Notes: a model not told the origin generated them from the sequence alone. A stretch of 64,000 nt of DNA from Natranaeroarchaeum aerophilus (GCF_023638055.1 NZ_JAKRVY010000001.1:186001-250000); one strand, 5' to 3'; counted from the first letter of the stretch, positions 1-64,000 are shown. Made by a program: numbers and translations.

Positions 1-101
1 TCATCGCCCACCGGTAAGTATTTTGTCCAAATTGGATGGTGTCATATGAGGATTCTCAAACGCTGTCTTCCGCTCTTTCTGTTTGCTCAATACAGGTGCT
101 C

Positions 102-242
102 GGCCTTGTTTAGACGCTTCCGAAGAGACGAGTCAAGAGGCTTTTCGTCCAACCAGAACCCGGTGGTGAGCGCCCCACTGTCCGGTTTCGCACACGGAGA
201 ACAAAGCGTGATAGCCGATTACTGCAGCGTCTAAACAAGGCT
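102..242. mobile_element. 141-bp MITE-like element with target duplication
   Basis: Sixteen-base perfect inverted repeats (gccttgtttagacgct at 103-118 and its complement at 226-241) bound the element; the outermost base of each end differs (g at 102, t at 242). The 9-bp sequence caggtgctc lies directly outside both ends (93-101 and 243-251), as expected of a target-site duplication. There is no room for a transposase, so it would be moved in trans. Its ends do not match those of the IS1595-type element downstream, so the parent transposase is not in this window. Confidence 0.75.
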
Positions 243-250
243 CAGGTGCT

Positions 251-760
251 CTATGTATCGGTCGGTTCTCCATCAATGGTCACCGAAAGGTCATCGGGAG
301 TTCCAGCCTGTTCGTCAGTCTCCCGGATTAGTAACGAGTGGACTGTTGCGTCGTCTCCGTACGGTTCGTCCGGGGAAGCCGTCTCAACTGCAATATCCAG
401 TCCCCGCTCGGTTCGTTCGATCTGCTGGAGTTCCAACCACCGTGCGCTTTGCATCATATTTTGCACAACAACCAGATACGACCCGGTGAAGTCCGTCCCT
501 TCGACGAATTCCATCACTTCGTCATCACCGTTGATGTGGTTCTGCGCTGTTGACTCGTCTGTGAGAAGTTCGTGATATCGGCTAACGGATTCCTCTCGCT
601 CCTGTCGCTGGTGCGAAATGCCTTCTTCAAGTAGATCATCTACCCAGTGACGTGTTTGCACATCCAATTCATCGGGAACGGGTTGTTCTTCACCAAGGCA
701 TCCCGCCACAGTGGAGAGAATGATCCCCTCAGTTATAGCGAGTACTACTCTACGCTTCAT
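251..760 (-). CDS. Haloarchaeal lipoprotein, function unknown
   Basis: The 169-residue product begins MKRRVVLAITEGII and has a short hydrophobic stretch ending in a lipobox (STVAGC), followed by an acidic mature domain. It is therefore probably an exported, lipid-anchored protein on the outer face of the membrane. An upstream in-frame ATG at 784 would add MSTQERLI; I prefer 760 because it puts the basic n-region at the very start of the signal peptide. No catalytic motif or family is recognised. Its 3' end abuts the right target duplication of the MITE, so the insertion landed just past, or in, its last codons. Confidence 0.7.
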   Translation of the reverse strand: MKRRVVLAITEGIILSTVAGCLGEEQPVPDELDVQTRHWVDDLLEEGISHQRQEREESVSRYHELLTDESTAQNHINGDDEVMEFVEGTDFTGSYLVVVQNMMQSARWLELQQIERTERGLDIAVETASPDEPYGDDATVHSLLIRETDEQAGTPDDLSVTIDGEPTDT

Positions 761-958
761 AATTAAACGCTCTTGTGTAGACATTGTTGATGACTTACTG
801 TCTTGCGATTGTGGTCTGGCTCGGGTAAGCTCTATTCGGTATATATAGCGTTCAGGTCGGTGGTTGTGGCTACTTGTTAGAATACTGTGACCGTATCAGC
901 AGTCTCCTACCGAGGAACAATTAATTTTATCGCTCTTGTGAAGTACATTGTTGGTGAG

Positions 959-1843
959 TCAGATAACTTCTCGGATGATCTGTTTCAGTGCTTCTCGTCC
1001 CGGTTTGCGGAGGATTCGTCGCCGAAGTTGGAACGGTCTGAGATACGCTGTGAGTTTGTCCTTTGAGACGCCTCGATGCGGCGAGAGCCACCGTCGCGCC
1101 AGCGACGCGTGGCTCTCGCACGTGTTCACGTGTGCGTCTCCATCAACGTACTCGCCGTCACCGTGAATTACTGCTTCTCGGTGGAAGCTCTCGTCATCGT
1201 CGAGTGGGTCGTAAGCTCGAAATCCGTCAGTGTAGACGGTTAGCGACTCCTTCTCGTGGTTGTCGAGAAGGAGTCGCACCGTTGCTTCGTCGGCGGATTT
1301 CGCCGGGACGACGTATCGGTGATCGCTGCCGCGATCAACGAGCGTGAACACCGGCGGTTTGTCCTCTTCATACGTTCCTCGTCCACGTTTTGAGAGGGCA
1401 CGCGAGCGCGACTCTTGGTCGCGCTCGCGGCCTTTCTTCCCGGCAGAGACGTAGAACTCGTCGATCTCGACTGGGCCAACGAGGTTGATGGATGGCGCGT
1501 CGAGCGTTCTGGCGAACTGCTCGACACGCCGGCGAAGCGAGCGATACGAAACGTCAATTTCAGCGTCTAACTGGCGGATACTCGTATTGAACCGGAGGAA
1601 CGAATAGAACGCGAACAACAGCTTGTCGAGGCCGATCTTCGCGTGCGCGAAGATCGTGCCGGTCTTGTCGTTGAACGTGCGGTCGCAATCCTTACAGAGA
1701 TACCGTTGGTACTCTCGATAGCTGCCGTGTTTGATCACCGACTCAGACCGGCAGCGCGGGCAACAGAGGCCCTCGCGCCAGCGAACCTGCTCCAGCAGGT
1801 TCGCGGCGCTCGCCTCTGAACTCAGCAATTCAAATGGGAACAT
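959..1843 (-). CDS. IS1595-family transposase (ISH4/ISNwi-like)
   Basis: This DDE-type transposase catalyses excision and insertion of its element. The N-terminal zinc ribbon is visible as CPRCRSES and CKDC. The catalytic core carries PVEIDEFYVSAGKKG, typical of IS1595 enzymes, then VYTDGFRAYDPL and later TCESHASLARRWL with the distal acidic residue, followed by a basic C-terminus. The ATG at 1843 gives 294 residues. An upstream GTG at 1870 would start inside a perfect hairpin and is less likely. The reading frame is uninterrupted over the usual family length. Confidence 0.9.
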   Translation of the reverse strand: MFPFELLSSEASAANLLEQVRWREGLCCPRCRSESVIKHGSYREYQRYLCKDCDRTFNDKTGTIFAHAKIGLDKLLFAFYSFLRFNTSIRQLDAEIDVSYRSLRRRVEQFARTLDAPSINLVGPVEIDEFYVSAGKKGRERDQESRSRALSKRGRGTYEEDKPPVFTLVDRGSDHRYVVPAKSADEATVRLLLDNHEKESLTVYTDGFRAYDPLDDDESFHREAVIHGDGEYVDGDAHVNTCESHASLARRWLSPHRGVSKDKLTAYLRPFQLRRRILRKPGREALKQIIREVI

Positions 1844-1850
1844 TGCGTTC

Positions 1851-1872
1851 GGGTGACGCGTCCGCGTCACCC
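1851..1872 (-). promoter_or_regulatory. Hairpin just upstream of transposase start
   Basis: Perfect inverted repeat of two 10-base arms (gggtgacgcg and cgcgtcaccc) with a 2-base centre, ending 8 bases upstream of the transposase ATG. In the transcript it would fold over the initiation region, so it may limit transposase synthesis. A hairpin of different sequence occupies the same position before the related fragment at 2833. Confidence 0.6.
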
Positions 1873-2134
1873 TTGCCCGCTACGCTTTCACAGCGACAGC
1901 TCTACCCGACCAACAATCTGCTTCGGAAGAGCGTTTAAATTATATTCAGGTGATAAAATTCCGCATGTTATAGAATTAGACAAAAATGCTCTGCGCTGCT
2001 ATTGGTGTGAATGCAAAAATCGTACCCACCCGAGACCTTCGAGTGAGAAACGTGAGACACAGTAGCAACCTCAAAAAGTATCTGAACTCAATAACCGATT
2101 CGAGAATGGATTCACAACCAGAGCTACACCCTCG

Positions 2135-2710
2135 TTAATCAATACCGCGTTCTTCTTGCATGGCCCACGCTTCGTGTGAACACTCGTACCCGTTTTTTTC
2201 GCCGTTAGTGTTGAGTATGACGTTCACTCTACGGGGCAACGCTTCAATCGCAGATTGAATCTCGAATTCCTCAGGTGGACACTGGGAATACGATCCACTC
2301 TGAGTACTGTATCTGGCGACAATTCTTATTTCAACTCTGTATCCGTCGTCGGTTCGTACTGCTACTGAAGTGATCCAGTATGACTCCGGATCGGTGAGGT
2401 CTACGTCAAGACTGTCGTCCAGATGACCGATGGCGGCGTCAGCAGCGACTTCAGCGCATCTTTCTTCGAGATCATCCACATCGTCAACTGTCGCCGTCGT
2501 TTCGAGCGGGTCCGACTGACCCTGTCCGGTTCGAGTTACGATATTACATTCGTCAGCGTCATCATTGTTGGTATTACCCGTATCAGAGTCGTCGCGCTCG
2601 TCTCTGTTTCCACCAGTCCGATCATCATCGTCATCATCACTAAGACAGCCAGCGGTCAGGGCGATACCAACAGTTCCGAGGAGTGTTCGACGGGTTGGTG
2701 GAGAGGGCAT
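2135..2710 (-). CDS. Haloarchaeal lipoprotein, Asp-rich, function unknown
   Basis: The 191-residue product has an export signal (MPSPPTRRTLLGTVGIALT) with paired arginines, a lipobox (LTAGC), then an acidic linker with six consecutive aspartates. It is therefore predicted to be a Tat-exported, lipid-anchored surface protein. The folded part (roughly residues 75-191) has four cysteines but no motif I recognise. The ATG at 2710 is preferred over 2728 because it starts right at the signal peptide. It is transcribed towards the IS element and stands alone. Confidence 0.7.
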   Translation of the reverse strand: MPSPPTRRTLLGTVGIALTAGCLSDDDDDDRTGGNRDERDDSDTGNTNNDDADECNIVTRTGQGQSDPLETTATVDDVDDLEERCAEVAADAAIGHLDDSLDVDLTDPESYWITSVAVRTDDGYRVEIRIVARYSTQSGSYSQCPPEEFEIQSAIEALPRRVNVILNTNGEKNGYECSHEAWAMQEERGID

Positions 2711-2804
2711 ATTTAAAAAGTGTTCCATTCGATAATAAAATTCGCTTTTCTGTAAGAGATTGTTGTTACTGCTCAGCTGTCACTGTAGAATCGAAGAGAG
2801 CAAA

Positions 2805-2824
2805 GACACCGCGTCAGCGGTGTC
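2805..2824 (+). promoter_or_regulatory. Hairpin upstream of transposase fragment
   Basis: Perfect 8-base arms (gacaccgc and gcggtgtc) around a 4-base loop, ending 9 bases before the ATG at 2833. It is the structural counterpart of the hairpin at 1851-1872, with a different sequence but the same place relative to a related transposase start. Confidence 0.5.
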
Positions 2825-2832
2825 CGTTAGGC

Positions 2833-3006
2833 ATGATTTCGCTGGATGTGATTGACTCGGAATCGGTCGCAGCGGACCTGTTGCAGCAGGTTCGCTGGCG
2901 TAACAGTGTTACTTGTCCTCGCTGTCGTTCTGATCGGACGGTCAGAAACGGCAGCTATGGAGAGTTTCAGCGATATATGCGATGGAAGAGTATGAAGGCA
3001 GTATAG
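2833..3006 (+). pseudogene. IS1595-family transposase, N-terminal fragment
   Basis: Only the N-terminal helix and the zinc ribbon remain: ADLLQQVRWRNSVTCPRC, then NGSYGEFQRYM. This aligns with the N-terminus of the intact transposase at 959-1843 but has diverged, so it comes from a different element. Homology ends near 2980, in the middle of the ribbon, and the frame stops at 3006. A 39-residue acidic reading frame (ATG 2982 to stop 3101, beginning MEEYEGSIDIVAEDYDD) starts exactly at the break. It may be the tail of whatever gene the deletion joined to the fragment; I do not recognise it. Confidence 0.7.
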
Positions 3007-3285
3007 ACATTGTCGCTGAAGATTACGATGATATGGATGAAGCACTTGAACAAGCATACCAACTAGACAACCTCAAAGAAGTAGAAGCTCTGAACGGCTG
3101 AGGCCGTTGCTGAACCCAGAAGTTGATAGATCCCTAGCTTCCACGGAGCACCGAAAACCGTCGCGCTATGTGTACAGGGCGATGTAACGAAACTCACCTT
3201 CGATTGACAGACCATTCGTCGTTTTATAAGCAGGGCTACCCAACAGCTGATTCAGTTGCTTCTACGTGAATAGAACTTCCTTCGG

Positions 3286-3356
3286 CTGCTGAGTAGAACC
3301 TATATATCTCGCACGACGAATGAAACCTATCACTGATTGACGATTTCAACAGAGCC
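3286..3356 (-). repeat. IS-end remnant next to truncated M20 gene
   Basis: Read on the minus strand this begins ggctctgttgaaatc (3342-3356) and continues about 25 bases later with gtcgtgcgagatatatagg and ctactcagcag (3286-3317). Both parts recur together or singly at 48.8, 50.6, 56.6, 59.1, 62.2 and 62.9 kb. I read the family as terminal sequences of a haloarchaeal insertion sequence whose transposase has been lost here. It sits exactly where homology of the following peptidase fragment begins. Confidence 0.55.
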
Positions 3357-3357
3357 G

Positions 3358-3862
3358 GAGATATACCAATGCACAAATTTTGTCGTTCGCAACTACTGTA
3401 AAGCACGGGGCTTTCTCCTTGATTCTCCGTAAACTGATCGGAGGGTCGGCAGTCAACAGTGTCCCCCAGTCGGCGACTGCCGAGCTCGACGTGCGCTTCA
3501 CACCGGGTGTTTCAGCCGAGGAAATGCTCGACCGCCTTCGTCGCTGTATCGATGCAGAGCCCGCTGTCGAGATCGTCGAGGTATCCGCCAAGAGTGGAAC
3601 ATACGTCGATCCAGAGCACCCGTTTGTGAATGCAGTAGCGACAGCCGCCCCGTCCGACGATGAAGCGACGACGTTCTGTGCGACAGGTGGCGGCGATGTT
3701 AAATCGCTGCGATCAGCGGGTATCCCAGCCGTCGAAAGCGCGGTCGGGACCAGCACGTCCCACAAAGCGGATGAATACATCACGAGTGACGCGCTCGATC
3801 GAACAGCGACGTGGTATCGCCGCTTGCCAGTCCAGTTGGCAGCATCGGATGTGTTCGGTTAG
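3358..3862 (+). pseudogene. M20-family metallopeptidase, C-terminal fragment
   Basis: The remaining sequence carries the end of the lid/dimerisation domain (GGSAVNSVPQSATAELDVRF) and the C-terminal part of the catalytic domain (FCATGGGDVKSL, then a HKADEYI stretch providing a late metal ligand). This is the pattern of ArgE/DapE/Acy1-type dipeptidases and deacylases. The N-terminal half with the main zinc ligands is missing. The break lies next to the IS-end remnant at 3342-3356, which points to truncation by insertion and deletion. A longest start at 3380 exists but is unlikely to give an active enzyme. Confidence 0.75.
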
Positions 3863-4253
3863 GATGTCAATCGACTATTCGTTTTGTCGGTCACGGTCCT
3901 TGGGGGCAGATGCTCTACGTGTACTCCCAGAGTCCTACTCAAATCGGGCCGAGTACCGCAGTGTATTCGGAAATCGAATATGCCTGAATCACAAGAATTG
4001 GATATTATTCAACAGTTTGACACCGAGGGGACGCACAGTTTGGCTTCGGAGGAGATAGCTTATAAAACACTGTATATTGTGGAAATGATCGCATGCATGT
4101 CCTTGTTCTACCATCAGGTAGAGACAGGGCCATGAGCAAGTCACAAATACCTGGGTGGGGACGATCATGCCGTAGCCGCCCCTTTCACCCCGCTCAATCG
4201 TCCGAAGCAACGGGCAGAATACCAATCCACGACCGCCAGTCGAGGAGGTCAGT
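3863..4253 (+). promoter_or_regulatory. Leader and control region of the molybdoenzyme operon
   Basis: A 390-bp stretch without a convincing gene. A TATA-like ttataaaac lies at 4068-4076. About 25 bases further, at 4101-4128, is an inverted repeat with 12-base arms (ccttgttctacc and ggtagagacagg, 9 of 12 paired) around atca, well placed for an operator at or just after the transcription start. A ribosome-binding site (ggagg) lies at 4243-4247, before the ATG at 4254. A short frame (about 3979-4135, MPESQELDIIQQFD) spans the same bases and might be a small peptide, but nothing supports it. Confidence 0.45.
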
Positions 4254-5501
4254 ATGAGCGGCTCGACCGGCACGCTCTCGGGAGCTCTTGAAGATGCAGG
4301 ACCACGGTACTACGCCTGGCTGGCTGCCGTTGGACTCGGCCTGCTGATCGGGCTGTACGGCGTACTGACCACCTTCATTCAGGGGACGGTCACGCTCGGT
4401 ATCACCGATCAGGTGCCGTGGGGCGTCCTGATCTCCACGTACGTGTTCTTCGCGCTCCTGAGCACGGGAATCTGTATCGGTGTGACGTCGCTGGCGAGCG
4501 TCTTCGGGATGGAGGAATACGAGCCACTCGTCAAGCGCGGGGTGGTGTTGTCGCTGATCACGCTGGCGTCCGGTGGCCTGGTGATCATGGCGGGACTGGG
4601 ACAGCCACTCCGGGCGATCCCGCAGATGCTGCTGTCACCGAACCCGAGCGCCCCGATGTGGTGGATGATCGTTCTGTATGGGATCTACGGGGCAGCGCTG
4701 GTTGCGGAGTTCTCGATCCTCGAATGGCGACCCGGAGTTAGCAAGCAAGTGAAACTCGGCGTTGGACTCGTCGCGCTGATCGCGCCGATCCTCGCCGGAG
4801 GCATGCTGGGTGCGATCTTCGGGACTGCAGAGGTACGCCCGTACTACGGCGGTATGTTCGCGTCGGTGTACCTGCTGGTCACGGCGATCCTGTCCGGCGT
4901 CGCACTCATCGCGGCGATCACGATTATCGAACGGAAGTTCTCCTCGTCGACTGAGGAGGCAGTGAGCACCGAGTTGCTCACCGGGACGCTTGCGAAGTAT
5001 CTCGGTGTGATGGCAGGCGCGGTGCTGCTGCTGACGGCGCTTCGATACCTCTACGGACTCACCGCCACGAACGAGGCGCTCGCGCTGGCCCATCAGGAAA
5101 TGCTGCTGAGTGGCCACGGTCTCTGGACGATCGGCCTCGGCGTCGTCGTGGGACTCGTCATCCCGCTTGCGCTGATGGCGTCTCCGAAGGCTCGAACGAT
5201 GAACGGCGTCCTTGGCGCGTCCGTGCTGGTACTGGTCGGGATGTTCGCCAGCCGGCTGGAGTTCGTCATGGGCGGACAGGTCGTCGCGCTAACGAACGAT
5301 CCGGGACACCAGTTCCCAATCGCGGCGTACGCTCCGTCTGCGGTCGAACTGGCGATCGTCGTGATGGGTGTGGCGCTGTTCGCCCTCCTGTACACGGTCG
5401 CGCGTGGGCTGTTCGATCTGGACGCGGTTCCGGGCCACGAGACGGAGATGACGACTGAACCAGATGCGGTAGCGAAACCGGAGGGATCCGACGATGACTA
5501 G
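4254..5501 (+). CDS. arrC: NrfD/PsrC-type membrane subunit of respiratory molybdoenzyme (ArrC-like)
   Basis: The 415-residue protein has about ten hydrophobic helices, beginning with AWLAAVGLGLLIGLYG, and an acidic cytoplasmic tail. This matches the NrfD/PsrC family, which anchors Fe-S and molybdenum subunits to the membrane and exchanges electrons with menaquinone without heme. It heads a five-gene operon and overlaps the next gene by 8 bases. A Shine-Dalgarno-like ggagg precedes the ATG. The gene order C-B-A-D-mrp resembles haloarchaeal respiratory arsenate reductase loci as I recall them. PsrC-like function in polysulfide or thiosulfate respiration is the main alternative. Confidence 0.8.
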   Translation: MSGSTGTLSGALEDAGPRYYAWLAAVGLGLLIGLYGVLTTFIQGTVTLGITDQVPWGVLISTYVFFALLSTGICIGVTSLASVFGMEEYEPLVKRGVVLSLITLASGGLVIMAGLGQPLRAIPQMLLSPNPSAPMWWMIVLYGIYGAALVAEFSILEWRPGVSKQVKLGVGLVALIAPILAGGMLGAIFGTAEVRPYYGGMFASVYLLVTAILSGVALIAAITIIERKFSSSTEEAVSTELLTGTLAKYLGVMAGAVLLLTALRYLYGLTATNEALALAHQEMLLSGHGLWTIGLGVVVGLVIPLALMASPKARTMNGVLGASVLVLVGMFASRLEFVMGGQVVALTNDPGHQFPIAAYAPSAVELAIVVMGVALFALLYTVARGLFDLDAVPGHETEMTTEPDAVAKPEGSDDD

Positions 5502-6309
5502 TGAAACACTCGACAGTCAGATGATCGCCGAACTGGAGGAAACGGACCTGCAGGACGAGGGCGTCGACCTCAGCATGGTCATCGACCTGCAGCGCTGTAC
5601 CGGCTGTGGGGCCTGTAACATCGGCTGTGCACAGGAGAACAACTTGCAGGAGGGTCAGGCCTACTCGAGTCGAATCATCGAGACCGAGGGTGAGTTCCCC
5701 AACGTCAACTACGAGTACACGCCCACGCTGTGCAATCAGTGTGACGACGCGCCGTGTGCAACCGGGTGTCCGACATCCGCCCTGTACAAAGGTGATGGTA
5801 ACATCACGATGCACGACCACGAGAAGTGCATCGGCTGCAAGGCCTGCATGATGAACTGTCCCTACGACGAGATCACCCTGAACAAGGAAGACCCCCATCC
5901 ACACTGGGAGAGCAACGAAGCAGTCATCGAAAACGGGACTGCAACGCCGAAGCAGGTCAAAGAGCAGGCGGACGTCGACGAGGACGCCCCAGCATACTAC
6001 AACCCGAACCGGGAGGTCGGCGAGCACGAACATCCGACCCGGTACAAGGGCGTCGTCGAGAAGTGTAACTTCTGTGTCCACCGGCTCAACGAGGGCGAAC
6101 TCCCACGATGTGTCGAGGAGTGTCCCTGTGAGGCACGGATCTTCGGCGACCTGAACGATCCTGACAGCAAGGTCAACGAGGTTCTCGGGAAGTACAATCC
6201 GGATGTCCTCAAAGAAGGCGAGGGAACGAAGCCGAAAGTAAAGTACGTCAGAGATTACAACGGCGGCAGCTACGAGCGAGGCACCGGCGAACCAGGACTG
6301 AGTGACTAG
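5494..6309 (+). CDS. arrB: Four-cluster [4Fe-4S] electron-transfer subunit (ArrB-like)
   Basis: This 271-residue subunit wires the catalytic subunit to the membrane partner. Sixteen ligand cysteines in four groups are visible: CTGCGACNIGC, CNQCDDAPCATGC, CIGCKACMMNC and CNFC with CVEEC. This is the NrfC/DmsB/PsrB pattern with four [4Fe-4S] clusters. No signal peptide is seen, so it would be co-exported folded with the Tat-dependent catalytic subunit, as in other complex iron-sulfur molybdoenzymes. It overlaps arrC upstream by 8 bases and ends 4 bases before the preferred start of the catalytic gene, so stoichiometric translation is likely. Confidence 0.9.
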   Translation: MTSETLDSQMIAELEETDLQDEGVDLSMVIDLQRCTGCGACNIGCAQENNLQEGQAYSSRIIETEGEFPNVNYEYTPTLCNQCDDAPCATGCPTSALYKGDGNITMHDHEKCIGCKACMMNCPYDEITLNKEDPHPHWESNEAVIENGTATPKQVKEQADVDEDAPAYYNPNREVGEHEHPTRYKGVVEKCNFCVHRLNEGELPRCVEECPCEARIFGDLNDPDSKVNEVLGKYNPDVLKEGEGTKPKVKYVRDYNGGSYERGTGEPGLSD

Positions 6310-6313
6310 ACCA

Positions 6314-9037
6314 ATGAGCACGAACGACACTACGGACGACACGGACGACGGCATCGACAGCTCCGGCCTTCCGCTGGGGCGCAGAAACTTCATGAAGGCG
6401 AGCGCCGTTGGCGCGGTCGCCGCCGGGCTAGGCACCGGCCTCAGCAGTCTCACCTCGGTCGTCGAGGCGGACAACTACCGTGACGCTCTGGTTGAACACA
6501 CTGGTGACTGGAAGCCAAGTTGCTGTGCGGGCTGTACGTCCTGGTGTTCGGCGGAGATCCTCGTCGATGACCGGACCAACCGCGTCATCAGGACTCGGGG
6601 ACACGCGGATTCCGAGATTCACGGAACCCACGACTGCCCGCGACAGGATCTGGGCATTCAGCAACTGTACGACCCCGACCGGGTCACACAACCGATGAAG
6701 CGGACGAACCCGGAGAAAGGAAGGGATGTCGATCCGGAGTTCGAGCCCATCAGCTGGGAGGAGGCGATCGACATGCTGGCAGAGGAGATCATGGAGCTTC
6801 GGGAGAACGAGGAACCTGAGAAGTTCATGGTCACCCGCGGGCGGTATACCTACCTGCGGCCGATCCTCTACAGCTACTTGCCGAAGATCATCGGGTCGCC
6901 GAACAACATCTCCCACAGCGCGATCTGTGCGGAGGCCGAGAAGTTCGGGCCGATGTACACCGAAGGCGAGTGGTCCTACCGACAGTACGACGTTCAGAAC
7001 GCCCAGTACGTGATCGCATGGGGCGCAGACCCTATTTCGACGAACCGGCAGGTTTCCCACTACTCCAACGAGTTCGGCGACCTGCTCGATCGGGCGACTG
7101 TCGCGGTCGTCGAACCGCGGCTCTCGTCGACAGCCACGAAATCCGACGAGTGGCTGCCTGTCGAACCGGGCCACGACGGCGCGCTCGCCTCGGCGATGGC
7201 CCACGTCATTCTCCGCGAGGGGCTGTGGCACCGCGAGTTCGTCGGCGACTTCGACGACGGTGAGAACCGCTTTATCCCCGGTGAACAGGTTGATCCCGAC
7301 ACGTTCGAGGAATCCGAGAACAGCCAGGGCGTCGTCGAGTGGTGGAACGAAGAGCTGTACGACAAGGATCCAGAATGGGCCGCCGAGGAAGCCGGCGTCC
7401 CCGCAGAGCAGATCGAACGGGTCGCCATCGGATTCGCGGAGGCCGGCCCGAACGCGATTTCGTGGCTGGGTGGCGGTCCGTGTATGCAGATTCGTGGGAG
7501 CTACACTGCAATGGCCGTCCACGCACTCAACGGACTCGTCGGGTCCGTCGGTAACCGCGGCGGGACGCTGTACGCACCGGGCACCGGCGTTGAGGACATG
7601 CCTGCCCCGGACGAGTATATCGACGACGTTGCTGAAGCGGGGATCGACAACGAGAAAATCGACCAGCGCGGTCGCCTGGAATTCCCCGCGCTCAAGGGCG
7701 GTGAGTCCGGCGGTGGTGTCGTCACGAACAACGCTGCCGACGGGATCATCGACGAGGATCCAAACGAAATCAAGGTGCTGATCTCGTACTGGAACAACTA
7801 CGCGTTCTCGAACCCAGAAAGCCAGCGCTGGGAGGAGGCCTTAGAGAAGATACCGTTCCACGCCACGATCGAAACCCATGCCAGCGAGACGGCCTGGTTC
7901 GCAGACCTGATCCTGCCGGCGACCCACCACCAGTTCGAGCGATGGGGCCAGCTCCGGAGCACCGGGGCCGGCTACCGGACGATCAACCTGCATACGCCAG
8001 TGCTGGCCGACGATCCGGACGATCCCGCGGACGTCCTCGAAAACGGCCGGCTGTGGGACGTCAAGACCGACGAGACGGAGATCCCCTACCTGCTGGCCGA
8101 GGCACTGGCCGACAGAGGGTTCGAGAACATGCTGGAGTACTTCGAAAACGAGTACCCGGATCCGGAGACGGGCGAGTCACTGCGTGAGGAAATATCGGGC
8201 GACGACTTCGAGTCCCGGGAGCTTCGCGCACAGGCGTTCTCGCGTAACGCCACCAAAGTCCGCACACAGCCAATTTGGGATCCCGACTACCGCGAGAACG
8301 AGTTCGACTGGCCCGGCGGCGAGGAGTTCGACGACTGGGTCGAGTTCCGCGAACGCGGCATCTGGCACACCGAGAAGTGGGAGTACCGCCACCGCTGGCC
8401 CTCGGAGGGCGGCGAGTTCGCCACCGATACCGGCGTCTTCGAGTTCGACGGGGAGACGCTACAGAACGCTCTCGAAGGCCACGCTGACCGGCACGATACG
8501 GACGTCGACGACGTGCTGGAGACGTGCAACTACCAGGGTCGCGTCGACGATCCGGACGCGCCCGACGCGTTCGTCCCCCACTACGAGGAGCCGTACGGGA
8601 TGGGTGACGAGTCCGAGTATCCGTTCAAATTCGTGGACTACAAGGATCGGCTCAACCGAGAAGGACGCTCCGCGAACACGACGTGGCTCCACGAGTTCAA
8701 AGACGTCAACCCGGGTGACGAACCACACAAGGACCTCGCGAAAATCAACCCACGGGACGCCGAGGAGCTCGGTCTCGAAGACGGTGACCGCATCAGCATC
8801 GCGTCACCCGCTGGCGAGATTGAAGTAGAAGTCAAGCTGTGGGAGGGTATCCGCCCCGGAACCGTCGCCAAAACCTGGGGGCAGGGCCACTGGGCCTACG
8901 GCGAGGTCGCGTCCGAGGAGTTTGGCGAGGAAGCACGCGGTGGATCGAACAACGAGATCATCGTCGCGGACTACGACCGGCTGAGCGGGAGTTCGGTGTT
9001 CTACGGCGACGTCTGGGTCGACATCGAGAAGGCGTAA
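6314..9037 (+). CDS. arrA: Tat-exported molybdopterin oxidoreductase, ArrA-like (probable arsenate respiratory reductase)
   Basis: Catalytic bis-MGD subunit of 907 residues. A twin-arginine signal (GRRNFMKASAVGAVAAG) comes first, then a [4Fe-4S] site C71-x2-C74-x3-C78-x29-C108. RGRY at 175-178 and SHSAICAEAEKFG, with the presumed Mo-ligand Cys at 205, are features I associate with ArrA rather than ArxA or DMSO reductase. The GADP and NRQVSHYS motifs of the cofactor domain follow. A C-terminal cofactor-binding domain starts near residue 760. Start 6314 (MSTNDTTDD) is preferred over 6302, which overlaps arrB. The likely reaction is As(V) to As(III) outside the cell with menaquinol as donor. Polysulfide, thiosulfate or tetrathionate reductases of the same clade remain possible. 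Confidence 0.75.
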   Translation: MSTNDTTDDTDDGIDSSGLPLGRRNFMKASAVGAVAAGLGTGLSSLTSVVEADNYRDALVEHTGDWKPSCCAGCTSWCSAEILVDDRTNRVIRTRGHADSEIHGTHDCPRQDLGIQQLYDPDRVTQPMKRTNPEKGRDVDPEFEPISWEEAIDMLAEEIMELRENEEPEKFMVTRGRYTYLRPILYSYLPKIIGSPNNISHSAICAEAEKFGPMYTEGEWSYRQYDVQNAQYVIAWGADPISTNRQVSHYSNEFGDLLDRATVAVVEPRLSSTATKSDEWLPVEPGHDGALASAMAHVILREGLWHREFVGDFDDGENRFIPGEQVDPDTFEESENSQGVVEWWNEELYDKDPEWAAEEAGVPAEQIERVAIGFAEAGPNAISWLGGGPCMQIRGSYTAMAVHALNGLVGSVGNRGGTLYAPGTGVEDMPAPDEYIDDVAEAGIDNEKIDQRGRLEFPALKGGESGGGVVTNNAADGIIDEDPNEIKVLISYWNNYAFSNPESQRWEEALEKIPFHATIETHASETAWFADLILPATHHQFERWGQLRSTGAGYRTINLHTPVLADDPDDPADVLENGRLWDVKTDETEIPYLLAEALADRGFENMLEYFENEYPDPETGESLREEISGDDFESRELRAQAFSRNATKVRTQPIWDPDYRENEFDWPGGEEFDDWVEFRERGIWHTEKWEYRHRWPSEGGEFATDTGVFEFDGETLQNALEGHADRHDTDVDDVLETCNYQGRVDDPDAPDAFVPHYEEPYGMGDESEYPFKFVDYKDRLNREGRSANTTWLHEFKDVNPGDEPHKDLAKINPRDAEELGLEDGDRISIASPAGEIEVEVKLWEGIRPGTVAKTWGQGHWAYGEVASEEFGEEARGGSNNEIIVADYDRLSGSSVFYGDVWVDIEKA

Positions 9038-9113
9038 TCCGGCCCGGTTTGAACCGTTTTCGGGTCGGACTATTGCGAGCGGTCGGAGGGCACGGACAGA
9101 TTGATCTACACAC

Positions 9114-9809
9114 ATGACACACACCAAAACGATGAACGAACGGTCGGAAAGCGCGGTCGCCGCGGAGCGGCGTCGGGCGACCACGTACAGTCTACTCGCC
9201 GCGCTGTTCCAGCCGCCGGACGACGTGGGACTGGATGCGCTGGCGGAGACTGACGAATCGGACGTCTCGATCGCTGTCAGCCCCCTCGCCGACGCAGCGG
9301 CGGACGCGAACGAGCTGACACTCGACCACGCCGGGCTGTTCGTCGGCCCGTTCGAGCTGGAGGCACCGCCGTACGAGTCGGTCTACGTCGACAGTGAGAC
9401 TCAGGTGATGACTGAGTCGACTGCACAGGTACAGGCCGAGTACAACGAAGCAGGCGTCGACATCGACCTCGACGAACCTGCCGATCACGTCGCGGCGGAG
9501 CTGGAGTTCACCTTCCTGCTCGTCGCTACGGAGATCGAAGCGCTCGAAGCCGGAGAGTTCGATGCCGCGGAACACTACCTCGAACGCCAGTACGAATTCC
9601 TCTCGGAGCATCTCGGCCGGTGGATCTCGGAGCTCGCAGAGAACATGCGCGAGCACGCCGACACCGAGTTCTACTCGATGCTCGCTGACGAAGCCCAGTC
9701 GTTCGTCGAGGGGGACGGCAAGCGACTCGCGGACAGGCTCAACCGGCTCGATGCGACCGACGACGACTTGGCTACGGTGCTCGAAGACGGTGATACAAAT
9801 GACAGTTGA
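9114..9809 (+). CDS. arrD: TorD/NarJ-family chaperone for the molybdoenzyme (ArrD-like)
   Basis: The 231-residue, very acidic, mostly helical protein has the TorD-family layout: an N-terminal YSLLAALFQPP segment, a central LFVGPFELEAPPYESVY region with the conserved aromatic/proline core, and a helical end. These proteins bind the Tat leader of the partner and hold it until cofactor and Fe-S insertion are complete. It follows arrA by 76 bases and overlaps the next ATG by 11 bases. A second in-frame ATG at 9132 is an equally good start. Confidence 0.8.
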   Translation: MTHTKTMNERSESAVAAERRRATTYSLLAALFQPPDDVGLDALAETDESDVSIAVSPLADAAADANELTLDHAGLFVGPFELEAPPYESVYVDSETQVMTESTAQVQAEYNEAGVDIDLDEPADHVAAELEFTFLLVATEIEALEAGEFDAAEHYLERQYEFLSEHLGRWISELAENMREHADTEFYSMLADEAQSFVEGDGKRLADRLNRLDATDDDLATVLEDGDTNDS

Positions 9810-10911
9810 CGAAGACCAGATCCGCGAACGGCTCCGTGCGGTCGAGGATCCGGCGCTCGGGCAGGACATTGGGTCGCTGGGACTGATCGACGATGTCCGC
9901 ATCGAGGACGGCGTCGCCCACGTCTCCGTGGCGTTTAACGCACCATACTCCACCGACGAGAAGGCGATGGGCGATCGAATCCGCGAGGAGATCCGCGAGC
10001 TCGATCTCGAACCGGAGCTGTCGGTGAGCCTCTCGTGGGAGGATCCGGACAGTCCGCTCCCGGACGTCCGGAATGTCATCCCGATAGCGTCGGGTAAAGG
10101 CGGCGTCGGAAAGACGACAGTTGCGACGAATCTCGCAACAGCGCTCGCACAGACCGGCGCTCGCGTCGGGCTGCTGGACGCCGATATTTACGGCCCGAAC
10201 GTGCCCGGGATGCTCGGGATCGAAGCGCAGCCAGGGTTGACTGAAGAGAACCTGATCCTCCCGCCGGAGGTCGACGGTATCAAGCTGATGAGCATGGCGT
10301 TTCTCACCGACGACGACACCGATCCCGCCATGCTGCGCGGCCCGATGGTCGACAAACTCCTCTCGGAGCTGATCGAGGAAACCCAGTGGGGCGAACTCGA
10401 CTATCTGCTGGTCGATCTCCCTCCCGGCACCGGTGACGAGCAGCTGACCCTGCTCCAGAGCGTCCCCGTGACTGGCGCGGTTGTCGTGACGACGCCCGAG
10501 GACATCGCGCTCTCGGATGTCCGTAAAGGGATCCGCATGTTCCACGATCGGGGGACACCAGTGCTCGGGATCGTCGAAAACATGAGCTCGTTTTTGTGTC
10601 CGTCCTGTGGCGACGAACACGAGCTTTACGGCAGCGGCGGCGGCGCGGACCTCGCCGCGGAGTTCGACGTCCCGCTGCTCGCCGAGATCCCGATGGATCC
10701 GGAGATCCGTTCGGGAAGCGACGCCGACAAACCCGTGACCGTCCTGCAGGAGACGGCGGCGGCCGAACACTTCCTCGATCTCCGTGCTGTAGTTACGAAC
10801 CGCATCGGCGCGGTCAACCGTGCGATCGTCGGTGAACTAGATCCCGACGACGAAGACACCCCGCTAGTCCCGATGCCACAGCAAGAACCCAAGGTAGAAA
10901 GCGACCAGTGA
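9799..10911 (+). CDS. mrp: Mrp/ApbC/NBP35-type Fe-S carrier ATPase
   Basis: The 370-residue protein starts with a MIP18-like (DUF59) domain (about 1-90), then a deviant Walker A P-loop (SGKGGVGKTTVATN), the LLDADIYGPNVPGMLG switch, and a late CPSCG pair thought to hold a bridging Fe-S cluster. Mrp proteins carry and transfer Fe-S clusters; some also take part in molybdoenzyme maturation. The ATG lies inside the last codons of arrD, so the two are translationally coupled. That ties it to this operon rather than to general Fe-S assembly. An open frame runs upstream to 9562, but that part is a shadow of arrD. Confidence 0.9.
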   Translation: MTVDEDQIRERLRAVEDPALGQDIGSLGLIDDVRIEDGVAHVSVAFNAPYSTDEKAMGDRIREEIRELDLEPELSVSLSWEDPDSPLPDVRNVIPIASGKGGVGKTTVATNLATALAQTGARVGLLDADIYGPNVPGMLGIEAQPGLTEENLILPPEVDGIKLMSMAFLTDDDTDPAMLRGPMVDKLLSELIEETQWGELDYLLVDLPPGTGDEQLTLLQSVPVTGAVVVTTPEDIALSDVRKGIRMFHDRGTPVLGIVENMSSFLCPSCGDEHELYGSGGGADLAAEFDVPLLAEIPMDPEIRSGSDADKPVTVLQETAAAEHFLDLRAVVTNRIGAVNRAIVGELDPDDEDTPLVPMPQQEPKVESDQ

Positions 10912-11032
10912 ACTGCCCCTGCCACCTCAGTCGCCGATGGCGACTTTCTTGAGCTAGGCGCTTCCTCGTTTCGCGACATCCTCGCCGCGCCCGAAGACGC
11001 GGACAGCCGCCTGTTCTCTGTCACGACCTCGG

Positions 11033-11548
11033 TCACCAGTCGATGACGTCGATCTCCTCCCCGTCGACGCCCTCGGGAAGGTCACCGATCCGCTCACGCG
11101 CTTCGTCGACGAGAGTTTTGGCTACTGCAAACCGGCCCGCATCCGGTGCTCTGATGACACCGTTTTGATCAAACCTATCCGGGACGACGTTTCGGACCCG
11201 GTTCCACCGTCCATCGCCGAGTTCGGCAACAAAGTAGTATGCACGAGCATCGGGGAGCGTGTCGGCGACCCCATCGAAACCGGTTATGCGGTCCGGCTCC
11301 TCGTCGGCTATCAGGTCAACCGTCGAGAAGTCGTCTCGATGGTCCATGACGAAGGGAACGAGATCCGCGTTGACGCTCGCGTACGCCGTGGCACGCGCCA
11401 ACTCAGCGGCGTCGTCATCCTCGAAGGCTGTCCAGTCCAGACACTCGACCATCCGGAGCTCGTCGTCCAACAGGACAGTCCCGTACGCGAGTCGGGCCTC
11501 TTCGAGACGGTCGAGAACATCCGCGAGAGGGTCGCTATCGTCGGCCAT
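11033..11548 (-). CDS. Conserved haloarchaeal protein, function unknown
   Basis: A 171-residue acidic soluble protein without signal peptide, membrane segment or cysteine cluster. It begins MADDSDPLADVLDRLEEARL and ends in VDGEEIDVIDW. Coding potential is good (strong GC3 bias, acidic composition). It is convergent with mrp, 121 bases away, and is not part of that operon. I do not recognise a family and assign no function. Confidence 0.65.
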   Translation of the reverse strand: MADDSDPLADVLDRLEEARLAYGTVLLDDELRMVECLDWTAFEDDDAAELARATAYASVNADLVPFVMDHRDDFSTVDLIADEEPDRITGFDGVADTLPDARAYYFVAELGDGRWNRVRNVVPDRFDQNGVIRAPDAGRFAVAKTLVDEARERIGDLPEGVDGEEIDVIDW

Positions 11549-11715
11549 ACCCCTCGTTTGTGGTCACGATACAACCACTTTTTCATCACGAATCAAGGCG
11601 GATACCCCGGGGTCGTCCGAAAATCACTGGTTGGCGGGATCACGAAAATCGGAGATTCCCGAACGACTTGACCCCGAGGCAGTTGACGAGGAGCGGCGGG
11701 CAACCGTCAACAGCG

Positions 11716-12045
11716 TCAGCTTTCGACAGGGTCGGCGATTTCGTGGAGTTCGTCGGCAGTGATCTCGACTCGCCCCCCGTCCGCTCCCGATCCGGAGACC
11801 GGCTCGAAGGATAGTTCGAGCTCGTGCCAGTCACCGATTCGGGCTGTCTCGTCGAGGATCTCGGCCTCGCTGAATCCCGCTTTGTGCTCGGTGACGACGA
11901 CGGTGTTCGAGCGGCGACCCGTGGCTCTCGACTCGAGTTTGAGCTCGTACGTATGCCAGTCGCCAAAGCGCGCGGTCACGTCGAGAATCTCCCCTTCTTC
12001 GAAGCCACCGATCGTCTCGGTGATCTCGTAGCTGTTCCGTGCCAT
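11716..12045 (-). CDS. 109-aa protein with internal duplication, unknown
   Basis: The product contains two copies of one ~26-residue motif: GGFEEGEILDVTARFGDWH and AGFSEAEILDETARIGDWH, each followed by an alternating hydrophobic strand (YELKLE, LELSFE). The shape suggests a small all-beta domain built from a duplicated half, like a beta-sandwich or split barrel. A paralogue of identical length lies at 13926-14255. I chose the ATG at 12045 because it matches the paralogue start; an upstream frame to 12183 adds sequence without counterpart. No function is known to me. Confidence 0.75.
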   Translation of the reverse strand: MARNSYEITETIGGFEEGEILDVTARFGDWHTYELKLESRATGRRSNTVVVTEHKAGFSEAEILDETARIGDWHELELSFEPVSGSGADGGRVEITADELHEIADPVES

Positions 12046-12196
12046 GCAGATATTCGTACGGTATGAGGCCTGAAAAGCATATTCACGGGGAATTACCCAT
12101 ATATACGATCGGCGTATGTATCCGCAGACCCCTCCCGATACCCCGTTGTCTGTGGCGGTGGGCAGTGAGTTCCGCGTTGACACGTCAGCCAGTGAG

Positions 12197-12988
12197 TCAC
12201 GCAGGTAGTGCTTTCAGGATCGGACGGGCGTCGCGCAACGGCTTGAACTCGTACCCCAACTCGTCGAGTAACCGCTCGATCTCTTCGCCGTCGGTATGGA
12301 CTTCACAGTAGATCACCCGCGGTCGATCCCGCTCGATCGTCGTCCGCAATCCGCGCAGAACGGCCGCATCGGCACCTTCCGCGTCGATCTTGAGTACATC
12401 TGGAGATGGGACTGTTCCGGACGCGACGAGGCTATCCCCGTCGACCGTCTCGATGGTGATTGTATCCGATAGGCGCTCGCCATGTGCACCGGAAACGTGG
12501 GCGGCCGAGCTGGGTGCCGCGGTAAACTCGACCGTACTCGCTTTCTCGTGGAGTGCCACCTCGTGGACATCGATGTCGTGGCCGGTCGTCTCCACGACCG
12601 TTCGGAGTCGGTTAGCAGTGGTCGGGTGCGGCTCGAACGCGACCACGTCGATCTCGTCGTGAACACTCGAAGCCACGACAGCGTGCCATCCCAGATGGGC
12701 ACCGACGTCGTAGAACACGTCTCCTGGCTCCAGCTCACCGACCAGGTCCTCGAACAGCCGGATCTCGGGATGCATCCAGCGAAAGCGCTGGTACTGCCAG
12801 TACGTCTCCAAGGGGAGTTCGACGTCGATTCCGCCGACCTCGTGGACGATCGAGTCCCGTCGGGAAAGGCGGATAGCATTCGGGGGACGTCCAGCCACCA
12901 GTACAGCGATTTCAGGTGCGTATGAACGCCGAGCCGACGCGTGGCACGTTTCAGATAGCCAGTGTACAGGCGACCGTCCGAAAGCATG
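12197..12988 (-). CDS. FkbM-family SAM methyltransferase, probable frameshift
   Basis: The main frame (12197-12898) shows an FkbM-type methyltransferase: the SAM motif VFYDVGAHLGWHAVV, VVAFEPHPTTANRL, a central LKIDAEGADAAVLRGL and a CEVH stretch. The family O-methylates sugars or lipid head groups. The only start in this frame is a GTG at 12898. One frame over, a plausible N-terminus (MLSDGRLYTGYLKRATRRLG) starts with ATG at 12988, only 28 bases after the PAP2 stop. The two join at tggtggctgg around 12895 if one G has been lost. Either the gene is broken or one base is miscalled. It lies downstream of PAP2 in the same direction, so a lipid or glycolipid substrate is plausible. Confidence 0.65.
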   Translation of the reverse strand, partial: HAFGRSPVHWLSETCHASARRSYAPEIAVLVAGRPPNAIRLSRRDSIVHEVGGIDVELPLETYWQYQRFRWMHPEIRLFEDLVGELEPGDVFYDVGAHLGWHAVVASSVHDEIDVVAFEPHPTTANRLRTVVETTGHDIDVHEVALHEKASTVEFTAAPSSAAHVSGAHGERLSDTITIETVDGDSLVASGTVPSPDVLKIDAEGADAAVLRGLRTTIERDRPRVIYCEVHTDGEEIERLLDELGYEFKPLRDARPILKALPA

Positions 12989-13016
12989 CTGAATAGATTA
13001 TTCGTTGGGATACTCG

Positions 13017-13847
13017 TTATTGACTGTTCGGCCGGTCGACGATCCGTTGTGCACCACCGACCGCGATGAGGGAGAGGACGATCCCCGCGAGGACGTCGAT
13101 CAGCCAGTGGATTCCCAGCGCCATCGTCGCGACGACAATCGAGGCTGCAAGCACCGACGCCAGCCCGAACCAGCGTCGGAACTCCTCGCGAGTCATCGCG
13201 GCGAGCAAGAAGACGGTCGCCGATAGCGACGTATGCAGCGAGGGGAAGACGTTCGTGTTCGTGTTCCACAGCGCGGTGAGATGCGTGATATCCGGAACGA
13301 GTTCGAGCAACGGTGCATCCGCGCTCGACCCATCGCTCGACCGGTCGGCGTTTCTGGGGCCATAGGCGACGACCGAGGCGTAGAACACGACCGCGACAGC
13401 GTAGTTGATCGCGTAGGCCGTCACGAGGAGTTTGAGCGGCCGGGCTCGCTCGGCAAAGAGATAGATGAGGACCGGGCCAATCAACAGGAGCGCGTAGCCG
13501 ACGACGTAGACCGCCGAAAAGTACGGCATCACGATGTCGGGAAGCAGTGACTGAAACGTCACGACGAAATTGCCCTCGATGGCGTGGATCGTCGCAGTTG
13601 CCTCGAAGCCGTACGCGTGAGAGAAACGTTCGATATAGCTCTGAGAACCCTTGTTGACGATGAGAACGAGCGCCAGGAGGAGGACGAAGGGGCCGACTGA
13701 TCGGAGGCGGTCCCGAACCCAATCGGGTCGGTGCCGGATCTCGTGGAACCGTTGGGGGCCGAGACACCACCAGCAGACGAGCGAGAGGCCAACAGCGGTA
13801 ACCACGATGACAGTCAGAAAGAGTACGAGGACCTCGGTCGGAAGCAC
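13017..13847 (-). CDS. PAP2-superfamily membrane phosphatase/phosphotransferase
   Basis: A 276-residue polytopic membrane protein with about six helices. The phosphatase motifs are visible near the C-terminus: NVFPSLHTS (motif 2, catalytic His) and GIHWLIDVLAG (motif 3, second His and Asp). The arrangement resembles the Aur1/Ipt1-like branch of the superfamily, which moves phospho-head groups between lipids, but simple lipid phosphate hydrolysis is equally possible. It is followed closely by the FkbM gene, so the pair may modify a membrane lipid or glycan. Confidence 0.8.
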   Translation of the reverse strand: MLPTEVLVLFLTVIVVTAVGLSLVCWWCLGPQRFHEIRHRPDWVRDRLRSVGPFVLLLALVLIVNKGSQSYIERFSHAYGFEATATIHAIEGNFVVTFQSLLPDIVMPYFSAVYVVGYALLLIGPVLIYLFAERARPLKLLVTAYAINYAVAVVFYASVVAYGPRNADRSSDGSSADAPLLELVPDITHLTALWNTNTNVFPSLHTSLSATVFLLAAMTREEFRRWFGLASVLAASIVVATMALGIHWLIDVLAGIVLSLIAVGGAQRIVDRPNSQ

Positions 13848-13925
13848 GGATTCGTACTGAGATTGGCCGAGAACTATATTAATACACTGGTTACAGAAAT
13901 CCGAAAGAAGCCTCCACGCGAGGCG

Positions 13926-14255
13926 TCACGACTCGACGGGCTTTGCGACGCTGGACAGCTGGTCTGCCGTGAGCTCGATACGTCCTTCACTCCGAGTCGA
14001 CTCTGCTCCGGGCTCGAACGCGAGACCGCACTCGTGCCAGTCGCCGATCCGTGCAGTCACATCGAGGATCTCAGCCTCACCGAAGCCGGCGTCGTGCTCG
14101 GTGACAACGACCGTTTTCGTGCGATGCTCCGCTCGTTCCGGTTCGAGCTTCAAATCGTATGCATGCCAGTCACCGAACCGGGCGGTGACGCAAAGAACCT
14201 CTCCCTGCTTGAAACCGCCAAACGGTTGGGTGACTTCGTACCGAATCCGACTCAT
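13926..14255 (-). CDS. 109-aa protein with internal duplication, paralogue
   Basis: Same length and architecture as the protein at 11716-12045: two half-motifs, GGFKQGEVLCVTARFGDWH and AGFGEAEILDVTARIGDWH, and the same C-terminal ITADEL/LTADQL and PVES ending. A TATA-like ctttttga on the minus strand near 14282-14289 fits leaderless transcription from the ATG at 14255. The two copies bracket the PAP2-FkbM pair, all four genes pointing the same way. Function unknown. Confidence 0.75.
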   Translation of the reverse strand: MSRIRYEVTQPFGGFKQGEVLCVTARFGDWHAYDLKLEPERAEHRTKTVVVTEHDAGFGEAEILDVTARIGDWHECGLAFEPGAESTRSEGRIELTADQLSSVAKPVES

Positions 14256-14330
14256 ACGGAAGATAGTACCTGTGATAGCTCAAAAAGGGCAGTTCCTAGT
14301 AGCAATGTCTTTTATATAACCCAGAATAGA

Positions 14331-14430
14331 GGGCGAATGGCTCAGCCCGTGTGCTTCGAGTAAGACGACCACGGTTGGTCGGAAGATCATACTCTCCAGC
14401 GGGGGCAAGTCCCACGTCGAGAGAGCCCAC
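14331..14430 (+). ncRNA. Candidate structured small RNA
   Basis: A strong TATA box (tttatata, 14311-14318) is followed about 20 bases later by a non-coding segment rich in helices: gggc near 14331 can pair with gccc near 14424-14429, cgacca/tggtcg closes a cggt loop (14366-14381), and ctctc (14392-14396) can pair with gagag after a ggggcaagtccc hairpin. A D-arm-like gctc/gagt pairing is possible, but there is no canonical T loop and no clear anticodon arm, so it is not a standard tRNA. No protein frame spans it. Confidence 0.3.
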
Positions 14431-14450
14431 CAGATGGTTACCAGGGTCGT

Positions 14451-14813
14451 TCAACCAGTGTCGAATATCTGTGGTTCGTCCGCTGGGTCGACATCAGCGA
14501 GGGCGCGAATCACTTTCGTCGCGAAATAGTACCCGATGCTGAAGTAGCCGACGAGCAGTACCACAGTGACCACCGACAGCGCGATGTTGACCGTCACAAA
14601 CAGGGCGAACGTGGCGGCAAATGAGGAGCGCTGTAGTTCTTCGACGTGGTTTAGATCGCGATATGCCTCGACGGTTTCCGGGATCGGATCCGGATATTTT
14701 TCTTCACCTCCGTGAAATGCAAGATATCGGATATGGAGACGGCCTACAAAGTAGCCGACGATGGCTACTGGCATCGTAAAGAGGATGAGCGACGGAAACC
14801 AGACTGGCAGCAT
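14451..14813 (-). CDS. Small two-region membrane protein, unknown
   Basis: A 120-residue protein with a hydrophobic N-terminal segment (LPVWFPSLILFTMPVAIVGY), a charged cytoplasmic middle and one long or two short C-terminal helices (FAATFALFVTVNIALSVVTV and onward). No family motif is seen. It stands alone between the RNA-like segment and the CPBP protease gene. Confidence 0.6.
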   Translation of the reverse strand: MLPVWFPSLILFTMPVAIVGYFVGRLHIRYLAFHGGEEKYPDPIPETVEAYRDLNHVEELQRSSFAATFALFVTVNIALSVVTVVLLVGYFSIGYYFATKVIRALADVDPADEPQIFDTG

Positions 14814-15163
14814 GGAACTACTACGCGGTGTATTACGTCCTCAACGCTGAAATACCTGCTTGGTAGCAACGCATCGACGACCGTTCTGATATTGCCGGTG
14901 CCGCCGTCGACGTGTCATAGAATCATTGATAGGTTTCGAATTCGCTGTAGCTGGAACGAGCCAGCTGCCACGTGGGTGTGTAATTGGGTACTGAAGAAAA
15001 TGATATCTGGGAGTAATAAACCGGTTGATCTGCAAGACGTAGAGCCTGTAGTCACCGCTTGAGTGAGCTAACCGGGGCCGACTTTCCATCAACGAGCGGG
15101 CATTTTTCCCGAGAGGTTGAGAACCGACGATACACCTATTTTGATGGTCGGGGGATTACAGGT

Positions 15164-16048
15164 ATGGGGCGTTATCGTTCACACCAGTCGGTAAAGCGTG
15201 CGTCCGAACTCGTACGTGCCACTGCTCCATGGGTATTCCCACTTCTGTATCTTGGCTGGGCGTACCTGTTTTGGCTGCCGGTAATTACGTCGGAAGCCTC
15301 GGTCTGGTCGTACCCGAACGTGGTTCTGTTACTGATTGGCGGGGTAAGTCCGCTGCTGGCCGGACTCGTACTGTTGTGGATGAACCACGGACGAGCCGGG
15401 TTCGCCGATCTCCGTCGGCGATTGCTCGAAGTCGGTCGAATCAGTGGCCGATGGTGGCTGGTCATCGTGCTGTTCTACCCGCTGTTCAATCTCGGTACGG
15501 CTGCTGTTGCGCTCGTTACCGGGTTCACTGCCGAACCATTGGCGTTCATCGGCTCTGACCGACTGTTTGACCCCGGAGCGCTGTTTTTCTTGCTTGCGGT
15601 CGCCGTCCTCTTCCCCGCAATCGAAGAGATCGGTCTCCGTGGCTACTGGTTCGATCAGCTCCAGGCACGCTGGAGCGCACTCGTGAGCAGTTTGATTTTG
15701 GGGGCTGTGTGGGCGCTGTGGCACGTTCCACTTTTTTACATGTCCGGCTACTACGAGGGGACGACGTTCCAGCCCGAACTGTGGTGGTTTCTACCGAGCA
15801 TCGTTCTGACTGCGATCATCGGGACGTGGGTCTACAACAATACTGGTCGGAGCGTCCTCGCAGTCATCGTGTTTCACTTCTTCGGAAACTTCACCGGCGA
15901 GACGATGGGATTTGCTGCCGAACTGTATCCGTACGTCCACATGGGGACTGTGATTGTCGCGTTCGCGCTCGTGATCCGGTTCGGGCCGAGTTCGCTACGA
16001 GGCCGGGATACTCCGCGACCGTTACCAGATTGGAGAACTGACAGCTAA
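15164..16048 (+). CDS. CPBP-family intramembrane metalloprotease
   Basis: The 294-residue polytopic protein carries the three CPBP (CAAX protease/ABI) motifs: [14 protein letters not shown] (EExxxR), ALWHVPLF (FxxxH-like) and HFFGN (HxxxN/D). These residues form the metal site inside the membrane. Members process prenylated proteins or self-immunity peptides; the substrate here is unknown. A TTG at 15059 would add a poor 35-residue N-terminus, so I take the ATG at 15164. Confidence 0.8.
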
Positions 16049-16090
16049 GCTCCGTGACCGATACGCACGCTCTATTTGACAGGAGCGACT

Positions 16091-17578
16091 TCACTCGTCG
16101 ATCATTCTCGGGAATACTGCCATCAGGAACAGGAGTATTGCAACGAAAGAAAGCGAACCACCGAGCAAGTGAGCAAGTCCCGGCAAGAACAGGTCAGCCA
16201 CTGGATATGCCAGTCCCCACCAGAAGACGAGTAAGACAACCGCTACGCTTGCAACGACACCTCGTTTCAAACGAGAATGCTCTGCAACGGGGGCGAATGT
16301 TCTTGGCCCATTCCGAACCTCGCGGCCGAGAAGCCATGCTAGCCCTGCCCCAGCGATTCCGAGAACGCCTACCCCTATTCGACCGGCAGTTTCTACCCGG
16401 GAATATGTGCGAGCGAGCGAGATTGTCGCAAGTCCGCGACTATCGGTCCATTCTTTGAGTATGGCAGCGATCAATCGGAGGCTTCGCTCGCTGTTGGTGA
16501 GAATCACGATCCCGTCGCCGGTCCCCGGGACGCTGTGATACCAAGTCCACGTCCCGGTTCCCTGCCCTCCATGTGAGACTGCTCGATACCCATCTGGAAG
16601 GGTCTCGACGAGGTGACCAAGCCCGTACGCATCTGACGCGTACCGGTAAAACCCGGTCGTCTCCACTTCCTTCGAGTGCAGTTGCGTAACACGCTCGGGA
16701 CGCAGCACGTCCCTGCCGGGTTCTCGTCCGTCGGCTGCTGGCATCCCTGCTGCAACGAAGGTAGCAATGTCTTCCACGGTCGCATATAGCATTCCGTGGG
16801 CCAGCGGTGCTTCACGATACGGCTCGACTGCCTCACCGGATCGCTCGTGGCTGGTCGCAAGCCCAGACTGCAGGGCTTCATCCAGATCGAACGTCGCTGT
16901 GTCCATTCCGAGCGGCTCGAACACGGTGGTTTCCATGTACTGTGCGTAATCTTGTCCGGTAACCTCCTCGATGAGCAGTTCGAGCAGTGCGTATCCGGGA
17001 TTCGAATACCGGAACGTCGTGCCAGGAGAGTCCGCCGGTCGTGCTGGCGGCGTCCCTGCGTTCCCGCAGATGGCTTCCTCAAGCGAGGGGACCGGCGACA
17101 CGGCCGAATAGTTCGTGTATACGCCTTCTGGAAGACCTGCAGTGTGACTGAGGAGCCGTCGGACGGTCACCTCGTCCCACGCCTCCGAGTCGGGGAGTTG
17201 TGCTGCCGGAATATACTCGCTGACCGCCGTATCGAGACCGATTTCTCCCCGCTCGACGAGGGCCATTACACCCCACGCAGTGATCGATTTCGTGATCGAC
17301 TGTGGTCGGCAGAGGGTGTCCTGGGTCATCGGGCGGTTCGTCTCCCGATCAGTGTCGCCGTATGCGTTGGCCCACGATACTTCACCATCGGTGATGACTG
17401 CAACGGCGACACCGGGAACGTCGTATCGGTTGAGCAATGTCGGGACGCGGTCGTCCAGAACGGATGCAAGGTCTTCGTCGTCACCAGTAGTTCGCTCCGA
17501 GAGAAGGGAAATACCAGTAATTCCCGTAACCGCGGCGGTAGAAGACCGACGGAGATAGTCGCGGCGTGAGTACCCCAT
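16091..17578 (-). CDS. Tat-exported beta-lactamase-fold serine hydrolase with C-terminal membrane helices
   Basis: The 495-residue protein starts with a twin-arginine signal (YSRRDYLRRSSTAAVTG). The class C beta-lactamase/PBP4* motifs follow: SITK with the nucleophile Ser, YSN in FRYSNPGYALL, and HGGQGTG. The last ~120 residues hold three or four hydrophobic segments (IGVGVLGIAGAGLAWLLG, VVASVAVVLLVFWWGLAYPV, LSFVAILLFLMAVFP), so the catalytic domain faces outside and is membrane-anchored. Haloarchaea have no peptidoglycan, so the substrate is more likely an ester or D-amino-acid-type peptide. Confidence 0.85.
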   Translation of the reverse strand: MGYSRRDYLRRSSTAAVTGITGISLLSERTTGDDEDLASVLDDRVPTLLNRYDVPGVAVAVITDGEVSWANAYGDTDRETNRPMTQDTLCRPQSITKSITAWGVMALVERGEIGLDTAVSEYIPAAQLPDSEAWDEVTVRRLLSHTAGLPEGVYTNYSAVSPVPSLEEAICGNAGTPPARPADSPGTTFRYSNPGYALLELLIEEVTGQDYAQYMETTVFEPLGMDTATFDLDEALQSGLATSHERSGEAVEPYREAPLAHGMLYATVEDIATFVAAGMPAADGREPGRDVLRPERVTQLHSKEVETTGFYRYASDAYGLGHLVETLPDGYRAVSHGGQGTGTWTWYHSVPGTGDGIVILTNSERSLRLIAAILKEWTDSRGLATISLARTYSRVETAGRIGVGVLGIAGAGLAWLLGREVRNGPRTFAPVAEHSRLKRGVVASVAVVLLVFWWGLAYPVADLFLPGLAHLLGGSLSFVAILLFLMAVFPRMIDE

Positions 17579-17944
17579 GTGGTTCGGTTGGTATGAGAGA
17601 GAATAATTATGTCTTTGATTCTCAAGCTGTCGAAATGCTGCATACGCGCCCTAAGTCTTGTACGATGCTTTTGACAAGTATTTGGTGACAGACACATCCT
17701 GGCAATCGCCACTACTTGTTTTGTGCCAACAATCGACGGATCCACGAAAAGTATTCCGCGGGCCTTGCTTGCCAAACTCGCTACTGTCAGAAGTCGATAA
17801 CATATCCCACCCGATCGCGCCGCTGCGCGCGACGAGTGAGACCTCACAGTCAGGCTCTATCGCGTTATGTCCGGGATAATAACCGGTTCATTGCGCGTGT
17901 CAGAGACCGGATAGTCCAGCCCGCTACGAAGTGTAGAATAGCAT
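17579..17944. other. Intergenic region, nothing recognised
   Basis: Divergent promoter region of 366 bp between the serine hydrolase and a membrane protein gene. I see no gene, repeat or RNA. It must hold promoters for both sides but no clear TATA pair stands out. Confidence 0.4.
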
Positions 17945-18550
17945 ATGTATTTTCTTCTGCGGAAAAATAAGCACGTCCCATCCCTAGCAGACGCTGTGAC
18001 GAACAACACGTACAGCGATGTCAGATCGGAGATGCGGCTCGCGTTCCACATGTCGATCAGGTCGAAGATGATACTCACCGTCGGCACGCTCTTACTTTCG
18101 ACGCTGGCCGCACCGGCAGTCCACTTCCGGCGTGACTACATCAGACAGATCGAGGGGACGGGGATCTTCGCCGAGTCTATGAGCATGACTGCAGGCATCG
18201 CACTCCTGTTAGGAAACGTGAGTTCCTTCGTCGTTGGTCTCTATACGCTAAAGTGGGTCCGAGACCGTGAGAAGGCGTCTTCGTTGACGAAAGCGGAGAT
18301 ACGGAAGAAGCTCCGTATCGAGGATGTGTTCATGTATTTTCAGTTTTTTGGGACGCTGTTGGTCCTGGTACCGCTTGTCCCGCTTGTACTCGGAGGACTC
18401 TTCCCCGATATCATCGAGCCGATGTACAATGCCGGTATTACGGTGTACAACCCCTTCGATCTGGTCTTGCTCGACATCCGGTACATCGCCCTCGTCACCG
18501 GCGGCGGGTTCGGGCTGCTGCTGGGCGTGATGTGGTGGATCGTAAAATAA
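17945..18550 (+). CDS. Membrane protein, unknown
   Basis: A protein of up to 201 residues with about four transmembrane segments (MILTVGTLLLSTLAAPAV, MTAGIALLLGNVSSFVVGLY, FFGTLLVLVPLVPLVLGGLF, YIALVTGGGFGLLLGVMWW) and a short charged loop between the second and third. The start is uncertain: ATG at 17945, or ATG at 18050 (MSIRSKMILTVG), which begins directly at the first helix and seems more natural. No family recognised. Confidence 0.55.
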   Translation: MYFLLRKNKHVPSLADAVTNNTYSDVRSEMRLAFHMSIRSKMILTVGTLLLSTLAAPAVHFRRDYIRQIEGTGIFAESMSMTAGIALLLGNVSSFVVGLYTLKWVRDREKASSLTKAEIRKKLRIEDVFMYFQFFGTLLVLVPLVPLVLGGLFPDIIEPMYNAGITVYNPFDLVLLDIRYIALVTGGGFGLLLGVMWWIVK

Positions 18551-18652
18551 GAAACCACCGAGAAGGTAGATAACCGGCCGTATCGTGTCGACCAATACGG
18601 CCAAGCTATCCACTGTAAGGTATTTCTGATAGAGTGTGGCACAATGTATTGT

Positions 18653-19198
18653 ATGTCACAGAACTCTGAGCGCCACGATGACCACCCCGACGGGAAAAGC
18701 TGCTCGAGTCGTCGCGTGAAAGCTGACCCGGAGCGTCGCCGCCTGTTGGTCGCAATGGGAGGAGTCGGTACGGTGGCGATCTCGGGTTGTCTCGATATGT
18801 TCGACGACGAGGACGACCCTGAAGAGGAGCCTGAGGCAGAAGACGACCCTGACGAGGAAGACGATCCGGAGGAGGAAACAGAGGACGACCCTGAGGAGGA
18901 AGCGCAGGTGTACGAAGTCGAGTTCCTGGAGTTCGACGAGACGATCGAGGTCGACGAAGACGAGGCACTGCTGTACGCCGGGCTGGACCAGGGATGGGAT
19001 CTACAATACGCCTGTGAAGTCGGGACCTGCGGTCAGTGCACAGCCCGGTACGACGGCGATGCAAACGAGGTTATCAGCCACGATGGCAACGAGTTCCTCG
19101 AAGAAGAACAGATCGAGGACGGCTGGTTGCTCACGTGTGTCGCTTTCCCAGAAGACGACTTTGCAATCGAAACGAACGTTCAGCCCGAGGAAGAGTGA
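18653..19198 (+). CDS. Exported lipoprotein carrying a plant-type [2Fe-2S] ferredoxin domain
   Basis: After a twin-arginine lipoprotein signal (ERRRLLVAMGGVGTVAISGC, lipobox ISGC) comes an extremely acidic linker of repeated EEDDPEEE units. Then follows a plant-type ferredoxin domain (about residues 90-180) with ligands CEVGTCGQC and the distal LTC. The predicted location is the outer face of the membrane, where it could shuttle one electron to or from an extracellular redox partner. Haloarchaeal ferredoxins of this fold are usually cytoplasmic. The ATG at 18653 is chosen; one at 18644 is three codons upstream. Confidence 0.8.
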   Translation: MSQNSERHDDHPDGKSCSSRRVKADPERRRLLVAMGGVGTVAISGCLDMFDDEDDPEEEPEAEDDPDEEDDPEEETEDDPEEEAQVYEVEFLEFDETIEVDEDEALLYAGLDQGWDLQYACEVGTCGQCTARYDGDANEVISHDGNEFLEEEQIEDGWLLTCVAFPEDDFAIETNVQPEEE

Positions 19199-19343
19199 GG
19201 GTCTCTACGAGGATTGTGTGGAGTTGAAGAAAATGTGACATTCTGGATTCGAACTGACTGCAGACTCGCTACCACTCGTCTGCCGGAGTTCAAATCCACT
19301 CGATGACGATTCTGTGGCTCACAGGTACGTTCGCAACAAGAAT

Positions 19344-19415
19344 AGTCCATCCTGGATTCGAACCAGGGTCGAAGCCCCCAGAAGGCTTCAGGATTGGCCG
19401 CTACCCCAATGGACT
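19344..19415 (-). tRNA. tRNA-Gln (anticodon CTG)
   Basis: On the minus strand the segment folds into a full cloverleaf: 7-bp acceptor stem (agtccat/atggact), an anticodon arm aagcc-ttctggg-ggctt giving anticodon CTG, and a T arm cctgg-ttcgaat-ccagg. No CCA is encoded and no intron is present. It reads CAG codons. Confidence 0.92.
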
Positions 19416-19548
19416 GCGTCCAACCGTCAGTACTTGGCAGCGGAACATAAGGGTTGCGTGATGTGCTTCGTGTGGTTATGCGTCACACAGAGCGTCAGGA
19501 CGGCTCGACACCGACACCGCTTTTTTGTTCCACGTCGGAGCACGAGAC

Positions 19549-20121
19549 ATGTACGTCGGACGCTTCGTCGTCGTCGGCCCATCGGTGGGCGCGTATCGAG
19601 TATCGTCGCGGTCGTTCCCGAACCGAAAGATCGTCGAGCGCGATGGAGCGTTGACCGTCGTGCCGACCGAAGACGCGGCGGAGACCGACAACCCCTACGT
19701 ATCCTACAACTGCGTTCGAACGGCGGGCGAGTCCGTCGTGCTCGGCAACGGTTCGCACGTCGACCCGATCACGGAAAAGCTCGAACTGGGCTATCCCACA
19801 CGGGACGCGCTCGCGGAAAGCCTGCTCGCGCTGGATTACGAGAAGGACGACTACGACACCCCACGGATCGCGGGCGTGATCGGTGAGGACGCCTACATCG
19901 GCACCGTTCGGAAGGATGCCCTGCTGGTCGAGCAGGTCGAGGAGCCAACCCTTGTAGCGACCTACGAGAAGGATTCGCCGGAAGCGTTCGAATTCGACGC
20001 CGAAACGGCAGCGGACGCGGCGACCGAGGCGTACGATCTGGAGCTCGAACACGCCGTCTGTGCGGCTGGCATCGAGCGCGGGGAGGACGGCATCTCGCTG
20101 GCGATCGAAAACGGCGAGTAA
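19549..20121 (+). CDS. purO: Archaeal IMP cyclohydrolase
   Basis: The 190-residue product matches the archaeal-type cyclohydrolase PurO: start [20 protein letters not shown], then [20 protein letters not shown] and the late [12 protein letters not shown] block. It closes the purine ring by converting FAICAR to IMP, the last step of de novo IMP synthesis, in place of the bacterial PurH domain. The ATG at 19549 is preferred over 19525 because the protein family starts at MYVGR. The length is normal. Downstream, a phosphoesterase gene follows 47 bases later on the same strand. Confidence 0.9.
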
Positions 20122-20168
20122 GCGATCGCGGCCGAATTCTGAAGGCCCCACGACTCGTAGCGGTGGGT

Positions 20169-20828
20169 ATGAACGTCGGCGTCATCTCTGACGTACACGG
20201 AAACAAGGTCGCGCTCGACGCCGTGATCGAGGATATGCCGCCGGTCGATGCGCTGGTCTGTGCGGGCGACGTCGTCGGCTACAACCCCTGGCCCGCCGAG
20301 TGCGTCGACGAGCTACGGGACCGAGACGTGCCGACGGTGATGGGAAACCACGACCGAGCAGTTGCAAGCGGGTCGACGTTCCGGTTCAACAACATGGCTG
20401 CGGCGGGTGTCGAGTACGCACAGGCGGAGCTCAGCGATGACCAATTCGAGTGGCTCGAATCGCTCCCGGACGACCGCGTCGAACTGGACGGGACCGTGAA
20501 ACTCGTCCACGGGCATCCCGACGATCCGGATCGGTACACGTATCCCGACGAGTTCAGTGCACGGATGCTGGAGGGCGAGGACGTACTGGTGATGGGCCAC
20601 ACTCACGTTCAGCACTGCGAGCGGTACGGCGAAGGCATCGTCCTGAATCCCGGAAGCGTCGGCCAGCCCCGTGACGGCGATCCGCGAGCAGCCTACGCAG
20701 TGGTCGATCTCGACGGGATGGACGTTGACCTCCATCGGGTCGAGTACGAGATCGACGCCGTGATTGAGGCCGTTGAAGCAGCGGGGCTCCCCGAACGGAT
20801 CGGACAGCGATTAAAAAAGGGTCAGTAG
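20169..20828 (+). CDS. YfcE/MJ0936-type metallophosphoesterase
   Basis: The 219-residue calcineurin-like phosphoesterase shows all metal-binding motifs: ISDVHGN (motif I), CAGDVVGYNPWP (motif II), MGNHD (motif III), VHGHPDD and GHTHVQ (motifs IV-V), and NPGSVGQPRDGDPRAAY. Family members hydrolyse phosphodiesters with Mn or Ni; the natural substrate is unknown. The ATG at 20169 starts right at the first strand; 20163 is two codons upstream. It ends one base before the stop of the convergent aspartate kinase gene. Confidence 0.85.
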   Translation: MNVGVISDVHGNKVALDAVIEDMPPVDALVCAGDVVGYNPWPAECVDELRDRDVPTVMGNHDRAVASGSTFRFNNMAAAGVEYAQAELSDDQFEWLESLPDDRVELDGTVKLVHGHPDDPDRYTYPDEFSARMLEGEDVLVMGHTHVQHCERYGEGIVLNPGSVGQPRDGDPRAAYAVVDLDGMDVDLHRVEYEIDAVIEAVEAAGLPERIGQRLKKGQ

Positions 20829-20829
20829 C

Positions 20830-22008
20830 TCAGAACCGTTTTTGCATGATTTCGAGTGCAGTCTCCCGATCCGACCAGTCGACGAAGACGGCGATGCTCG
20901 TCGCGCTCGTGATCACGTCGAGGATGTTGATCCCTTCCGCGGCGAGCGGTTCGATAATCTCCGAAAGGACGCCGGGCTGGTTGGGGAGCTGACCACCGGT
21001 GACCCGGATCACCGCGATGCCGTCGTCGACCGTAATGCTCGACAGTGGCTCCTGGTCGACCACTTCACGGTGGAGGACGGTTTCGGCGTCCTCGGCCTGT
21101 GATTCGTCGACGTAGAAGGTGATCGAGTCCATCCCTGAGGCGACGGCGTCGACGTTGATATCGCTCGCGCCGAGTGCGGTCGTGAGGTCCTGAAGCACGC
21201 CCGGGCTGTTCCGGATCGCGCGACCCGCGACGGTCATGCAGGCGAGCGGTTCGTCACGCATATCGACGAGGCTGCGGAACTGGCCTTCGACCTGCGTCCC
21301 CCCGGTAAGCAGATCACCGTGCTGGTAGTGGACGACGCGGACGCCCATGTTGCCTTCTTTGTACGCCAGGGCGCTCGGTGCAACGACTTCCGCCCCACGG
21401 AAGGAGAGGTTCCGGAGTTCGTCGACCGTGATCTCGCCGACGTTCCGGGCACCCTCGACGACGCGGGGATCGCCGGTCATGACGCCTTCGACGTCAGTGA
21501 CAATCACGACCTCGTCGGCGTCCATGTACTTGCCGAGCATAACGGCGGTCGTGTCACTCCCACCGCGGCCAAGTGTGGTCAGCGAGCCATCGGGTGCCTG
21601 CGCGAGAAAGCCGGTGATGACCGGGACGACGTTGCTGAGACTTCCAGCGACTTCCTGTGCGCGTTCGTGGGTTTTTTCGACATCGACCTCGCCGTCCTCG
21701 TCGGTCAGGACGGGCCACTCGTCACTGCCGGGCTCGAGGAAGACGGCGTCGACGCCCCGAGCGTTGAGTGCCGCCTTGAGCATTCGGACACTCGTGCGTT
21801 CGCCCATACTGACGATTTCGGCCCGGTCGACCGGTTCGGTCTCGAAAGAGATCTCCGAGAGCAGGTCATCAGTCGTGCTCCCCATCGCGCTGGCGACGAC
21901 CGCGATCTCGTGGCCCTGCTCGACGGCTTTTGCGATCGAGTCGGCGGCCCGGTCGATCCGTTCGCCACTCCCGAGACTCGTCCCCCCGAACTTCGCGACT
22001 ACTCGCAT
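20830..22008 (-). CDS. lysC: Aspartate kinase
   Basis: The 392-residue enzyme phosphorylates aspartate, opening the pathway to threonine, methionine and, where present, lysine. Visible features: MRVVAKFGGTSLGSG (nucleotide-binding start), SMGERTSV (substrate site), LGRGGSDTTAV (catalytic core), and two C-terminal ACT domains (NSPGVLQDLTTALG and QPGVLSEIIEPLA), which normally provide allosteric feedback control. The ATG at 22008 is chosen because KFGGTS must lie near the N-terminus; an upstream ATG at 22059 adds an unrelated 17-residue stretch. Confidence 0.93.
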   Translation of the reverse strand: MRVVAKFGGTSLGSGERIDRAADSIAKAVEQGHEIAVVASAMGSTTDDLLSEISFETEPVDRAEIVSMGERTSVRMLKAALNARGVDAVFLEPGSDEWPVLTDEDGEVDVEKTHERAQEVAGSLSNVVPVITGFLAQAPDGSLTTLGRGGSDTTAVMLGKYMDADEVVIVTDVEGVMTGDPRVVEGARNVGEITVDELRNLSFRGAEVVAPSALAYKEGNMGVRVVHYQHGDLLTGGTQVEGQFRSLVDMRDEPLACMTVAGRAIRNSPGVLQDLTTALGASDINVDAVASGMDSITFYVDESQAEDAETVLHREVVDQEPLSSITVDDGIAVIRVTGGQLPNQPGVLSEIIEPLAAEGINILDVITSATSIAVFVDWSDRETALEIMQKRF

Positions 22009-22293
22009 GCTACCACCTGAATACTCGTGTGACTGTGGGTCATGGGGGTGAGTAACCAAGGGGACCGGATAACTGTGTTCATTGCGATCCGACCCCGACA
22101 GTCGTTCGTGAACGGTTGGGCGGTTATTCGTGCCTCAGTCTTCTGGGCCGGCCCCGTCTGGATCGTCAGTTGAAGCGGAGCCGTTAGTTTTGGTGGATGA
22201 TGTCTCTCCGTTCATCTCTTCCACTGGCGAGAACGTAACTGTCGACACGAGTCGTCCCAAACTGTATATCCACGTGGGTCAATAGCATGCACC

Positions 22294-22719
22294 ATGGAGA
22301 TACGGGACGCAGTCGAAGCGGACGCCGATGAGATCGCGTCGATCGCGGACGCGCCGACCGACGTGATGCGGAATCTCGTCCACGACCGAACTGTCCGTGT
22401 CGCCGAACCTGACGGGACCGCAACCGACCCGAACGCCGATACGGATCGGTCAGACGGTGAACTACTCGGCTTCGTCAGTTTCGACGCCAGACGACAGACG
22501 GTACACGTCACCCAGCTAGACGGCACTGCCGAGGCGTGTCAGAAGCTGCTCGGAGAGCCGATTAGATTCGCTAAACGGGAGGGAATGGACGTCGAGCTGC
22601 TCGCTCCCGACTCCGAGCCAGCAGTAGCGACGGCCGCAGAAGAACTCGGGTTTGTCACGGCAGGTCGGGGGCCGACGTTCAACGGTACTGGAACGATACG
22701 ATACCGGCTCGAAGCGTGA
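22294..22719 (+). CDS. GNAT-like N-acetyltransferase
   Basis: A 141-residue acidic protein with the beginning MEIRDAVEADADEIASIAD, typical for the first strand and helix of GNAT enzymes, and the ELGFVTAGRGPTF ending typical for the last strands. The acetyl-CoA P-loop is poorly conserved (GTAEACQKLLGEP in its place), so activity is uncertain. Substrate unknown. It is monocistronic and divergent from lysC. Confidence 0.65.
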   Translation: MEIRDAVEADADEIASIADAPTDVMRNLVHDRTVRVAEPDGTATDPNADTDRSDGELLGFVSFDARRQTVHVTQLDGTAEACQKLLGEPIRFAKREGMDVELLAPDSEPAVATAAEELGFVTAGRGPTFNGTGTIRYRLEA

Positions 22720-22753
22720 ACACCAGTGGGCACGCAAGAATACACGATAACCG

Positions 22754-22939
22754 TCAATCAGCGGTCTGATCACTTCGCACGCCTGCACCGGCTGGCGATT
22801 CGTATTTTAGGTCCGCTGCGAGGTTCGGATGACAGTCAGTACAGACAAGCCGTACTTGCCGATGGGTCATCACGTCCGCCCGGACGCGATGTTCGAAGCG
22901 GTGTGGGACATCGTCACCGCAGTTCTCACAGGAGTCCAT
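22754..22939 (-). CDS. Small zinc-finger protein, 61 aa
   Basis: The product MDSCENCGDDVPHRFEHRV carries a CENC pair and a later CTDCH, enough to bind one zinc ion as a ribbon. Such very small ribbon proteins are frequent in haloarchaea and often act in regulation, but no role is known here. A TATA-like ctttatata on the minus strand at 22964-22972 lies 25-30 bases before the ATG, as in leaderless genes; this decides the start against the longer frame from 23014. Confidence 0.65.
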   Translation of the reverse strand: MDSCENCGDDVPHRFEHRVRADVMTHRQVRLVCTDCHPNLAADLKYESPAGAGVRSDQTAD

Positions 22940-23046
22940 GACAACTATACACACACTCCGAGAATATATAAAGTTTCTCTTTTCGGCCACGATTGCGATA
23001 CAGACATCCACCACATGCCGAAATAGTGTGAAAACCTACACAAAGA

Positions 23047-24660
23047 TCAGTAGAACTTCCGGATAGTGGTGTCGAGCGTGTCGAGATCGACGATCGGCGC
23101 GTACCCCGAATCGGGGTCGATGTTGACGCTCTTCTGGAAATCGGTCTGAGCCTGCCAACACCCGGAATTAATCGCGAGGACGTTTCGGTATTTGCCGTAG
23201 CCGAGTTTGTGGACGTGACCCGTATGGAAGATGTCGGGCACCTCGTCGATGACGAGATAATCCTTCTCTTCGGGCGCAAGTCGCATATGACCGCCGTACT
23301 GGGGCGCGACGTGACGTTTCTTCAGTAGATGGTACATCGGCTTTTCGGGCTCATCGTACGTAGCTTTCTCGTCTGGGAACTCGGCAATAATTTCGTCGAG
23401 CGAGACGCCATGGTACATGAGCACGGAGACCCCTTCGATGGTGACCATGGACGGATTGCTGGTGATCCGGGCATCGTGAGCGCTCATAATGTCGCGGAGT
23501 TCTTCATCGAAGCCGGGTTGCGGTTCGGCCAGACGAACGGCATCGTGGTTCCCGGGAATCATGATTATCTCGATATCGCCGGGGATCGATTTGAGGTGCT
23601 CCGCGAACGCCTCGTACTGATCGTAAATATCGACGATATCGAGTTCGTCGTCCTGATCGGGGTAGATACCGACTCCTTCGACCATGTCGCCCGCGATTAG
23701 CAGGTACTCGACGGATTCGGCCGCCTCGGTGTGGAGCCAGTTCGCGAATCGGTTCCACGCGTCTTCCATGAACTCCTGACTTCCGACGTGAACGTCGCTG
23801 ATGAGCGCCGCCTGGACGTGTCGGTCGGCAGTGGACGGCTCGAAGGTCCGCGGGACGTCGGGGAAATAAAGCGAGTCGACAAAGAGGATCCCCCCATCGT
23901 CCGCGAGGGTTCCCTCGACAGCGATTACCTCGTCTAGCAGTAGTTCGTCAACCAGGTCGGCGAACTCGCGATCTTTCATCACGAGACAGGGAAAGGTTCC
24001 CGAGGTGTCTTCGAGTTCGATCAGCCAGTGTCCGCTTGCCGTCGAGCGAATATCGTTGACCATACCGACAATAGCTGCGTCGCTGTTGCCGCCCATCGCT
24101 TCGAGTGTGTCGGTCGGACGATGGTTGACGCGACCACGGAGCTGGTCGCTCAGTCGCTCAAACCGATCACGGAACACGTCGACGAAGTCGTCGTACTCCC
24201 CGGTACCGGTACTCCGACCGGTCATATCGTTGGCGATCTCGACGGATCGGTGAGCGGAATCGCCGCGGTTTGCGCCGGCACCGCCGCCAAAGGCGGTCGA
24301 CGCGTCAGTCGCGGTAACCGTCTCGTCCCCGCTTGTAACCCCCTTTGTTTCAGGTGGAGTACCCCCATTGTCGGCTGGTCGTTCGGACCCAGTGGTTCCA
24401 GTTGAAACAGAGGGGTCGGTGTCGGGGTCGGTCGGGTCGCTGTCGGGTGATTGGCAGTCCTCGGCGATGACGTTCCGGACCTGCTCTGTGGTGACCGTCA
24501 ACGCGTCATCTGGCGTAGCCTCGACGACTGCTTGCAGCGTCCGTGCCGGATTATCCGCGGAGGCGATCAGCGTCACCGCTTCTCGATCGGCATTATAACC
24601 GTGACGAGCGAGTTCGCGAACGATTCTGGCGGGAGCTTCCAGCGGCACTACACGTAGCAT
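23047..24660 (-). CDS. polB: DNA polymerase D small subunit DP1 (exonuclease)
   Basis: This 537-residue subunit of the euryarchaeal replicative polymerase PolD provides the 3'-5' proofreading nuclease. After an N-terminal helical domain (1-75) comes a disordered acidic linker (about 75-160). An OB fold (about 205-280) and a calcineurin-like nuclease follow, with ISDVHVGSQEFMEDAWNRF, AGDMVEGVGIYPDQDD, IPGNHDAVR and a late GHVHKLG. It lies in the usual haloarchaeal order polB, sec11, orc1, origin. The linker-coding DNA contains two inverted ORB-like repeats. The sequence is full length and looks active. Confidence 0.92.
   Translation of the reverse strand: MLRVVPLEAPARIVRELARHGYNADREAVTLIASADNPARTLQAVVEATPDDALTVTTEQVRNVIAEDCQSPDSDPTDPDTDPSVSTGTTGSERPADNGGTPPETKGVTSGDETVTATDASTAFGGGAGANRGDSAHRSVEIANDMTGRSTGTGEYDDFVDVFRDRFERLSDQLRGRVNHRPTDTLEAMGGNSDAAIVGMVNDIRSTASGHWLIELEDTSGTFPCLVMKDREFADLVDELLLDEVIAVEGTLADDGGILFVDSLYFPDVPRTFEPSTADRHVQAALISDVHVGSQEFMEDAWNRFANWLHTEAAESVEYLLIAGDMVEGVGIYPDQDDELDIVDIYDQYEAFAEHLKSIPGDIEIIMIPGNHDAVRLAEPQPGFDEELRDIMSAHDARITSNPSMVTIEGVSVLMYHGVSLDEIIAEFPDEKATYDEPEKPMYHLLKKRHVAPQYGGHMRLAPEEKDYLVIDEVPDIFHTGHVHKLGYGKYRNVLAINSGCWQAQTDFQKSVNIDPDSGYAPIVDLDTLDTTIRKFY
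24338..24416. repeat. Inverted pair of ORB-like repeats inside polB
   Basis: 24338-24360 (complement actccacctgaaacaaaggg) and 24394-24416 (ggttccagttgaaacagagg) both follow the pattern tCCAnntGAAACnnAGGGGt seen in the five origin repeats at 27.3-28.1 kb. They face each other across 33 bp. They fall in the region coding for the disordered linker of DP1, where the protein sequence is free to vary. They could bind Orc1/Cdc6 about 3-4 kb from the main origin. Confidence 0.6.
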
Positions 24661-24734
24661 ACCCGTAGTCGGTCAAAAGCGTGCCGGACCGACGAACAGA
24701 AGGTTGATTTTCGGGGGCCGTATAGGGAGGGGCA

Positions 24735-25631
24735 ATGAACGACAGGCGGGACGGCGATAAGCACGATCCCCCATCCCCGTCGGACGACGATGGCGACGGG
24801 GACTCCAGCCCCGAAGGCCCCATGCCCTCCAGTAGCGATGGAGTCGGTTCGGACGTACCTCCCGGAGATGGTATCGATCCAGACGAATCCGCAGAACAGG
24901 CACAGGGGAACGCCGAAACAGTCACCCCTGAACAGCGTAGGGACAGCAGTGGGACGACCTCGACCGGTGGGACAGACCCTGGCGACGACGTCCCATCCCC
25001 CAGTGAAAACCCGATTCGCTGGTTCCTGAATACGAGAAACGGCTCCGTACTACTATTCAAGGACATCGCCAGCAGCATCGCGATCGTCGCAGTGATCGGT
25101 CTCGTGTTGTTCACGATCAGCGGCGTCTGGCCCCCACTGGTCGCAATCGAGAGCGGTAGCATGGAGCCACATATGCAAAAAGGCGATCTCGTCTTCCTGA
25201 TGGAGAACGAACGGCTGGCGTCAAGTGAGGCCGTCGCAGCGGGTGTCGTGACTCACGAGGTGGGACAGCAAACAGGGTATACCAAGTTCGGCGATTACGG
25301 TGACGTGATCATCTTTCGACCGGACGGGCAAGAGCGGACTCCGATAATACATCGGGCGCATATATACGTCGAAGAGGGAGAAAACTGGTACGACAGAGCA
25401 GACGGAGAGCATCTACAGGCCGACAGCTGTGACGACCTCAGCAGTTGTCCGGCACCACACGATGGGTTCGTGACCAAAGGCGACAACCCGTCAACGAACC
25501 AGCACTACGATCAGGATAATCGATACCAGGTTGTCAAACCCGAATGGGTTGAGGGGACTGCGGAAGTGCGGGTGCCGTATCTGGGCTGCATCCGACTGGA
25601 GTTCTCCGGGACCGCATCCTGTCGGGTGTGA
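24735..25631 (+). CDS. sec11: S26B-type signal peptidase I with long acidic N-tail
   Basis: The 298-residue membrane peptidase removes Sec signal peptides. A disordered, acidic, proline-rich tail (1-105) precedes a transmembrane helix (SSIAIVAVIGLVLFTISGV). The catalytic Ser142 in IESGSMEPHM follows, then GDVIIFRPDG, IIHRAH with the archaeal/eukaryotic-type His206 replacing lysine, and VTKGDNPSTNQHYD with the conserved Asp. It is divergent from polB and convergent with orc1, matching the conserved haloarchaeal origin neighbourhood. Confidence 0.88.
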   Translation: MNDRRDGDKHDPPSPSDDDGDGDSSPEGPMPSSSDGVGSDVPPGDGIDPDESAEQAQGNAETVTPEQRRDSSGTTSTGGTDPGDDVPSPSENPIRWFLNTRNGSVLLFKDIASSIAIVAVIGLVLFTISGVWPPLVAIESGSMEPHMQKGDLVFLMENERLASSEAVAAGVVTHEVGQQTGYTKFGDYGDVIIFRPDGQERTPIIHRAHIYVEEGENWYDRADGEHLQADSCDDLSSCPAPHDGFVTKGDNPSTNQHYDQDNRYQVVKPEWVEGTAEVRVPYLGCIRLEFSGTASCRV

Positions 25632-25681
25632 ACCGCCAGAGCCTTTCTCCTGTTAGGTTCGAATCGGATGACGATATTCGG

Positions 25682-27253
25682 TCAGTTATCGAACCGTGCC
25701 TGTACGAACGGCTGTACGTCCTCGATGTCTCCGATTCGTGAGTCCGACATGAGCACTGCCTCGGTTTCTTCGATCGGTACCGAGAGACTGATTTCCTTGG
25801 TTCGGCCATACCGTCCCTTGGAGACGACGACAGCGTTGACGATCCCGAGCATGTCGAGTTCCGAGATCAGATCGGTGACTCGGCGCTGCGTGAGGACGTC
25901 CGCGTCGATTTCCTCACAGAGACTCTTGTAAATATTGTACACCTCGCCAGTGTTGATGTTGTGGACGCCGTTCTTTTCGAGGAGGATCGTCGAGAAGAGC
26001 ACGAGTTTCGATTGCGTCGGAAGCGTCCTGACGACCTCGACGACTCTGTCGAGTTCGATCTTGTCCTGGGCCTGTCGGACGTGTTCTTCGAGGATACGGT
26101 CTTGCTGGTCGCGTTCGGCGAGCTCACCCGCGGTACGGAGAAGGTCGAGCGCACGTCGGGCGTCACCGTGTTCCTGGGCTGCAAACGCGGCACAGAGCGG
26201 AATCACGTCGTCGGTCAGCGCGTCGGGTTTGAACGCGACGTCCGCCCGATGCTGGAGGATGTCCCGCAGCTGGTTGGCGTCGTACGGCGGGAAGACGATC
26301 TCTTCCTCACCGAGACTTGATTTGACACGGGGATCGAGGAAGTCGGTGAACTTCAGATCGTTGCTGATCCCCATGATGGAGACCCGCGAATTACTAAGTT
26401 CGGAGTTCATCCGCGAAAGATTGTAGAGAGTATCGTCGCCGCTTTTCTCGACGAGTTTGTCGATCTCGTCGAGCATAATCACGACCACACGCTCGCGGTA
26501 GTCGACCGCCTCGAAGAAGACGCTGTAGACGCGGTCCGTCGGCCACCCCGTCATCGGGACCTGCTCCATCTCCTCGCGATCCTGTCGTAGCTCCTCGATC
26601 CGGTCGTCGAGTTCGTCGACCGAATCGAACTCGGTATCGTCGAGTGGGGATGTGGTTCCAGTCGTATTTGCAGGTGCCTCGCTTGCTTTCCCGTTATCCG
26701 GGACGTCCCCCACGTTGTCCGAGATGTCCCCCGAATCGTCCTCGATATCCTCACGGAGCGCCTCGTACTCCGTCAACCGTTCGTCGATCAGTTCCTCGTT
26801 CTTGTCGATGAACTTGTTGGCCAGCTGGGCGAGAACACGGTACTGCGTATCCGTCACCTCGCAGTTGATATACTCGACATCGCACGGCACGCTGTACTTC
26901 TGTGAAGTACTTTCTAGCTCCTGGCTGACGAACTTCGCGCTTGCTGTCTTGCCGGTCCCCGTTTTCCCGTAGATGAGTATATTGGACGGTGTCTCTCCCC
27001 GAAGTGCAGCAACGAGGATTGTCGCCATCTTGTTGATCTGCTCCTTTCGGTGGGGGAGTTCGTGAGGGGTATACGACGGCCTGAGAACTTCTTTGTTCTC
27101 GAAGATCGGCTCGCTGTCGAGCAAGTCGTCGAACAACCCCTGATTATCGCCGTCGGGTTCGTCGTCGAGGACGACTTCGTCGAGGTCGAGGTCGAATGAC
27201 TGTGCGCTGTTCGTCCGCTCCTCGTCATCGTTTTCTGATTGGTTGTCGACCAT
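25682..27253 (-). CDS. orc1: Orc1/Cdc6 replication initiator
   Basis: This 523-residue AAA+ ATPase recognises ORB repeats and loads the MCM helicase. An acidic N-tail (1-50) is followed by Walker A YGKTGTGKTASAKFV (about 95-108), an acidic insertion (about 165-220) inside the AAA+ domain, Walker B VVVIMLDEIDKL, sensor I ISNDLKF and the arginine-bearing DPRVKSSLG. A C-terminal winged helix (about 430-515) should contact the DNA. It is transcribed away from the adjacent origin at 27254-28395. Its linkage with polB, sec11 and oapABC marks it as the main-chromosome, oriC1-type initiator. Confidence 0.95.
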   Translation of the reverse strand: MVDNQSENDDEERTNSAQSFDLDLDEVVLDDEPDGDNQGLFDDLLDSEPIFENKEVLRPSYTPHELPHRKEQINKMATILVAALRGETPSNILIYGKTGTGKTASAKFVSQELESTSQKYSVPCDVEYINCEVTDTQYRVLAQLANKFIDKNEELIDERLTEYEALREDIEDDSGDISDNVGDVPDNGKASEAPANTTGTTSPLDDTEFDSVDELDDRIEELRQDREEMEQVPMTGWPTDRVYSVFFEAVDYRERVVVIMLDEIDKLVEKSGDDTLYNLSRMNSELSNSRVSIMGISNDLKFTDFLDPRVKSSLGEEEIVFPPYDANQLRDILQHRADVAFKPDALTDDVIPLCAAFAAQEHGDARRALDLLRTAGELAERDQQDRILEEHVRQAQDKIELDRVVEVVRTLPTQSKLVLFSTILLEKNGVHNINTGEVYNIYKSLCEEIDADVLTQRRVTDLISELDMLGIVNAVVVSKGRYGRTKEISLSVPIEETEAVLMSDSRIGDIEDVQPFVQARFDN

Positions 27254-27286
27254 CTGTCATTCGCTCCGGCGTTCTTGTGTTAGACG

Positions 27287-27307
27287 ACCCCTCCGTTTCA
27301 CGTGGAC
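27287..27307 (-). repeat. Origin recognition box (ORB) 1
   Basis: Minus strand gtccacgtgaaacggagggg, closest to the orc1 start codon (34 bp away). Binding of Orc1 here could also repress its own promoter. Confidence 0.7.
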
Positions 27308-27468
27308 ATCCCCGAGGATAGTGATAGACTCGTACGTTACTACCCTATACGGCCGGGATTCGAGATGGGGTTGGCGAGGGTCGGTCCAGTTGATGCAAAC
27401 GAACCCAAGGTAGAGTAGGCTCTTAAATTCTTCCCATTTTCCGTCATTGGGGGACAGGTTGAAGCGTA

Positions 27469-27490
27469 GTTCCAGCCGAAATGGAGGGGT
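27469..27490 (+). repeat. Origin recognition box (ORB) 2
   Basis: Plus strand gttccagccgaaatggaggg followed by gt; one deviation from the GAAAC core (GAAAT). Confidence 0.6.
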
Positions 27491-27744
27491 TTGTGAAGTG
27501 GACTCGAAGACAGCAAAACAATGGACTGCAGTTTATTGGGTGGGTAGCACCGAGAACCAGAGATCGGTTGCCAGCTACCGATCTCCAGCGAGAAGGCTTG
27601 CACACGATTCCTCGTGTAGGCGAGAGTGGACGTGGGGGAGGGTGGATCGGGAGATCATCAGGAGCTGCTCCTGGTCACATACTCAGGTTAATTCGACTGC
27701 AGGGAATCGAACCAATTCCACAATTCAGCAAACACGGGAAAATA

Positions 27745-27765
27745 CTCCACTCGAAAGGAAGGGGT
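27745..27765 (+). repeat. Origin recognition box (ORB) 3
   Basis: Plus strand ctccactcgaaaggaagggg, facing ORB 4 as an inverted pair 27 bp away. Same inverted, ~30-bp spaced layout as the pair inside polB. Confidence 0.65.
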
Positions 27766-27792
27766 TCAGTGGCACGGTGTCCGGACCCCCCC

Positions 27793-27814
27793 ACCCCTTC
27801 GTTTCAGGTGGAAC
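27793..27814 (-). repeat. Origin recognition box (ORB) 4
   Basis: Minus strand gttccacctgaaacgaaggg with an attached run of Gs (ggggtgggggg). Best match to the haloarchaeal ORB pattern; left boundary of the AT-rich element. Confidence 0.8.
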
Positions 27815-27865
27815 TCGTTTATTGGGTGGGTAGGGGTGAGAGAGCAGGCGAAGCCTAGCGGGACG

Positions 27866-27965
27866 CAAAGTTTTATTATACACTGTGTTAAACAATATCC
27901 GCACTGCAGTAGAAGGCGTATAGAATTGGTGTTCTGTCTAGAGTATTTCTAGTACAGTCTAGAAG
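27866..27965. other. AT-rich candidate duplex-unwinding element
   Basis: About 100 bp of AT-rich sequence (aaagttttattatacactgt and onward) placed between two strong, oppositely oriented ORBs, where helicase loading would be expected. Position and composition are the only evidence. Confidence 0.5.
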
Positions 27966-28037
27966 ACAACGTCACACAGAGACATCTATCGCCCACTTAC
28001 TCGACCCCCTCCCACGGGGGTGGGGTGTCTGGTGGTC

Positions 28038-28059
28038 GTTCCACTCGAAACGAAGGGGT
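28038..28059 (+). repeat. Origin recognition box (ORB) 5
   Basis: Plus strand gttccactcgaaacgaaggg followed by gtgggggtgg. Near-perfect inverse of ORB 4; right boundary of the AT-rich element. Confidence 0.8.
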
Positions 28060-28395
28060 GGGGGTGGTGAACAACACCAACAACACCAACAGCATCAACG
28101 ACGTGCTGACCCCTGCGACGCGGGCTCACCGAGAACTCTCTGCGTGGGTGTATCTTGCACACAATGAAGCCCGGCACCGCTCTTTGGTGACTCCCCACCA
28201 ATATGGATCCTATAAAATTGGGCTGTCCAACGAGTTTCTAACGCGCAATTTTTGATACATTAAAATTTTGTAACTACAACTATGCTAATACTCGTCTGAC
28301 CAAGGCTTAAGTATATACAGTGACGTTGTAGCGCCATACACCATAACCCACGCGTAGGCCCGCGGTGAAAAACGCATGGGTGCGGGGTGAAAAAC

Positions 28396-29037
28396 ATGGG
28401 ACTATTTACAGAACTCAGGGATAGCGTATCCCGCGTAACAGGCCGCCTCTTCTCCGAGGACGAGCAGAAACGGATAGGTATTTATGGACCGCCAAACGCT
28501 GGCAAAACCACGCTAGCCAACCGCATCGCGCGGGACTGGACTGGTGACGCGATCGGACCGGAGAGCCACGTACCACACGAAACACGTCGAGCAAGACGCA
28601 AGGAGAACGTCGAGATCAAGCGAAACGGCAACTCCGTCTCGATCGATATTGTCGACACGCCCGGCGTGACGACGAAGGTCGACTACGAGGAGTTCCTCGA
28701 CTACGACATCGACGAGGACGACGCCGTCCGGCGCTCCCGTGAGGCAACCGAGGGTGTCGCCGAGGCGATGCACTGGCTGCGCGAGGACGTCGACGGCGTT
28801 ATCTACGTTCTCGACTCGACGGAGGATCCGTTCACGCAGGTCAATACGATGCTCGTCGGGATTATCGAGAGCCAGAACCTCCCCGTACTGATCTTCGCGA
28901 ACAAGATCGACCTCGAGGGATCGAACGTCCAGCAGATTGCGAACGCCTTCCCCCAACACGAGACGGTCGAGCTCTCCGCGCTGGAAGGTGACAACATGGA
29001 CGAAGTGTACGACAAAATCGCGGAGTACTTCGGATAA
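28396..29037 (+). CDS. oapA: Era-like GTPase, origin-associated (OapA-type)
   Basis: The 213-residue GTPase shows G1 YGPPNAGKTTLAN, G3 IDIVDTPGV, G4 FANKIDLEG and a G5-like ELSALEG. It belongs to a gene trio that neighbours the orc1 origin in many haloarchaea (origin-associated proteins); its role in replication is unproven. The ATG at 28396 is preferred to a GTG at 28387. A tandem ~19-bp repeat (28362-28380 and 28382-28400, gtgaaaaac...atggg) duplicates the start region. Its stop overlaps the next ATG. Confidence 0.88.
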   Translation: MGLFTELRDSVSRVTGRLFSEDEQKRIGIYGPPNAGKTTLANRIARDWTGDAIGPESHVPHETRRARRKENVEIKRNGNSVSIDIVDTPGVTTKVDYEEFLDYDIDEDDAVRRSREATEGVAEAMHWLREDVDGVIYVLDSTEDPFTQVNTMLVGIIESQNLPVLIFANKIDLEGSNVQQIANAFPQHETVELSALEGDNMDEVYDKIAEYFG

Positions 29038-29426
29038 TGCCGGAAGTAAAAGACCCCTCCGACGGCGTCCAGATCGACCTGATCAGCGGCGACCGGATGG
29101 AGGGAATGACTGGCATGGAGAAGATCCGGATGATCCTCGATGGCGTCCGTGATGGGAATATCGTCATCCTCGAACAGGGACTGACCCCCGACGAGGAGTC
29201 CAAACTGATCGAGGTGACGATGACCGAGATCACGCCTGCGGATCCGGAGGACTTCAACGGCATCGAGATCGAGACGTATCCCCGCGGCGAGACGAACGGT
29301 GGACTGTTCTCACGCTTAATGGGGAAAGAAGAGGCATCGAAACTGACGGTGATCGGGCCAGCCAACCAGATCGAGACGCTCCACAAGGACGAGACGCTCA
29401 TCAGCGCTCTGGTCTCCCGGAAATAA
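29037..29426 (+). CDS. oapB: DUF2073 protein, origin-associated (OapB-type)
   Basis: A 129-residue protein of the DUF2073 family: VQIDLISGDRMEGMTGMEKI at the start, ILEQGLTPDEESKLIE in the middle, LTVIGPANQIETLHKDE at the end. It probably binds a nucleotide or nucleic acid, but no activity is established. It overlaps oapA by one base and oapC by one base, so the three are translated as a unit. Confidence 0.88.
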   Translation: MPEVKDPSDGVQIDLISGDRMEGMTGMEKIRMILDGVRDGNIVILEQGLTPDEESKLIEVTMTEITPADPEDFNGIEIETYPRGETNGGLFSRLMGKEEASKLTVIGPANQIETLHKDETLISALVSRK

Positions 29427-30412
29427 TGCCACATCAGTGTACGAACTGTGGTCGGACGTTTCCGGACGGCTCCAAGGAGATGCTGTCCGGCTGTCCGGAC
29501 TGTGGCGGCAACAAGTTCCAGTTCGAGCCGGCCGGACGTTCTGCTGAGTCCGCTCCGGATAGCCCTAACAATCCCGAGCCACCCGACTCCCCATCGAGCG
29601 TTGCGAACACGGTATCACAGGCTACCCGAACGGTTCGTGACTGGGTGAGCAGTGATGATTCACCGTCTGCCGATACTGGAGCCGATGGGACAGGTGCTCG
29701 ATCTCCCGCATCGGATACGGCCCAGTCGCCCAGCGCGTCCGATCGCAGACCGGAACAATCGGCCGATACTCGGCACTCCGACACGCAGTCCCCTTCGTCG
29801 GCCGGCAGTGAAGCCGGTTCAAACAAGTCGACACCCAACGAGACCCGACCGGACCTCGGCGAAGATGGATCGACTGAATGGCCGGATCACGGCTTTGAGG
29901 ATCCGTACCGGGATCGATCCGCCCCTCCGGAATCGGAATCGAAAGAATGGCCCGACGTCGGCCAGCGTCCCGATCAGCCGACGGAGTCCGATCGTGACGA
30001 CACTTCGGGTGAGCGGCGTCGGTCCCCTGTCGATACCTCGGAAGACACAGCACAGGCGAGCGCACGCTCCGATGTCGTCTCTCCCGACGAACTCCCTGAT
30101 GACCCGCCGACAGAGTCGGCCGACAACGGGAAGCCTTCCAACAATCACTCGGGCTCTGCCAAACAACGGCCGCCGGACGCGTCGGAGGGGCGCGTAGCGA
30201 GTACACCGAACGATGACGACAACCCCGACCTCGAAGCGCTTCGTGCCGAACTCAACGAGCAGTTCGAGAGTATCAAGATCGTCCGCCCGGGCGAGTACGA
30301 ACTCAACCTGATGGAGCTGTACGACCGCGAGGAGTACATCGTCTCGCTGATGGAGGACGGCCGGTACGCCATCGAGGTGCCGGACGCCTGGCGCGGTGAC
30401 GAGGACCGTTGA
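29426..30412 (+). CDS. oapC: Zinc-ribbon protein, origin-associated (OapC-type)
   Basis: The 328-residue protein has an N-terminal zinc ribbon (CTNCGRTFP ... CPDCGGNKF), a ~210-residue disordered acidic Ser/Pro/Asp-rich linker, and a compact conserved C-terminal domain (FESIKIVRPGEYELNLMELY, then YIVSLMEDGRYAIEVP). It is coupled to oapA-oapB. The long linker suggests a tether between a nucleic-acid-binding ribbon and the C-domain. The function is unknown; location beside oriC is the only hint. Confidence 0.85.
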   Translation: MPHQCTNCGRTFPDGSKEMLSGCPDCGGNKFQFEPAGRSAESAPDSPNNPEPPDSPSSVANTVSQATRTVRDWVSSDDSPSADTGADGTGARSPASDTAQSPSASDRRPEQSADTRHSDTQSPSSAGSEAGSNKSTPNETRPDLGEDGSTEWPDHGFEDPYRDRSAPPESESKEWPDVGQRPDQPTESDRDDTSGERRRSPVDTSEDTAQASARSDVVSPDELPDDPPTESADNGKPSNNHSGSAKQRPPDASEGRVASTPNDDDNPDLEALRAELNEQFESIKIVRPGEYELNLMELYDREEYIVSLMEDGRYAIEVPDAWRGDEDR

Positions 30413-30586
30413 GGTGCTCTCCGTTTGCCTGGAAGTCGGCATATAGTCTATTAATTCTACATTTCCAATACTTGAAGTATTTCGACTCTTGTCCGCTAAA
30501 ACTCAAGATTACGGGACTTGTTACTCTGTATGTATCAAATATATGTGGCCAGCAGACACTTACCTGATAAGCCACTTATAGCACGT

Positions 30587-31507
30587 ATGGATCGAAGAAC
30601 GTATTTACGGACTGTCGGTGCAGTAACCGCGGGCGGCGTTCTCGCTGGCTGTGTAGGTGGCGATGACACGAACGGCGACGAGAACGGTGGCGACGACGGA
30701 TCGGCGTACGGAACGCTCTCAACGAGCGTGACGGATCAGCCGAACGATATCGGCGACTTCGAATCGCTCGTCGTGACGATCGACGGCATCTGGATCAAGC
30801 CCTCGGACGACGAGAACGGGGAAGACGACCCCGAAGAAGGGACGGACGATTCCGAGGAGCCGACTGCTGACGACTCGAACGACCCCGAATCGGATGACGA
30901 CGAGGATGATTCGGACTCCGATGAGGGTGTCGAAGACGATACGGAAGAAGACGACGGTGACGACGAGGACGAAACTGACGGTGACGAGGACGAAGAAAAC
31001 GGCGACGAGGACAACGGCAACGGTCGCCGCTACATCGAGTTCGAGGAGCCACAGCAAGCGGATCTCGTCGAGCTGCAGGGCGACAACACCCAGCTTATCG
31101 ACGAAACCGACGTCGAGGTCGGCGAGTACCAGTTCCTTCAGTTGAACGTCAGCAACACGGAGGGTATTCTTGTGGAAGACGGCAGCGAGGCAGATGTCGA
31201 TACGCCGGGCAACGCTCCGCTGAAGTTCAACGCGTCGTTCGAGATCCGCTCGGCGGAGCGAACGCGATTTATCGCCGACTTCGCACCGAACCGAACCGGC
31301 CAGGGGAAATACATCATCCGGCCGGTCGCAAGCGGGGTCACAGTCCTCTATGGTGACGAAGAGTACGAGGGTGGAGAAGAATCGGACGACGATTCTGATG
31401 GCGGATCGGACGACGACGGGGACGGAGACGACGCAGGCGAAGAGCAGGCGGACGACGGCGTAGACGACGCAGCAGACGAGGGCGAAAACGGGGACGACGA
31501 ACAGTAG
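30587..31507 (+). CDS. DUF4382-type lipoprotein with acidic insertion
   Basis: The protein starts MDRRTYLRTVGAVTAGG with a twin-arginine-like signal and a lipobox (VLAGC), so it should be Tat-exported and lipid-anchored. A DUF4382 domain begins at GTLSTSVTDQPNDIGDFESL and VVTIDGIWI, is interrupted by ~75 residues that are almost only D, E, G and N, and resumes at RYIEFEEPQQADLVEL. The C-terminal tail is again D/E/G-only. Function unknown. The ATG at 30587 (306 aa) coincides with the signal peptide; the frame extends upstream to 30518 without support. Confidence 0.8.
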   Translation: MDRRTYLRTVGAVTAGGVLAGCVGGDDTNGDENGGDDGSAYGTLSTSVTDQPNDIGDFESLVVTIDGIWIKPSDDENGEDDPEEGTDDSEEPTADDSNDPESDDDEDDSDSDEGVEDDTEEDDGDDEDETDGDEDEENGDEDNGNGRRYIEFEEPQQADLVELQGDNTQLIDETDVEVGEYQFLQLNVSNTEGILVEDGSEADVDTPGNAPLKFNASFEIRSAERTRFIADFAPNRTGQGKYIIRPVASGVTVLYGDEEYEGGEESDDDSDGGSDDDGDGDDAGEEQADDGVDDAADEGENGDDEQ

Positions 31508-31554
31508 CTCCCCTTACGGACCCAAACGCTGTCCCTTAGTTTCGGGCCAAAAAG

Positions 31555-33690
31555 CTATTCCTTCGTTTCGACGGCTTCGATCAGTAGCTCAGCAACATCG
31601 ACGATTTCGATATCCTCCTCGAAGTCTCCTGTCTTCCGCCCGTCTTCGAACATCGTCGTACACATCGGGCAGGCGACGACGAACTTTTCGACCGCGTCAC
31701 CGACCTCTGTATCCTCCAGCGCCTCCCGCAACCGTTCCTCGCTCGGCTTGACCTCTTCCTCGAACTCCATCCAGAGGCCGCCACCGCCGCCGCCACAGCA
31801 GAACGAATCCTTCCGGCTGCGGGGCATCTCGTAGAGGTCCGCACCGGTGGCACGGATCAACTTTCGCGGTGCTTCGTACTCGTCGTTGTACCGCCCGAGG
31901 TGACAGGGATCGTGATAGGTGACGGTGTAGTCCAGTTCGTCGCCAGCGAGGTCGAGCCGACCCGCATCGACCAACTCCTCGACGACCTGCGTCCAGTGTT
32001 TCACGTCGATCTCTCCACTCTCGTTCCACTGCTCGTCGTACTCGAAGGGCATCATCGGATCGTCCGCGAACTCCTCGAAGTCCACCTCGGGATACTCGTT
32101 TTTGAACGTATTGTAGCTATGCGGGTCGGTGCAGACGATCTGCTCAAACTCACAGTCCTCGAACGTTTCGACGTGATGCCCTGCCAGTTCGAGGTAGAGG
32201 AACTCCTCGCCGATCCGTCGGATGTCGTTGCCGTCGTACTTTTCGTCGTCGAAGAGTATTCCCCACTCGACGTCGGCTTCCTCGAAGAGACGTGCGAGCG
32301 AGCGGGCGACCTTCTTGTTGCGTTCGTCGAAGCTCGGGTAGTCGCCGACGTACCAGAGGTACTCGACCTCCTGTTCGCGCGCGTCGGTCGGCTCGAACGC
32401 CAGTTCGTCGGCCCAGTCCGCTCGGTCGCGCTGGGCTTCGCCGAACGTGTTGCCCTTCTGCATGACGTCCTGGAAGACGTCTTGCATGTTCGAGTCGACA
32501 GCCCCCTCGTCGACGAGCTGGCGGTTCATTCGAGTAAAGGAGTTCAGGTGTTCGATCTCGACGGGACAGGCGTCCATGCAGGCCATGCAGGACATACACG
32601 ACTCCATTGTCGAGCTGTCGATCACCGAGGTCCCACCGTCCGCAATAATCGGCTTCGTCCCCCCGTCTCCATCGCCATCGAGCGACTCCCGGTAGGCTTT
32701 CAGGTCGAGAATCACGTCGCGTGGATCGAGCGGTCGCCCCGACGCTTTCGCTGGACAAACCGACGAACAGCGACCACACTTCGTACAGGCGTCCTGATCG
32801 AGAATCTCCTTCCAGGTGAAATCATCGATCGACTCGGCGTTGGTAGCATCGAGATCGGCGGGGACGCCGGGAAGTCGCGCGCCCGACTTCTCATCGCGGG
32901 TCACGACGTTTGCGAACGAGGAGAGCATGTGGAACGGCTTGGCGTAGGGAATGGCGGCGACAAAGGCAAGCGCGTGGATCGCGTGGAGCCACCAGACCAC
33001 TGGATAGGCAGCCTGTGCACCCTCGGGCGTCATCCCGCCCGCACCCAGCACGACGGCAATGAAGTAGCCGACGAAGCTCACGGTCTCGTGACCGGGGAAC
33101 CCACGCCCCAGAATACCGAGGGCTTCGAGCAGAAATCCGCCGACTCCGAGGATAAAGAGCGTCCAGATGAACAGATCGTCTTCGAGACTCGTGTGTTTCC
33201 CCCAGAGTCGGGGCTTTCGGACTTCATACCGGCTATACATCGCCATCCCGACGCCGACGACGAACAGCAGCCCCATCGCGTCCATCACGAACTGGTAGGA
33301 GAGATAGAAGTCGCCGACCCAGAACGACTCGCCGGTCAGCGGTCGGTAGATGTCCATGTCGATGGCGAGGATCGTCGTTCCCATCAGGAGCGTCAGGAAC
33401 CCCCAGAGGATGAACGTGTGCATCACGCCGGCATACAGATCTCGATCGAACAGCGGCCGATTCGATCCGACCAGTTTCACCGCTGTGATCATCCGCCCGA
33501 CGATCCCATCCAGTCGGTCGAACCAGTCCTCATCGCCGCGCGTGTATCGCTGTACACGATCGTACGCGCCGTACAGAAAAATAATGATCGCGACGGCGGC
33601 GAGATAGTAGAAGATCACCTCGCCGACGAGATCGATCTGGTAGAACGTTGGGCGGGTCGGTTCCCCACCGCTTTGCGCGATAAATGTCAT
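31555..33690 (-). CDS. Membrane-bound HdrD-like Fe-S oxidoreductase (probable menaquinone-linked)
   Basis: A 711-residue fusion. Residues 1-265 form a NarI/HdrE-like membrane domain with about five helices and several histidines. Two [4Fe-4S] motifs, CTKCGRCSSVCP and CMSCMACMDACP, follow (about 300-380). The C-terminal half has a conserved CCG domain (HDPCHLGRYND ... FCCGGGGGG ... CPMC) and a degenerate first one (IVCTDPHSYN). Similar proteins pass electrons between a soluble donor such as ETF and menaquinone. No etf genes are adjacent here, so the donor is not fixed. HdrD-type heterodisulfide chemistry is unlikely in a haloarchaeon. Confidence 0.82.
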   Translation of the reverse strand: MTFIAQSGGEPTRPTFYQIDLVGEVIFYYLAAVAIIIFLYGAYDRVQRYTRGDEDWFDRLDGIVGRMITAVKLVGSNRPLFDRDLYAGVMHTFILWGFLTLLMGTTILAIDMDIYRPLTGESFWVGDFYLSYQFVMDAMGLLFVVGVGMAMYSRYEVRKPRLWGKHTSLEDDLFIWTLFILGVGGFLLEALGILGRGFPGHETVSFVGYFIAVVLGAGGMTPEGAQAAYPVVWWLHAIHALAFVAAIPYAKPFHMLSSFANVVTRDEKSGARLPGVPADLDATNAESIDDFTWKEILDQDACTKCGRCSSVCPAKASGRPLDPRDVILDLKAYRESLDGDGDGGTKPIIADGGTSVIDSSTMESCMSCMACMDACPVEIEHLNSFTRMNRQLVDEGAVDSNMQDVFQDVMQKGNTFGEAQRDRADWADELAFEPTDAREQEVEYLWYVGDYPSFDERNKKVARSLARLFEEADVEWGILFDDEKYDGNDIRRIGEEFLYLELAGHHVETFEDCEFEQIVCTDPHSYNTFKNEYPEVDFEEFADDPMMPFEYDEQWNESGEIDVKHWTQVVEELVDAGRLDLAGDELDYTVTYHDPCHLGRYNDEYEAPRKLIRATGADLYEMPRSRKDSFCCGGGGGGLWMEFEEEVKPSEERLREALEDTEVGDAVEKFVVACPMCTTMFEDGRKTGDFEEDIEIVDVAELLIEAVETKE

Positions 33691-33845
33691 GTATTATCAC
33701 GCGCACACCGAACAGATAAATCTTCCCACGAACACAGCCGATCCCGCTCCCGTCATCAGGTAATCTACAACCAATTCCTAGTTTATTCCCGTCGGCGTAT
33801 CGGCAGAGAACCACCCAGCGCAGCGGTGACAACAAAAGCACAGCC

Positions 33846-34550
33846 TCAGAGCAGCGGTGACAGCAAAAGCATACTACTCAGCGCGACAACGGGGACGTCC
33901 AGTCGAGTCGCCGAAAGCGGTGGCAGGGTCGGGTTCCACGAGAAACATCGGGCCTGCATTGCGAGTGCCAGCCGATTTGCTCGCCGAAACGTTCGCGAAA
34001 CGCCGAGAATGCCGATCAGTTCGGCACGCCGCCGCAGACTCGCGTTCTCACCACCGCGTGCGGCGATGGCGTCGCGGATGCGCCGGAGATCGGACTGGAG
34101 CACCGGCAGGAACCGGAAGATCAGTGAGACACCGATCCCGAGAACGACGCCCGGGCGTCCGGGCACCGCCCACTGAATCGCCGCCCGCGACTCTCTCGGT
34201 GCGGTCGTCACCACGTATGCGGTACTGACCAGTAGTATCAGGACGACTCGATAGCTCGCGAGGGCAGTCACGAGGCCATCCCCGATGTCGAGCCACGGCG
34301 GGCCGAGGGTGGCGGCAGCTAGCAGCGGCGCAAACGCCAGCAGTACGAGTGGCACCCGGATCGACCACAGTGCCCGAAGCGGTGACACGCGAGCGGTAGC
34401 GAGAACGGCAAGCGCCAGAACGGACAGTACGGCCATCCCCGACATGGTAGTGTGGGCGAACGCGGCAACAGCGAAAGCGATCTGAAAGCCGAGTTTCGCG
34501 CGGGCGTCCAGCCGGTGGCCGACCGTCGTCCCCGGTTCGTAGGTCAACAT
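33846..34550 (-). CDS. bioN: ECF transporter T component (EcfT/BioN)
   Basis: The 234-residue membrane protein has about five helices and a cytoplasmic coupling region with the arginine-rich motif RAELIGILGVSRTFRRANRL near its end, equivalent to the Ala-Arg-Gly signatures that contact the ATPase. ARG in IAARGGENAS is the other. It transmits ATP-driven motion to the BioY substrate-binding subunit. The ATG at 34550 follows the ATPase stop by 10 bases. Confidence 0.85.
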   Translation of the reverse strand: MLTYEPGTTVGHRLDARAKLGFQIAFAVAAFAHTTMSGMAVLSVLALAVLATARVSPLRALWSIRVPLVLLAFAPLLAAATLGPPWLDIGDGLVTALASYRVVLILLVSTAYVVTTAPRESRAAIQWAVPGRPGVVLGIGVSLIFRFLPVLQSDLRRIRDAIAARGGENASLRRRAELIGILGVSRTFRRANRLALAMQARCFSWNPTLPPLSATRLDVPVVALSSMLLLSPLL

Positions 34551-34560
34551 CGTCGGCGAC

Positions 34561-35277
34561 TCACCGCCTGTTCGATGCCGCTGGTATCCGAATACCGATG
34601 CCGTCGAGCGCTGCTTCCACCGATTCCGGGGTGGTATCGACCGCGACCGTTCCGTCGACCAGCGCGACCACACGGTCGGCGAGGTCGAGCACGTCCCGCA
34701 GGTCGTGGGTGACCACGACGACGCCGGTTCCGCTTTCACCCAGTGCCGCTAGCTTCTCCAGTACGGACTGGCGCGCTGGTTCGTCGAGGCCGGTAAACGG
34801 TTCGTCGAGGACCAGATGGTCGGGTTCCATCGCGAGCGCACCGGCGATGGCGACTCGCTCCTGTTCGCCACCGGAGAGCTGGTCGATCCGCTCCTCGCCT
34901 CGGCCACCCATCCCGACCGCATCGAGCGCCTCGCTCACCCGACGATCGATCTCGTCACGATCTAGCCCGAGGTTCTCCGGCCCGAATGCGACGTCTGTCC
35001 CGACCGTTGTGGCCACAAACTGGTCGCGCGGGGACTGAAACACCATCCCGACGCGCTGGCGCGCACGGAGCAAATCGTCCTCGACTGGCGTTCCGTCCAC
35101 CGTCACCTTGCCCGCATCAGGCGTCAAGAGCCCGTTGAACTGACGAACCAGCGTCGTCTTGCCCGATCCGTTCGCCCCCGCCAGTACGACGAACTCGCCG
35201 TCGCCGATCCGGAGCGAAATCCCGTCGAGTACTCGAACGTCCCCGTACTCGAAGACGAGGTCGGTGGTTTCTATCAT
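34561..35277 (-). CDS. bioM: ECF transporter ATPase (EcfA/BioM)
   Basis: A 238-residue ABC ATPase: Walker A LAGANGSGKTTLVRQ, Q-loop VFQSPRDQFVATTV, signature QLSGGEQERVAIAG, Walker B HLVLDEPFTGLD and H-loop VVVVTHDLRD. The SPRDQ stretch after the Q-loop is typical of energy-coupling-factor ATPases. Only one ATPase gene is present, so it must act as a homodimer, as in BioMNY systems. The ATG at 35277 lies 11 bases after the bioY stop; a longer open frame upstream (to 35703) is a shadow of bioY. Confidence 0.92.
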   Translation of the reverse strand: MIETTDLVFEYGDVRVLDGISLRIGDGEFVVLAGANGSGKTTLVRQFNGLLTPDAGKVTVDGTPVEDDLLRARQRVGMVFQSPRDQFVATTVGTDVAFGPENLGLDRDEIDRRVSEALDAVGMGGRGEERIDQLSGGEQERVAIAGALAMEPDHLVLDEPFTGLDEPARQSVLEKLAALGESGTGVVVVTHDLRDVLDLADRVVALVDGTVAVDTTPESVEAALDGIGIRIPAASNRR

Positions 35278-35288
35278 TCTGGGTGATC

Positions 35289-35891
35289 CTACTGCCCGAT
35301 TCCCTGCGGCGGCCAGTCCACGACGTGCCCGCTCTGGGCGATAGCGACCGCGGCGGCGATTTTGGCTGCCTCGCCGGGGAAGAAGACGACGGCACCGCCG
35401 ATCAGGGCTTCCACGAGGCTCAGTTCCAGGACGACCATCAGGCCGACGATCCCGAGTGCATAGATGATCGCAGCTCCGGCGACGAGGCTGCCGATCAGTC
35501 GGGAGTGGCTCAGCGACGAGGGATCGCCCATTCCGGTATGCCCGTACGCCAGGAGTCCGATCACGACGACTGCGATCGGAAACGAGAACAGGTAACCCGC
35601 GGAGGAGCCAAAGAGATGGCCGATCCCCGCCTGCCCGTGTGCGAAGACTGGTGCACCGACGCCCCCGGCGACGAGATATAGTACCATCGAGAGGCCGCCC
35701 CACTTTGCGCCGAGGAACACTCCGACGAGAAAGATGCCGAGGATCTGTAGCGTAATCGGTTCAGGCGACCAGGGGTACGGCAGCGCCAGATACGCCAGTA
35801 CGCCAGTTAACGCCGCCATCAGTGCTGCGCCGGCGATCCCAACGACTATTTCGCCGTCGACGAGATCAACCTGTTGTCCAGTGTCGTTCAT
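35289..35891 (-). CDS. bioY: Biotin transporter substrate-binding subunit BioY
   Basis: The 200-residue S component has six predicted helices and BioY hallmarks: LPYPWSPEPITLQILGIFLV, VYLVAGGVGAPVFAHGQAG-like sequence with the conserved glycines, and SAGYLFSFPIA. It binds biotin from outside and delivers it with the following ATPase and T component. First gene of a bioY-bioM-bioN operon, so the cell probably depends at least partly on biotin uptake. Confidence 0.92.
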   Translation of the reverse strand: MNDTGQQVDLVDGEIVVGIAGAALMAALTGVLAYLALPYPWSPEPITLQILGIFLVGVFLGAKWGGLSMVLYLVAGGVGAPVFAHGQAGIGHLFGSSAGYLFSFPIAVVVIGLLAYGHTGMGDPSSLSHSRLIGSLVAGAAIIYALGIVGLMVVLELSLVEALIGGAVVFFPGEAAKIAAAVAIAQSGHVVDWPPQGIGQ

Positions 35892-35989
35892 GTCCGATCG
35901 GTCCCCGTCAACCCTCTTGAATATATTGGTTTACAAACTTCCAGCCGGACAAGCTTTTATACCGCCTCCTGTTGATACACTGCGTACTG

Positions 35990-36592
35990 ATGGACGAGAA
36001 GACCGAAGAGCTCCGTGATATCTTCATCGACGTGACCGACGAAGAGACCGTGACGGAGGCACAGGAAGACACCCGCGGATCGATCACCGATGTTGATAAC
36101 GAGGCTGTCCGTGAACGTATCGAGGGCGTCATCGAGAGTATGCAGGAGCGCTACGAGTTCGAGACGGACCTCTCCGACGAGCAGTACTGCGAGATCGTCG
36201 ACGGCTTCTACGCCGACGAATCGGACGCCGAGATTGCCCGCGACATCGACGAATCGCGTACGACAGTGGTTCGCGCTCGACTCGACCTCCACCTGATCCA
36301 CGAGAGAGATCTGGATGCACCGTTCGACCTCGACGAATTCCGCCGCCACCTCACCGAGGATCCGGCGACGGCAGACCTCTCCGAGGAGTTCGATGTCAGC
36401 GAGTCGACCGTCCGGCGCTATCGTCGAATTATCGCCGCACAGAACGAATCCCGGCAGGCCAACGACAGGTATCGGGACGAACTTGACAGTATCATCGGCG
36501 AGGCCGATCTCTCGACACACATGACCGGTGACGTCCAGGAGGACGGCCTCGACGACGCCACGGAGGGAATGGAGACAGACGTCTCTTTCTAA
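35990..36592 (+). CDS. Haloarchaeal HTH protein (conditioned-medium-induced-like)
   Basis: The 200-residue acidic protein contains two helix-turn-helix-like segments: SDAEIARDIDESRTTVVRAR and TADLSEEFDVSESTVRRYRR. It resembles a haloarchaeal protein annotated as conditioned medium-induced protein 4, though I cannot check this. The dual HTH suggests DNA binding. The ATG at 35990 is preferred to 35972, because a TATA-like tttataccg lies at about 35955-35963. It is divergent from bioY, sharing a ~100-bp promoter region. Confidence 0.75.
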   Translation: MDEKTEELRDIFIDVTDEETVTEAQEDTRGSITDVDNEAVRERIEGVIESMQERYEFETDLSDEQYCEIVDGFYADESDAEIARDIDESRTTVVRARLDLHLIHERDLDAPFDLDEFRRHLTEDPATADLSEEFDVSESTVRRYRRIIAAQNESRQANDRYRDELDSIIGEADLSTHMTGDVQEDGLDDATEGMETDVSF

Positions 36593-36708
36593 CGCACCGC
36601 CGGTCTTCTCGTATTGGCCCTGAACTCCCTGCCTCCAGTTTCCGCCGCTGCCGATCGGCACACCACGATAGTCCGGCAGTTTATATTTCATCACGAGCCA
36701 CCGCCGCT

Positions 36709-37374
36709 ATGGCTCTGCACGCCTTCAGCGACCTCCGGCGAGTCGCGTTCTGCCCGCGTCAACTATACTACGCACGGCGGGACGAGGACCGTTCGCCGCC
36801 ACCCGACGTGGAGCGTCGCCGCGCTCTCGCGTACCGCTACGACGAGCTGATCGACGCCGACAATGGGACGCTATCCGATCTCCACATCGACATCTCGCCT
36901 CTCACCTTTCGCCGAAACCTCCGGCGAACTCGCGAGCGAATCGACCGCTTCGATGCCCTCGTCGATCCTTCTCACCGGGACGTCCTGCTGACCGGGCGGG
37001 AGTGTCGCGGGGTCGTCCACAAGTGCCTCGACGACCCGCCAGTCCCCTCGCTCGTCGCCACGGGAACGCCACCGAAACAGGGCGTCTGGGAGCCACAGTC
37101 GGTCCACGCCGTCGCGGCTGCCAAAGCCCTCGCGTGGGAACGGAAACGACCAGTCGAGCGCGCGTATGTCGAGTATCCGACTCACGGCATCGTCCGATCG
37201 GTGTCGATCGACGGCCGCCGGAAGGCACAGTACCGTGACGCGATCCGAACTGTCGAGTCACTCGGCACTCCACCGCCCCGCCTACAGAACGATACGAAGT
37301 GTTCCGCCTGTGAGTACAGCGAGCAGTGCGGCGTCGAGACGCGCACGCTTCGATCGCTGCTGGGATTCGGGTAG
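36709..37374 (+). CDS. Solo Cas4-like RecB-family nuclease
   Basis: The 221-residue protein has the Cas4/Dna2-type Fe-S cysteine layout: an early FCPRQLYY and a late CSACEYSEQC. Between them lies a PD-(D/E)XK-type core (VHKCLDDPPVPSLVATGTPP, VHAVAAAKALAWE, ERAYVEYPTHG), with the expected D/E and K residues only partly preserved. There is no CRISPR array or other cas gene nearby, so it is one of the solo Cas4 homologues common in haloarchaea, probably in DNA end processing. A TATA-like ttatattt lies about 25 bases upstream. Confidence 0.75.
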   Translation: MALHAFSDLRRVAFCPRQLYYARRDEDRSPPPDVERRRALAYRYDELIDADNGTLSDLHIDISPLTFRRNLRRTRERIDRFDALVDPSHRDVLLTGRECRGVVHKCLDDPPVPSLVATGTPPKQGVWEPQSVHAVAAAKALAWERKRPVERAYVEYPTHGIVRSVSIDGRRKAQYRDAIRTVESLGTPPPRLQNDTKCSACEYSEQCGVETRTLRSLLGFG

Positions 37375-37418
37375 AAGTATCCGGCTATGGACAATCGCGC
37401 GTCGAATGGCGGGTCGAC

Positions 37419-38006
37419 TCAGTGCTCGCCCAGCCACGCTTCGATCTCGTTGCCCAGCGCGCCACGGCGATGGATCTCCCCGCTTTCGACGTCGACGACA
37501 GTGCTTTCGACGCCGCCCGTCTTCCCCCCGTCGAGGACGACGCTCGCGGCGTCCCTGATCTCGGTGTCGACCTCCGCGACGCGGCGGGCGCTCGGGCGAC
37601 CGCTCACGTTCGCGCTCGTCGCGGTGATCGGCCCGGTTCGCTCCAGCAGGGCCAGTGCCAGATCGTGATCCGGCACTCGAACGCCGACACGATCACTCCC
37701 CGCTGTCAGTACATCCGGCACCATCTCACGACGCTCACACAGGACCGTGACCGGCCCGGGAAGAAACTCGCGCATGAACGCCCGCTCGCGCTCGGTCGCA
37801 TCCACGTATTCCGCTGCCGTGTCGACTTCTGGGACGCCCAGTGAAACCGGCTTTGACCACTCGCGGCCTTTCGTTTCGAACACTCGCTCGACGGCGTCTG
37901 GATCCAGCGCGTCCGCGGCCAGCCCGTACACCGTCTCTGTAGGGTAGACGACGAGCTCCCCGTCCCGGATCGCAGCTGCTGCGCGGTCGAGATCGGTCAT
38001 CAGCAT
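37419..38006 (-). CDS. L-threonylcarbamoyladenylate synthase (Sua5/YwlC)
   Basis: The 195-residue YrdC-fold enzyme makes threonylcarbamoyl-AMP for the universal t6A37 modification of ANN-decoding tRNAs. Motifs: VVYPTETVYGLAADA, FETKGREWSKPVSLG, FLPGPVTVLC and TSANVSGRPS. It lacks the extra C-terminal Sua5 domain, so it is the short form. The start at 38006 or 38000 (MTDLDRAA) cannot be separated. Confidence 0.9.
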   Translation of the reverse strand: MLMTDLDRAAAAIRDGELVVYPTETVYGLAADALDPDAVERVFETKGREWSKPVSLGVPEVDTAAEYVDATERERAFMREFLPGPVTVLCERREMVPDVLTAGSDRVGVRVPDHDLALALLERTGPITATSANVSGRPSARRVAEVDTEIRDAASVVLDGGKTGGVESTVVDVESGEIHRRGALGNEIEAWLGEH

Positions 38007-38047
38007 CCCTTGGATGCTCCGTCGAAAAAACGTACCGTCTCGCTGAG

Positions 38048-38689
38048 CTACTCGGCCGATTCGATGGTGCTTGCGATTTCCTGGTAGAAGTCCTCGCCTT
38101 GCTGCGGTGTCAGCAGCTCGTCGTTGACTATAACTGTCGGCGTCGAGTTAACACCACGATCCTGCCCTGCGTCACTACTTGCTTCGATCACCGGCAGGTA
38201 GGTCAGATCCTCCGCAGCGTTACGGACGATGTCACCGTCGGCACCAACTTCCTCGGCGACCGATTCAACGGTGTCGAACGAGTACTCGTCCTGATATGGA
38301 TAGATCGCTTCTGCGAACGCGAAGAACGCCTCGTCGTCTTCGGTATCCTGCACCGCTCTGGCAGCGCTCGGGATCTGATACGACCAGGTTTCGTTAACCA
38401 CCGGTAGATCATGGTGTTCGTACCTGATCCGGTCGGACTCGATGAATTCCGTTTTGATCTCCGGATAGACGGACAGTTTATATCCTTGGCAGCCAGGACA
38501 ACTGAAGTCCTCGTAGACTGCTACGGTTACGTCCGCGTCCGGATCGCCCTGTACCGGCGTTGGTAACTCCTCGACCGTTTCCCCATCCGCAGCGAGGCCG
38601 TCCTCGTCGCCCAGACAGCCCGCAACTGCACCGGCGACTCCTGTCGCTGTGAGTGCCATGAACCGTCGCCTCGACTGTTTCGTGTTCAT
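38048..38689 (-). CDS. DsbA-like thioredoxin-fold lipoprotein
   Basis: The 213-residue protein starts with a Tat lipoprotein signal (SRRRFMALTATGVAGAVAGC) and carries a DsbA/thioredoxin_4 fold with active site FSCPGC. It also has the partner cis-proline region NSTPTVIVND and DLPVVNETW. It should form or isomerise disulfides, or reduce partners, outside the cell. It is divergent from the phosphohexomutase gene and 42 bases from sua5. Confidence 0.88.
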   Translation of the reverse strand: MNTKQSRRRFMALTATGVAGAVAGCLGDEDGLAADGETVEELPTPVQGDPDADVTVAVYEDFSCPGCQGYKLSVYPEIKTEFIESDRIRYEHHDLPVVNETWSYQIPSAARAVQDTEDDEAFFAFAEAIYPYQDEYSFDTVESVAEEVGADGDIVRNAAEDLTYLPVIEASSDAGQDRGVNSTPTVIVNDELLTPQQGEDFYQEIASTIESAE

Positions 38690-38810
38690 ATACTGGTCGT
38701 TAGTAACCTGCGTTCATCAACCATTCGGGTCCAGCATTGCGCGACGCGAACGCTGTATCGCTGTCGCGGTGCGGAACGGCTTTGAGTATCGCTTACGCAC
38801 GTGCAGGTAT

Positions 38811-40169
38811 ATGGAAGTGTTCGGGTCGAGCGGAACGCGCGGGATCGTCAACGAGTCGTTGACGCCTTCGTTTGCGATGGAAGTCGCACAGGCCGCTGGA
38901 TCGGTCTGGAACGACGATCGGGTCGGGATTGCCCGCGATACACGGGTTACCGGCGAGATGATCGCCGACGCGGTCGCCAGCGGACTGGCAAGCGTCGGGA
39001 CCGACATCGACCGGCTCGGCGTCACGCCGACACCGGCGGCGCAGGCCTACGCTGAGCGAGCCGGTATTCCGGTCGTCATCGTCACCGCGTCGCACAACCC
39101 GCCGGAGTTCAATGGTATCAAACTCGTCGGCTCCGACGGTGTTGGCCTCTCGGTCGACGAACTCGAACGTATCGAGGAGGTGTTCTTGGCGGACGCCTCG
39201 GACACGACAGCATGGAACGAGGTCGGACAATCTAGACGTGTCGAGACGGCAAACGACGACTATCTCGACGAACTGCTCGATGTCGTCGATGTCGACCGGA
39301 TCGCCGGGGGCAATCTAACTGTGGCGCTCGACCCTGGGCATGGTGCGGCCTCCCTCACGAGCCCCCAGTTCTTCCGTGCGCTCGGGTGTGACGTCGTGAC
39401 AGTCAACGCCCAGCCAGATGGGCACTTTCCGGGCCGTGATCCCGAACCGATCCCCGAGAACCTCGACGATCTCGGGAGACTCGTCCGGGCGACCGACGCT
39501 GATCTGGGGATCGCCCACGACGGCGACGGCGACCGTGCGGTCTTCTTCGACGAGACCGGCGAGTACATGGAGGGGGACGCGACACTGGCTGCGCTGGTCG
39601 CCGCCGAACTCGATCCGGACGAGACGACGGTCTCCGCGGTCAACGTCTCCCAGCGGCTCGTCGATGCAGTATCTGCGGCCGACGCCGAACTCGAACTGAC
39701 GCCGATCGGCAGTACGTATATCGTCAGTCGGATCCGCGAACTCCAGAAACAGGGCATCTCCGTTCCGATCGCGGGCGAGGGGAATGGTGGGCTCTTCTTC
39801 CCGCGATATCGGCTCGCCCGTGACGGCGCGTTCACCGCCGCGCGGTTTCTCGAACTCGTCGCCAGCCGCAACGCCAGCGAGATCGTCGCACCGTACTCGG
39901 GCTATTACAACGTCCGCGTCAACCTCACGTACGAGGACCGAACCGAGCGCGACGCGATGCTCGATGCCGCAGCCGAGTGGGCCAGAGATGTGGACGCCGA
40001 GCTTTCGACACAGGACGGCATCAGACTCGACTACGGGGACGCATGGGTTCTCACCAGGCCAAGCGGAACGGAACCGTTGATCCGACTGTATGCGGAAGCA
40101 GGTAGCGAGCAACGAGCACAGGAGCTGGTCGACCACGTCCGGGAGGCCCTCGAAAGCGGTCGGCAGTGA
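38811..40169 (+). CDS. Phosphoglucosamine/phosphomannomutase family enzyme (GlmM-like)
   Basis: A 452-residue alpha-D-phosphohexomutase. It has the start MEVFGSSGTRGIVNE, the phospho-serine loop VTASHNPPEFNG (Ser94), the Mg loop AHDGDGDRAVF, the sugar loop GEGNGGLFFP and the phosphate loop RPSGTEPLIR. The enzyme isomerises hexose-1- and 6-phosphates; glucosamine, glucose or mannose forms cannot be distinguished by eye. The ATG at 38811 is decisive because the family begins at FGSSGTRG; the open frame upstream covers the DsbA signal region in another frame. Confidence 0.9.
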   Translation: MEVFGSSGTRGIVNESLTPSFAMEVAQAAGSVWNDDRVGIARDTRVTGEMIADAVASGLASVGTDIDRLGVTPTPAAQAYAERAGIPVVIVTASHNPPEFNGIKLVGSDGVGLSVDELERIEEVFLADASDTTAWNEVGQSRRVETANDDYLDELLDVVDVDRIAGGNLTVALDPGHGAASLTSPQFFRALGCDVVTVNAQPDGHFPGRDPEPIPENLDDLGRLVRATDADLGIAHDGDGDRAVFFDETGEYMEGDATLAALVAAELDPDETTVSAVNVSQRLVDAVSAADAELELTPIGSTYIVSRIRELQKQGISVPIAGEGNGGLFFPRYRLARDGAFTAARFLELVASRNASEIVAPYSGYYNVRVNLTYEDRTERDAMLDAAAEWARDVDAELSTQDGIRLDYGDAWVLTRPSGTEPLIRLYAEAGSEQRAQELVDHVREALESGRQ

Positions 40170-40186
40170 GTGGTCGTCGGTCTAAA

Positions 40187-41323
40187 TCAGGTCTCCGGTA
40201 GAGCGTCGAGTCGTTTCTGTAGTGTCTCTTTTTCCGTTCGGAGCTGTTCGAGTTCCCGCTTGACTCCCCCCGACGCGAGTCGCTCACGGGTCCGCTCGTT
40301 GAGTTCGTCGACCGCGACCGCCGCGTTGCGCAGGCGCTCGAACGACGCCTCGTCCCGCGTCAGTCGCTGGACTTCGCGGAGCGCTGCGACCGTCGAATCG
40401 GGTGCGAACCGCCCGACGACGCGGCGCAGCTCGTCGGCTCGCCAGCGGACAGTCTCGGCCGGTTCGGGCGGCCACACGAGCGTCAGCGGTTCGGCATCGA
40501 GCCGATCCAGATAGGTCCGCTGTGTGGCGATCTTCCGTTTGAGCGCGTCGGCGTCGTCGGCGTAGTGGACGAGTTTAGAGTGTGAGTAGTCGGCGTACTC
40601 CAGCAGGGTCGGCACCGACTCGGTCCCGTCGGGACTGTCCTTGACGTACTCCAGCAACTCCTCGGGCGGTCGCGGCAGCGGCACGAGCGGGAACTGCTTC
40701 GTCCGCTCGACGAACTCTAGAAAATCGCGAGCACTCGTCTCGCTTCGGTATTCGCGAAACGCCTCACGAACTCCCTCGTTGTAGCGTTCGATCGGCTCGC
40801 GGAGACGTTCGACCGGCGCGTCCAGATCCGCTTTACCCAGTTCCAGCGTCCGCTCGACCTCCACTATTTCCTCCTCGATCTGATTGATCCGATCGACTGC
40901 ATCGAGGCGTGCCTCATGATACTCCTCCTGGGCCTCGTTCCGGTTCTCGATTAGCTCTACGAGATCGGTGACGCCGTCCAGTCGCTCCCGTGCGCGGGCA
41001 AAATCACCCTCGTTGAGCCGTCGCTTGTCGACGATATCGAGCGACTCCTCGAACACGTCCCGTCGCGGGAGCCCGTCCGGCAGGTTCTCGACGAACGTGG
41101 AGTACTGGCCCCGAAACTGGACGTAGGATTTGAAATCACCCGTGCCGGTCGCGTCGTCGGCGTACCGGTCGAGGATCCGGTGTGCGTCCCGATATGCGTC
41201 GACGGCTTGCTCGACCTCGCTCTCTCCGATTCTCTCTAGCTCCTCGCGAAGCCGGTGTAGCTCGTCGTGGGCGTCGTCGAGCGCGTCGACCGACTCGAAC
41301 TCCTTGGCGGTGTGTTCGTTCAT
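40187..41323 (-). CDS. Haloarchaeal coiled-coil protein, unknown
   Basis: The 378-residue acidic protein is mostly alpha-helical with heptad-rich segments at both ends (DDAHDELHRLREELERIG and RELEQLRTEKETLQKRLDAL) and in the middle. There is no membrane segment or enzyme motif. It lies 15 bases downstream of hisI on the same strand and probably shares its transcript. Haloarchaeal-specific as far as I can tell; function unknown. Confidence 0.75.
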   Translation of the reverse strand: MNEHTAKEFESVDALDDAHDELHRLREELERIGESEVEQAVDAYRDAHRILDRYADDATGTGDFKSYVQFRGQYSTFVENLPDGLPRRDVFEESLDIVDKRRLNEGDFARARERLDGVTDLVELIENRNEAQEEYHEARLDAVDRINQIEEEIVEVERTLELGKADLDAPVERLREPIERYNEGVREAFREYRSETSARDFLEFVERTKQFPLVPLPRPPEELLEYVKDSPDGTESVPTLLEYADYSHSKLVHYADDADALKRKIATQRTYLDRLDAEPLTLVWPPEPAETVRWRADELRRVVGRFAPDSTVAALREVQRLTRDEASFERLRNAAVAVDELNERTRERLASGGVKRELEQLRTEKETLQKRLDALPET

Positions 41324-41338
41324 CTGTTTCTCCGCTGA

Positions 41339-41716
41339 TTACTCGTAGACACTGTCGGGATCGAACACCTTTTCGCCGACGATCTCGCCGTCGATGGTCC
41401 GGTGGAAACAGGAGTCGTAGCCGGTGTGACAGGCCCCGCCCTCCTGTTGGATCCGGTAGACGATGGCGTCGCCATCACAGTCGACGAGGATCTCCTCGAC
41501 GTGCTGGACGTGGCCACTAGATGCGCCTTTCTCCCAGAGTTCGTCGCGACTCCGCGAATAATAATGGGCGCGGTCGGTTTCACGTGTCCGATCGACGGCC
41601 TCGCGGGTGGCGTAGGCGAGCATCAGGATCTCGCCGGTGTCGGCGTCCTGTGCCACCGCCGGGATCAGCCCGTCGTCGCCGAAATCAAGCTCGACGTCCG
41701 CACGTGTCTCGCTCAT
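41339..41716 (-). CDS. hisI: Phosphoribosyl-AMP cyclohydrolase
   Basis: The 125-residue enzyme opens the adenine ring in the third step of histidine synthesis. Motifs: [38 protein letters not shown], a [11 protein letters not shown] segment with Mg/Zn ligands, and [11 protein letters not shown] with the zinc cysteines. It is a stand-alone HisI without the HisE domain, as usual for archaea. No other his gene is nearby. Confidence 0.94.
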
Positions 41717-41791
41717 ACCCGGGAGAAAGCGGCTCCCGGTGGTAGGCTTTTTGGTCGGCGGGACGTCGCCCGCGGGATCCTCTGCTACCGG

Positions 41792-42841
41792 CTACACAAG
41801 CCCGAGCAGTTCCAGCAACCGGAAGAGCAGATCGCCGTACACCAGTGCGACAAGAAGTCCGAGGAAGATGGGGACGATGAACGGGACGCCCGGTGAGACC
41901 CACACCCAATCGCGCTCGACCAGCGTGTCCAGCCCGTCCCGGAGCTTCTCGGAAGTCGTCCCGTACGCCGATCCCTCAATGCTGTCGAGGAATGCGGCCG
42001 CACCCCACGGGTCGTCGTAGGTCGTCGATTCGGCATCCTCATTATCGGTGGACTCCTCGCCCTGGGCAATCTGCTCGGCAGCTGCCGATTCGCCGCCATC
42101 AGAAACGGCTTCTCCCTCCACAGTCACTGCGCCGTCGGTCGGCGGGTTCGGCTCGTCCGGAAGCGTCTCGGGATCCCGATACCGGTCTGGATCGTCGCGC
42201 AGGTCCGCGAGCGTCAGTCCGCGCCAGCGCAGATACATCCGTAAGGCGTCGAGATCGAGCCCGCTCCGGGTGAACCCCTCCTGGTCTTCCATCACCCGGC
42301 CGTGGGCGGTCGACAGATCCGACCAGTGGCGGACTCGCCCGACGAGCATCGCCGGTGCAAACCGACCCCGTGCGGCGTTGTACGCGGTCAGGGCAACTGG
42401 GAACGCGACCGCGACGAGCACGGCGTTGGTGAGGATGGTAAACGAGAAGACGCCTACATCGGTCTGGACCGCCGGATAGACGCTCGTTTCGACGTAGTAG
42501 GTGGGAAAGGCCGGAAACAGGATCCCAATCGTCATCAGTGCCTTTGCGTCCGCGCCGCCGAACCCGCCCATCCACCAGAATGCGTAGGACAGTGGGACGA
42601 CGATACCGAGGCTGATCGCTGTCGTGACGAGGAACAACTGCCAGTCGTAGCCGCCGATTCCGAACGCGTGCCAGCCGTCCCAGACCAGCAACAACAGGCC
42701 CAGAACGGCAAGCGGAAGCCATGTGACGTTCGGGACCCGTCGCGTCCGGATGTCGCGCCACGCGGCCCACGCGAACACGGGAACGGCGACGAGCCGCAGG
42801 AGATCGGTCGTCCCGGCAAAGACCGGACCGAGTTCGAGCAT
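41792..42841 (-). CDS. pibD: Type IV prepilin peptidase (PibD-type, A24)
   Basis: A membrane aspartyl protease cleaving class III signal peptides of archaellins and pilins. The two catalytic Asp motifs are WRDIRTRRVPN (first helix end) and GFGGADAKAL. About six helices are present. An unusual hydrophilic cytoplasmic insertion of about 130 residues (acidic and proline-rich, about 185-310) precedes the last helix (VPFIVPIFLGLLVALVYGDL). The ATG at 42841 (MLELGPVF) fits best; 42862 is seven codons upstream. No archaellum or pilus genes are adjacent. Confidence 0.87.
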   Translation of the reverse strand: MLELGPVFAGTTDLLRLVAVPVFAWAAWRDIRTRRVPNVTWLPLAVLGLLLLVWDGWHAFGIGGYDWQLFLVTTAISLGIVVPLSYAFWWMGGFGGADAKALMTIGILFPAFPTYYVETSVYPAVQTDVGVFSFTILTNAVLVAVAFPVALTAYNAARGRFAPAMLVGRVRHWSDLSTAHGRVMEDQEGFTRSGLDLDALRMYLRWRGLTLADLRDDPDRYRDPETLPDEPNPPTDGAVTVEGEAVSDGGESAAAEQIAQGEESTDNEDAESTTYDDPWGAAAFLDSIEGSAYGTTSEKLRDGLDTLVERDWVWVSPGVPFIVPIFLGLLVALVYGDLLFRLLELLGLV

Positions 42842-42889
42842 GTCCCGTACGCTGTGGGGCACCGAGTTATAAATTCCGGCTCCTGTTGC

Positions 42890-43201
42890 TCAGCCACTCC
42901 TGGACGTCTCTCCGTCCCCACTCGGACCGCTCCGATAGACCGCGTAGAGAATAAGCATCGCAATCAGGAAGTCGAAGCCGTGTTCGACGAGGTGGTGTGC
43001 TGTCATCGGGACGACGCCGAGGACCGTGCCCAGCCCGACGACCGAACGTGCGACGAGCAGGCCGAGCACTACCGTGATCAACAAATATCTCGGTGTCCGC
43101 CGACGCGAATAAGCGACGACGCCAGCGAGAAAGAGCGCTGTCGTTCCTACCACTGCGAGAATAATGATACCGACGAGCACCGGCGCAAGCTGTGGATCCA
43201 T
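42890..43201 (-). CDS. Small membrane protein, unknown
   Basis: From the ATG at 43201 the product is 103 residues with three hydrophobic segments (PVLVGIIILAVVGTTALFLA, YLLITVVLGLLVARSVVGLG, HGFDFLIAMLILYAVYR). Longer frames reach 43270 or 43405 but add sequence without membrane character and would overlap the divergent regulator promoter. It is divergent from the HTH gene at 43393, and the pair may be a regulator with its target. Function unknown. Confidence 0.6.
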   Translation of the reverse strand: MDPQLAPVLVGIIILAVVGTTALFLAGVVAYSRRRTPRYLLITVVLGLLVARSVVGLGTVLGVVPMTAHHLVEHGFDFLIAMLILYAVYRSGPSGDGETSRSG

Positions 43202-43392
43202 CCACGTGTCCCCGAACGATGCTGTCGCGACAAGCCGGATCCACGATGGGGACCAACACGCTGAAACCATCTTTTCTCTAGCTATCACGGCTCCGTAGTA
43301 TGCTCTTCGGTCACCGTTCTCAGTCGCTGGGAAGAAACGAAACACCCTGTATTGAGGGGTCATTAAGAACAATCGAGTACCCTCGATAACAG

Positions 43393-43938
43393 ATGACTCA
43401 GACACGACCCGCGATTCGGGCGCACGTCCACGACGACGCCGGGGTCCATTTCAACGAACTCGTCCGCGATTCGGAGTACGCACCGGGACAGATCCAGTAC
43501 CACATTCGGCGGCTGATCGACGCTGGCGAGGTGGTTCGCGGCGAGTTCTATGGCCGAACACACTACTATCCGCCGTCGTATGACGAGTGGGAGCGAGGAG
43601 CAGTTGCACTCTTTCGTCGCGAGACGGCCAGATCGATCGTCATCCACCTGATCGAACACGAACCTGCGGCCCCAGCCGATGTCGCCGGGGCGCTGGGTAT
43701 CGCCCGCAGTACGCTCGAACATCACGTGGGACATCTCGTCGAGCAAGATGTCGTCGAGAAACACTATGACGAGCACAATCGGGTGACGCTGACACTGTCG
43801 AATCCTGGACGGACTGCGACGATGCTCTCGGACGTGACGCCCCGCGTCTCTGACCGGTTTGTCGATCGGTTTACCCGTCTCGTCGACGACCTACTGGAGC
43901 GCGCTACTGAAGATTCGATCGACTCCCAGGAGTGCTGA
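43393..43938 (+). CDS. Double winged-helix transcription regulator
   Basis: The 181-residue protein contains two consecutive winged-HTH units: VHFNELVRDSEYAPGQIQYH (about 18-60) and PADVAGALGIARSTLEHHVG (about 95-125), each followed by a wing. This two-wing layout is common for haloarchaeal membrane-gene regulators. It is divergent from the small membrane protein. Effector unknown. Confidence 0.8.
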   Translation: MTQTRPAIRAHVHDDAGVHFNELVRDSEYAPGQIQYHIRRLIDAGEVVRGEFYGRTHYYPPSYDEWERGAVALFRRETARSIVIHLIEHEPAAPADVAGALGIARSTLEHHVGHLVEQDVVEKHYDEHNRVTLTLSNPGRTATMLSDVTPRVSDRFVDRFTRLVDDLLERATEDSIDSQEC

Positions 43939-44144
43939 GCAGACCGAGCGTCTCCGGACCGGTCTCAACGTTTTGCATGAAAGACGAGTAATTTTCCACA
44001 CCGCAGCACCGTGTACAGGGGTCCAATCGTCAGTCTGCAAAAAATGGAGTCCGTTCGACCGTCTATACTCGCTCAGATGACGCGGTTCTAGATACTGACG
44101 TAATACTAGCGTTTAACACAAATGCACCCATAGATTGGCTTACC

Positions 44145-44831
44145 GTGACAGATAGAACGGAGTTTGTTGGGGTTCGACTCACGCCGGAAGAACGAGAGGA
44201 GTTTGAGAACTTCTTGCGTGACGAGGGCGAATTCAACAGTATGAGCCGATTTTTACGTGTTGCAGCGTACCGATACATGGCTAGTGCAGACGAAGAGTCG
44301 TCGATCGACCCGGAGGAGCTCATTGACGCCGTAGATTCAGCGGTCACTCCGATTTCCGAACGACTAGAAAGAATTGAAGATCATGTCCTCTCGATCGATT
44401 CGAACGTCTCGGACGACGATAACATCGACCGATTAGCACGCGATATCTACTCTTCGCTTCCAGCTCATACCGACACAAATGAACTGCCTGACTTCGGCGA
44501 AATCGGCCAGTTCGAATCTCCTAGTGATTTAGCATTAGCCAAATCGATTTCCACGCCGGATGTCTGGGCGCAGTATTACGACGAAGATCTTGCTGATACA
44601 CGCCGTGCCTGCGCACGGATGCTAGAGTACTATCCAGATGTTAACTACATTGAAGACACGACAGGTGGTGCAGATAGTCACATACCTCGTCACGACGATA
44701 TTGGCGTCGAGGATCCACCAAGCCATACAGATGTGTCGACTGATCAGACCACATCCCAACCTCGGTATCCTGAATCATCCAACCAGGACCGCACCACTGT
44801 GCGACGATACTACAAGGAATCAGGTGACTGA
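44145..44831 (+). CDS. RHH-type protein coupled to integrase
   Basis: The 228-residue protein starts with GTG and has an N-terminal ribbon-helix-helix-like unit (TEFVGVRLTPEEREEFENFL ... MSRFLRVAAYRYM), then an acidic region and a charged, disordered C-terminus. It ends 2 bases before the GTG of the recombinase, so both are made together. It probably acts as a DNA-binding accessory factor (directionality factor or repressor) of the integrase. First gene of the low-GC island. Confidence 0.7.
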   Translation: MTDRTEFVGVRLTPEEREEFENFLRDEGEFNSMSRFLRVAAYRYMASADEESSIDPEELIDAVDSAVTPISERLERIEDHVLSIDSNVSDDDNIDRLARDIYSSLPAHTDTNELPDFGEIGQFESPSDLALAKSISTPDVWAQYYDEDLADTRRACARMLEYYPDVNYIEDTTGGADSHIPRHDDIGVEDPPSHTDVSTDQTTSQPRYPESSNQDRTTVRRYYKESGD

Positions 44832-44833
44832 CT

Positions 44834-45880
44834 GTGCCACCACAATACAAAGCCGTCGAAGAATGTCGCTCGGAAATCAGCCAGTATCTAAGACAGTTGG
44901 ATACAGAGACTGACGACGATAATTCAGAGCTGCGCGATACAAAAAGTACTACCAGATACAAACAGGATCTACGATGGTACGACCACTGGTTGGACGACGC
45001 TGAAGTCAATTCACCGGTAGATGTAACGCCGGCTCAGGCTAATGAAGTTGGCCAGACATTGGCGCGAGAATTCAATGGGACAACTGACTTGTATCGGTGG
45101 GATCGGATAAACGCGTTCCACGATTGGCTAGTGAGAATGGATTATACCAGTTCGAATCCGTTTGAGCGGTGGAACGAGGATAAAGACGAACTATTCGGGT
45201 TCAGCAAGAGCTCCGAACAATCGAGTCGTCTCAAGGAAGCCGAACAGTATGCTGTCTCACAAGAAGAGACACGGGCAATGGAAGAGAACGTAGGGCGAAA
45301 TCGCGTACGAGATCAACTTGTTATACGATTAATTTGGCAGACAGGCCTACGACGCGGCGAAGCGTCAGGATTGGTAATCAGTAACATTGATCGAGAACAG
45401 AGAGAAATAACCGTCCCTGCACCTATTGCTAAAAATGGCAAAGAGAGAGTTGTTGCATATCAGCAGTCACTAGATGGGTTGATAACAGAATGGCTGGATT
45501 ATGGGTATCGGGACGAAAAGGCAGCCACTGCTGATCACTCTCGATTGTTCGTCGGTGAGCGAGGCGCACCACTATCGGGCGAGAGAATCAACGAGATTGT
45601 TATTGATGCCGCTGATGAAGCAGGATTCAATCGCAAAATCTACGCAGACGCTAACGCTCCCATTGACGAAGATGGCGATCGGATTCCCAACAGGTGGCTC
45701 ATAACCGCACACAACATTCGGCACGGATTTGGCACCTACATGATCAACGAAACCGATGCCGGACTTTGGGAGGTGTCTAAGGCTATGGGTCACTCTTCAG
45801 TCAAAATAACTGAACGAATCTACGTCGAAGATGACCCGCGGGCAGGGACAGATCATCTCCACAAGTACGGACCTGATTAA
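44834..45880 (+). CDS. Tyrosine recombinase / integrase
   Basis: The 348-residue recombinase has a SAM-like N-terminal domain (about 35-115) and a catalytic domain with the full set: R173 in TGLRRGEASG, H293-x-x-R296 in HNIRHGFGTY, H320 in MGHSSVKIT and the nucleophile Y330 in RIYVEDD. The start is a GTG immediately after the RHH gene. It should catalyse site-specific integration and excision of the island. No tRNA gene or obvious att duplicate lies within 1 kb, so the borders are unresolved. Confidence 0.88.
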   Translation: MPPQYKAVEECRSEISQYLRQLDTETDDDNSELRDTKSTTRYKQDLRWYDHWLDDAEVNSPVDVTPAQANEVGQTLAREFNGTTDLYRWDRINAFHDWLVRMDYTSSNPFERWNEDKDELFGFSKSSEQSSRLKEAEQYAVSQEETRAMEENVGRNRVRDQLVIRLIWQTGLRRGEASGLVISNIDREQREITVPAPIAKNGKERVVAYQQSLDGLITEWLDYGYRDEKAATADHSRLFVGERGAPLSGERINEIVIDAADEAGFNRKIYADANAPIDEDGDRIPNRWLITAHNIRHGFGTYMINETDAGLWEVSKAMGHSSVKITERIYVEDDPRAGTDHLHKYGPD

Positions 45881-45958
45881 CTAGTACGGTCTGATAATCC
45901 GAGTCTTGTTTCTGAACTCTCGATCAGGAGGCCACATATATTGTAGCGATAGCTGTAT

Positions 45959-45992
45959 TTCCGCTAAACATGATATGGGGTCTTTAGCGGAA
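45959..45992. terminator. Perfect inverted repeat after integrase
   Basis: ttccgctaaa (45959-45968) and its exact complement (45983-45992) enclose 14 bases. It lies 78 bp after the integrase stop and 137 bp before the ATG of the next gene. It could end integrase transcription, be a core recombinase-binding site, or be an operator for the following gene. Confidence 0.4.
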
Positions 45993-46128
45993 GCAAAAGA
46001 ACACTTGACTAACTTTCTTAACTCATACTTCTATTACCTGTGTGGCTTATGAAAACAATCTGGCTGGCTGCGCGGCAGGATGGCTTTTCCACCATACGCT
46101 TAAGACGTGTTTCGCCCCACTTGCAGGT

Positions 46129-48723
46129 ATGACACCGCCCAGTAGTTTTGATATCGGGTTCGTGGTAGACCGACTGGGTGATCTCCCAGAGGTTGAGACG
46201 GTCGAATTCCAGCATGAAAGTGTTCAACTTCGGTACCAGAATAAACTGATCCGTATCAGGTTCGTTGATACTCATCGGGGTGGCCGGTGGTGGATGAACG
46301 GTGGTGATGTTGATCGGCTTTTTGTCCTCCTCGATGACAATGTCTTGGAAGTTGACGAGGCAACGATCTATTCGTATGAACTGCAGAGTGTTGACAGCGA
46401 GGAGGTTCTTGTCGAACGATTCGCCAACATTTTTACAGAGACAGCTGAGCGTCAGCCTCTCAGTTGGAATGAGTTGGCAGATGTGCTTGCTGCAAGTGAT
46501 CTATCCGTCATCGATACACCGCGACAAGTCGCTGAGATCATCGCAGGGTGGGCGGTCACAGATTCGAGTGACAGCGTCCTTGATATCGCCACGGGGACAG
46601 GTACCGTGCTTTCTGAGGCTGCTGACCAACTCAATCTGACGATCGACGCTTCTTCCAGGTGCGTCGGGATTGATGCAGATCCGTTTGCCTGTGCGTTAGC
46701 CCGTAACCGGTTACAGGACATCGAGGCAGCCAATCTCATCAACACAAACTTTTTCGAATGGAACCTAGAGCACGATATTGACGGTGAGCAGGCTACGTTG
46801 ACAGATACAGAGGGAGAAGTGCCAACCAAATTTGATGCAGTTGTCGGCGCACCGCCGGCTGTCCGGCTCGAACATCTCACATCAGAGCAACGTGACCAGC
46901 TTCAAAACTGGTCTCCTAGTGACGGGCGGCAGATCGGTGGGGCCTACGTTGCGAAGGCAGTGACGCACCTCAAAGACGGTGGCCGAGCCGCGTTCATCCT
47001 GCCGCAATACGTGTTACGAGATGGTCTGATTGATCATTTGACACAGACTTGTGCATTGCACCGGATCGTGGCGCTACCACTGGGTGCATTCACGGAAACA
47101 CGGAAAGGGTTCGAAGCAGTCGTCGTGTCTCTGGTGAAGGAGGATCGGTCACCGGAGGTACGTGAAACGGGGGTTGCGAAATTCAACGGGATGGAGTTGC
47201 CGGACAATGCCCGGGGCTTATTTGAGCAGCCATTAGATGGGATCCTTGCGAACCGGTACAACACGTTCAATGCCGAGATTGTGAAGGCAGCGCATAACGA
47301 TTTAGACGGGGAGAACTTGATGCGGTTGCTGTCTTCTCCCTCCATCTACGATGTACTCACAGCAGGTTGCTTTACCCGGTTAGGTGATCTTGGATCTGAC
47401 ATCGAGGTCGGGTCAGGTGTAACCAGCGGTAACAACGAGTTGTTTTATTTCGATCCAGAGGAACGTGATGTGTCGGGGATTGATGACCGATTCTTCCGGC
47501 CACTAATTGAGAACCTCTCGGACGACACACAGTCGATTACTGCGGACGAGATCGATCAGTATGTGCTGGATCTCCAGCCGTATCTCGATGAGTTGCCAGG
47601 CAATGCTACCCCTGAAACAGACAGAGAAATCATTGAGCATCTGGATCAAAACGGCTACGACAATCTTGTCGAGTATCTCCAATCAGCTGAAACTCGTCCG
47701 AACCGAACCAATCGCTCCAAAAGTAGCTTCACATTGCAGCGGCGAGGCAAGTTCCAGAATCCAGATCTGGTGCTTCCCGAATTCTTCGATGAGCCACAGT
47801 GCTACACGGTCGAGGTAGATGACGCGATGTTCGAGTCTACCGTGATCGGGATACGGACAGCAACGCAGGAGCTGAAGGTATCCCTGCAGCGTCTCTTGAA
47901 TACGCCACTGTACAGCGAATTTCTATCAACGTTTGGATCGCCTGTGGATGTAAATTGGTATCGGATCAATCTGAGGGAACTGCGTGATGTCCCAGTGATT
48001 GAGGAGGCGTTGACAGCGGAGGTGGCTGAGAAGTTGGATGCGTTTCTCCCACCGTCGGATAATAACGATGTCATTGGAGCGAATCAGGTGTTGATCGAAG
48101 CCTGCCCCACAGATGAGGCGGAACAAGCATTCCAGCAGTACATGGCGTCGCGGGACGACTATGCCTGGTCTTGGTTCTTAACCCTATCCGAAATCGAACG
48201 GTTTCAAGAGCTTGTTGACAAAGACCGCAAAAAGGCACAGGAGTTCATCATCGAACGGTTCGACCGAGAGCTGCTCGACAAAGCCCGGCAAACGTTCAAC
48301 CAGTTAGAGTTCTTCGAGCACCGGCGCGACTTACTTAACGACCTGCTTATGGAGTTCGAATCAAACCACTACCGGAGCTTCCTGGCTGGCATCACCCTCC
48401 AGTTCGAAGGCATCCTAACCGATCTTGTTCTCAAAAGCGGCGGCGACATCGTCAACCAGAACGGTGAAACAAAATTCAAACTCCCTGGTGAGAACCGGTC
48501 ACAACAAAAAAACCTGAACAACCTTATCTCAACCTTCTTCGACGGTATCTTCAGCACGTTTATGCATGAGAATATCCGACAGAGACGTAACGCTATCGCT
48601 CACGGTGATGTGATTGAAGATGATCAGGACCTCGCGGTTCATTTCTTCATCGCGTTCTACGCCCTTTGCTATGCTTCACTGGCAGAGTACACCCGCCAGA
48701 CCACCACAGACAGAATGACATAG
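46129..48723 (+). CDS. Degenerate N6-adenine methyltransferase fused to HEPN domain, candidate defence effector
   Basis: The 864-residue protein has a unique N-domain (1-115) and a class I methyltransferase fold with the SAM site SVLDIATGTGTVLSEA (D152) and VGIDADPFACALARNRL. The catalytic motif IV, normally NPPY/F, reads APPA (241-244, in FDAVVGAPPAVR), so methylation should be impossible. A TRD-like middle follows, then a helical C-domain with RNAIAH (R820, H825), matching the R-x4-6-H motif of HEPN ribonucleases. It is single-gene, 0.25 kb after the integrase gene. A GTG at 46042 would add 29 residues; ATG 46129 is preferred. A reasonable model is SAM- or DNA-state sensing coupled to RNA cleavage in antiviral defence; not proven. 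Confidence 0.75.
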   Translation: MTPPSSFDIGFVVDRLGDLPEVETVEFQHESVQLRYQNKLIRIRFVDTHRGGRWWMNGGDVDRLFVLLDDNVLEVDEATIYSYELQSVDSEEVLVERFANIFTETAERQPLSWNELADVLAASDLSVIDTPRQVAEIIAGWAVTDSSDSVLDIATGTGTVLSEAADQLNLTIDASSRCVGIDADPFACALARNRLQDIEAANLINTNFFEWNLEHDIDGEQATLTDTEGEVPTKFDAVVGAPPAVRLEHLTSEQRDQLQNWSPSDGRQIGGAYVAKAVTHLKDGGRAAFILPQYVLRDGLIDHLTQTCALHRIVALPLGAFTETRKGFEAVVVSLVKEDRSPEVRETGVAKFNGMELPDNARGLFEQPLDGILANRYNTFNAEIVKAAHNDLDGENLMRLLSSPSIYDVLTAGCFTRLGDLGSDIEVGSGVTSGNNELFYFDPEERDVSGIDDRFFRPLIENLSDDTQSITADEIDQYVLDLQPYLDELPGNATPETDREIIEHLDQNGYDNLVEYLQSAETRPNRTNRSKSSFTLQRRGKFQNPDLVLPEFFDEPQCYTVEVDDAMFESTVIGIRTATQELKVSLQRLLNTPLYSEFLSTFGSPVDVNWYRINLRELRDVPVIEEALTAEVAEKLDAFLPPSDNNDVIGANQVLIEACPTDEAEQAFQQYMASRDDYAWSWFLTLSEIERFQELVDKDRKKAQEFIIERFDRELLDKARQTFNQLEFFEHRRDLLNDLLMEFESNHYRSFLAGITLQFEGILTDLVLKSGGDIVNQNGETKFKLPGENRSQQKNLNNLISTFFDGIFSTFMHENIRQRRNAIAHGDVIEDDQDLAVHFFIAFYALCYASLAEYTRQTTTDRMT

Positions 48724-48759
48724 CGACCAATATAATGGTGCGAAAAGATAGAAACGATT

Positions 48760-48830
48760 GGTCCTGTTGAAACCCTTATGGAGTGACATTTTCTCGTGGT
48801 CGTGCTGAATATAGAGTATGAACTCAGCAC
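48760..48830 (+). repeat. IS-end remnant
   Basis: ggtcctgttgaaaccc (48760-48775) followed by gtcgtgctgaatatagag and actcagcac (48799-48830). Same two-part pattern as at 3286-3356, here on the plus strand. It starts a 1.9-kb block of three signalling-type genes that ends with an inverted copy at 50657-50672. Confidence 0.5.
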
Positions 48831-48931
48831 AAGCGTTGAATCGAATATCTGCCAGTGGACGTTCTAACAACACACTTCAGAAAATCATGATCACCGCTAA
48901 TTATTAAACGGTCCATTACAAACTTAGTAGG

Positions 48932-49204
48932 GTGGGGCTACCTCGTTTATCCGAACAACAACCACCACTCGTCACGTACGAAATTGAAGATGGTGAAACG
49001 GTTTACGAAGCGATAACCGAGGCATTCGGAGCGATTGGAATTGACGTTTACGAAAAAAAAACGACCATTGAAGATTGGACAAAGAAGGACCTATTTGATT
49101 TGAGTATACTTGACTCAGAAGCACAGTGGCGCGTGTCCACCATCATATGGGATCGTCCAGTTGTTATCACTCCCGGCGAAATTCGAATCTATGAGCATTT
49201 GTGA
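48932..49204 (+). CDS. HalOD1-like small output-domain protein
   Basis: The 90-residue protein (GTG start) contains YEIEDGETVYEAITEAFGAI, a middle DLFDLSILDSEAQWRVSTI and the ending VVITPGEIRIY. Pattern and length suggest the haloarchaeal HalOD1-type output domain, thought to act downstream of sensor kinases and Bat-type regulators. It has no DNA-binding motif. The neighbours DUF7344-like and Bat-type genes support a signalling role. Assignment is by eye and moderate. Confidence 0.55.
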   Translation: MGLPRLSEQQPPLVTYEIEDGETVYEAITEAFGAIGIDVYEKKTTIEDWTKKDLFDLSILDSEAQWRVSTIIWDRPVVITPGEIRIYEHL

Positions 49205-49299
49205 GTCAATCCGAATAATTGCGAATCCGCCTTTCGACCTACGGCTGCTAGTGACCGTGTTTTGAGTAGATTAACGTATTGAAGGGCAGCGCAGGTTCG

Positions 49300-49677
49300 T
49301 CATTTGTCATCTGGACCGGGGACATCCGAAACCGTGTTCCAAATCGCTATGATGCAAGGGGCGTTCTCCCCGAGTTCGACGGTGTTGTCATTCCGATGAA
49401 AGACGACAACATCAGCGTCAGCCAATTTCGGAATATGCAACTGATGAACGTGGGTTTGGATGCTATCCTGGAGATCCGAGGGTGCCGTGGATGATTCCTG
49501 GGACTCCGCGTCAGCAATCTGTTTGGCAAGATCGGCTATCGGTATCGGCGTCGTTTCTTCTTGGAGATGATAGACAATGTCCCGACAACGCTTCTCTGCC
49601 AGCAAGCCAAGTGCCGTATCCAGAGAGAGGTCAGTCTCCCATTCCGTCAGCACTCCTTCCTCGACGGGTGACATCAT
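49300..49677 (-). CDS. DUF7344-like winged-helix protein
   Basis: The 125-residue acidic protein shows LSLDTALGLLAEKRCRDIVY, then PIADLAKQIADAES and HVHQLHIPKLADADVVVF, the layout of haloarchaeal DUF7344 winged-helix domains, with the wing near residue 100. It probably binds DNA as a small regulator. It is convergent with the HalOD1-like gene and tandem with the Bat-type gene. Confidence 0.7.
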   Translation of the reverse strand: MMSPVEEGVLTEWETDLSLDTALGLLAEKRCRDIVYHLQEETTPIPIADLAKQIADAESQESSTAPSDLQDSIQTHVHQLHIPKLADADVVVFHRNDNTVELGENAPCIIAIWNTVSDVPGPDDK

Positions 49678-49795
49678 ACATATCTACTTGCAGGCATAGC
49701 TAATCTCAAATTTGGTGGTATATACAACACCTTTAAGAACACTTGGCCGACCATAGCTTATTGACATGCGGTCCCTGTCAGCGCGGCCCCCGCTT

Positions 49796-50461
49796 CTACT
49801 CAAGCGAGACGAGTTCCTCGATAGTTAGGACATTACTGATGATATTCCCATGGGCTCGACGGAGGCGTTTAGAAAGAGCCTGTTGGGAGATCCCGAGGGT
49901 TTCAGCAATTTCCGTCATCGTGGCATCCGGAGGGACTAGATAAAAGCCGGCATCAAGGGCAGTGACGAGAGCTTCGCGCTGTTTGGGGGTGAGGCCGAAC
50001 TGTCCGCCGCCCTTGGCGGTCGTGGGATTGTATATTTTATTCACGTTCAGCGGAATGTCGTTTTTCTCGCAATACTCGTGGAAGGTCGAGAGGTTTCCCT
50101 GGCTGTCAAATCGCAGTCGAAGTTCCCATCTCTGATTACGGCCCGACGCTTCTAGTATGGTTGCGCCTGCCTCAAGATACGCCTGACCGACAGATTCGAC
50201 ATTATCCGGCCATACGGCCCGATAAAGCGTCTCGTCTTCAAGGATGTCAATGCGGGTAGCTTCCATGACAGATGGATCGTCCTCGAGAGCGGATTTGAAC
50301 CGCTCCATATCACCACCAATAACCCAAAAATACGGGGTTAGAGTCCCACTCTCGTGCGCGACGATCCGCTCGATCTCCACAGTTATTTCCGGTACTTTGG
50401 CGAGGGCTTGCTGCATTGCCAGCGCACTGGCCGGCACAGTGAATTCCCCAAGGACGCTCAT
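49796..50461 (-). CDS. Bat-type HTH_10 transcription regulator
   Basis: The 221-residue protein has the bacterio-opsin-activator architecture: an N-terminal sensor-like domain (1-150; starts MSVLGEFTVPASALAMQQAL) and the C-terminal HTH_10 domain with FGLTPKQREALVTALDAGFY and TMTEIAETLGISQQALSKRL. Such regulators respond to oxygen, light or redox through partners. It lacks its own PAS or GAF domain, so input may come from the kinases further right. Confidence 0.85.
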   Translation of the reverse strand: MSVLGEFTVPASALAMQQALAKVPEITVEIERIVAHESGTLTPYFWVIGGDMERFKSALEDDPSVMEATRIDILEDETLYRAVWPDNVESVGQAYLEAGATILEASGRNQRWELRLRFDSQGNLSTFHEYCEKNDIPLNVNKIYNPTTAKGGGQFGLTPKQREALVTALDAGFYLVPPDATMTEIAETLGISQQALSKRLRRAHGNIISNVLTIEELVSLE

Positions 50462-50599
50462 TGATATAGTCTCATGCCACTATGACACGGGAGGAATAAT
50501 AAATCCGATTCTTTGACGGGGTGCTTGATAAGTCGATTCGAATTCTACCCGATGTGTTTCTGTTCTGTATACCTGCATTATTTGAGGTCCAAGTGTAGC

Positions 50600-50672
50600 T
50601 CTTTGAGTGCAACATACGCGCGTTGTATTCAGCACTCGGTTCCTATCAGGGCTAAAGGATTTCAACAGAGCC
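50600..50672 (-). repeat. IS-end remnant, inverted
   Basis: Minus strand ggctctgttgaaatcc (50657-50672), with gagtgctgaatac further inside (about 50624-50636). Inverted relative to the copy at 48760, so the two bracket the HalOD1/DUF7344/Bat genes. Confidence 0.5.
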
Positions 50673-51104
50673 AAACGATTGTAATCAGAAGTTCAGTATT
50701 CGTCTCTTTGGTTAGCTATCACATCCTTAATATGAGTCTTAAGGTCTGTTCCGTTGGGCAGATTTATTGACGACCAGTAGTCGAACCGAAGAATTGGATA
50801 TTTGTCGGCGACGAATAGTTCCCCATATGAAACGTCTTCGGCTGTTGTATCGTCTATCGCCGTACTCGTTACACTGGTTGTGATCGGTTCCCTTGTCGTC
50901 TCTAAACTTGATCTAAACAGCTCTGATTTTTAATGCGCTTCTCAAAGAGAAAATGGCGAGACTCTCAACTTCGAGTCGGTCGAGATACCGGCATCCCTGC
51001 TTCATACGCACAGCTGTATAGTAGTCGATGTGCTGATCATCAAACGGAACAACCCTAAAGTATAGTTCCCTAACACGATCCGCTAAGATTCTAAAATCCC
51101 GGTC
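50673..51104. other. Gene-free stretch with decayed coding remnants
   Basis: No intact gene. Around 50827-50931 a frame starting MKRLRLLYRL shifts into AVLVTLVVIGSLVVSKLDLN, suggesting the remains of a small membrane protein. GC content is clearly lower than in the core genome. Confidence 0.3.
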
Positions 51105-51320
51105 GGTGTCGCATTCCGTTTAGCGGCGACCGTTTCAACAAGGTCCCAGTCCCGTTCCTCAGAGCACTATAGTCGTGGAGATCTCCGGCCCACTGTGCAT
51201 ATGCTTCGATTGGGTTGAGGTCGGCCTCAAACATCACAAAACAAACGTACCAGAGCAGTCCGTAACTGCTTGTCTGTGCCTTGGCTAACAGCCAACGTGA
51301 GCACCCAGTTGTGATTAGTG
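51105..51320 (-). pseudogene. Probable transposase C-terminal remnant
   Basis: On the minus strand a frame reads LAKAQTSSYGLLWYVCFVMF, then NPIEAYAQWAGDLHDYSAL and RNGTGTLLKR before a stop. The AKxxTSSYxLxW pattern recalls the C-terminal helices of IS4/ISH3-type transposases, but this is a guess. A more decayed copy of its first part (TTAGCCAAG ... ACAGACAAGCAGT) starts the second long repeat at about 55395, so the fragment is part of what was duplicated. Confidence 0.35.
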
Positions 51321-52310
51321 TCTCACACAGTCACTCAAGTCTCTCGCGTAGGGACCTACCGGATACGCACACCACACGCAAAACTATGTTGAAAGACTGA
51401 TAATTGCCGCACAAGTCCACTCCTATATGACGCTTGATTATAGGACTCCGCCTAAGTCACGGGCCCCAACCTCTGGGGCTAAATGCCTCATCCCATCTAT
51501 ACTGGACACCATTTGCGGAAAATTTGCGGGGGTATACTACCAACAGAACCGCGTATAACAACTCTAGGCCCACTTAGTGGTCGTATAAAGCCGTTAGCTA
51601 CCCTAAGATGAAAACCGGTGTTTTTGGTGTGACATTGAATGGCCGTTAAAACCAATTGGAAAATCAAATGAGAATTGGATAATCGAATGAGCGGAAAGGG
51701 GTGAATTTCTGAAAATCGGCGAATCTGAGTGAGATTGAGAAAGCAGTTGCTCGTTGCTTCAAAACAGAGTGTTAATAACTAATTGGTATTTTAAATGGTT
51801 TTTAGGTAACCGGGGGACAATAGTCGGAAAACGGCTAATGTAATTATTGAATGGATTTGTAGATTCTCGGTGACGTGAGAAAATGACTGTTTTCAGTCCT
51901 CTCCACAAAAGGATCTGAGTTATTAACTCATCGATCAATATCGTCAAGAACCAATCACTTCCCGGAACACAGACCAATTGGTAATTTAAATGGAAACCCA
52001 TTATGTCGTACAGGGGAAGCGGATAATGGAACCAATTGGAATTTTCGATGAAAATTGAATTATTGGGTGACTGAATAGGCGACTCTCCTTTTTTGCAAGA
52101 TCGTGAGCTCCCCACTATTTATTGTCATAATGTTTACGTTGAGAGGTTTGCTTGATCGAGCAAAAAGGAGTGTACAAACCACATTTTCCCTGTGGATATT
52201 CTTATGATTAAAATGTCATATTGGTGTTGATGTGTGGTTCCAAGTGAAATACTTCCGATAAAGATTATAACATATTCTAAAACATTTTGTGTAGAAAGTT
52301 CGAATTTATA
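51264..52310. repeat. Long non-coding repeat unit A with four iterons
   Basis: About 1.05 kb, similar over its whole length to unit B (55386-56455) but with many substitutions. It contains four ~23-bp iterons built on c(c/t)aattgg followed by an A/T-rich half ending in aaatg or gatg: 51650-51672, 51777-51799, 51972-51994 and 52030-52052. A perfect palindrome tgagttattaactca lies at 51917-51931. Identical blocks include ttctcggtgacgtgagaaaa and ttccctgtggatattcttat. A minus-strand frame (51759-52115) exists but is not kept in unit B, so I treat the unit as non-coding. Confidence 0.8.
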
Positions 52311-52409
52311 TGCGTGTGTGTTTTGTGAACGCCCTTGGTGTTAAAATGGGTGGGCCCCTCAAACGGATGTATATGTGCGATCACATGGTCTGCGGGCAGG
52401 TGAGTCGAG

Positions 52410-52550
52410 ATGCCTGAGTGTCATAACTGTGGCGCGCACCTCACTCCGGAGTATGTTCGTGTTTTCGGTGATTCGAGCGGCTCAGTCCCGATCTGTATTC
52501 ATTGTGCACCGAACGCTGAGGCGAGGGATGCCATAGCTGATAATGAGTGA
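52410..52550 (+). CDS. 46-aa zinc-finger protein (DUF7563-like)
   Basis: The product starts MPECHNCGAHLTPEYVRVFG and has a second pair in ICIHC, so four cysteines form a compact ribbon. It resembles the very small haloarchaeal ribbon family DUF7563. It lies ~100 bp downstream of repeat unit A. A 63-residue frame beginning MSDGTSKKFRF overlaps its last codons (52543-52734) but has no visible domain and I do not count it. Confidence 0.65.
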   Translation: MPECHNCGAHLTPEYVRVFGDSSGSVPICIHCAPNAEARDAIADNE

Positions 52551-52758
52551 CGGCACCTCGAAAAAATTCAGGTTCCACGCTGATCGCTCGGCTGATCAGA
52601 ATATACTGTCCTATGGCCCTCCCCAAAGTGATCAATCTGCTTGGCTTCTAAATAACAACTCCTCTGCTGGTTGCTTGTCGACAAGATTACTTGCGGGAGA
52701 ATCGGGGATTGTGCATGACCAAAAGTTCAAATAGGTTATTGCACCGTGTTGAGGTAGG

Positions 52759-52851
52759 ATGAGTCCTCCAGAGATCGCACATCTTCGGGAGGCACTCGAT
52801 CAGGCGGGACACGCAATATACCTTACAGATTTTGATGGGAAGATTCGGTAG
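52759..52851 (+). pseudogene. PAS-domain fragment of a sensor kinase
   Basis: The 30-residue frame MSPPEIAHLREALDQAGHAI followed by YLTDFDGKIR matches the first strand and helix of haloarchaeal PAS sensors (QAGxAIYxTDxDGxI) and stops where YVNPAFE would follow. Same sequence type as the third PAS domain of the kinase at 53541. It is a remnant of a kinase that once followed repeat unit A. Confidence 0.55.
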
Positions 52852-53000
52852 TGCATGCTTCATTTGAGGGCGTATCATAGAATAGAGCAAACGCCCTCCA
52901 GGCTATGTAGTGAACGTTCAGTACAGCGGCCAGTGTGATCTCGCTTTTCGATTCGAAACCCATTGAAGGAACGACAGAATGATTACGGTGGCGAGTCCGT

Positions 53001-53388
53001 CACGTCATTCGGCGGGGTCGTCTGCGTCTTCTCCAGAGGTTGGTGCGTGTAGCGGCGGGCGGAAGTGGGCTCGTGTGTGATCATTAGGATGGCAGTCCCA
53101 ACGGCCTTCCCACGAGGACCCGTCTGGTACTGCTTGCTGCCATGGATGCTGAAGTTGTCTATCTAGAACATCGAATCCGGAGCGAAGTCTGCGTCACTCC
53201 GCTCGGAAAGTAGCCGAGGTCATAGTCAGCGACTACGGTGTTCAGCGTGTACGGGGGCGTGACTGTATATCCTCAAAATCGAGCGATCCGGCCGGTCCTT
53301 CAGTATCGATGGGAGCGGTCGTAGCTGGCTTGCCCGGCGTATCAGGCATCGATGTGGCCGGAAGTGCCGTCTGGGGCTGGGTAGTCAT
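53001..53388 (-). pseudogene. Frameshifted haloarchaeal gene remnant
   Basis: From an ATG at 53388 the minus strand reads MTTQPQTALPATSMPDTPGK, continues in other frames with VVADYDLGYFPSGVTQTSLR and then KQYQTGPRGKAVGTAIL. The pieces follow each other in order and look like one former acidic protein broken by at least two frameshifts. I do not recognise the family. Confidence 0.35.
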
Positions 53389-53540
53389 GTCGTGCTGCGT
53401 CGAGGAGAAACACGTGGATCTGGCCTCTTATTCACCAACCCACGCTAACGTTCTGAGCAGTAGTATATTCTCACAACAGATTTGTATCGTGTGTCATCAG
53501 GGAAGCCAGTATTAATTGTGCCGGGGGCTAAACAGTAGTT

Positions 53541-55289
53541 ATGGCAACGGAATCGGCTCCGGAGTCGTTTTTCATCCACTCAGATCTGGAAATCGTCTTT
53601 GCTAATCCTGCGTTCTGTACACTCGTAGGGATAGAATCCCAACAGCAACTTATCGGCGCGTCAGTTGTCGATCTTGTCACGTCGGACTACCAGTCTTCAC
53701 TCCGGGAGCAAGTGGCACGCATCGAAAATGGGGACGAACCCACTCTTGGAATAACTGCTGAGATCCAAACGTCGTCTAATCAGTCACAGCGTGCTATTCT
53801 CGTGAGTTCACTCGTTGAATGGGACGGCACGGAGCAGGTGCAAACGTCGGTGTTCCCGATTGCTGGGATGGACTCTGACAGTCGTCAACTGCTCTACAAT
53901 GACGCCATGGATGAAGCACCGATCGGTATCACGATTTCGGATCCAGCTCAACCTGATAACCCTCTCGTCTATATTAACGATGGTTTCTGCGAACTCACGG
54001 GCTATCTGCGGGATGAGGTTCTCGGACAGAACTGTCGGTTTCTCCAAGGCGAAGCCACCCGTGGGGAGCCAGTGGCCCAGATGCGAGAAGCGATTGAAGC
54101 CGAAGAGCCCGTCAGCGTTGAGTTACGCAACTACCGAAAAGATGGCTCGATGTTCTGGAACCGTGTCACAATCATCCCGATTCGATCTGACTCCGGAACA
54201 GTCACAAAGTATCTCGGCTATCAGCAGGACATTACCGCCCAGAAGCGATACGAGCAGGATCTCTCGGTGTTTAAACGACAGGCCGAGCAGTCCGAGAAAG
54301 CTATCGTGATCACCGATTCGGATGGGACGATTCAGTACGTAAATCCGGCCTTTGAGCGAGTGAACGGCTACACAGCCGACGAAGCGATCGGTCGGAATCC
54401 ACGGATTCTCAAGTCGGGACAGCATAGCGAGGAGTTCTATGCGGAGTTATGGGAAACGATCACCGCTGGCGATGTTTGGGAAGCAGAGCTGGTAAACAAG
54501 ACAAAATACGGAGAACTCTACGAGGGAAAACACACTATTGCTCCAGTGACAAATCTGGACGGCGACATCACGCATTTTGTAGGGATCGCGGAGGATAGAA
54601 CCGAGGATGTACTCACGACGCAGACGCTTGGTATCCTGAATCGTGTGATGCGACACAACTTACGTAACGCGCTCAATGTGATCGACGGGCACGCAGAGTT
54701 ATTAGAAGATGAGGAACTGGATTCTGAGGCTCGACAGGCGTCGGTCGAAGCGATCCGGGATCGGGCTGCGCTGATGCGGAACGTCGCTGAGAAGACAGCG
54801 GAGATTCGGTCGATCTGGAGTCAAGCCGAAGATAGCGAAAGGTGGGAGCAACTGGATCTCGAATCAGTTTTGCAGACGTACCAGCGACAGTATCCAGATG
54901 CGGAAATTACGTGTCGGCTGGCGGATACAGAGGCTATTCAAGTTCGAAACGCAGAGCTATTCAAGAAAGCCCTTGAGGAGGCAGTCACGAATGCAATCGA
55001 ACATACTGATCGGTCTCCACCTGACGTAACGATTACATTCCACCGCGACCCAGATGACGACCAGTTTCGACTGAGCGTTGCTGATAACGGCCCAGGGATT
55101 TCAGCAATCGAGCGCCAGGCAATCAAGTCAGGCGAAGAGACCCCGCTTGAACACGGTCTCGGAATTGGATTGTGGGTAATGAAGTGGGTTACCACAACAC
55201 TCGGTGGTGAGTTGACGATTACCGACAACGAACCCCGGGGGAGTGTAGTAACGTTTTACCTGCCTACCGGCGATTCGAAGGCCAAATAG
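53541..55289 (+). CDS. LOV-PAS sensor histidine kinase (blue-light type)
   Basis: The 582-residue soluble kinase has PAS1 (about 8-105) and a LOV-type PAS2 (about 120-232). PAS2 holds the flavin-adduct signature GQNCRFLQG (Cys165), the partner NYRKDGSMFWN and the late Gln in GYQQDIT. PAS3 (about 250-355) follows, then HisKA with H372 in RVMRHNLRNAL and an HATPase domain (VTNAIEHTD, VADNGPGIS, GLGIGLWVMKW). All residues needed for FMN binding and cysteinyl adduct formation are present, so it should sense blue light. No response regulator is encoded next to it. A TATA-like gtattaattg lies about 30 bp upstream. Confidence 0.9.
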   Translation: MATESAPESFFIHSDLEIVFANPAFCTLVGIESQQQLIGASVVDLVTSDYQSSLREQVARIENGDEPTLGITAEIQTSSNQSQRAILVSSLVEWDGTEQVQTSVFPIAGMDSDSRQLLYNDAMDEAPIGITISDPAQPDNPLVYINDGFCELTGYLRDEVLGQNCRFLQGEATRGEPVAQMREAIEAEEPVSVELRNYRKDGSMFWNRVTIIPIRSDSGTVTKYLGYQQDITAQKRYEQDLSVFKRQAEQSEKAIVITDSDGTIQYVNPAFERVNGYTADEAIGRNPRILKSGQHSEEFYAELWETITAGDVWEAELVNKTKYGELYEGKHTIAPVTNLDGDITHFVGIAEDRTEDVLTTQTLGILNRVMRHNLRNALNVIDGHAELLEDEELDSEARQASVEAIRDRAALMRNVAEKTAEIRSIWSQAEDSERWEQLDLESVLQTYQRQYPDAEITCRLADTEAIQVRNAELFKKALEEAVTNAIEHTDRSPPDVTITFHRDPDDDQFRLSVADNGPGISAIERQAIKSGEETPLEHGLGIGLWVMKWVTTTLGGELTITDNEPRGSVVTFYLPTGDSKAK

Positions 55290-55385
55290 AGGCCTGTAAA
55301 CATTGTTGGGGCCCCTGCGGGACAGGGTCCTCCCTCAAATAAGGGGAGCACCTTGTCTTGCAAATACTAAGAAATTGAACATACC

Positions 55386-56455
55386 CAAGTAGTCCATTAC
55401 TGCTTGTCTGTACTTGGCTAATAGCTAACGTGATCGCCAAGCTGAAACCGGAGTCTCGAACAATCACTACAAGTTCCTCCCGCAGACGGACCTACCGGAT
55501 ACGCACACCCACATGCAAAATTATATTGACAATCTGATGAGTACAGCGCAAGCCCGCTCCTATATGGCGCTTGAATATAGGACTCCGCTCAAGTCACGGG
55601 CTACATCTTCTGGGGGCTAAATGCCCCATCCCATCTATACCGGACACCAACTGCGGAAATTTTGAGGGGGTATACTACCCGGGCAAACGGATATTACCAC
55701 TTCATAATTGCCTAGAGGGTGTATAATGACTTTAGCTACCCGGGCAGCAAAAACGCCATTTTCGCGTGTCGTCGAACACCCATTGAAAACCAATTGGAAA
55801 ATTAAACGAAAGTTGTAGAATCAACAGAAGTAATCGGGGTAATTTTCCGGAAAATCGGCCAATCTGAGTGAGATAGTGAGAGTGGTTTGTGGCTGCTTCA
55901 AAACGGAGTGTTAATAACTAATTGGTATTTTGAATGATTTTTAGGAAATCAAGTGACAGCAGTGAGAATATGGCTAATGTAATTATTGAATGATTTTTTG
56001 GATTCTCGGTGACGTGAGAAAACGACTGTTATCAACCCTCTCGACAAAACGATCTGAGTTATTAACTCACAGGCCAAAATAGTCAAAAATAAATTACTTC
56101 CCGGGACACAGACCAATTGGTAATTTAAACGAAAACTCCTTATGTCGCACAAGGGAAGGGGACAGTGGAACTAATTGGAATTTTCAATGGAAATTAAAAT
56201 ATTGGGTGACTGAATAGGAGACTATTCTTTTTTTTGCGAGATCGTGAGCTCCCCACCATATATTGTCATGATACTTATGTTGAGGTGTTTGCTTGATCGA
56301 GCTAAAAGGAGTTCACAAACCATATTTTCCCTGTGGATATTCTTATAAGTGGGTTGTTATATTGATGTTACTGTGTGGTTCCAAGTGATATATCTTCGAT
56401 AAAAACCCATAATAACGGCCAAAATATTTCCCGTAGAAGGTTCACATCTATCTAT
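55386..56455. repeat. Long non-coding repeat unit B with four iterons
   Basis: Direct repeat of unit A, 4.1 kb downstream. Its iterons are at 55788-55810, 55916-55938, 56111-56133 and 56169-56191; their start-to-start distances (128, 195, 58) equal those in unit A (127, 195, 58). The palindrome tgagttattaactca recurs at about 56056-56070. Sequence between the iterons has changed at many positions with few insertions or deletions. The unit separates the LOV kinase from the 7TM kinase. No gene within it is convincing. Confidence 0.8.
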
Positions 56456-56558
56456 ATTTCTTTAATAATTTCTCCTAATAGTCTCGCCGATATTTATCCC
56501 ACTTACTTACTACCAACCGCGACGAGTGACAACCTATCTGGAATCCATCAGAACCCCG

Positions 56559-56644
56559 GTGTAACATGCAGAGGATGAACTCAGCAGTCGGTCGGTGTTG
56601 GTTTCGAAGAGATCCAGATGAACTAACCGATCAGTAGCTGTACG
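56559..56644 (+). repeat. Dispersed IS-linked repeat (actcagcag type)
   Basis: gtaacatgcagaggatgaac, then tcagcagtcggtcggtgttg, an ~10-base variable part and ccagatgaactaaccgatca. A second copy with the same ~80-bp layout lies at 62877-62960; shorter related pieces are at 3286, 48799 and 59054. Confidence 0.5.
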
Positions 56645-56809
56645 GATCGATCGCTAGTCTAACTAGAAAATACGAACGATGTTCTGAGCGACGGGCAATT
56701 GATACACTACGCGTACCTCGTATTGGAAAAACTCTATACAACAGGGAAATAGTTAGTATAGGAAAACTTTAGGGGTGTTGTAGATAAGATATTGACAATT
56801 AGACTGCTA

Positions 56810-58444
56810 ATGAGTTCTATCTTACTATCTGGGTATGTTGCCGTATTCGGAGTCTCCGCCGTGGCGTGTTTTGTGAGCTTGAGCCAGCTCCCACGAATCC
56901 AGAACACGGATGTACGAGTCGGCTTATTTAGTCTTCTCACAATCTGCGGTGTGTGGGCTGCTGCCCACGTTGGCTACCTTATTATGCCCTCAGCGATGGG
57001 GAAACTCGTATTCTACGTTGCGGGACTGATTGCTGGCATTGCTGCCGTTGGCGCGTGGCTGTATTTTTGCTCTGCATATACAGACCGCAGATATCACCGC
57101 CAACGCTCGTTTCGGTTCCTCGCTGTGATCGTCTTTACTGGGATCGTCCTGCTGAAACTGACAAACCCGGTTCATTCGCTCTATTTCACTACAGAAATCG
57201 TGTCAACGCCATTCTCCCATCTCGCAGTCGATCACGGGCTTCTCCACTGGAGTGTGATGGCACTTGCCTACGCGCTTTCATTCGTTGGGTTCTTCATGCT
57301 CTTCGAGCGGTTCGTCACCGTTGGCTTTGACACTACGCCGGTTGCTATCCTCGTTGGAATCACAGCACTTCCGGTTGTCCTGGATATTCTTGGCAATTCC
57401 AGTCCAGCCCTAGTAGATATGACGTATGAACCGATTGGCGTTGCCGTGTTCGCTGTTGGCGTGCTCTTCGTGTATCGTGACCGGTTTCAGAGACTCAATC
57501 TATCAGACGCTTCGGATCGCCCTGTGATTTTTCTCGACGAAGAGTATCATATCCGAGACTACAATCGTCGAGCACAGGAACTGTTCCCCGTCTTAGAAAA
57601 TTCCATTGACAACCCCCTGTCTGATGTGTCGTCGCAGCTAGCGGATGGACTCCGATCCGAACAGCACATCATTGAATACGTGACAGACACGGAGACACGC
57701 TATTATATCGCGTCAGTAGCCCCATTTACGGCTGGAGAGACCGTAATCGGCCATATCTTCACACTTACTGATGTAACCGAGGCAGAACAGTATCGGCGTG
57801 AATTGGAACGAAAAACAACTAAATTAGAACAATTTGCAAGCGTCGTCTCGCATGATTTGCGGAATCCGTTGAGTGTCGCTCAAGGATACGCTGAATTAGC
57901 GCAAGAGGAGTCTGAGAACGCCGAGGAATACCTGGCGGAAGTCAGGAGGGCCCACACACAGATGGATGAGTTGATTTCAGATCTCCTTACGCTTGCACGG
58001 GAGGGCCAGTCAATCGAAGAGACGCATCCAACCGACGTATCCGATGTTGTCCTGCGGTGTTGGGAAGGTGTCGACACAGCCAATGCAGAACTCGTCGTTG
58101 ACGCCGAGACGACAATTATGGCTGATCCTGACCGACTCGCACAGTTGTTCGAGAATTTGTTCCGGAACGCGGTTGAACACGCAGGGTCTGATGTCACAGT
58201 TACAGTCGGAATACTCTCGGACGGATTTTATGTTTCCGACGATGGGAATGGGATTGCCGAGTCAGATCATGAAGATGTGTTTGAGTATGGGTATTCAACG
58301 ATGGAGGACGGAACTGGATTCGGCCTCTCGATCGTGAAAGAGATTGTTGATGGGCACGGATGGGAAATAACGCTTACAGAAAGCGTTGAAGGCGGTCTAC
58401 GGTTCGAGGTTACTGACGTTGAGTTTGCTGAAGAGCTGGACTAA
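56810..58444 (+). CDS. 7TM-PAS sensor histidine kinase
   Basis: From the ATG at 56810 the product has 544 residues: seven N-terminal helices of the HisKA-7TM type (1-225, starting MSSILLSGYVAVFGVSAVAC), a PAS domain (about 235-335), HisKA with H348 in SVVSHDLRNPL and HATPase (FRNAVEHAG, SDDGNGIAES, GTGFGLSIVKE). A TTG at 56792 is six codons upstream and less likely. The membrane domain probably senses a small ligand or membrane state. The catalytic half is close to that of the kinase at 59164. Confidence 0.9.
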   Translation: MSSILLSGYVAVFGVSAVACFVSLSQLPRIQNTDVRVGLFSLLTICGVWAAAHVGYLIMPSAMGKLVFYVAGLIAGIAAVGAWLYFCSAYTDRRYHRQRSFRFLAVIVFTGIVLLKLTNPVHSLYFTTEIVSTPFSHLAVDHGLLHWSVMALAYALSFVGFFMLFERFVTVGFDTTPVAILVGITALPVVLDILGNSSPALVDMTYEPIGVAVFAVGVLFVYRDRFQRLNLSDASDRPVIFLDEEYHIRDYNRRAQELFPVLENSIDNPLSDVSSQLADGLRSEQHIIEYVTDTETRYYIASVAPFTAGETVIGHIFTLTDVTEAEQYRRELERKTTKLEQFASVVSHDLRNPLSVAQGYAELAQEESENAEEYLAEVRRAHTQMDELISDLLTLAREGQSIEETHPTDVSDVVLRCWEGVDTANAELVVDAETTIMADPDRLAQLFENLFRNAVEHAGSDVTVTVGILSDGFYVSDDGNGIAESDHEDVFEYGYSTMEDGTGFGLSIVKEIVDGHGWEITLTESVEGGLRFEVTDVEFAEELD

Positions 58445-59163
58445 CGGCTGACCGATCCACCCTCTTCAGTACAGCCTTTCTCACAGATACCGAGTAGGTT
58501 CCGACCTACCGTGTTACATCGTTCGCGTGTACTGGCCGATCCGGTCTGATCAAATCCGAGAATAACTCCGTGCAAGACTCGCGCTATATATAGCACGGCC
58601 TTCAGCATCTGTTTGAATTCTATCAATATCGACGTGACCGACTCGGAGCAGATATTCACCGGTAACTCTGCTTAGCGGTTACTGCCAATTTTTGGGATGG
58701 ACGTTTCAGTACCCGCCTCCACCATCGAAGCAGCGCCCGCATTTACTGGCGTCCATGGCGGTATTTGACTGCTCGGTTGTGGTTGGGTGGAGATTATCAT
58801 GCGATAGATGATAGTGGATTCCACAAAGAGTCTGACACTCTGACTTGCCGCCCTCATGTTTGTGGACTGTTCCTGTGACTTGGTTCATGATCACGTCCAT
58901 GTGTGGTGGTGACGTGGACTGCTGGTATCACGTCACCGCTTGATACACAAAGGTATTTCACCACCTGTTAGCGCACGTAAAAATAACGGTTGACCGATAC
59001 GCGTATTTTATTCAGCAGCGTCTGCAACACCTCTTCGATATCTGTCAGTAGCAACGTGCGAGACGTAGAGGATGAAATCAGCACAGGTTCGCCTGGAGAA
59101 TTGCCGATAGTAATGCAACGGAACTATTTTACGATAGTGATGAATGGTTGATTCATATTAATT
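58445..59163. other. Intergenic region with IS-linked repeat remnant
   Basis: Nothing like an intact gene in 719 bp. A copy of the dispersed repeat (gtgcgagacgtagaggatga and atcagcaca) is at 59054-59085. A decayed stretch on the minus strand around 58690-58890 contains Cys/His-rich codons (CQTLCGIHYHLSH) like a former zinc-finger frame. An A/T-rich cattcatattaatt precedes the next kinase start. Confidence 0.4.
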
Positions 59164-62100
59164 ATGCCTCGTCAGCAGATCCATATTCTCCACGTTGACG
59201 ATGAACCGAGACTCGCAGATTTGACCAAGACGTTACTCGAACGCGAGGATAACCGGTTTTCTGTCGAGACTGCAACCAGTGCTGACAAAGGGTTACAACT
59301 CTTGGCCGAGTCCGAGATAGATTGTATCGTGTCCGACTATGAGATGCCGGGAATGAACGGCATCGAGTTCCTCAAAAGCGTCACCGAGGATTATCCCAAC
59401 CTACCATTCATCTTGTATACCGGCAAGGGATCCGAAGAAGTAGCCAGTGATGCTATCAGTGCGGGAGTTACTGATTATCTCCAGAAAAAGAGCGGTACCG
59501 ATAACTACGCCCTTTTAACAAATCGAATAGTCAACGCGGTCAATAGCCGACGGCGCGAGCAAAAAATACAAATCCTACAAACATTCGAAAACGAACTCAC
59601 AGAACTTGCCATAGATTTTCTTCGAACCAAAGAGCGTGACATTGATACTCTCATTGACGGTACACTGGAGAAAATTGGAACGCTTGTCGATGCGGATCGG
59701 ACCTACGTTTTTGATATACACCATGAGGATGAAACGATCAGCAATACGTATGAATGGTGTGCAGGGGGTGTCGATCCACAGATCCACATGCTCCAAGACA
59801 TTCCGCAGGATGCCGTTCCCTGGTGGATACAGAAGTTGGAGAATTTTGAGAATATAACCGTTCCGAACGTTTCCAAACTACCGCCAGAAGCTGAAGCCGA
59901 ACAAGAGATCCTGGAAGAGCAAAATATCAAGTCATTAATTGTCACTCCAATGATTTCGAACGACGAACTTGTCGGTTTCATCGGATTTGACTGGGTTCAG
60001 GAGCAAGAAGCATGGTCGGATGAGTTCATCAACATCCTGCGGATGGTCGGCGAACTCATAATGACTGCGCGCAAACGTAAAGAGCGCGAGCAGGAGTTAG
60101 AGACGCTGAAAAGCCAGTACGAGACACTGGCTGAGAACTTCCCCGGTGGTGCGGTATTCCTCATCGACACGAATCTAAAATACGTACGCGCCGGTGGCGA
60201 AGAACTGAGCAACGTAGACCTGTCTCCCGATGATATCGAGGGCGCGAAACCGCACGACCTGTTTCCCGATGAACTCAGCGATGAACTTTGCCACTACTAC
60301 AAGGAAGCGCTGGATGGTAACGCCAACACGTTCGAACAGGTATACGGGAGCGATCGATACCGGATTCAAACGGTTCCCGTTCGGACTGACGGTGTGGAAA
60401 TCGACCATGTGATTGCAGTCTCACAGAACGTCACTGAGTGCGTAGAGGACAAACAGAATCTCCAAGCCCTGTTCGAGAGCTCTCCTGATATGATCGATAT
60501 TCATACTAATGAGGGGACTATCGTCGATGTGAACCAGCAGTTCTGCGAGGCGTTCAACCAGCCAAAGGACGAACTCGTCGGGCAGAAAGTTTGGGAGATT
60601 GATCAGAATGTCGATCCAGAAGAATTGCAGGCCGCTTGGGATGAAATGGACGTTGGAGACCGGACAAAAATCGAAACGGAATTCGAGACCACTGACGGTA
60701 CACTGTTTCCTGTCGAAGTTCATCTCACTCGGCTCCCTGTGGAAGATGGTAGCCGGTTTATGGTCGTCTCGCGGGACATTACTGAACGAAAGCAGCGGAT
60801 GGAAGAAATCGAGACGCTCAAGGAACGTCTCGAACTCGCAATCGAAGGAGCGAATCTCGGCGTGTGGGATTGGGATATGAGGACCGATGAAGTAGAGTTC
60901 AACGACCAGTGGGCCGAGATGCTCGGCTACACGCTTGAGGAACTCGAACCTCACCTCCGTACGTGGGAGACACGCGTTCATCCGGAAGATATCGATGAAG
61001 TTAGAGCTGCACTTGATACGCATATCCAGCAGAACACGGATTACTACGACACCGAACACCGAATGCGAACTGCTGATGGTGAGTGGAAGTGGATTCGGGA
61101 TCTCGGTAAAATCGTTGACCGAGATGAAGACGGAGAGCCAATCCGTGCTGTCGGGATCCACCTCGATATCGACGAGTCCAAACAGTACCAACAGGAACTC
61201 GAACAGAAAACTGAGGAGCTAGAAGAGTTGACAACCCGTCTTGAAGAGCAGTATCTGACCTTGTTTGAGGAGGCTCCCGTGATGGCGGTCGTCACACGAA
61301 CAGAGAACGGCCGACCAATTATCGAGGACTGCAATAACCAGTTCGCAGAAACGCTTGGATTCGAAACAGAGGCACTCATCGGAACCGACCTCACGGAATA
61401 CTACACGCCTGCCTCGCGGGAGGCACTGATCGAAGATGGTGGATACGAACGATCTTTGAAGGATGAATTCACCAGAGAGTCCCGAGAGTTAGTAGCTGCT
61501 GACGGGGAGATCGTGGAGACCGTGTTGCGGGCAGTCCCACGAAAGGATCCAGCCGGCGCGGTCGTTGGCACGATGGCGATGTACCTCGACATTACGGAGC
61601 GCGAAGAAGTAAAGCGAGCTAACGAGCGGCTTGAGGAGTTTGCTAGCATAGTCTCACACGATCTTCGGAACCCGCTGAACGTTGCTTCAGGGCATCTTGA
61701 ATTAGCGCGTGAGGACTGTGAGAGCCCAGACCTAGAGGCTGTTGAGCAGGCGCACGACCGGATGGATTCTCTCATTGAGGATCTACTTACGCTGGCCCGT
61801 GAGGGAGACGGTGCGACTAATACGAAAGCAGTCGATCTCAAAGCCGTCGTTGCAGAGTGTTGGGAAACCGTTGAAACAGCCGAAGCCTCGCTTAGTGTCG
61901 AAACTGATCAGACGATAGTGGCTGATGAACGTCGGCTCAAACAACTATTTGAGAATCTCATTCGAAATGCGGTCGAGCATGGTGGTAGTGCTGTGACCGT
62001 AACGGTCGGCGGACTAGAGGACGGCTTCTACATTGAGGACAATGGGCCAGGGATTCCGGAAGACGACGATGAAACCGTGTTTGAGGTGGGATATTCAACG

Positions 62101-62238
62101 AATTCCGAGGGTACCGGATTTGGACTGAGTATCGTGCAACAAATTGTTGAGGCCCACGATTGGAACATACGCGTTACTACTCGCTCGGGTGGTGGCGCGC
62201 GCTTCGAGATCGCGGGTGTTGAGTTCATTACCGAATAA
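59164..62238 (+). CDS. REC-GAF-PAS hybrid sensor histidine kinase
   Basis: A 1024-residue soluble protein. A receiver domain (1-125) has VDDE (12-13) and phospho-acceptor D58 in VSDYEMPGMNG. A GAF domain (about 145-305) and four PAS/PAC units (about 315-420, 430-545, 558-685, 695-812) follow. HisKA with H832 in SIVSHDLRNPL and HATPase (IRNAVEHGG, IEDNGPGIPE, GTGFGLSIVQQ) end the protein. With the receiver at the N-terminus the kinase is itself controlled by phosphorylation, perhaps from one of the neighbouring kinases. An IS end begins 3 bases after its stop. Confidence 0.92.
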   Translation: MPRQQIHILHVDDEPRLADLTKTLLEREDNRFSVETATSADKGLQLLAESEIDCIVSDYEMPGMNGIEFLKSVTEDYPNLPFILYTGKGSEEVASDAISAGVTDYLQKKSGTDNYALLTNRIVNAVNSRRREQKIQILQTFENELTELAIDFLRTKERDIDTLIDGTLEKIGTLVDADRTYVFDIHHEDETISNTYEWCAGGVDPQIHMLQDIPQDAVPWWIQKLENFENITVPNVSKLPPEAEAEQEILEEQNIKSLIVTPMISNDELVGFIGFDWVQEQEAWSDEFINILRMVGELIMTARKRKEREQELETLKSQYETLAENFPGGAVFLIDTNLKYVRAGGEELSNVDLSPDDIEGAKPHDLFPDELSDELCHYYKEALDGNANTFEQVYGSDRYRIQTVPVRTDGVEIDHVIAVSQNVTECVEDKQNLQALFESSPDMIDIHTNEGTIVDVNQQFCEAFNQPKDELVGQKVWEIDQNVDPEELQAAWDEMDVGDRTKIETEFETTDGTLFPVEVHLTRLPVEDGSRFMVVSRDITERKQRMEEIETLKERLELAIEGANLGVWDWDMRTDEVEFNDQWAEMLGYTLEELEPHLRTWETRVHPEDIDEVRAALDTHIQQNTDYYDTEHRMRTADGEWKWIRDLGKIVDRDEDGEPIRAVGIHLDIDESKQYQQELEQKTEELEELTTRLEEQYLTLFEEAPVMAVVTRTENGRPIIEDCNNQFAETLGFETEALIGTDLTEYYTPASREALIEDGGYERSLKDEFTRESRELVAADGEIVETVLRAVPRKDPAGAVVGTMAMYLDITEREEVKRANERLEEFASIVSHDLRNPLNVASGHLELAREDCESPDLEAVEQAHDRMDSLIEDLLTLAREGDGATNTKAVDLKAVVAECWETVETAEASLSVETDQTIVADERRLKQLFENLIRNAVEHGGSAVTVTVGGLEDGFYIEDNGPGIPEDDDETVFEVGYSTNSEGTGFGLSIVQQIVEAHDWNIRVTTRSGGGARFEIAGVEFITE

Positions 62239-62240
62239 TT

Positions 62241-62256
62241 GGCTCTGTTGAAATCC
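62241..62256 (+). repeat. IS-end remnant after kinase stop
   Basis: ggctctgttgaaatcc begins 3 bases after the kinase stop. About 45 bases on, cagctgttgggcaggac matches the inner part of the 3.2-kb copy (agctgttgggtagccc on its minus strand), so at least ~70 bp of one IS terminus is kept. Confidence 0.5.
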
Positions 62257-62437
62257 GATTAGTTCGATACCCTTACCGCTGAAACAGCTGTTGGGCAGGA
62301 CTGGAAACTGTGCGGTGAGTTCAATAGTGAGATGCTGGAAGAAGCAAGTCATTATCAAATAAAACAAACGCCAAAACGCGTATCAGAACCGAAAACAGGG
62401 GTGTCCACAGTTGGGCTCACACCGGTACAAATCTATA

Positions 62438-62653
62438 TCATCGGTCTTTGAATTCCACTGTGTGACCATTGTTCAGGAGTGCTTCAACAAGGTCGTCGTC
62501 GGGTCTGATTTTGAATTCTTTGAACGAGTTCTCCGGGGTTTCTGTCGAATACAGCTCTGAGTCGATATTCTCTGGAATCTCGTTCTGATGGGTATCCTCT
62601 TGAACGATAACCAGTTGACTGGGAACTTGTTTGGAGCTGTTACTTTCCGTCAT
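62438..62653 (-). CDS. Small acidic protein, unknown
   Basis: The 71-residue frame MTESNSSKQVPSQLVIVQED ... PDDDLVEALLNNGHTVEFKD has haloarchaeal acidic composition and a TATA-like run (attagattatt) upstream on the minus strand. No domain is recognised, and it lies in IS-disturbed sequence, so it may not be expressed. Confidence 0.4.
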   Translation of the reverse strand: MTESNSSKQVPSQLVIVQEDTHQNEIPENIDSELYSTETPENSFKEFKIRPDDDLVEALLNNGHTVEFKDR

Positions 62654-62876
62654 CTGGATATATTCCGTTTAAACTATTAGATTATTTGCCTTCCGATTCC
62701 TATTTCCGTTGAGGTGGCTATTTGGTGAGGTTGATCTCCGTGAAGGGAATCTGGTAGTGACTGGAGAAGTTTTCCCTTGTTCATAATCGGGACACACTTC
62801 GGATTAGTGGCCCAAGCCAGTAAATTGAGGGAATGATGGTTGTGTGACTCTATAAAACCTATATAAGTTGTCACAA

Positions 62877-62960
62877 CCCGAGTGCTAAATATAGAGGTTC
62901 TACTCAGCAGTCAGTCGGTGTTGATTTCGTATATTCCCAGGTGAATCAACCGGTCGGTAT
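62877..62960 (+). repeat. Dispersed IS-linked repeat (actcagcag type)
   Basis: gagtgctaaatatagaggtt, ctactcagcagtcagtcggt and, after a variable part, ccaggtgaatcaaccggtcg. Best preserved partner of the copy at 56559-56644. Confidence 0.5.
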
Positions 62961-62970
62961 ATGTGTGTAC

Positions 62971-63258
62971 TTAGCGGTGTGACTCAATCTCGATCACAGG
63001 ATTTCCATGCTCGTCGGCATCGATAGTGACCGTTGTTGTATCTGCCTCAAACCGGAGGGTCATGTTCAGGTGTTCGTCTTGAAATAACCCATCAAGCGCG
63101 TCAGGGTTGATATCATTGTTTATTATCCAATCCTGTTCAAGCACTCCCTCGTTATGTGCCAGCGCAACTGCGCTCACAACAGCCATACTCAACGATTCGC
63201 CTTCGTTCGGCTCATAGCGAAAATTCTCAGCCACGTTAGTCAATTCAGGTGCAGACAT
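62971..63258 (-). CDS. HalOD1-like small output-domain protein
   Basis: From the ATG at 63258 (MSAPELTNVAENF) the product has 95 residues with GESLSMAVVSAVALAHNEGV, NPDALDGLFQ and TVTIDADEHGNPVIEI. This is the typical HalOD1 sequence pattern (SxSxAVVxAVAxxxG ... DPDALDxLF ... VxVxxxG). It probably serves as an output partner of the kinases to the left. An upstream ATG at 63279 adds seven residues. Confidence 0.75.
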   Translation of the reverse strand: MSAPELTNVAENFRYEPNEGESLSMAVVSAVALAHNEGVLEQDWIINNDINPDALDGLFQDEHLNMTLRFEADTTTVTIDADEHGNPVIEIESHR

Positions 63259-63369
63259 AATAGCCGTTGGCACCACCACTTCTCTAACCGATAACTCACG
63301 TACCCGATTGCGTGTACGATTCCGGTTTCCGAACGGGGGGATCGCAGAAACTCAGCTATCCACTGCTCA

Positions 63370-63549
63370 TTATTGATTCTGCGCCAAAGGCGAGTAATCA
63401 CCCTCTTTGGCAAGAATCCACATCGTTTCGAGCTCTTCGTCGGTAGCATCCGATGGATAAAGTATGCACTCGTTGGTCGAGCTTAGATTATCTATTATAA
63501 TCGCACTTAGTTCACCACGGTCAGATACTCTTTCACCAGTGAAAATCAT
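63370..63549 (-). CDS. DUF7511-like small protein
   Basis: The 59-residue product from the ATG at 63549 (MIFTGERVSDRGELSAIIID) ends DEELETMWILAKEGDYSPL, a pattern I associate with the haloarchaeal DUF7511 family. The ATG overlaps the stop of the upstream UPF0058-type gene by 4 bases, so the two form a coupled pair; this decides the start against a longer frame to 63597. Function unknown. Confidence 0.65.
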   Translation of the reverse strand: MIFTGERVSDRGELSAIIIDNLSSTNECILYPSDATDEELETMWILAKEGDYSPLAQNQ

Positions 63550-63815
63550 ATTTCGGAAGGAAGTGTGTAGTCTGGTGGTGGATGTGTTTGAACGCATTGT
63601 TCGAAACCGTTCAGTAGCAGGTCAATTGCGTTCTTGTGTCCGTCCTTCTGGCGATGGATATGGGACGGGCGAATCGGTTGTGCATCGTAGGGCTCAAATG
63701 CACCGTATGGCACGTTATCCTCCTGTTCGAGGTACTGACGCATTTCGAGCAGTAGCGCGTGAAGGTAGATGAGTTCTTGGATCCTCACAGTATGAGATGC
63801 CACACCATCTCCCAT
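63546..63815 (-). CDS. UPF0058-family protein
   Basis: The 89-residue protein contains RIQELIYLHALLLEMRQYLE and RPSHIHRQKDGHKNAIDLL, the conserved core of UPF0058, a small helical family frequent in haloarchaea next to signalling genes. Its true start may be the GTG at 63788 directly before RIQELIY. It is coupled to the DUF7511-like gene. Function unknown. Confidence 0.75.
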   Translation of the reverse strand: MGDGVASHTVRIQELIYLHALLLEMRQYLEQEDNVPYGAFEPYDAQPIRPSHIHRQKDGHKNAIDLLLNGFEQCVQTHPPPDYTLPSEI

Positions 63816-63817
63816 AA

Positions 63818-64000
63818 CTATTGTTGCAGTATAACCTGCATAGTGATTTTTTCAATAGGATTTGTGGCGACAATATCGGCGACGCTCTCCGTTTCGCAGT
63901 CTCTTATTGCATGGAGATCTCTTGGTGGCTCCGATAACTCCCTGCCCTGTAACCAACGCAAAAAAGGCAATTGTCGCTCTGCCGAATACAGACACAACAT
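63818..64000 (-). CDS. Partial gene running off the window
   Basis: The last 60 codons of a frame whose beginning lies beyond the window (or starts at the ATG at 64000). It reads LRWLQGRELSEPPRDLHAIR ... VATNPIEKITMQVILQQ. It ends 2 bases before the UPF0058 frame, same strand. No family recognised. Confidence 0.4.
   Translation of the reverse strand: MLCLYSAERQLPFLRWLQGRELSEPPRDLHAIRDCETESVADIVATNPIEKITMQVILQQ

Follow-up and report, generated by a model that had tools for sequence, protein, structure and literature searches.

Two diverged non-coding repeats in a genomic island of Natranaeroarchaeum aerophilus as candidate maintenance regions of haloarchaeal integrative elements

The window analysed here is a 64,000-nt stretch of DNA from Natranaeroarchaeum aerophilus (GCF_023638055.1 NZ_JAKRVY010000001.1:186001-250000). 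It contains a genomic island with a small gene and a tyrosine integrase and, further along, two long direct repeats (units A and B) that flank a PAS histidine kinase gene and are the sole two copies in the host genome. Both units combine a conserved core with a series of short repeats (iterons), the latter located by iteron search, and are classed as class I copies of the element described below. The features are as follows:

44145..45880, + strand: small gene and tyrosine integrase of the host island (PF00589, 2.5e-23)
51244..52310, + strand: unit A, whole repeat, class I copy (79% identity to unit B, 9 indels)
51421..51445, + strand: upstream hairpin of unit A, arms TCCTATA..TATAGGA, conserved loop TGRCGCTTGA (from the sequence)
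51466..51609, + strand: unit A conserved core (model R3, 99.9 bits)
51475..51489, + strand: core inverted repeat 1, GGGGC-TAAAT-GCCTC (covarying arms)
51497..51537, + strand: core inverted repeat 2, CTATACT ... GGTATAC (covarying arms)
51650..51671, + strand: unit A iteron, slot 1
51777..51798, + strand: unit A iteron, slot 2
51833..51854, + strand: unit A iteron, slot 3, degenerate
51972..51993, + strand: unit A iteron, slot 4
52030..52051, + strand: unit A iteron, slot 5
55378..56450, + strand: unit B, whole repeat, class I copy (alignment to unit A)
55604..55747, + strand: unit B conserved core (model R3, 114.9 bits)
55788..55809, + strand: unit B iteron, slot 1
55916..55937, + strand: unit B iteron, slot 2
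55972..55993, + strand: unit B iteron, slot 3, degenerate
56111..56132, + strand: unit B iteron, slot 4
56169..56190, + strand: unit B iteron, slot 5

Alignment of the two units over 1067 columns yielded 831 identical positions and 224 substitutions (134 transitions and 90 transversions), equivalent to 79% identity over 1055 aligned bases, together with nine indel events of 1-3 nt each (12 nt in total). A single 1-nt indel falls between the first and last strong iterons. Substitutions were distributed over the codon phases as 85/75/64 and do not follow codon phase, and no conserved reading frame was seen inside the units, while conserved blocks were clustered, with 346 bases in runs of at least 12 compared with 197 +/- 37 expected by chance (p = 0.0005). 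Each unit carries four strong iterons at spacings (A/B) of 127/128, 195/195 and 58/58 bp, and a degenerate fifth iteron lies 56 bp past the second strong one, between the second and the third. The iteron pattern search returned 7 matches where 0.1 were expected. The first-pass annotation of this DNA had reported two units alike throughout, with protein frames lost, four iterons at these spacings and almost no indels between them, and all of this agrees with the alignment, which adds the degenerate iteron and places the start of homology (51244 and 55378) slightly earlier.

When the units were compared by BLASTN with plasmids, with phages and with 540 haloarchaeal genomes, no relatives were returned, whereas profile models, built from the iteron half (R1), the upstream half (R2) and the core as represented by 18 copies (R3), recovered a dispersed set. 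R1 produced weak matches upstream of parA in contig C19 of the host and in G001, and one more in G269. R2 identified a colinear match in G269 (E 1.6e-9) and copies in 17 of 394 haloarchaeal genomes. At E <= 0.05, R3 had matches in 33 of the 394 genomes, with about 30 places above 31 bits in 23 of the 394, spread over several families; matches below ~25 bits are doubtful and were left out. Full-length matches at 78-91 bits included new copies absent from the model-building set. Candidates from R1 (G214, G144, G180 and G362) and R2 (G303, G060 and G165) were dropped because they lacked a full core. No copy was found on a free plasmid among the 8 plasmid parA loci examined. The genome-wide iteron-pair pattern gave 31 matches, mostly in AT-rich bacteria and none with a haloarchaeal record title; it also occurred in one viral contig, and a 16-base motif was found in five viral contigs. 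The open-access papers searched contained no account of this core or array. A and B belong to a dispersed, apparently undescribed family of haloarchaeal elements.

Ten copies form class I, namely A, B, G294, G039, G273 (twice), G269a, G048, G174 and G272. Their iterons, up to six per copy, lie 3' of the core and all in core orientation, in nearly fixed slots at 39-44, 159-168, 214-225, 354-374, 413-429 and 458-475 nt after the core, with some slots empty in some copies. Iteron letters vary by lineage while the slots are kept: A and B carry AAYYAATTGGWAWTTTNAATGR, and G294, G039 and both G273 copies carry YGTTRTAAATARCATA. G272 was fetched by the core model alone, and six iterons of the form TTGTAAATTGAAAATGAATTCC were then found in it de novo, at 45, 161, 216, 356, 413 and 460 nt after the core. 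A leave-one-out test of absolute position gave p <= 0.00025 for four of six lineages (AB, G294-type, G269a and G174) and was weak for G048 (p 0.20) and G272 (p 0.05), these p values being optimistic throughout because the slot tests treat lineages with shared ancestry as independent. The two weak results arise because the slots of G048 and G272 are shifted by ~6-12 nt; with pooled slots the test is too strict for shifted arrays, and spacings are the better measure. Between lineages, spacing differs mainly by ~10-11 bp (116 versus 127; ~139 versus 149), and these steps, few as the cases are, hint that the array may be helically phased. Homologues with freely varying iteron spacing, the condition set in advance for rejecting the first-pass reading, were looked for and not found: letters change and slots stay.

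This geometry also bears on a reading of the units as a non-autonomous transposon-like repeat or a decayed coding sequence without function. The units are non-coding, the family is dispersed and two copies sit in one island, all of which would fit such a repeat. However, indels are few, slot geometry is kept in distant lineages, the gene neighbours of the class II copies (below) are consistent, and neither terminal inverted repeats nor target-site duplications were seen by eye, making this the least likely of the explanations considered.

The core measured 136-149 bp in every one of the 18 copies from which it was cut. Three inverted repeats within it pair despite changes on both arms (75% of cells versus 66% when shuffled and ~40% when slid), with a covariation of 0.270 versus 0.145 in shuffled controls (0/500). 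Similarly, segment S1 pairs in inverted orientation with S2 (covariation 0.403 versus 0.208, 0/500) and segment S3 is a direct copy of S1 (70% identity versus 46% shuffled, 0/2000), although the core sequences are related and shuffled controls consequently overstate the significance of all these values. The core of A scores below that of B, and its S1/S3 copies are poorer. Upstream of the core, the hairpin stems of G269a, G273b, G048 and G174 have other letters with pairing kept, as judged by eye without a count. Concerted change of this kind among the core repeats would be expected of repeated binding sites in double-stranded DNA whose cognate protein has changed. In G269 (G269:C11), two cores occur in tandem, 260 bp apart (L095 758-893 and 1018-1161).

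Covarying hairpin arms with conserved loops, and the fact that several cores fold better than shuffled sequences, could alternatively reflect a long structured RNA, as once suggested for these units, or a 5' regulatory RNA for the gene downstream. In an RNA, wobble pairs should be in excess, but the core shows no such excess (G-U 39 and A-C 33, against shuffled means of 50 and 49), and RNA is therefore disfavoured. Moreover, fold scores were similar on both strands, A and B folded unlike one another in single-sequence folding (z -2.65 and -0.05, respectively), RNAalifold yielded 3 pairs only and an Rfam search returned no match, while the presence of one motif in three copies that are complementary to each other is in keeping with repeated sites for a protein. 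An RNA function is thus very unlikely, and this part of the first-pass annotation is not supported.

Class II comprises 19 loci. In each of them (19/19), a resolvase-like gene with the same orientation lies ~20-500 bp downstream; where detected, the iterons number 2-4 copies ~30-65 bp apart. Pfam Resolvase (PF00239) scored above cut-off in one member of the protein family (L098), where the match spans positions 46-116 of the profile only and the conserved catalytic residues are not kept. Across the family, the catalytic serine region at the N terminus is gone and little of the conserved D..R..R motif is left, and the protein ends in a helix-turn-helix. Its AlphaFold model, of low overall confidence (mean pLDDT 65, ~90 or more in the C-terminal helix-turn-helix), matches Tn3/gamma-delta resolvases, a predicted fold match that supports but does not prove the relationship. 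No homologue was found in the N. aerophilus genome. Many class II cores also adjoin a divergent gene (L097 5950-6828; by eye, a helix-turn-helix with a nuclease-like part), which has relatives in L101, L102, L104, L139, L140 and L142; related sequence occurs on 98 haloarchaeal plasmids, where it is often annotated as ATPase or conjugation-type.

The core might instead be a res- or att-like recombination or resolution site, at which an accessory complex of the resolvase-like protein and the iterons would guide an integrase or resolve dimers. It is made of repeated inverted sites, it occurs in tandem in G269:C11, the adjacent protein has a predicted serine-recombinase fold and tyrosine integrases lie near. 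Against this, the class I copies are without the resolvase-like gene, the catalytic serine region is missing and most of D..R..R is lost in the resolvase-like family, and the nearby integrases are of several distant types; a catalytically complete resolvase in cis, as would be expected at a serine-resolvase res site, was not found. We regard such a role as unlikely.

Some copies are linked to ParA. An intact gene pair for ParA and a small partner protein lies beside the G269 copy, and remnants of the partner gene follow the G294 and G273 copies, while parA and its centromere-binding gene are absent beside the window copies. Two copies of the A/B iteron, spaced 56 bp, also precede parA in the host's own contig C19 (L058 2198) and in G001 (L016 / L059), accompanied by a CTCGG.GACG.GAGAA segment that is also present in A and B. 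Just 3' of unit A, window positions 52441-52635 resemble L059 16078-16299 in G001, ~8 kb from the iteron-bearing parA. The partner protein belongs to no Pfam family; 121 haloarchaeal plasmid records carry a gene for it, and this gene follows the ParA gene in 8/8 of the plasmid records examined (L062-L069). These links would suit a centromere-type partition site only, with iterons bound by the small ParA partner, a regulatory or accessory core, and replication starting elsewhere. However, the parA promoters of G294, G272 and G048 lack the iteron of their own array, and ParA is therefore not the general partner of the element; iterons as a general feature of parA promoters were rejected, being found in the host's own genus only. 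In addition, class II has the resolvase-like gene in place of ParA in the stretch examined, and the plasmid parA loci are without the element. A purely partitioning site is accordingly a less probable, though still appreciable, alternative.

In the wider gene neighbourhood, 20 of 28 loci have a tyrosine integrase no more than ~7 kb away, and the small gene and integrase of the window recur in G269 (L097) and G174 (L099) with an element copy 4-5 kb downstream (tblastn 61-82%). Large proteins of primase-helicase type, with DUF5906, D5_N, Pox_D5, PriCT_2 or MCM-type winged-helix domains, are encoded near five loci (L103, L140, L144, L147 and L149), UvrD-type helicases occur in four loci and, at the G174 copy, the end of a PolB gene lies 0.7 kb upstream of the core. 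No known Rep family was found next to A or B or in the scanned proteins, and no recognised replication gene was seen in the window island, which does have an integrase. Two genomes have the element and its integrase immediately behind secY (L091 1494-2966 and L142 1146-2624), a possible shared integration site. The window kinases (53541-55289 and 56792-58444) lie outside the duplicated DNA and had been thought to be duplicated together with the units, which they were not. Homologues of both (66% and 52% identity; L146 8432-10171 and L143 5269-6891) do adjoin class II copies in two other genomes, suggesting that kinases are recurrent cargo of these elements.

Taken together, A and B are best and most simply explained as diverged copies of a cis-acting maintenance region, most likely a replication origin and possibly a partition site, of haloarchaeal integrative plasmid-like elements (probability roughly 0.55). 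Counting against this reading, none of the copies was located on a free plasmid, neither A nor B adjoins a known Rep family, and no homologue of the resolvase-like protein was found in the host genome. The original proposal of a protein-binding array of plasmid replication or partition type, with constrained spacing, is supported by slots that are kept while their letters are replaced. A sequence-specific protein would bind the iterons as a phased array and join with the core in a nucleoprotein complex that serves initiation or segregation. The probable binder in class II is the resolvase-derived helix-turn-helix protein whose gene lies just downstream, and in class I it is probably a protein of the ParA-partner type or another factor; binder-iteron pairs would be exchangeable on a fixed scaffold. 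A and B themselves would be copies duplicated within the genomic island and, because this island is without a recognised replication gene, they may be relics or may work with a binder supplied from another site, such as the C19 parA locus. More tentatively, and as a possibility short of an even chance, the family may represent a so far unrecognised archaeal replicon type, with a catalytically inactive relative of serine recombinases as its initiator or origin binder and an origin that consists of a 145-bp core plus an array whose geometry is kept and whose letters are replaced.

The replication and inheritance of haloarchaeal integrative elements are poorly known, and a core that can be found by profile provides a marker for a large hidden element family. 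The resolvase-like protein is a candidate new initiator family, the combination of kept geometry and exchanged iterons leads one to expect that proteins and DNA sites are matched in pairs and that the array is helically phased, and the units would offer parts for haloarchaeal vectors.

Several known systems share parts of this organisation. Iteron-type bacterial plasmid origins consist of ~20 bp direct repeats in one orientation beside the gene for a DNA-binding protein. The present elements likewise have same-orientation direct repeats of ~20 bp and, in class II, an adjoining DNA-binding protein gene, and they integrate and often carry replication genes. They differ in the wide and uneven class I spacing (~46 to 149 bp, ~430 bp in total), in the conserved core that precedes the array and in having no recognised Rep family of that kind, the adjacent class II protein being serine-recombinase-derived. 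ParABS loci resemble some copies, whose repeat arrays lie close to parA and to a small second gene, with the array iteron shared with the parA promoter in one genus, but most copies are not beside parA and the partner protein has no Pfam family. As in haloarchaeal Orc1/Cdc6-ORB origins, the region is AT-rich, intergenic and contains repeats; a simple motif search found no ORB-like site in the 44-64 kb window island, and no orc gene was seen there. Tn3/gamma-delta resolvases and their res sites are similar in the predicted fold of the class II protein and in a site of several repeats, whereas here the catalytic part is lost and class I is without the protein. The nearest described haloarchaeal case is the rolling-circle SNJ2 / Rep-Arvir origin of pleolipoviruses and plasmids, which measures ~40 bp, lies downstream of the rep gene and combines conserved hairpin-forming DNA with a more variable inverted repeat, the proposed binding site (PMC13107129). 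Compared by that description, both belong to haloarchaeal mobile elements and contain conserved hairpin-forming DNA, but they differ in size, layout and gene, as the present elements pair a 145-bp core with an iteron array and either precede a resolvase-like gene or have no rep at all.
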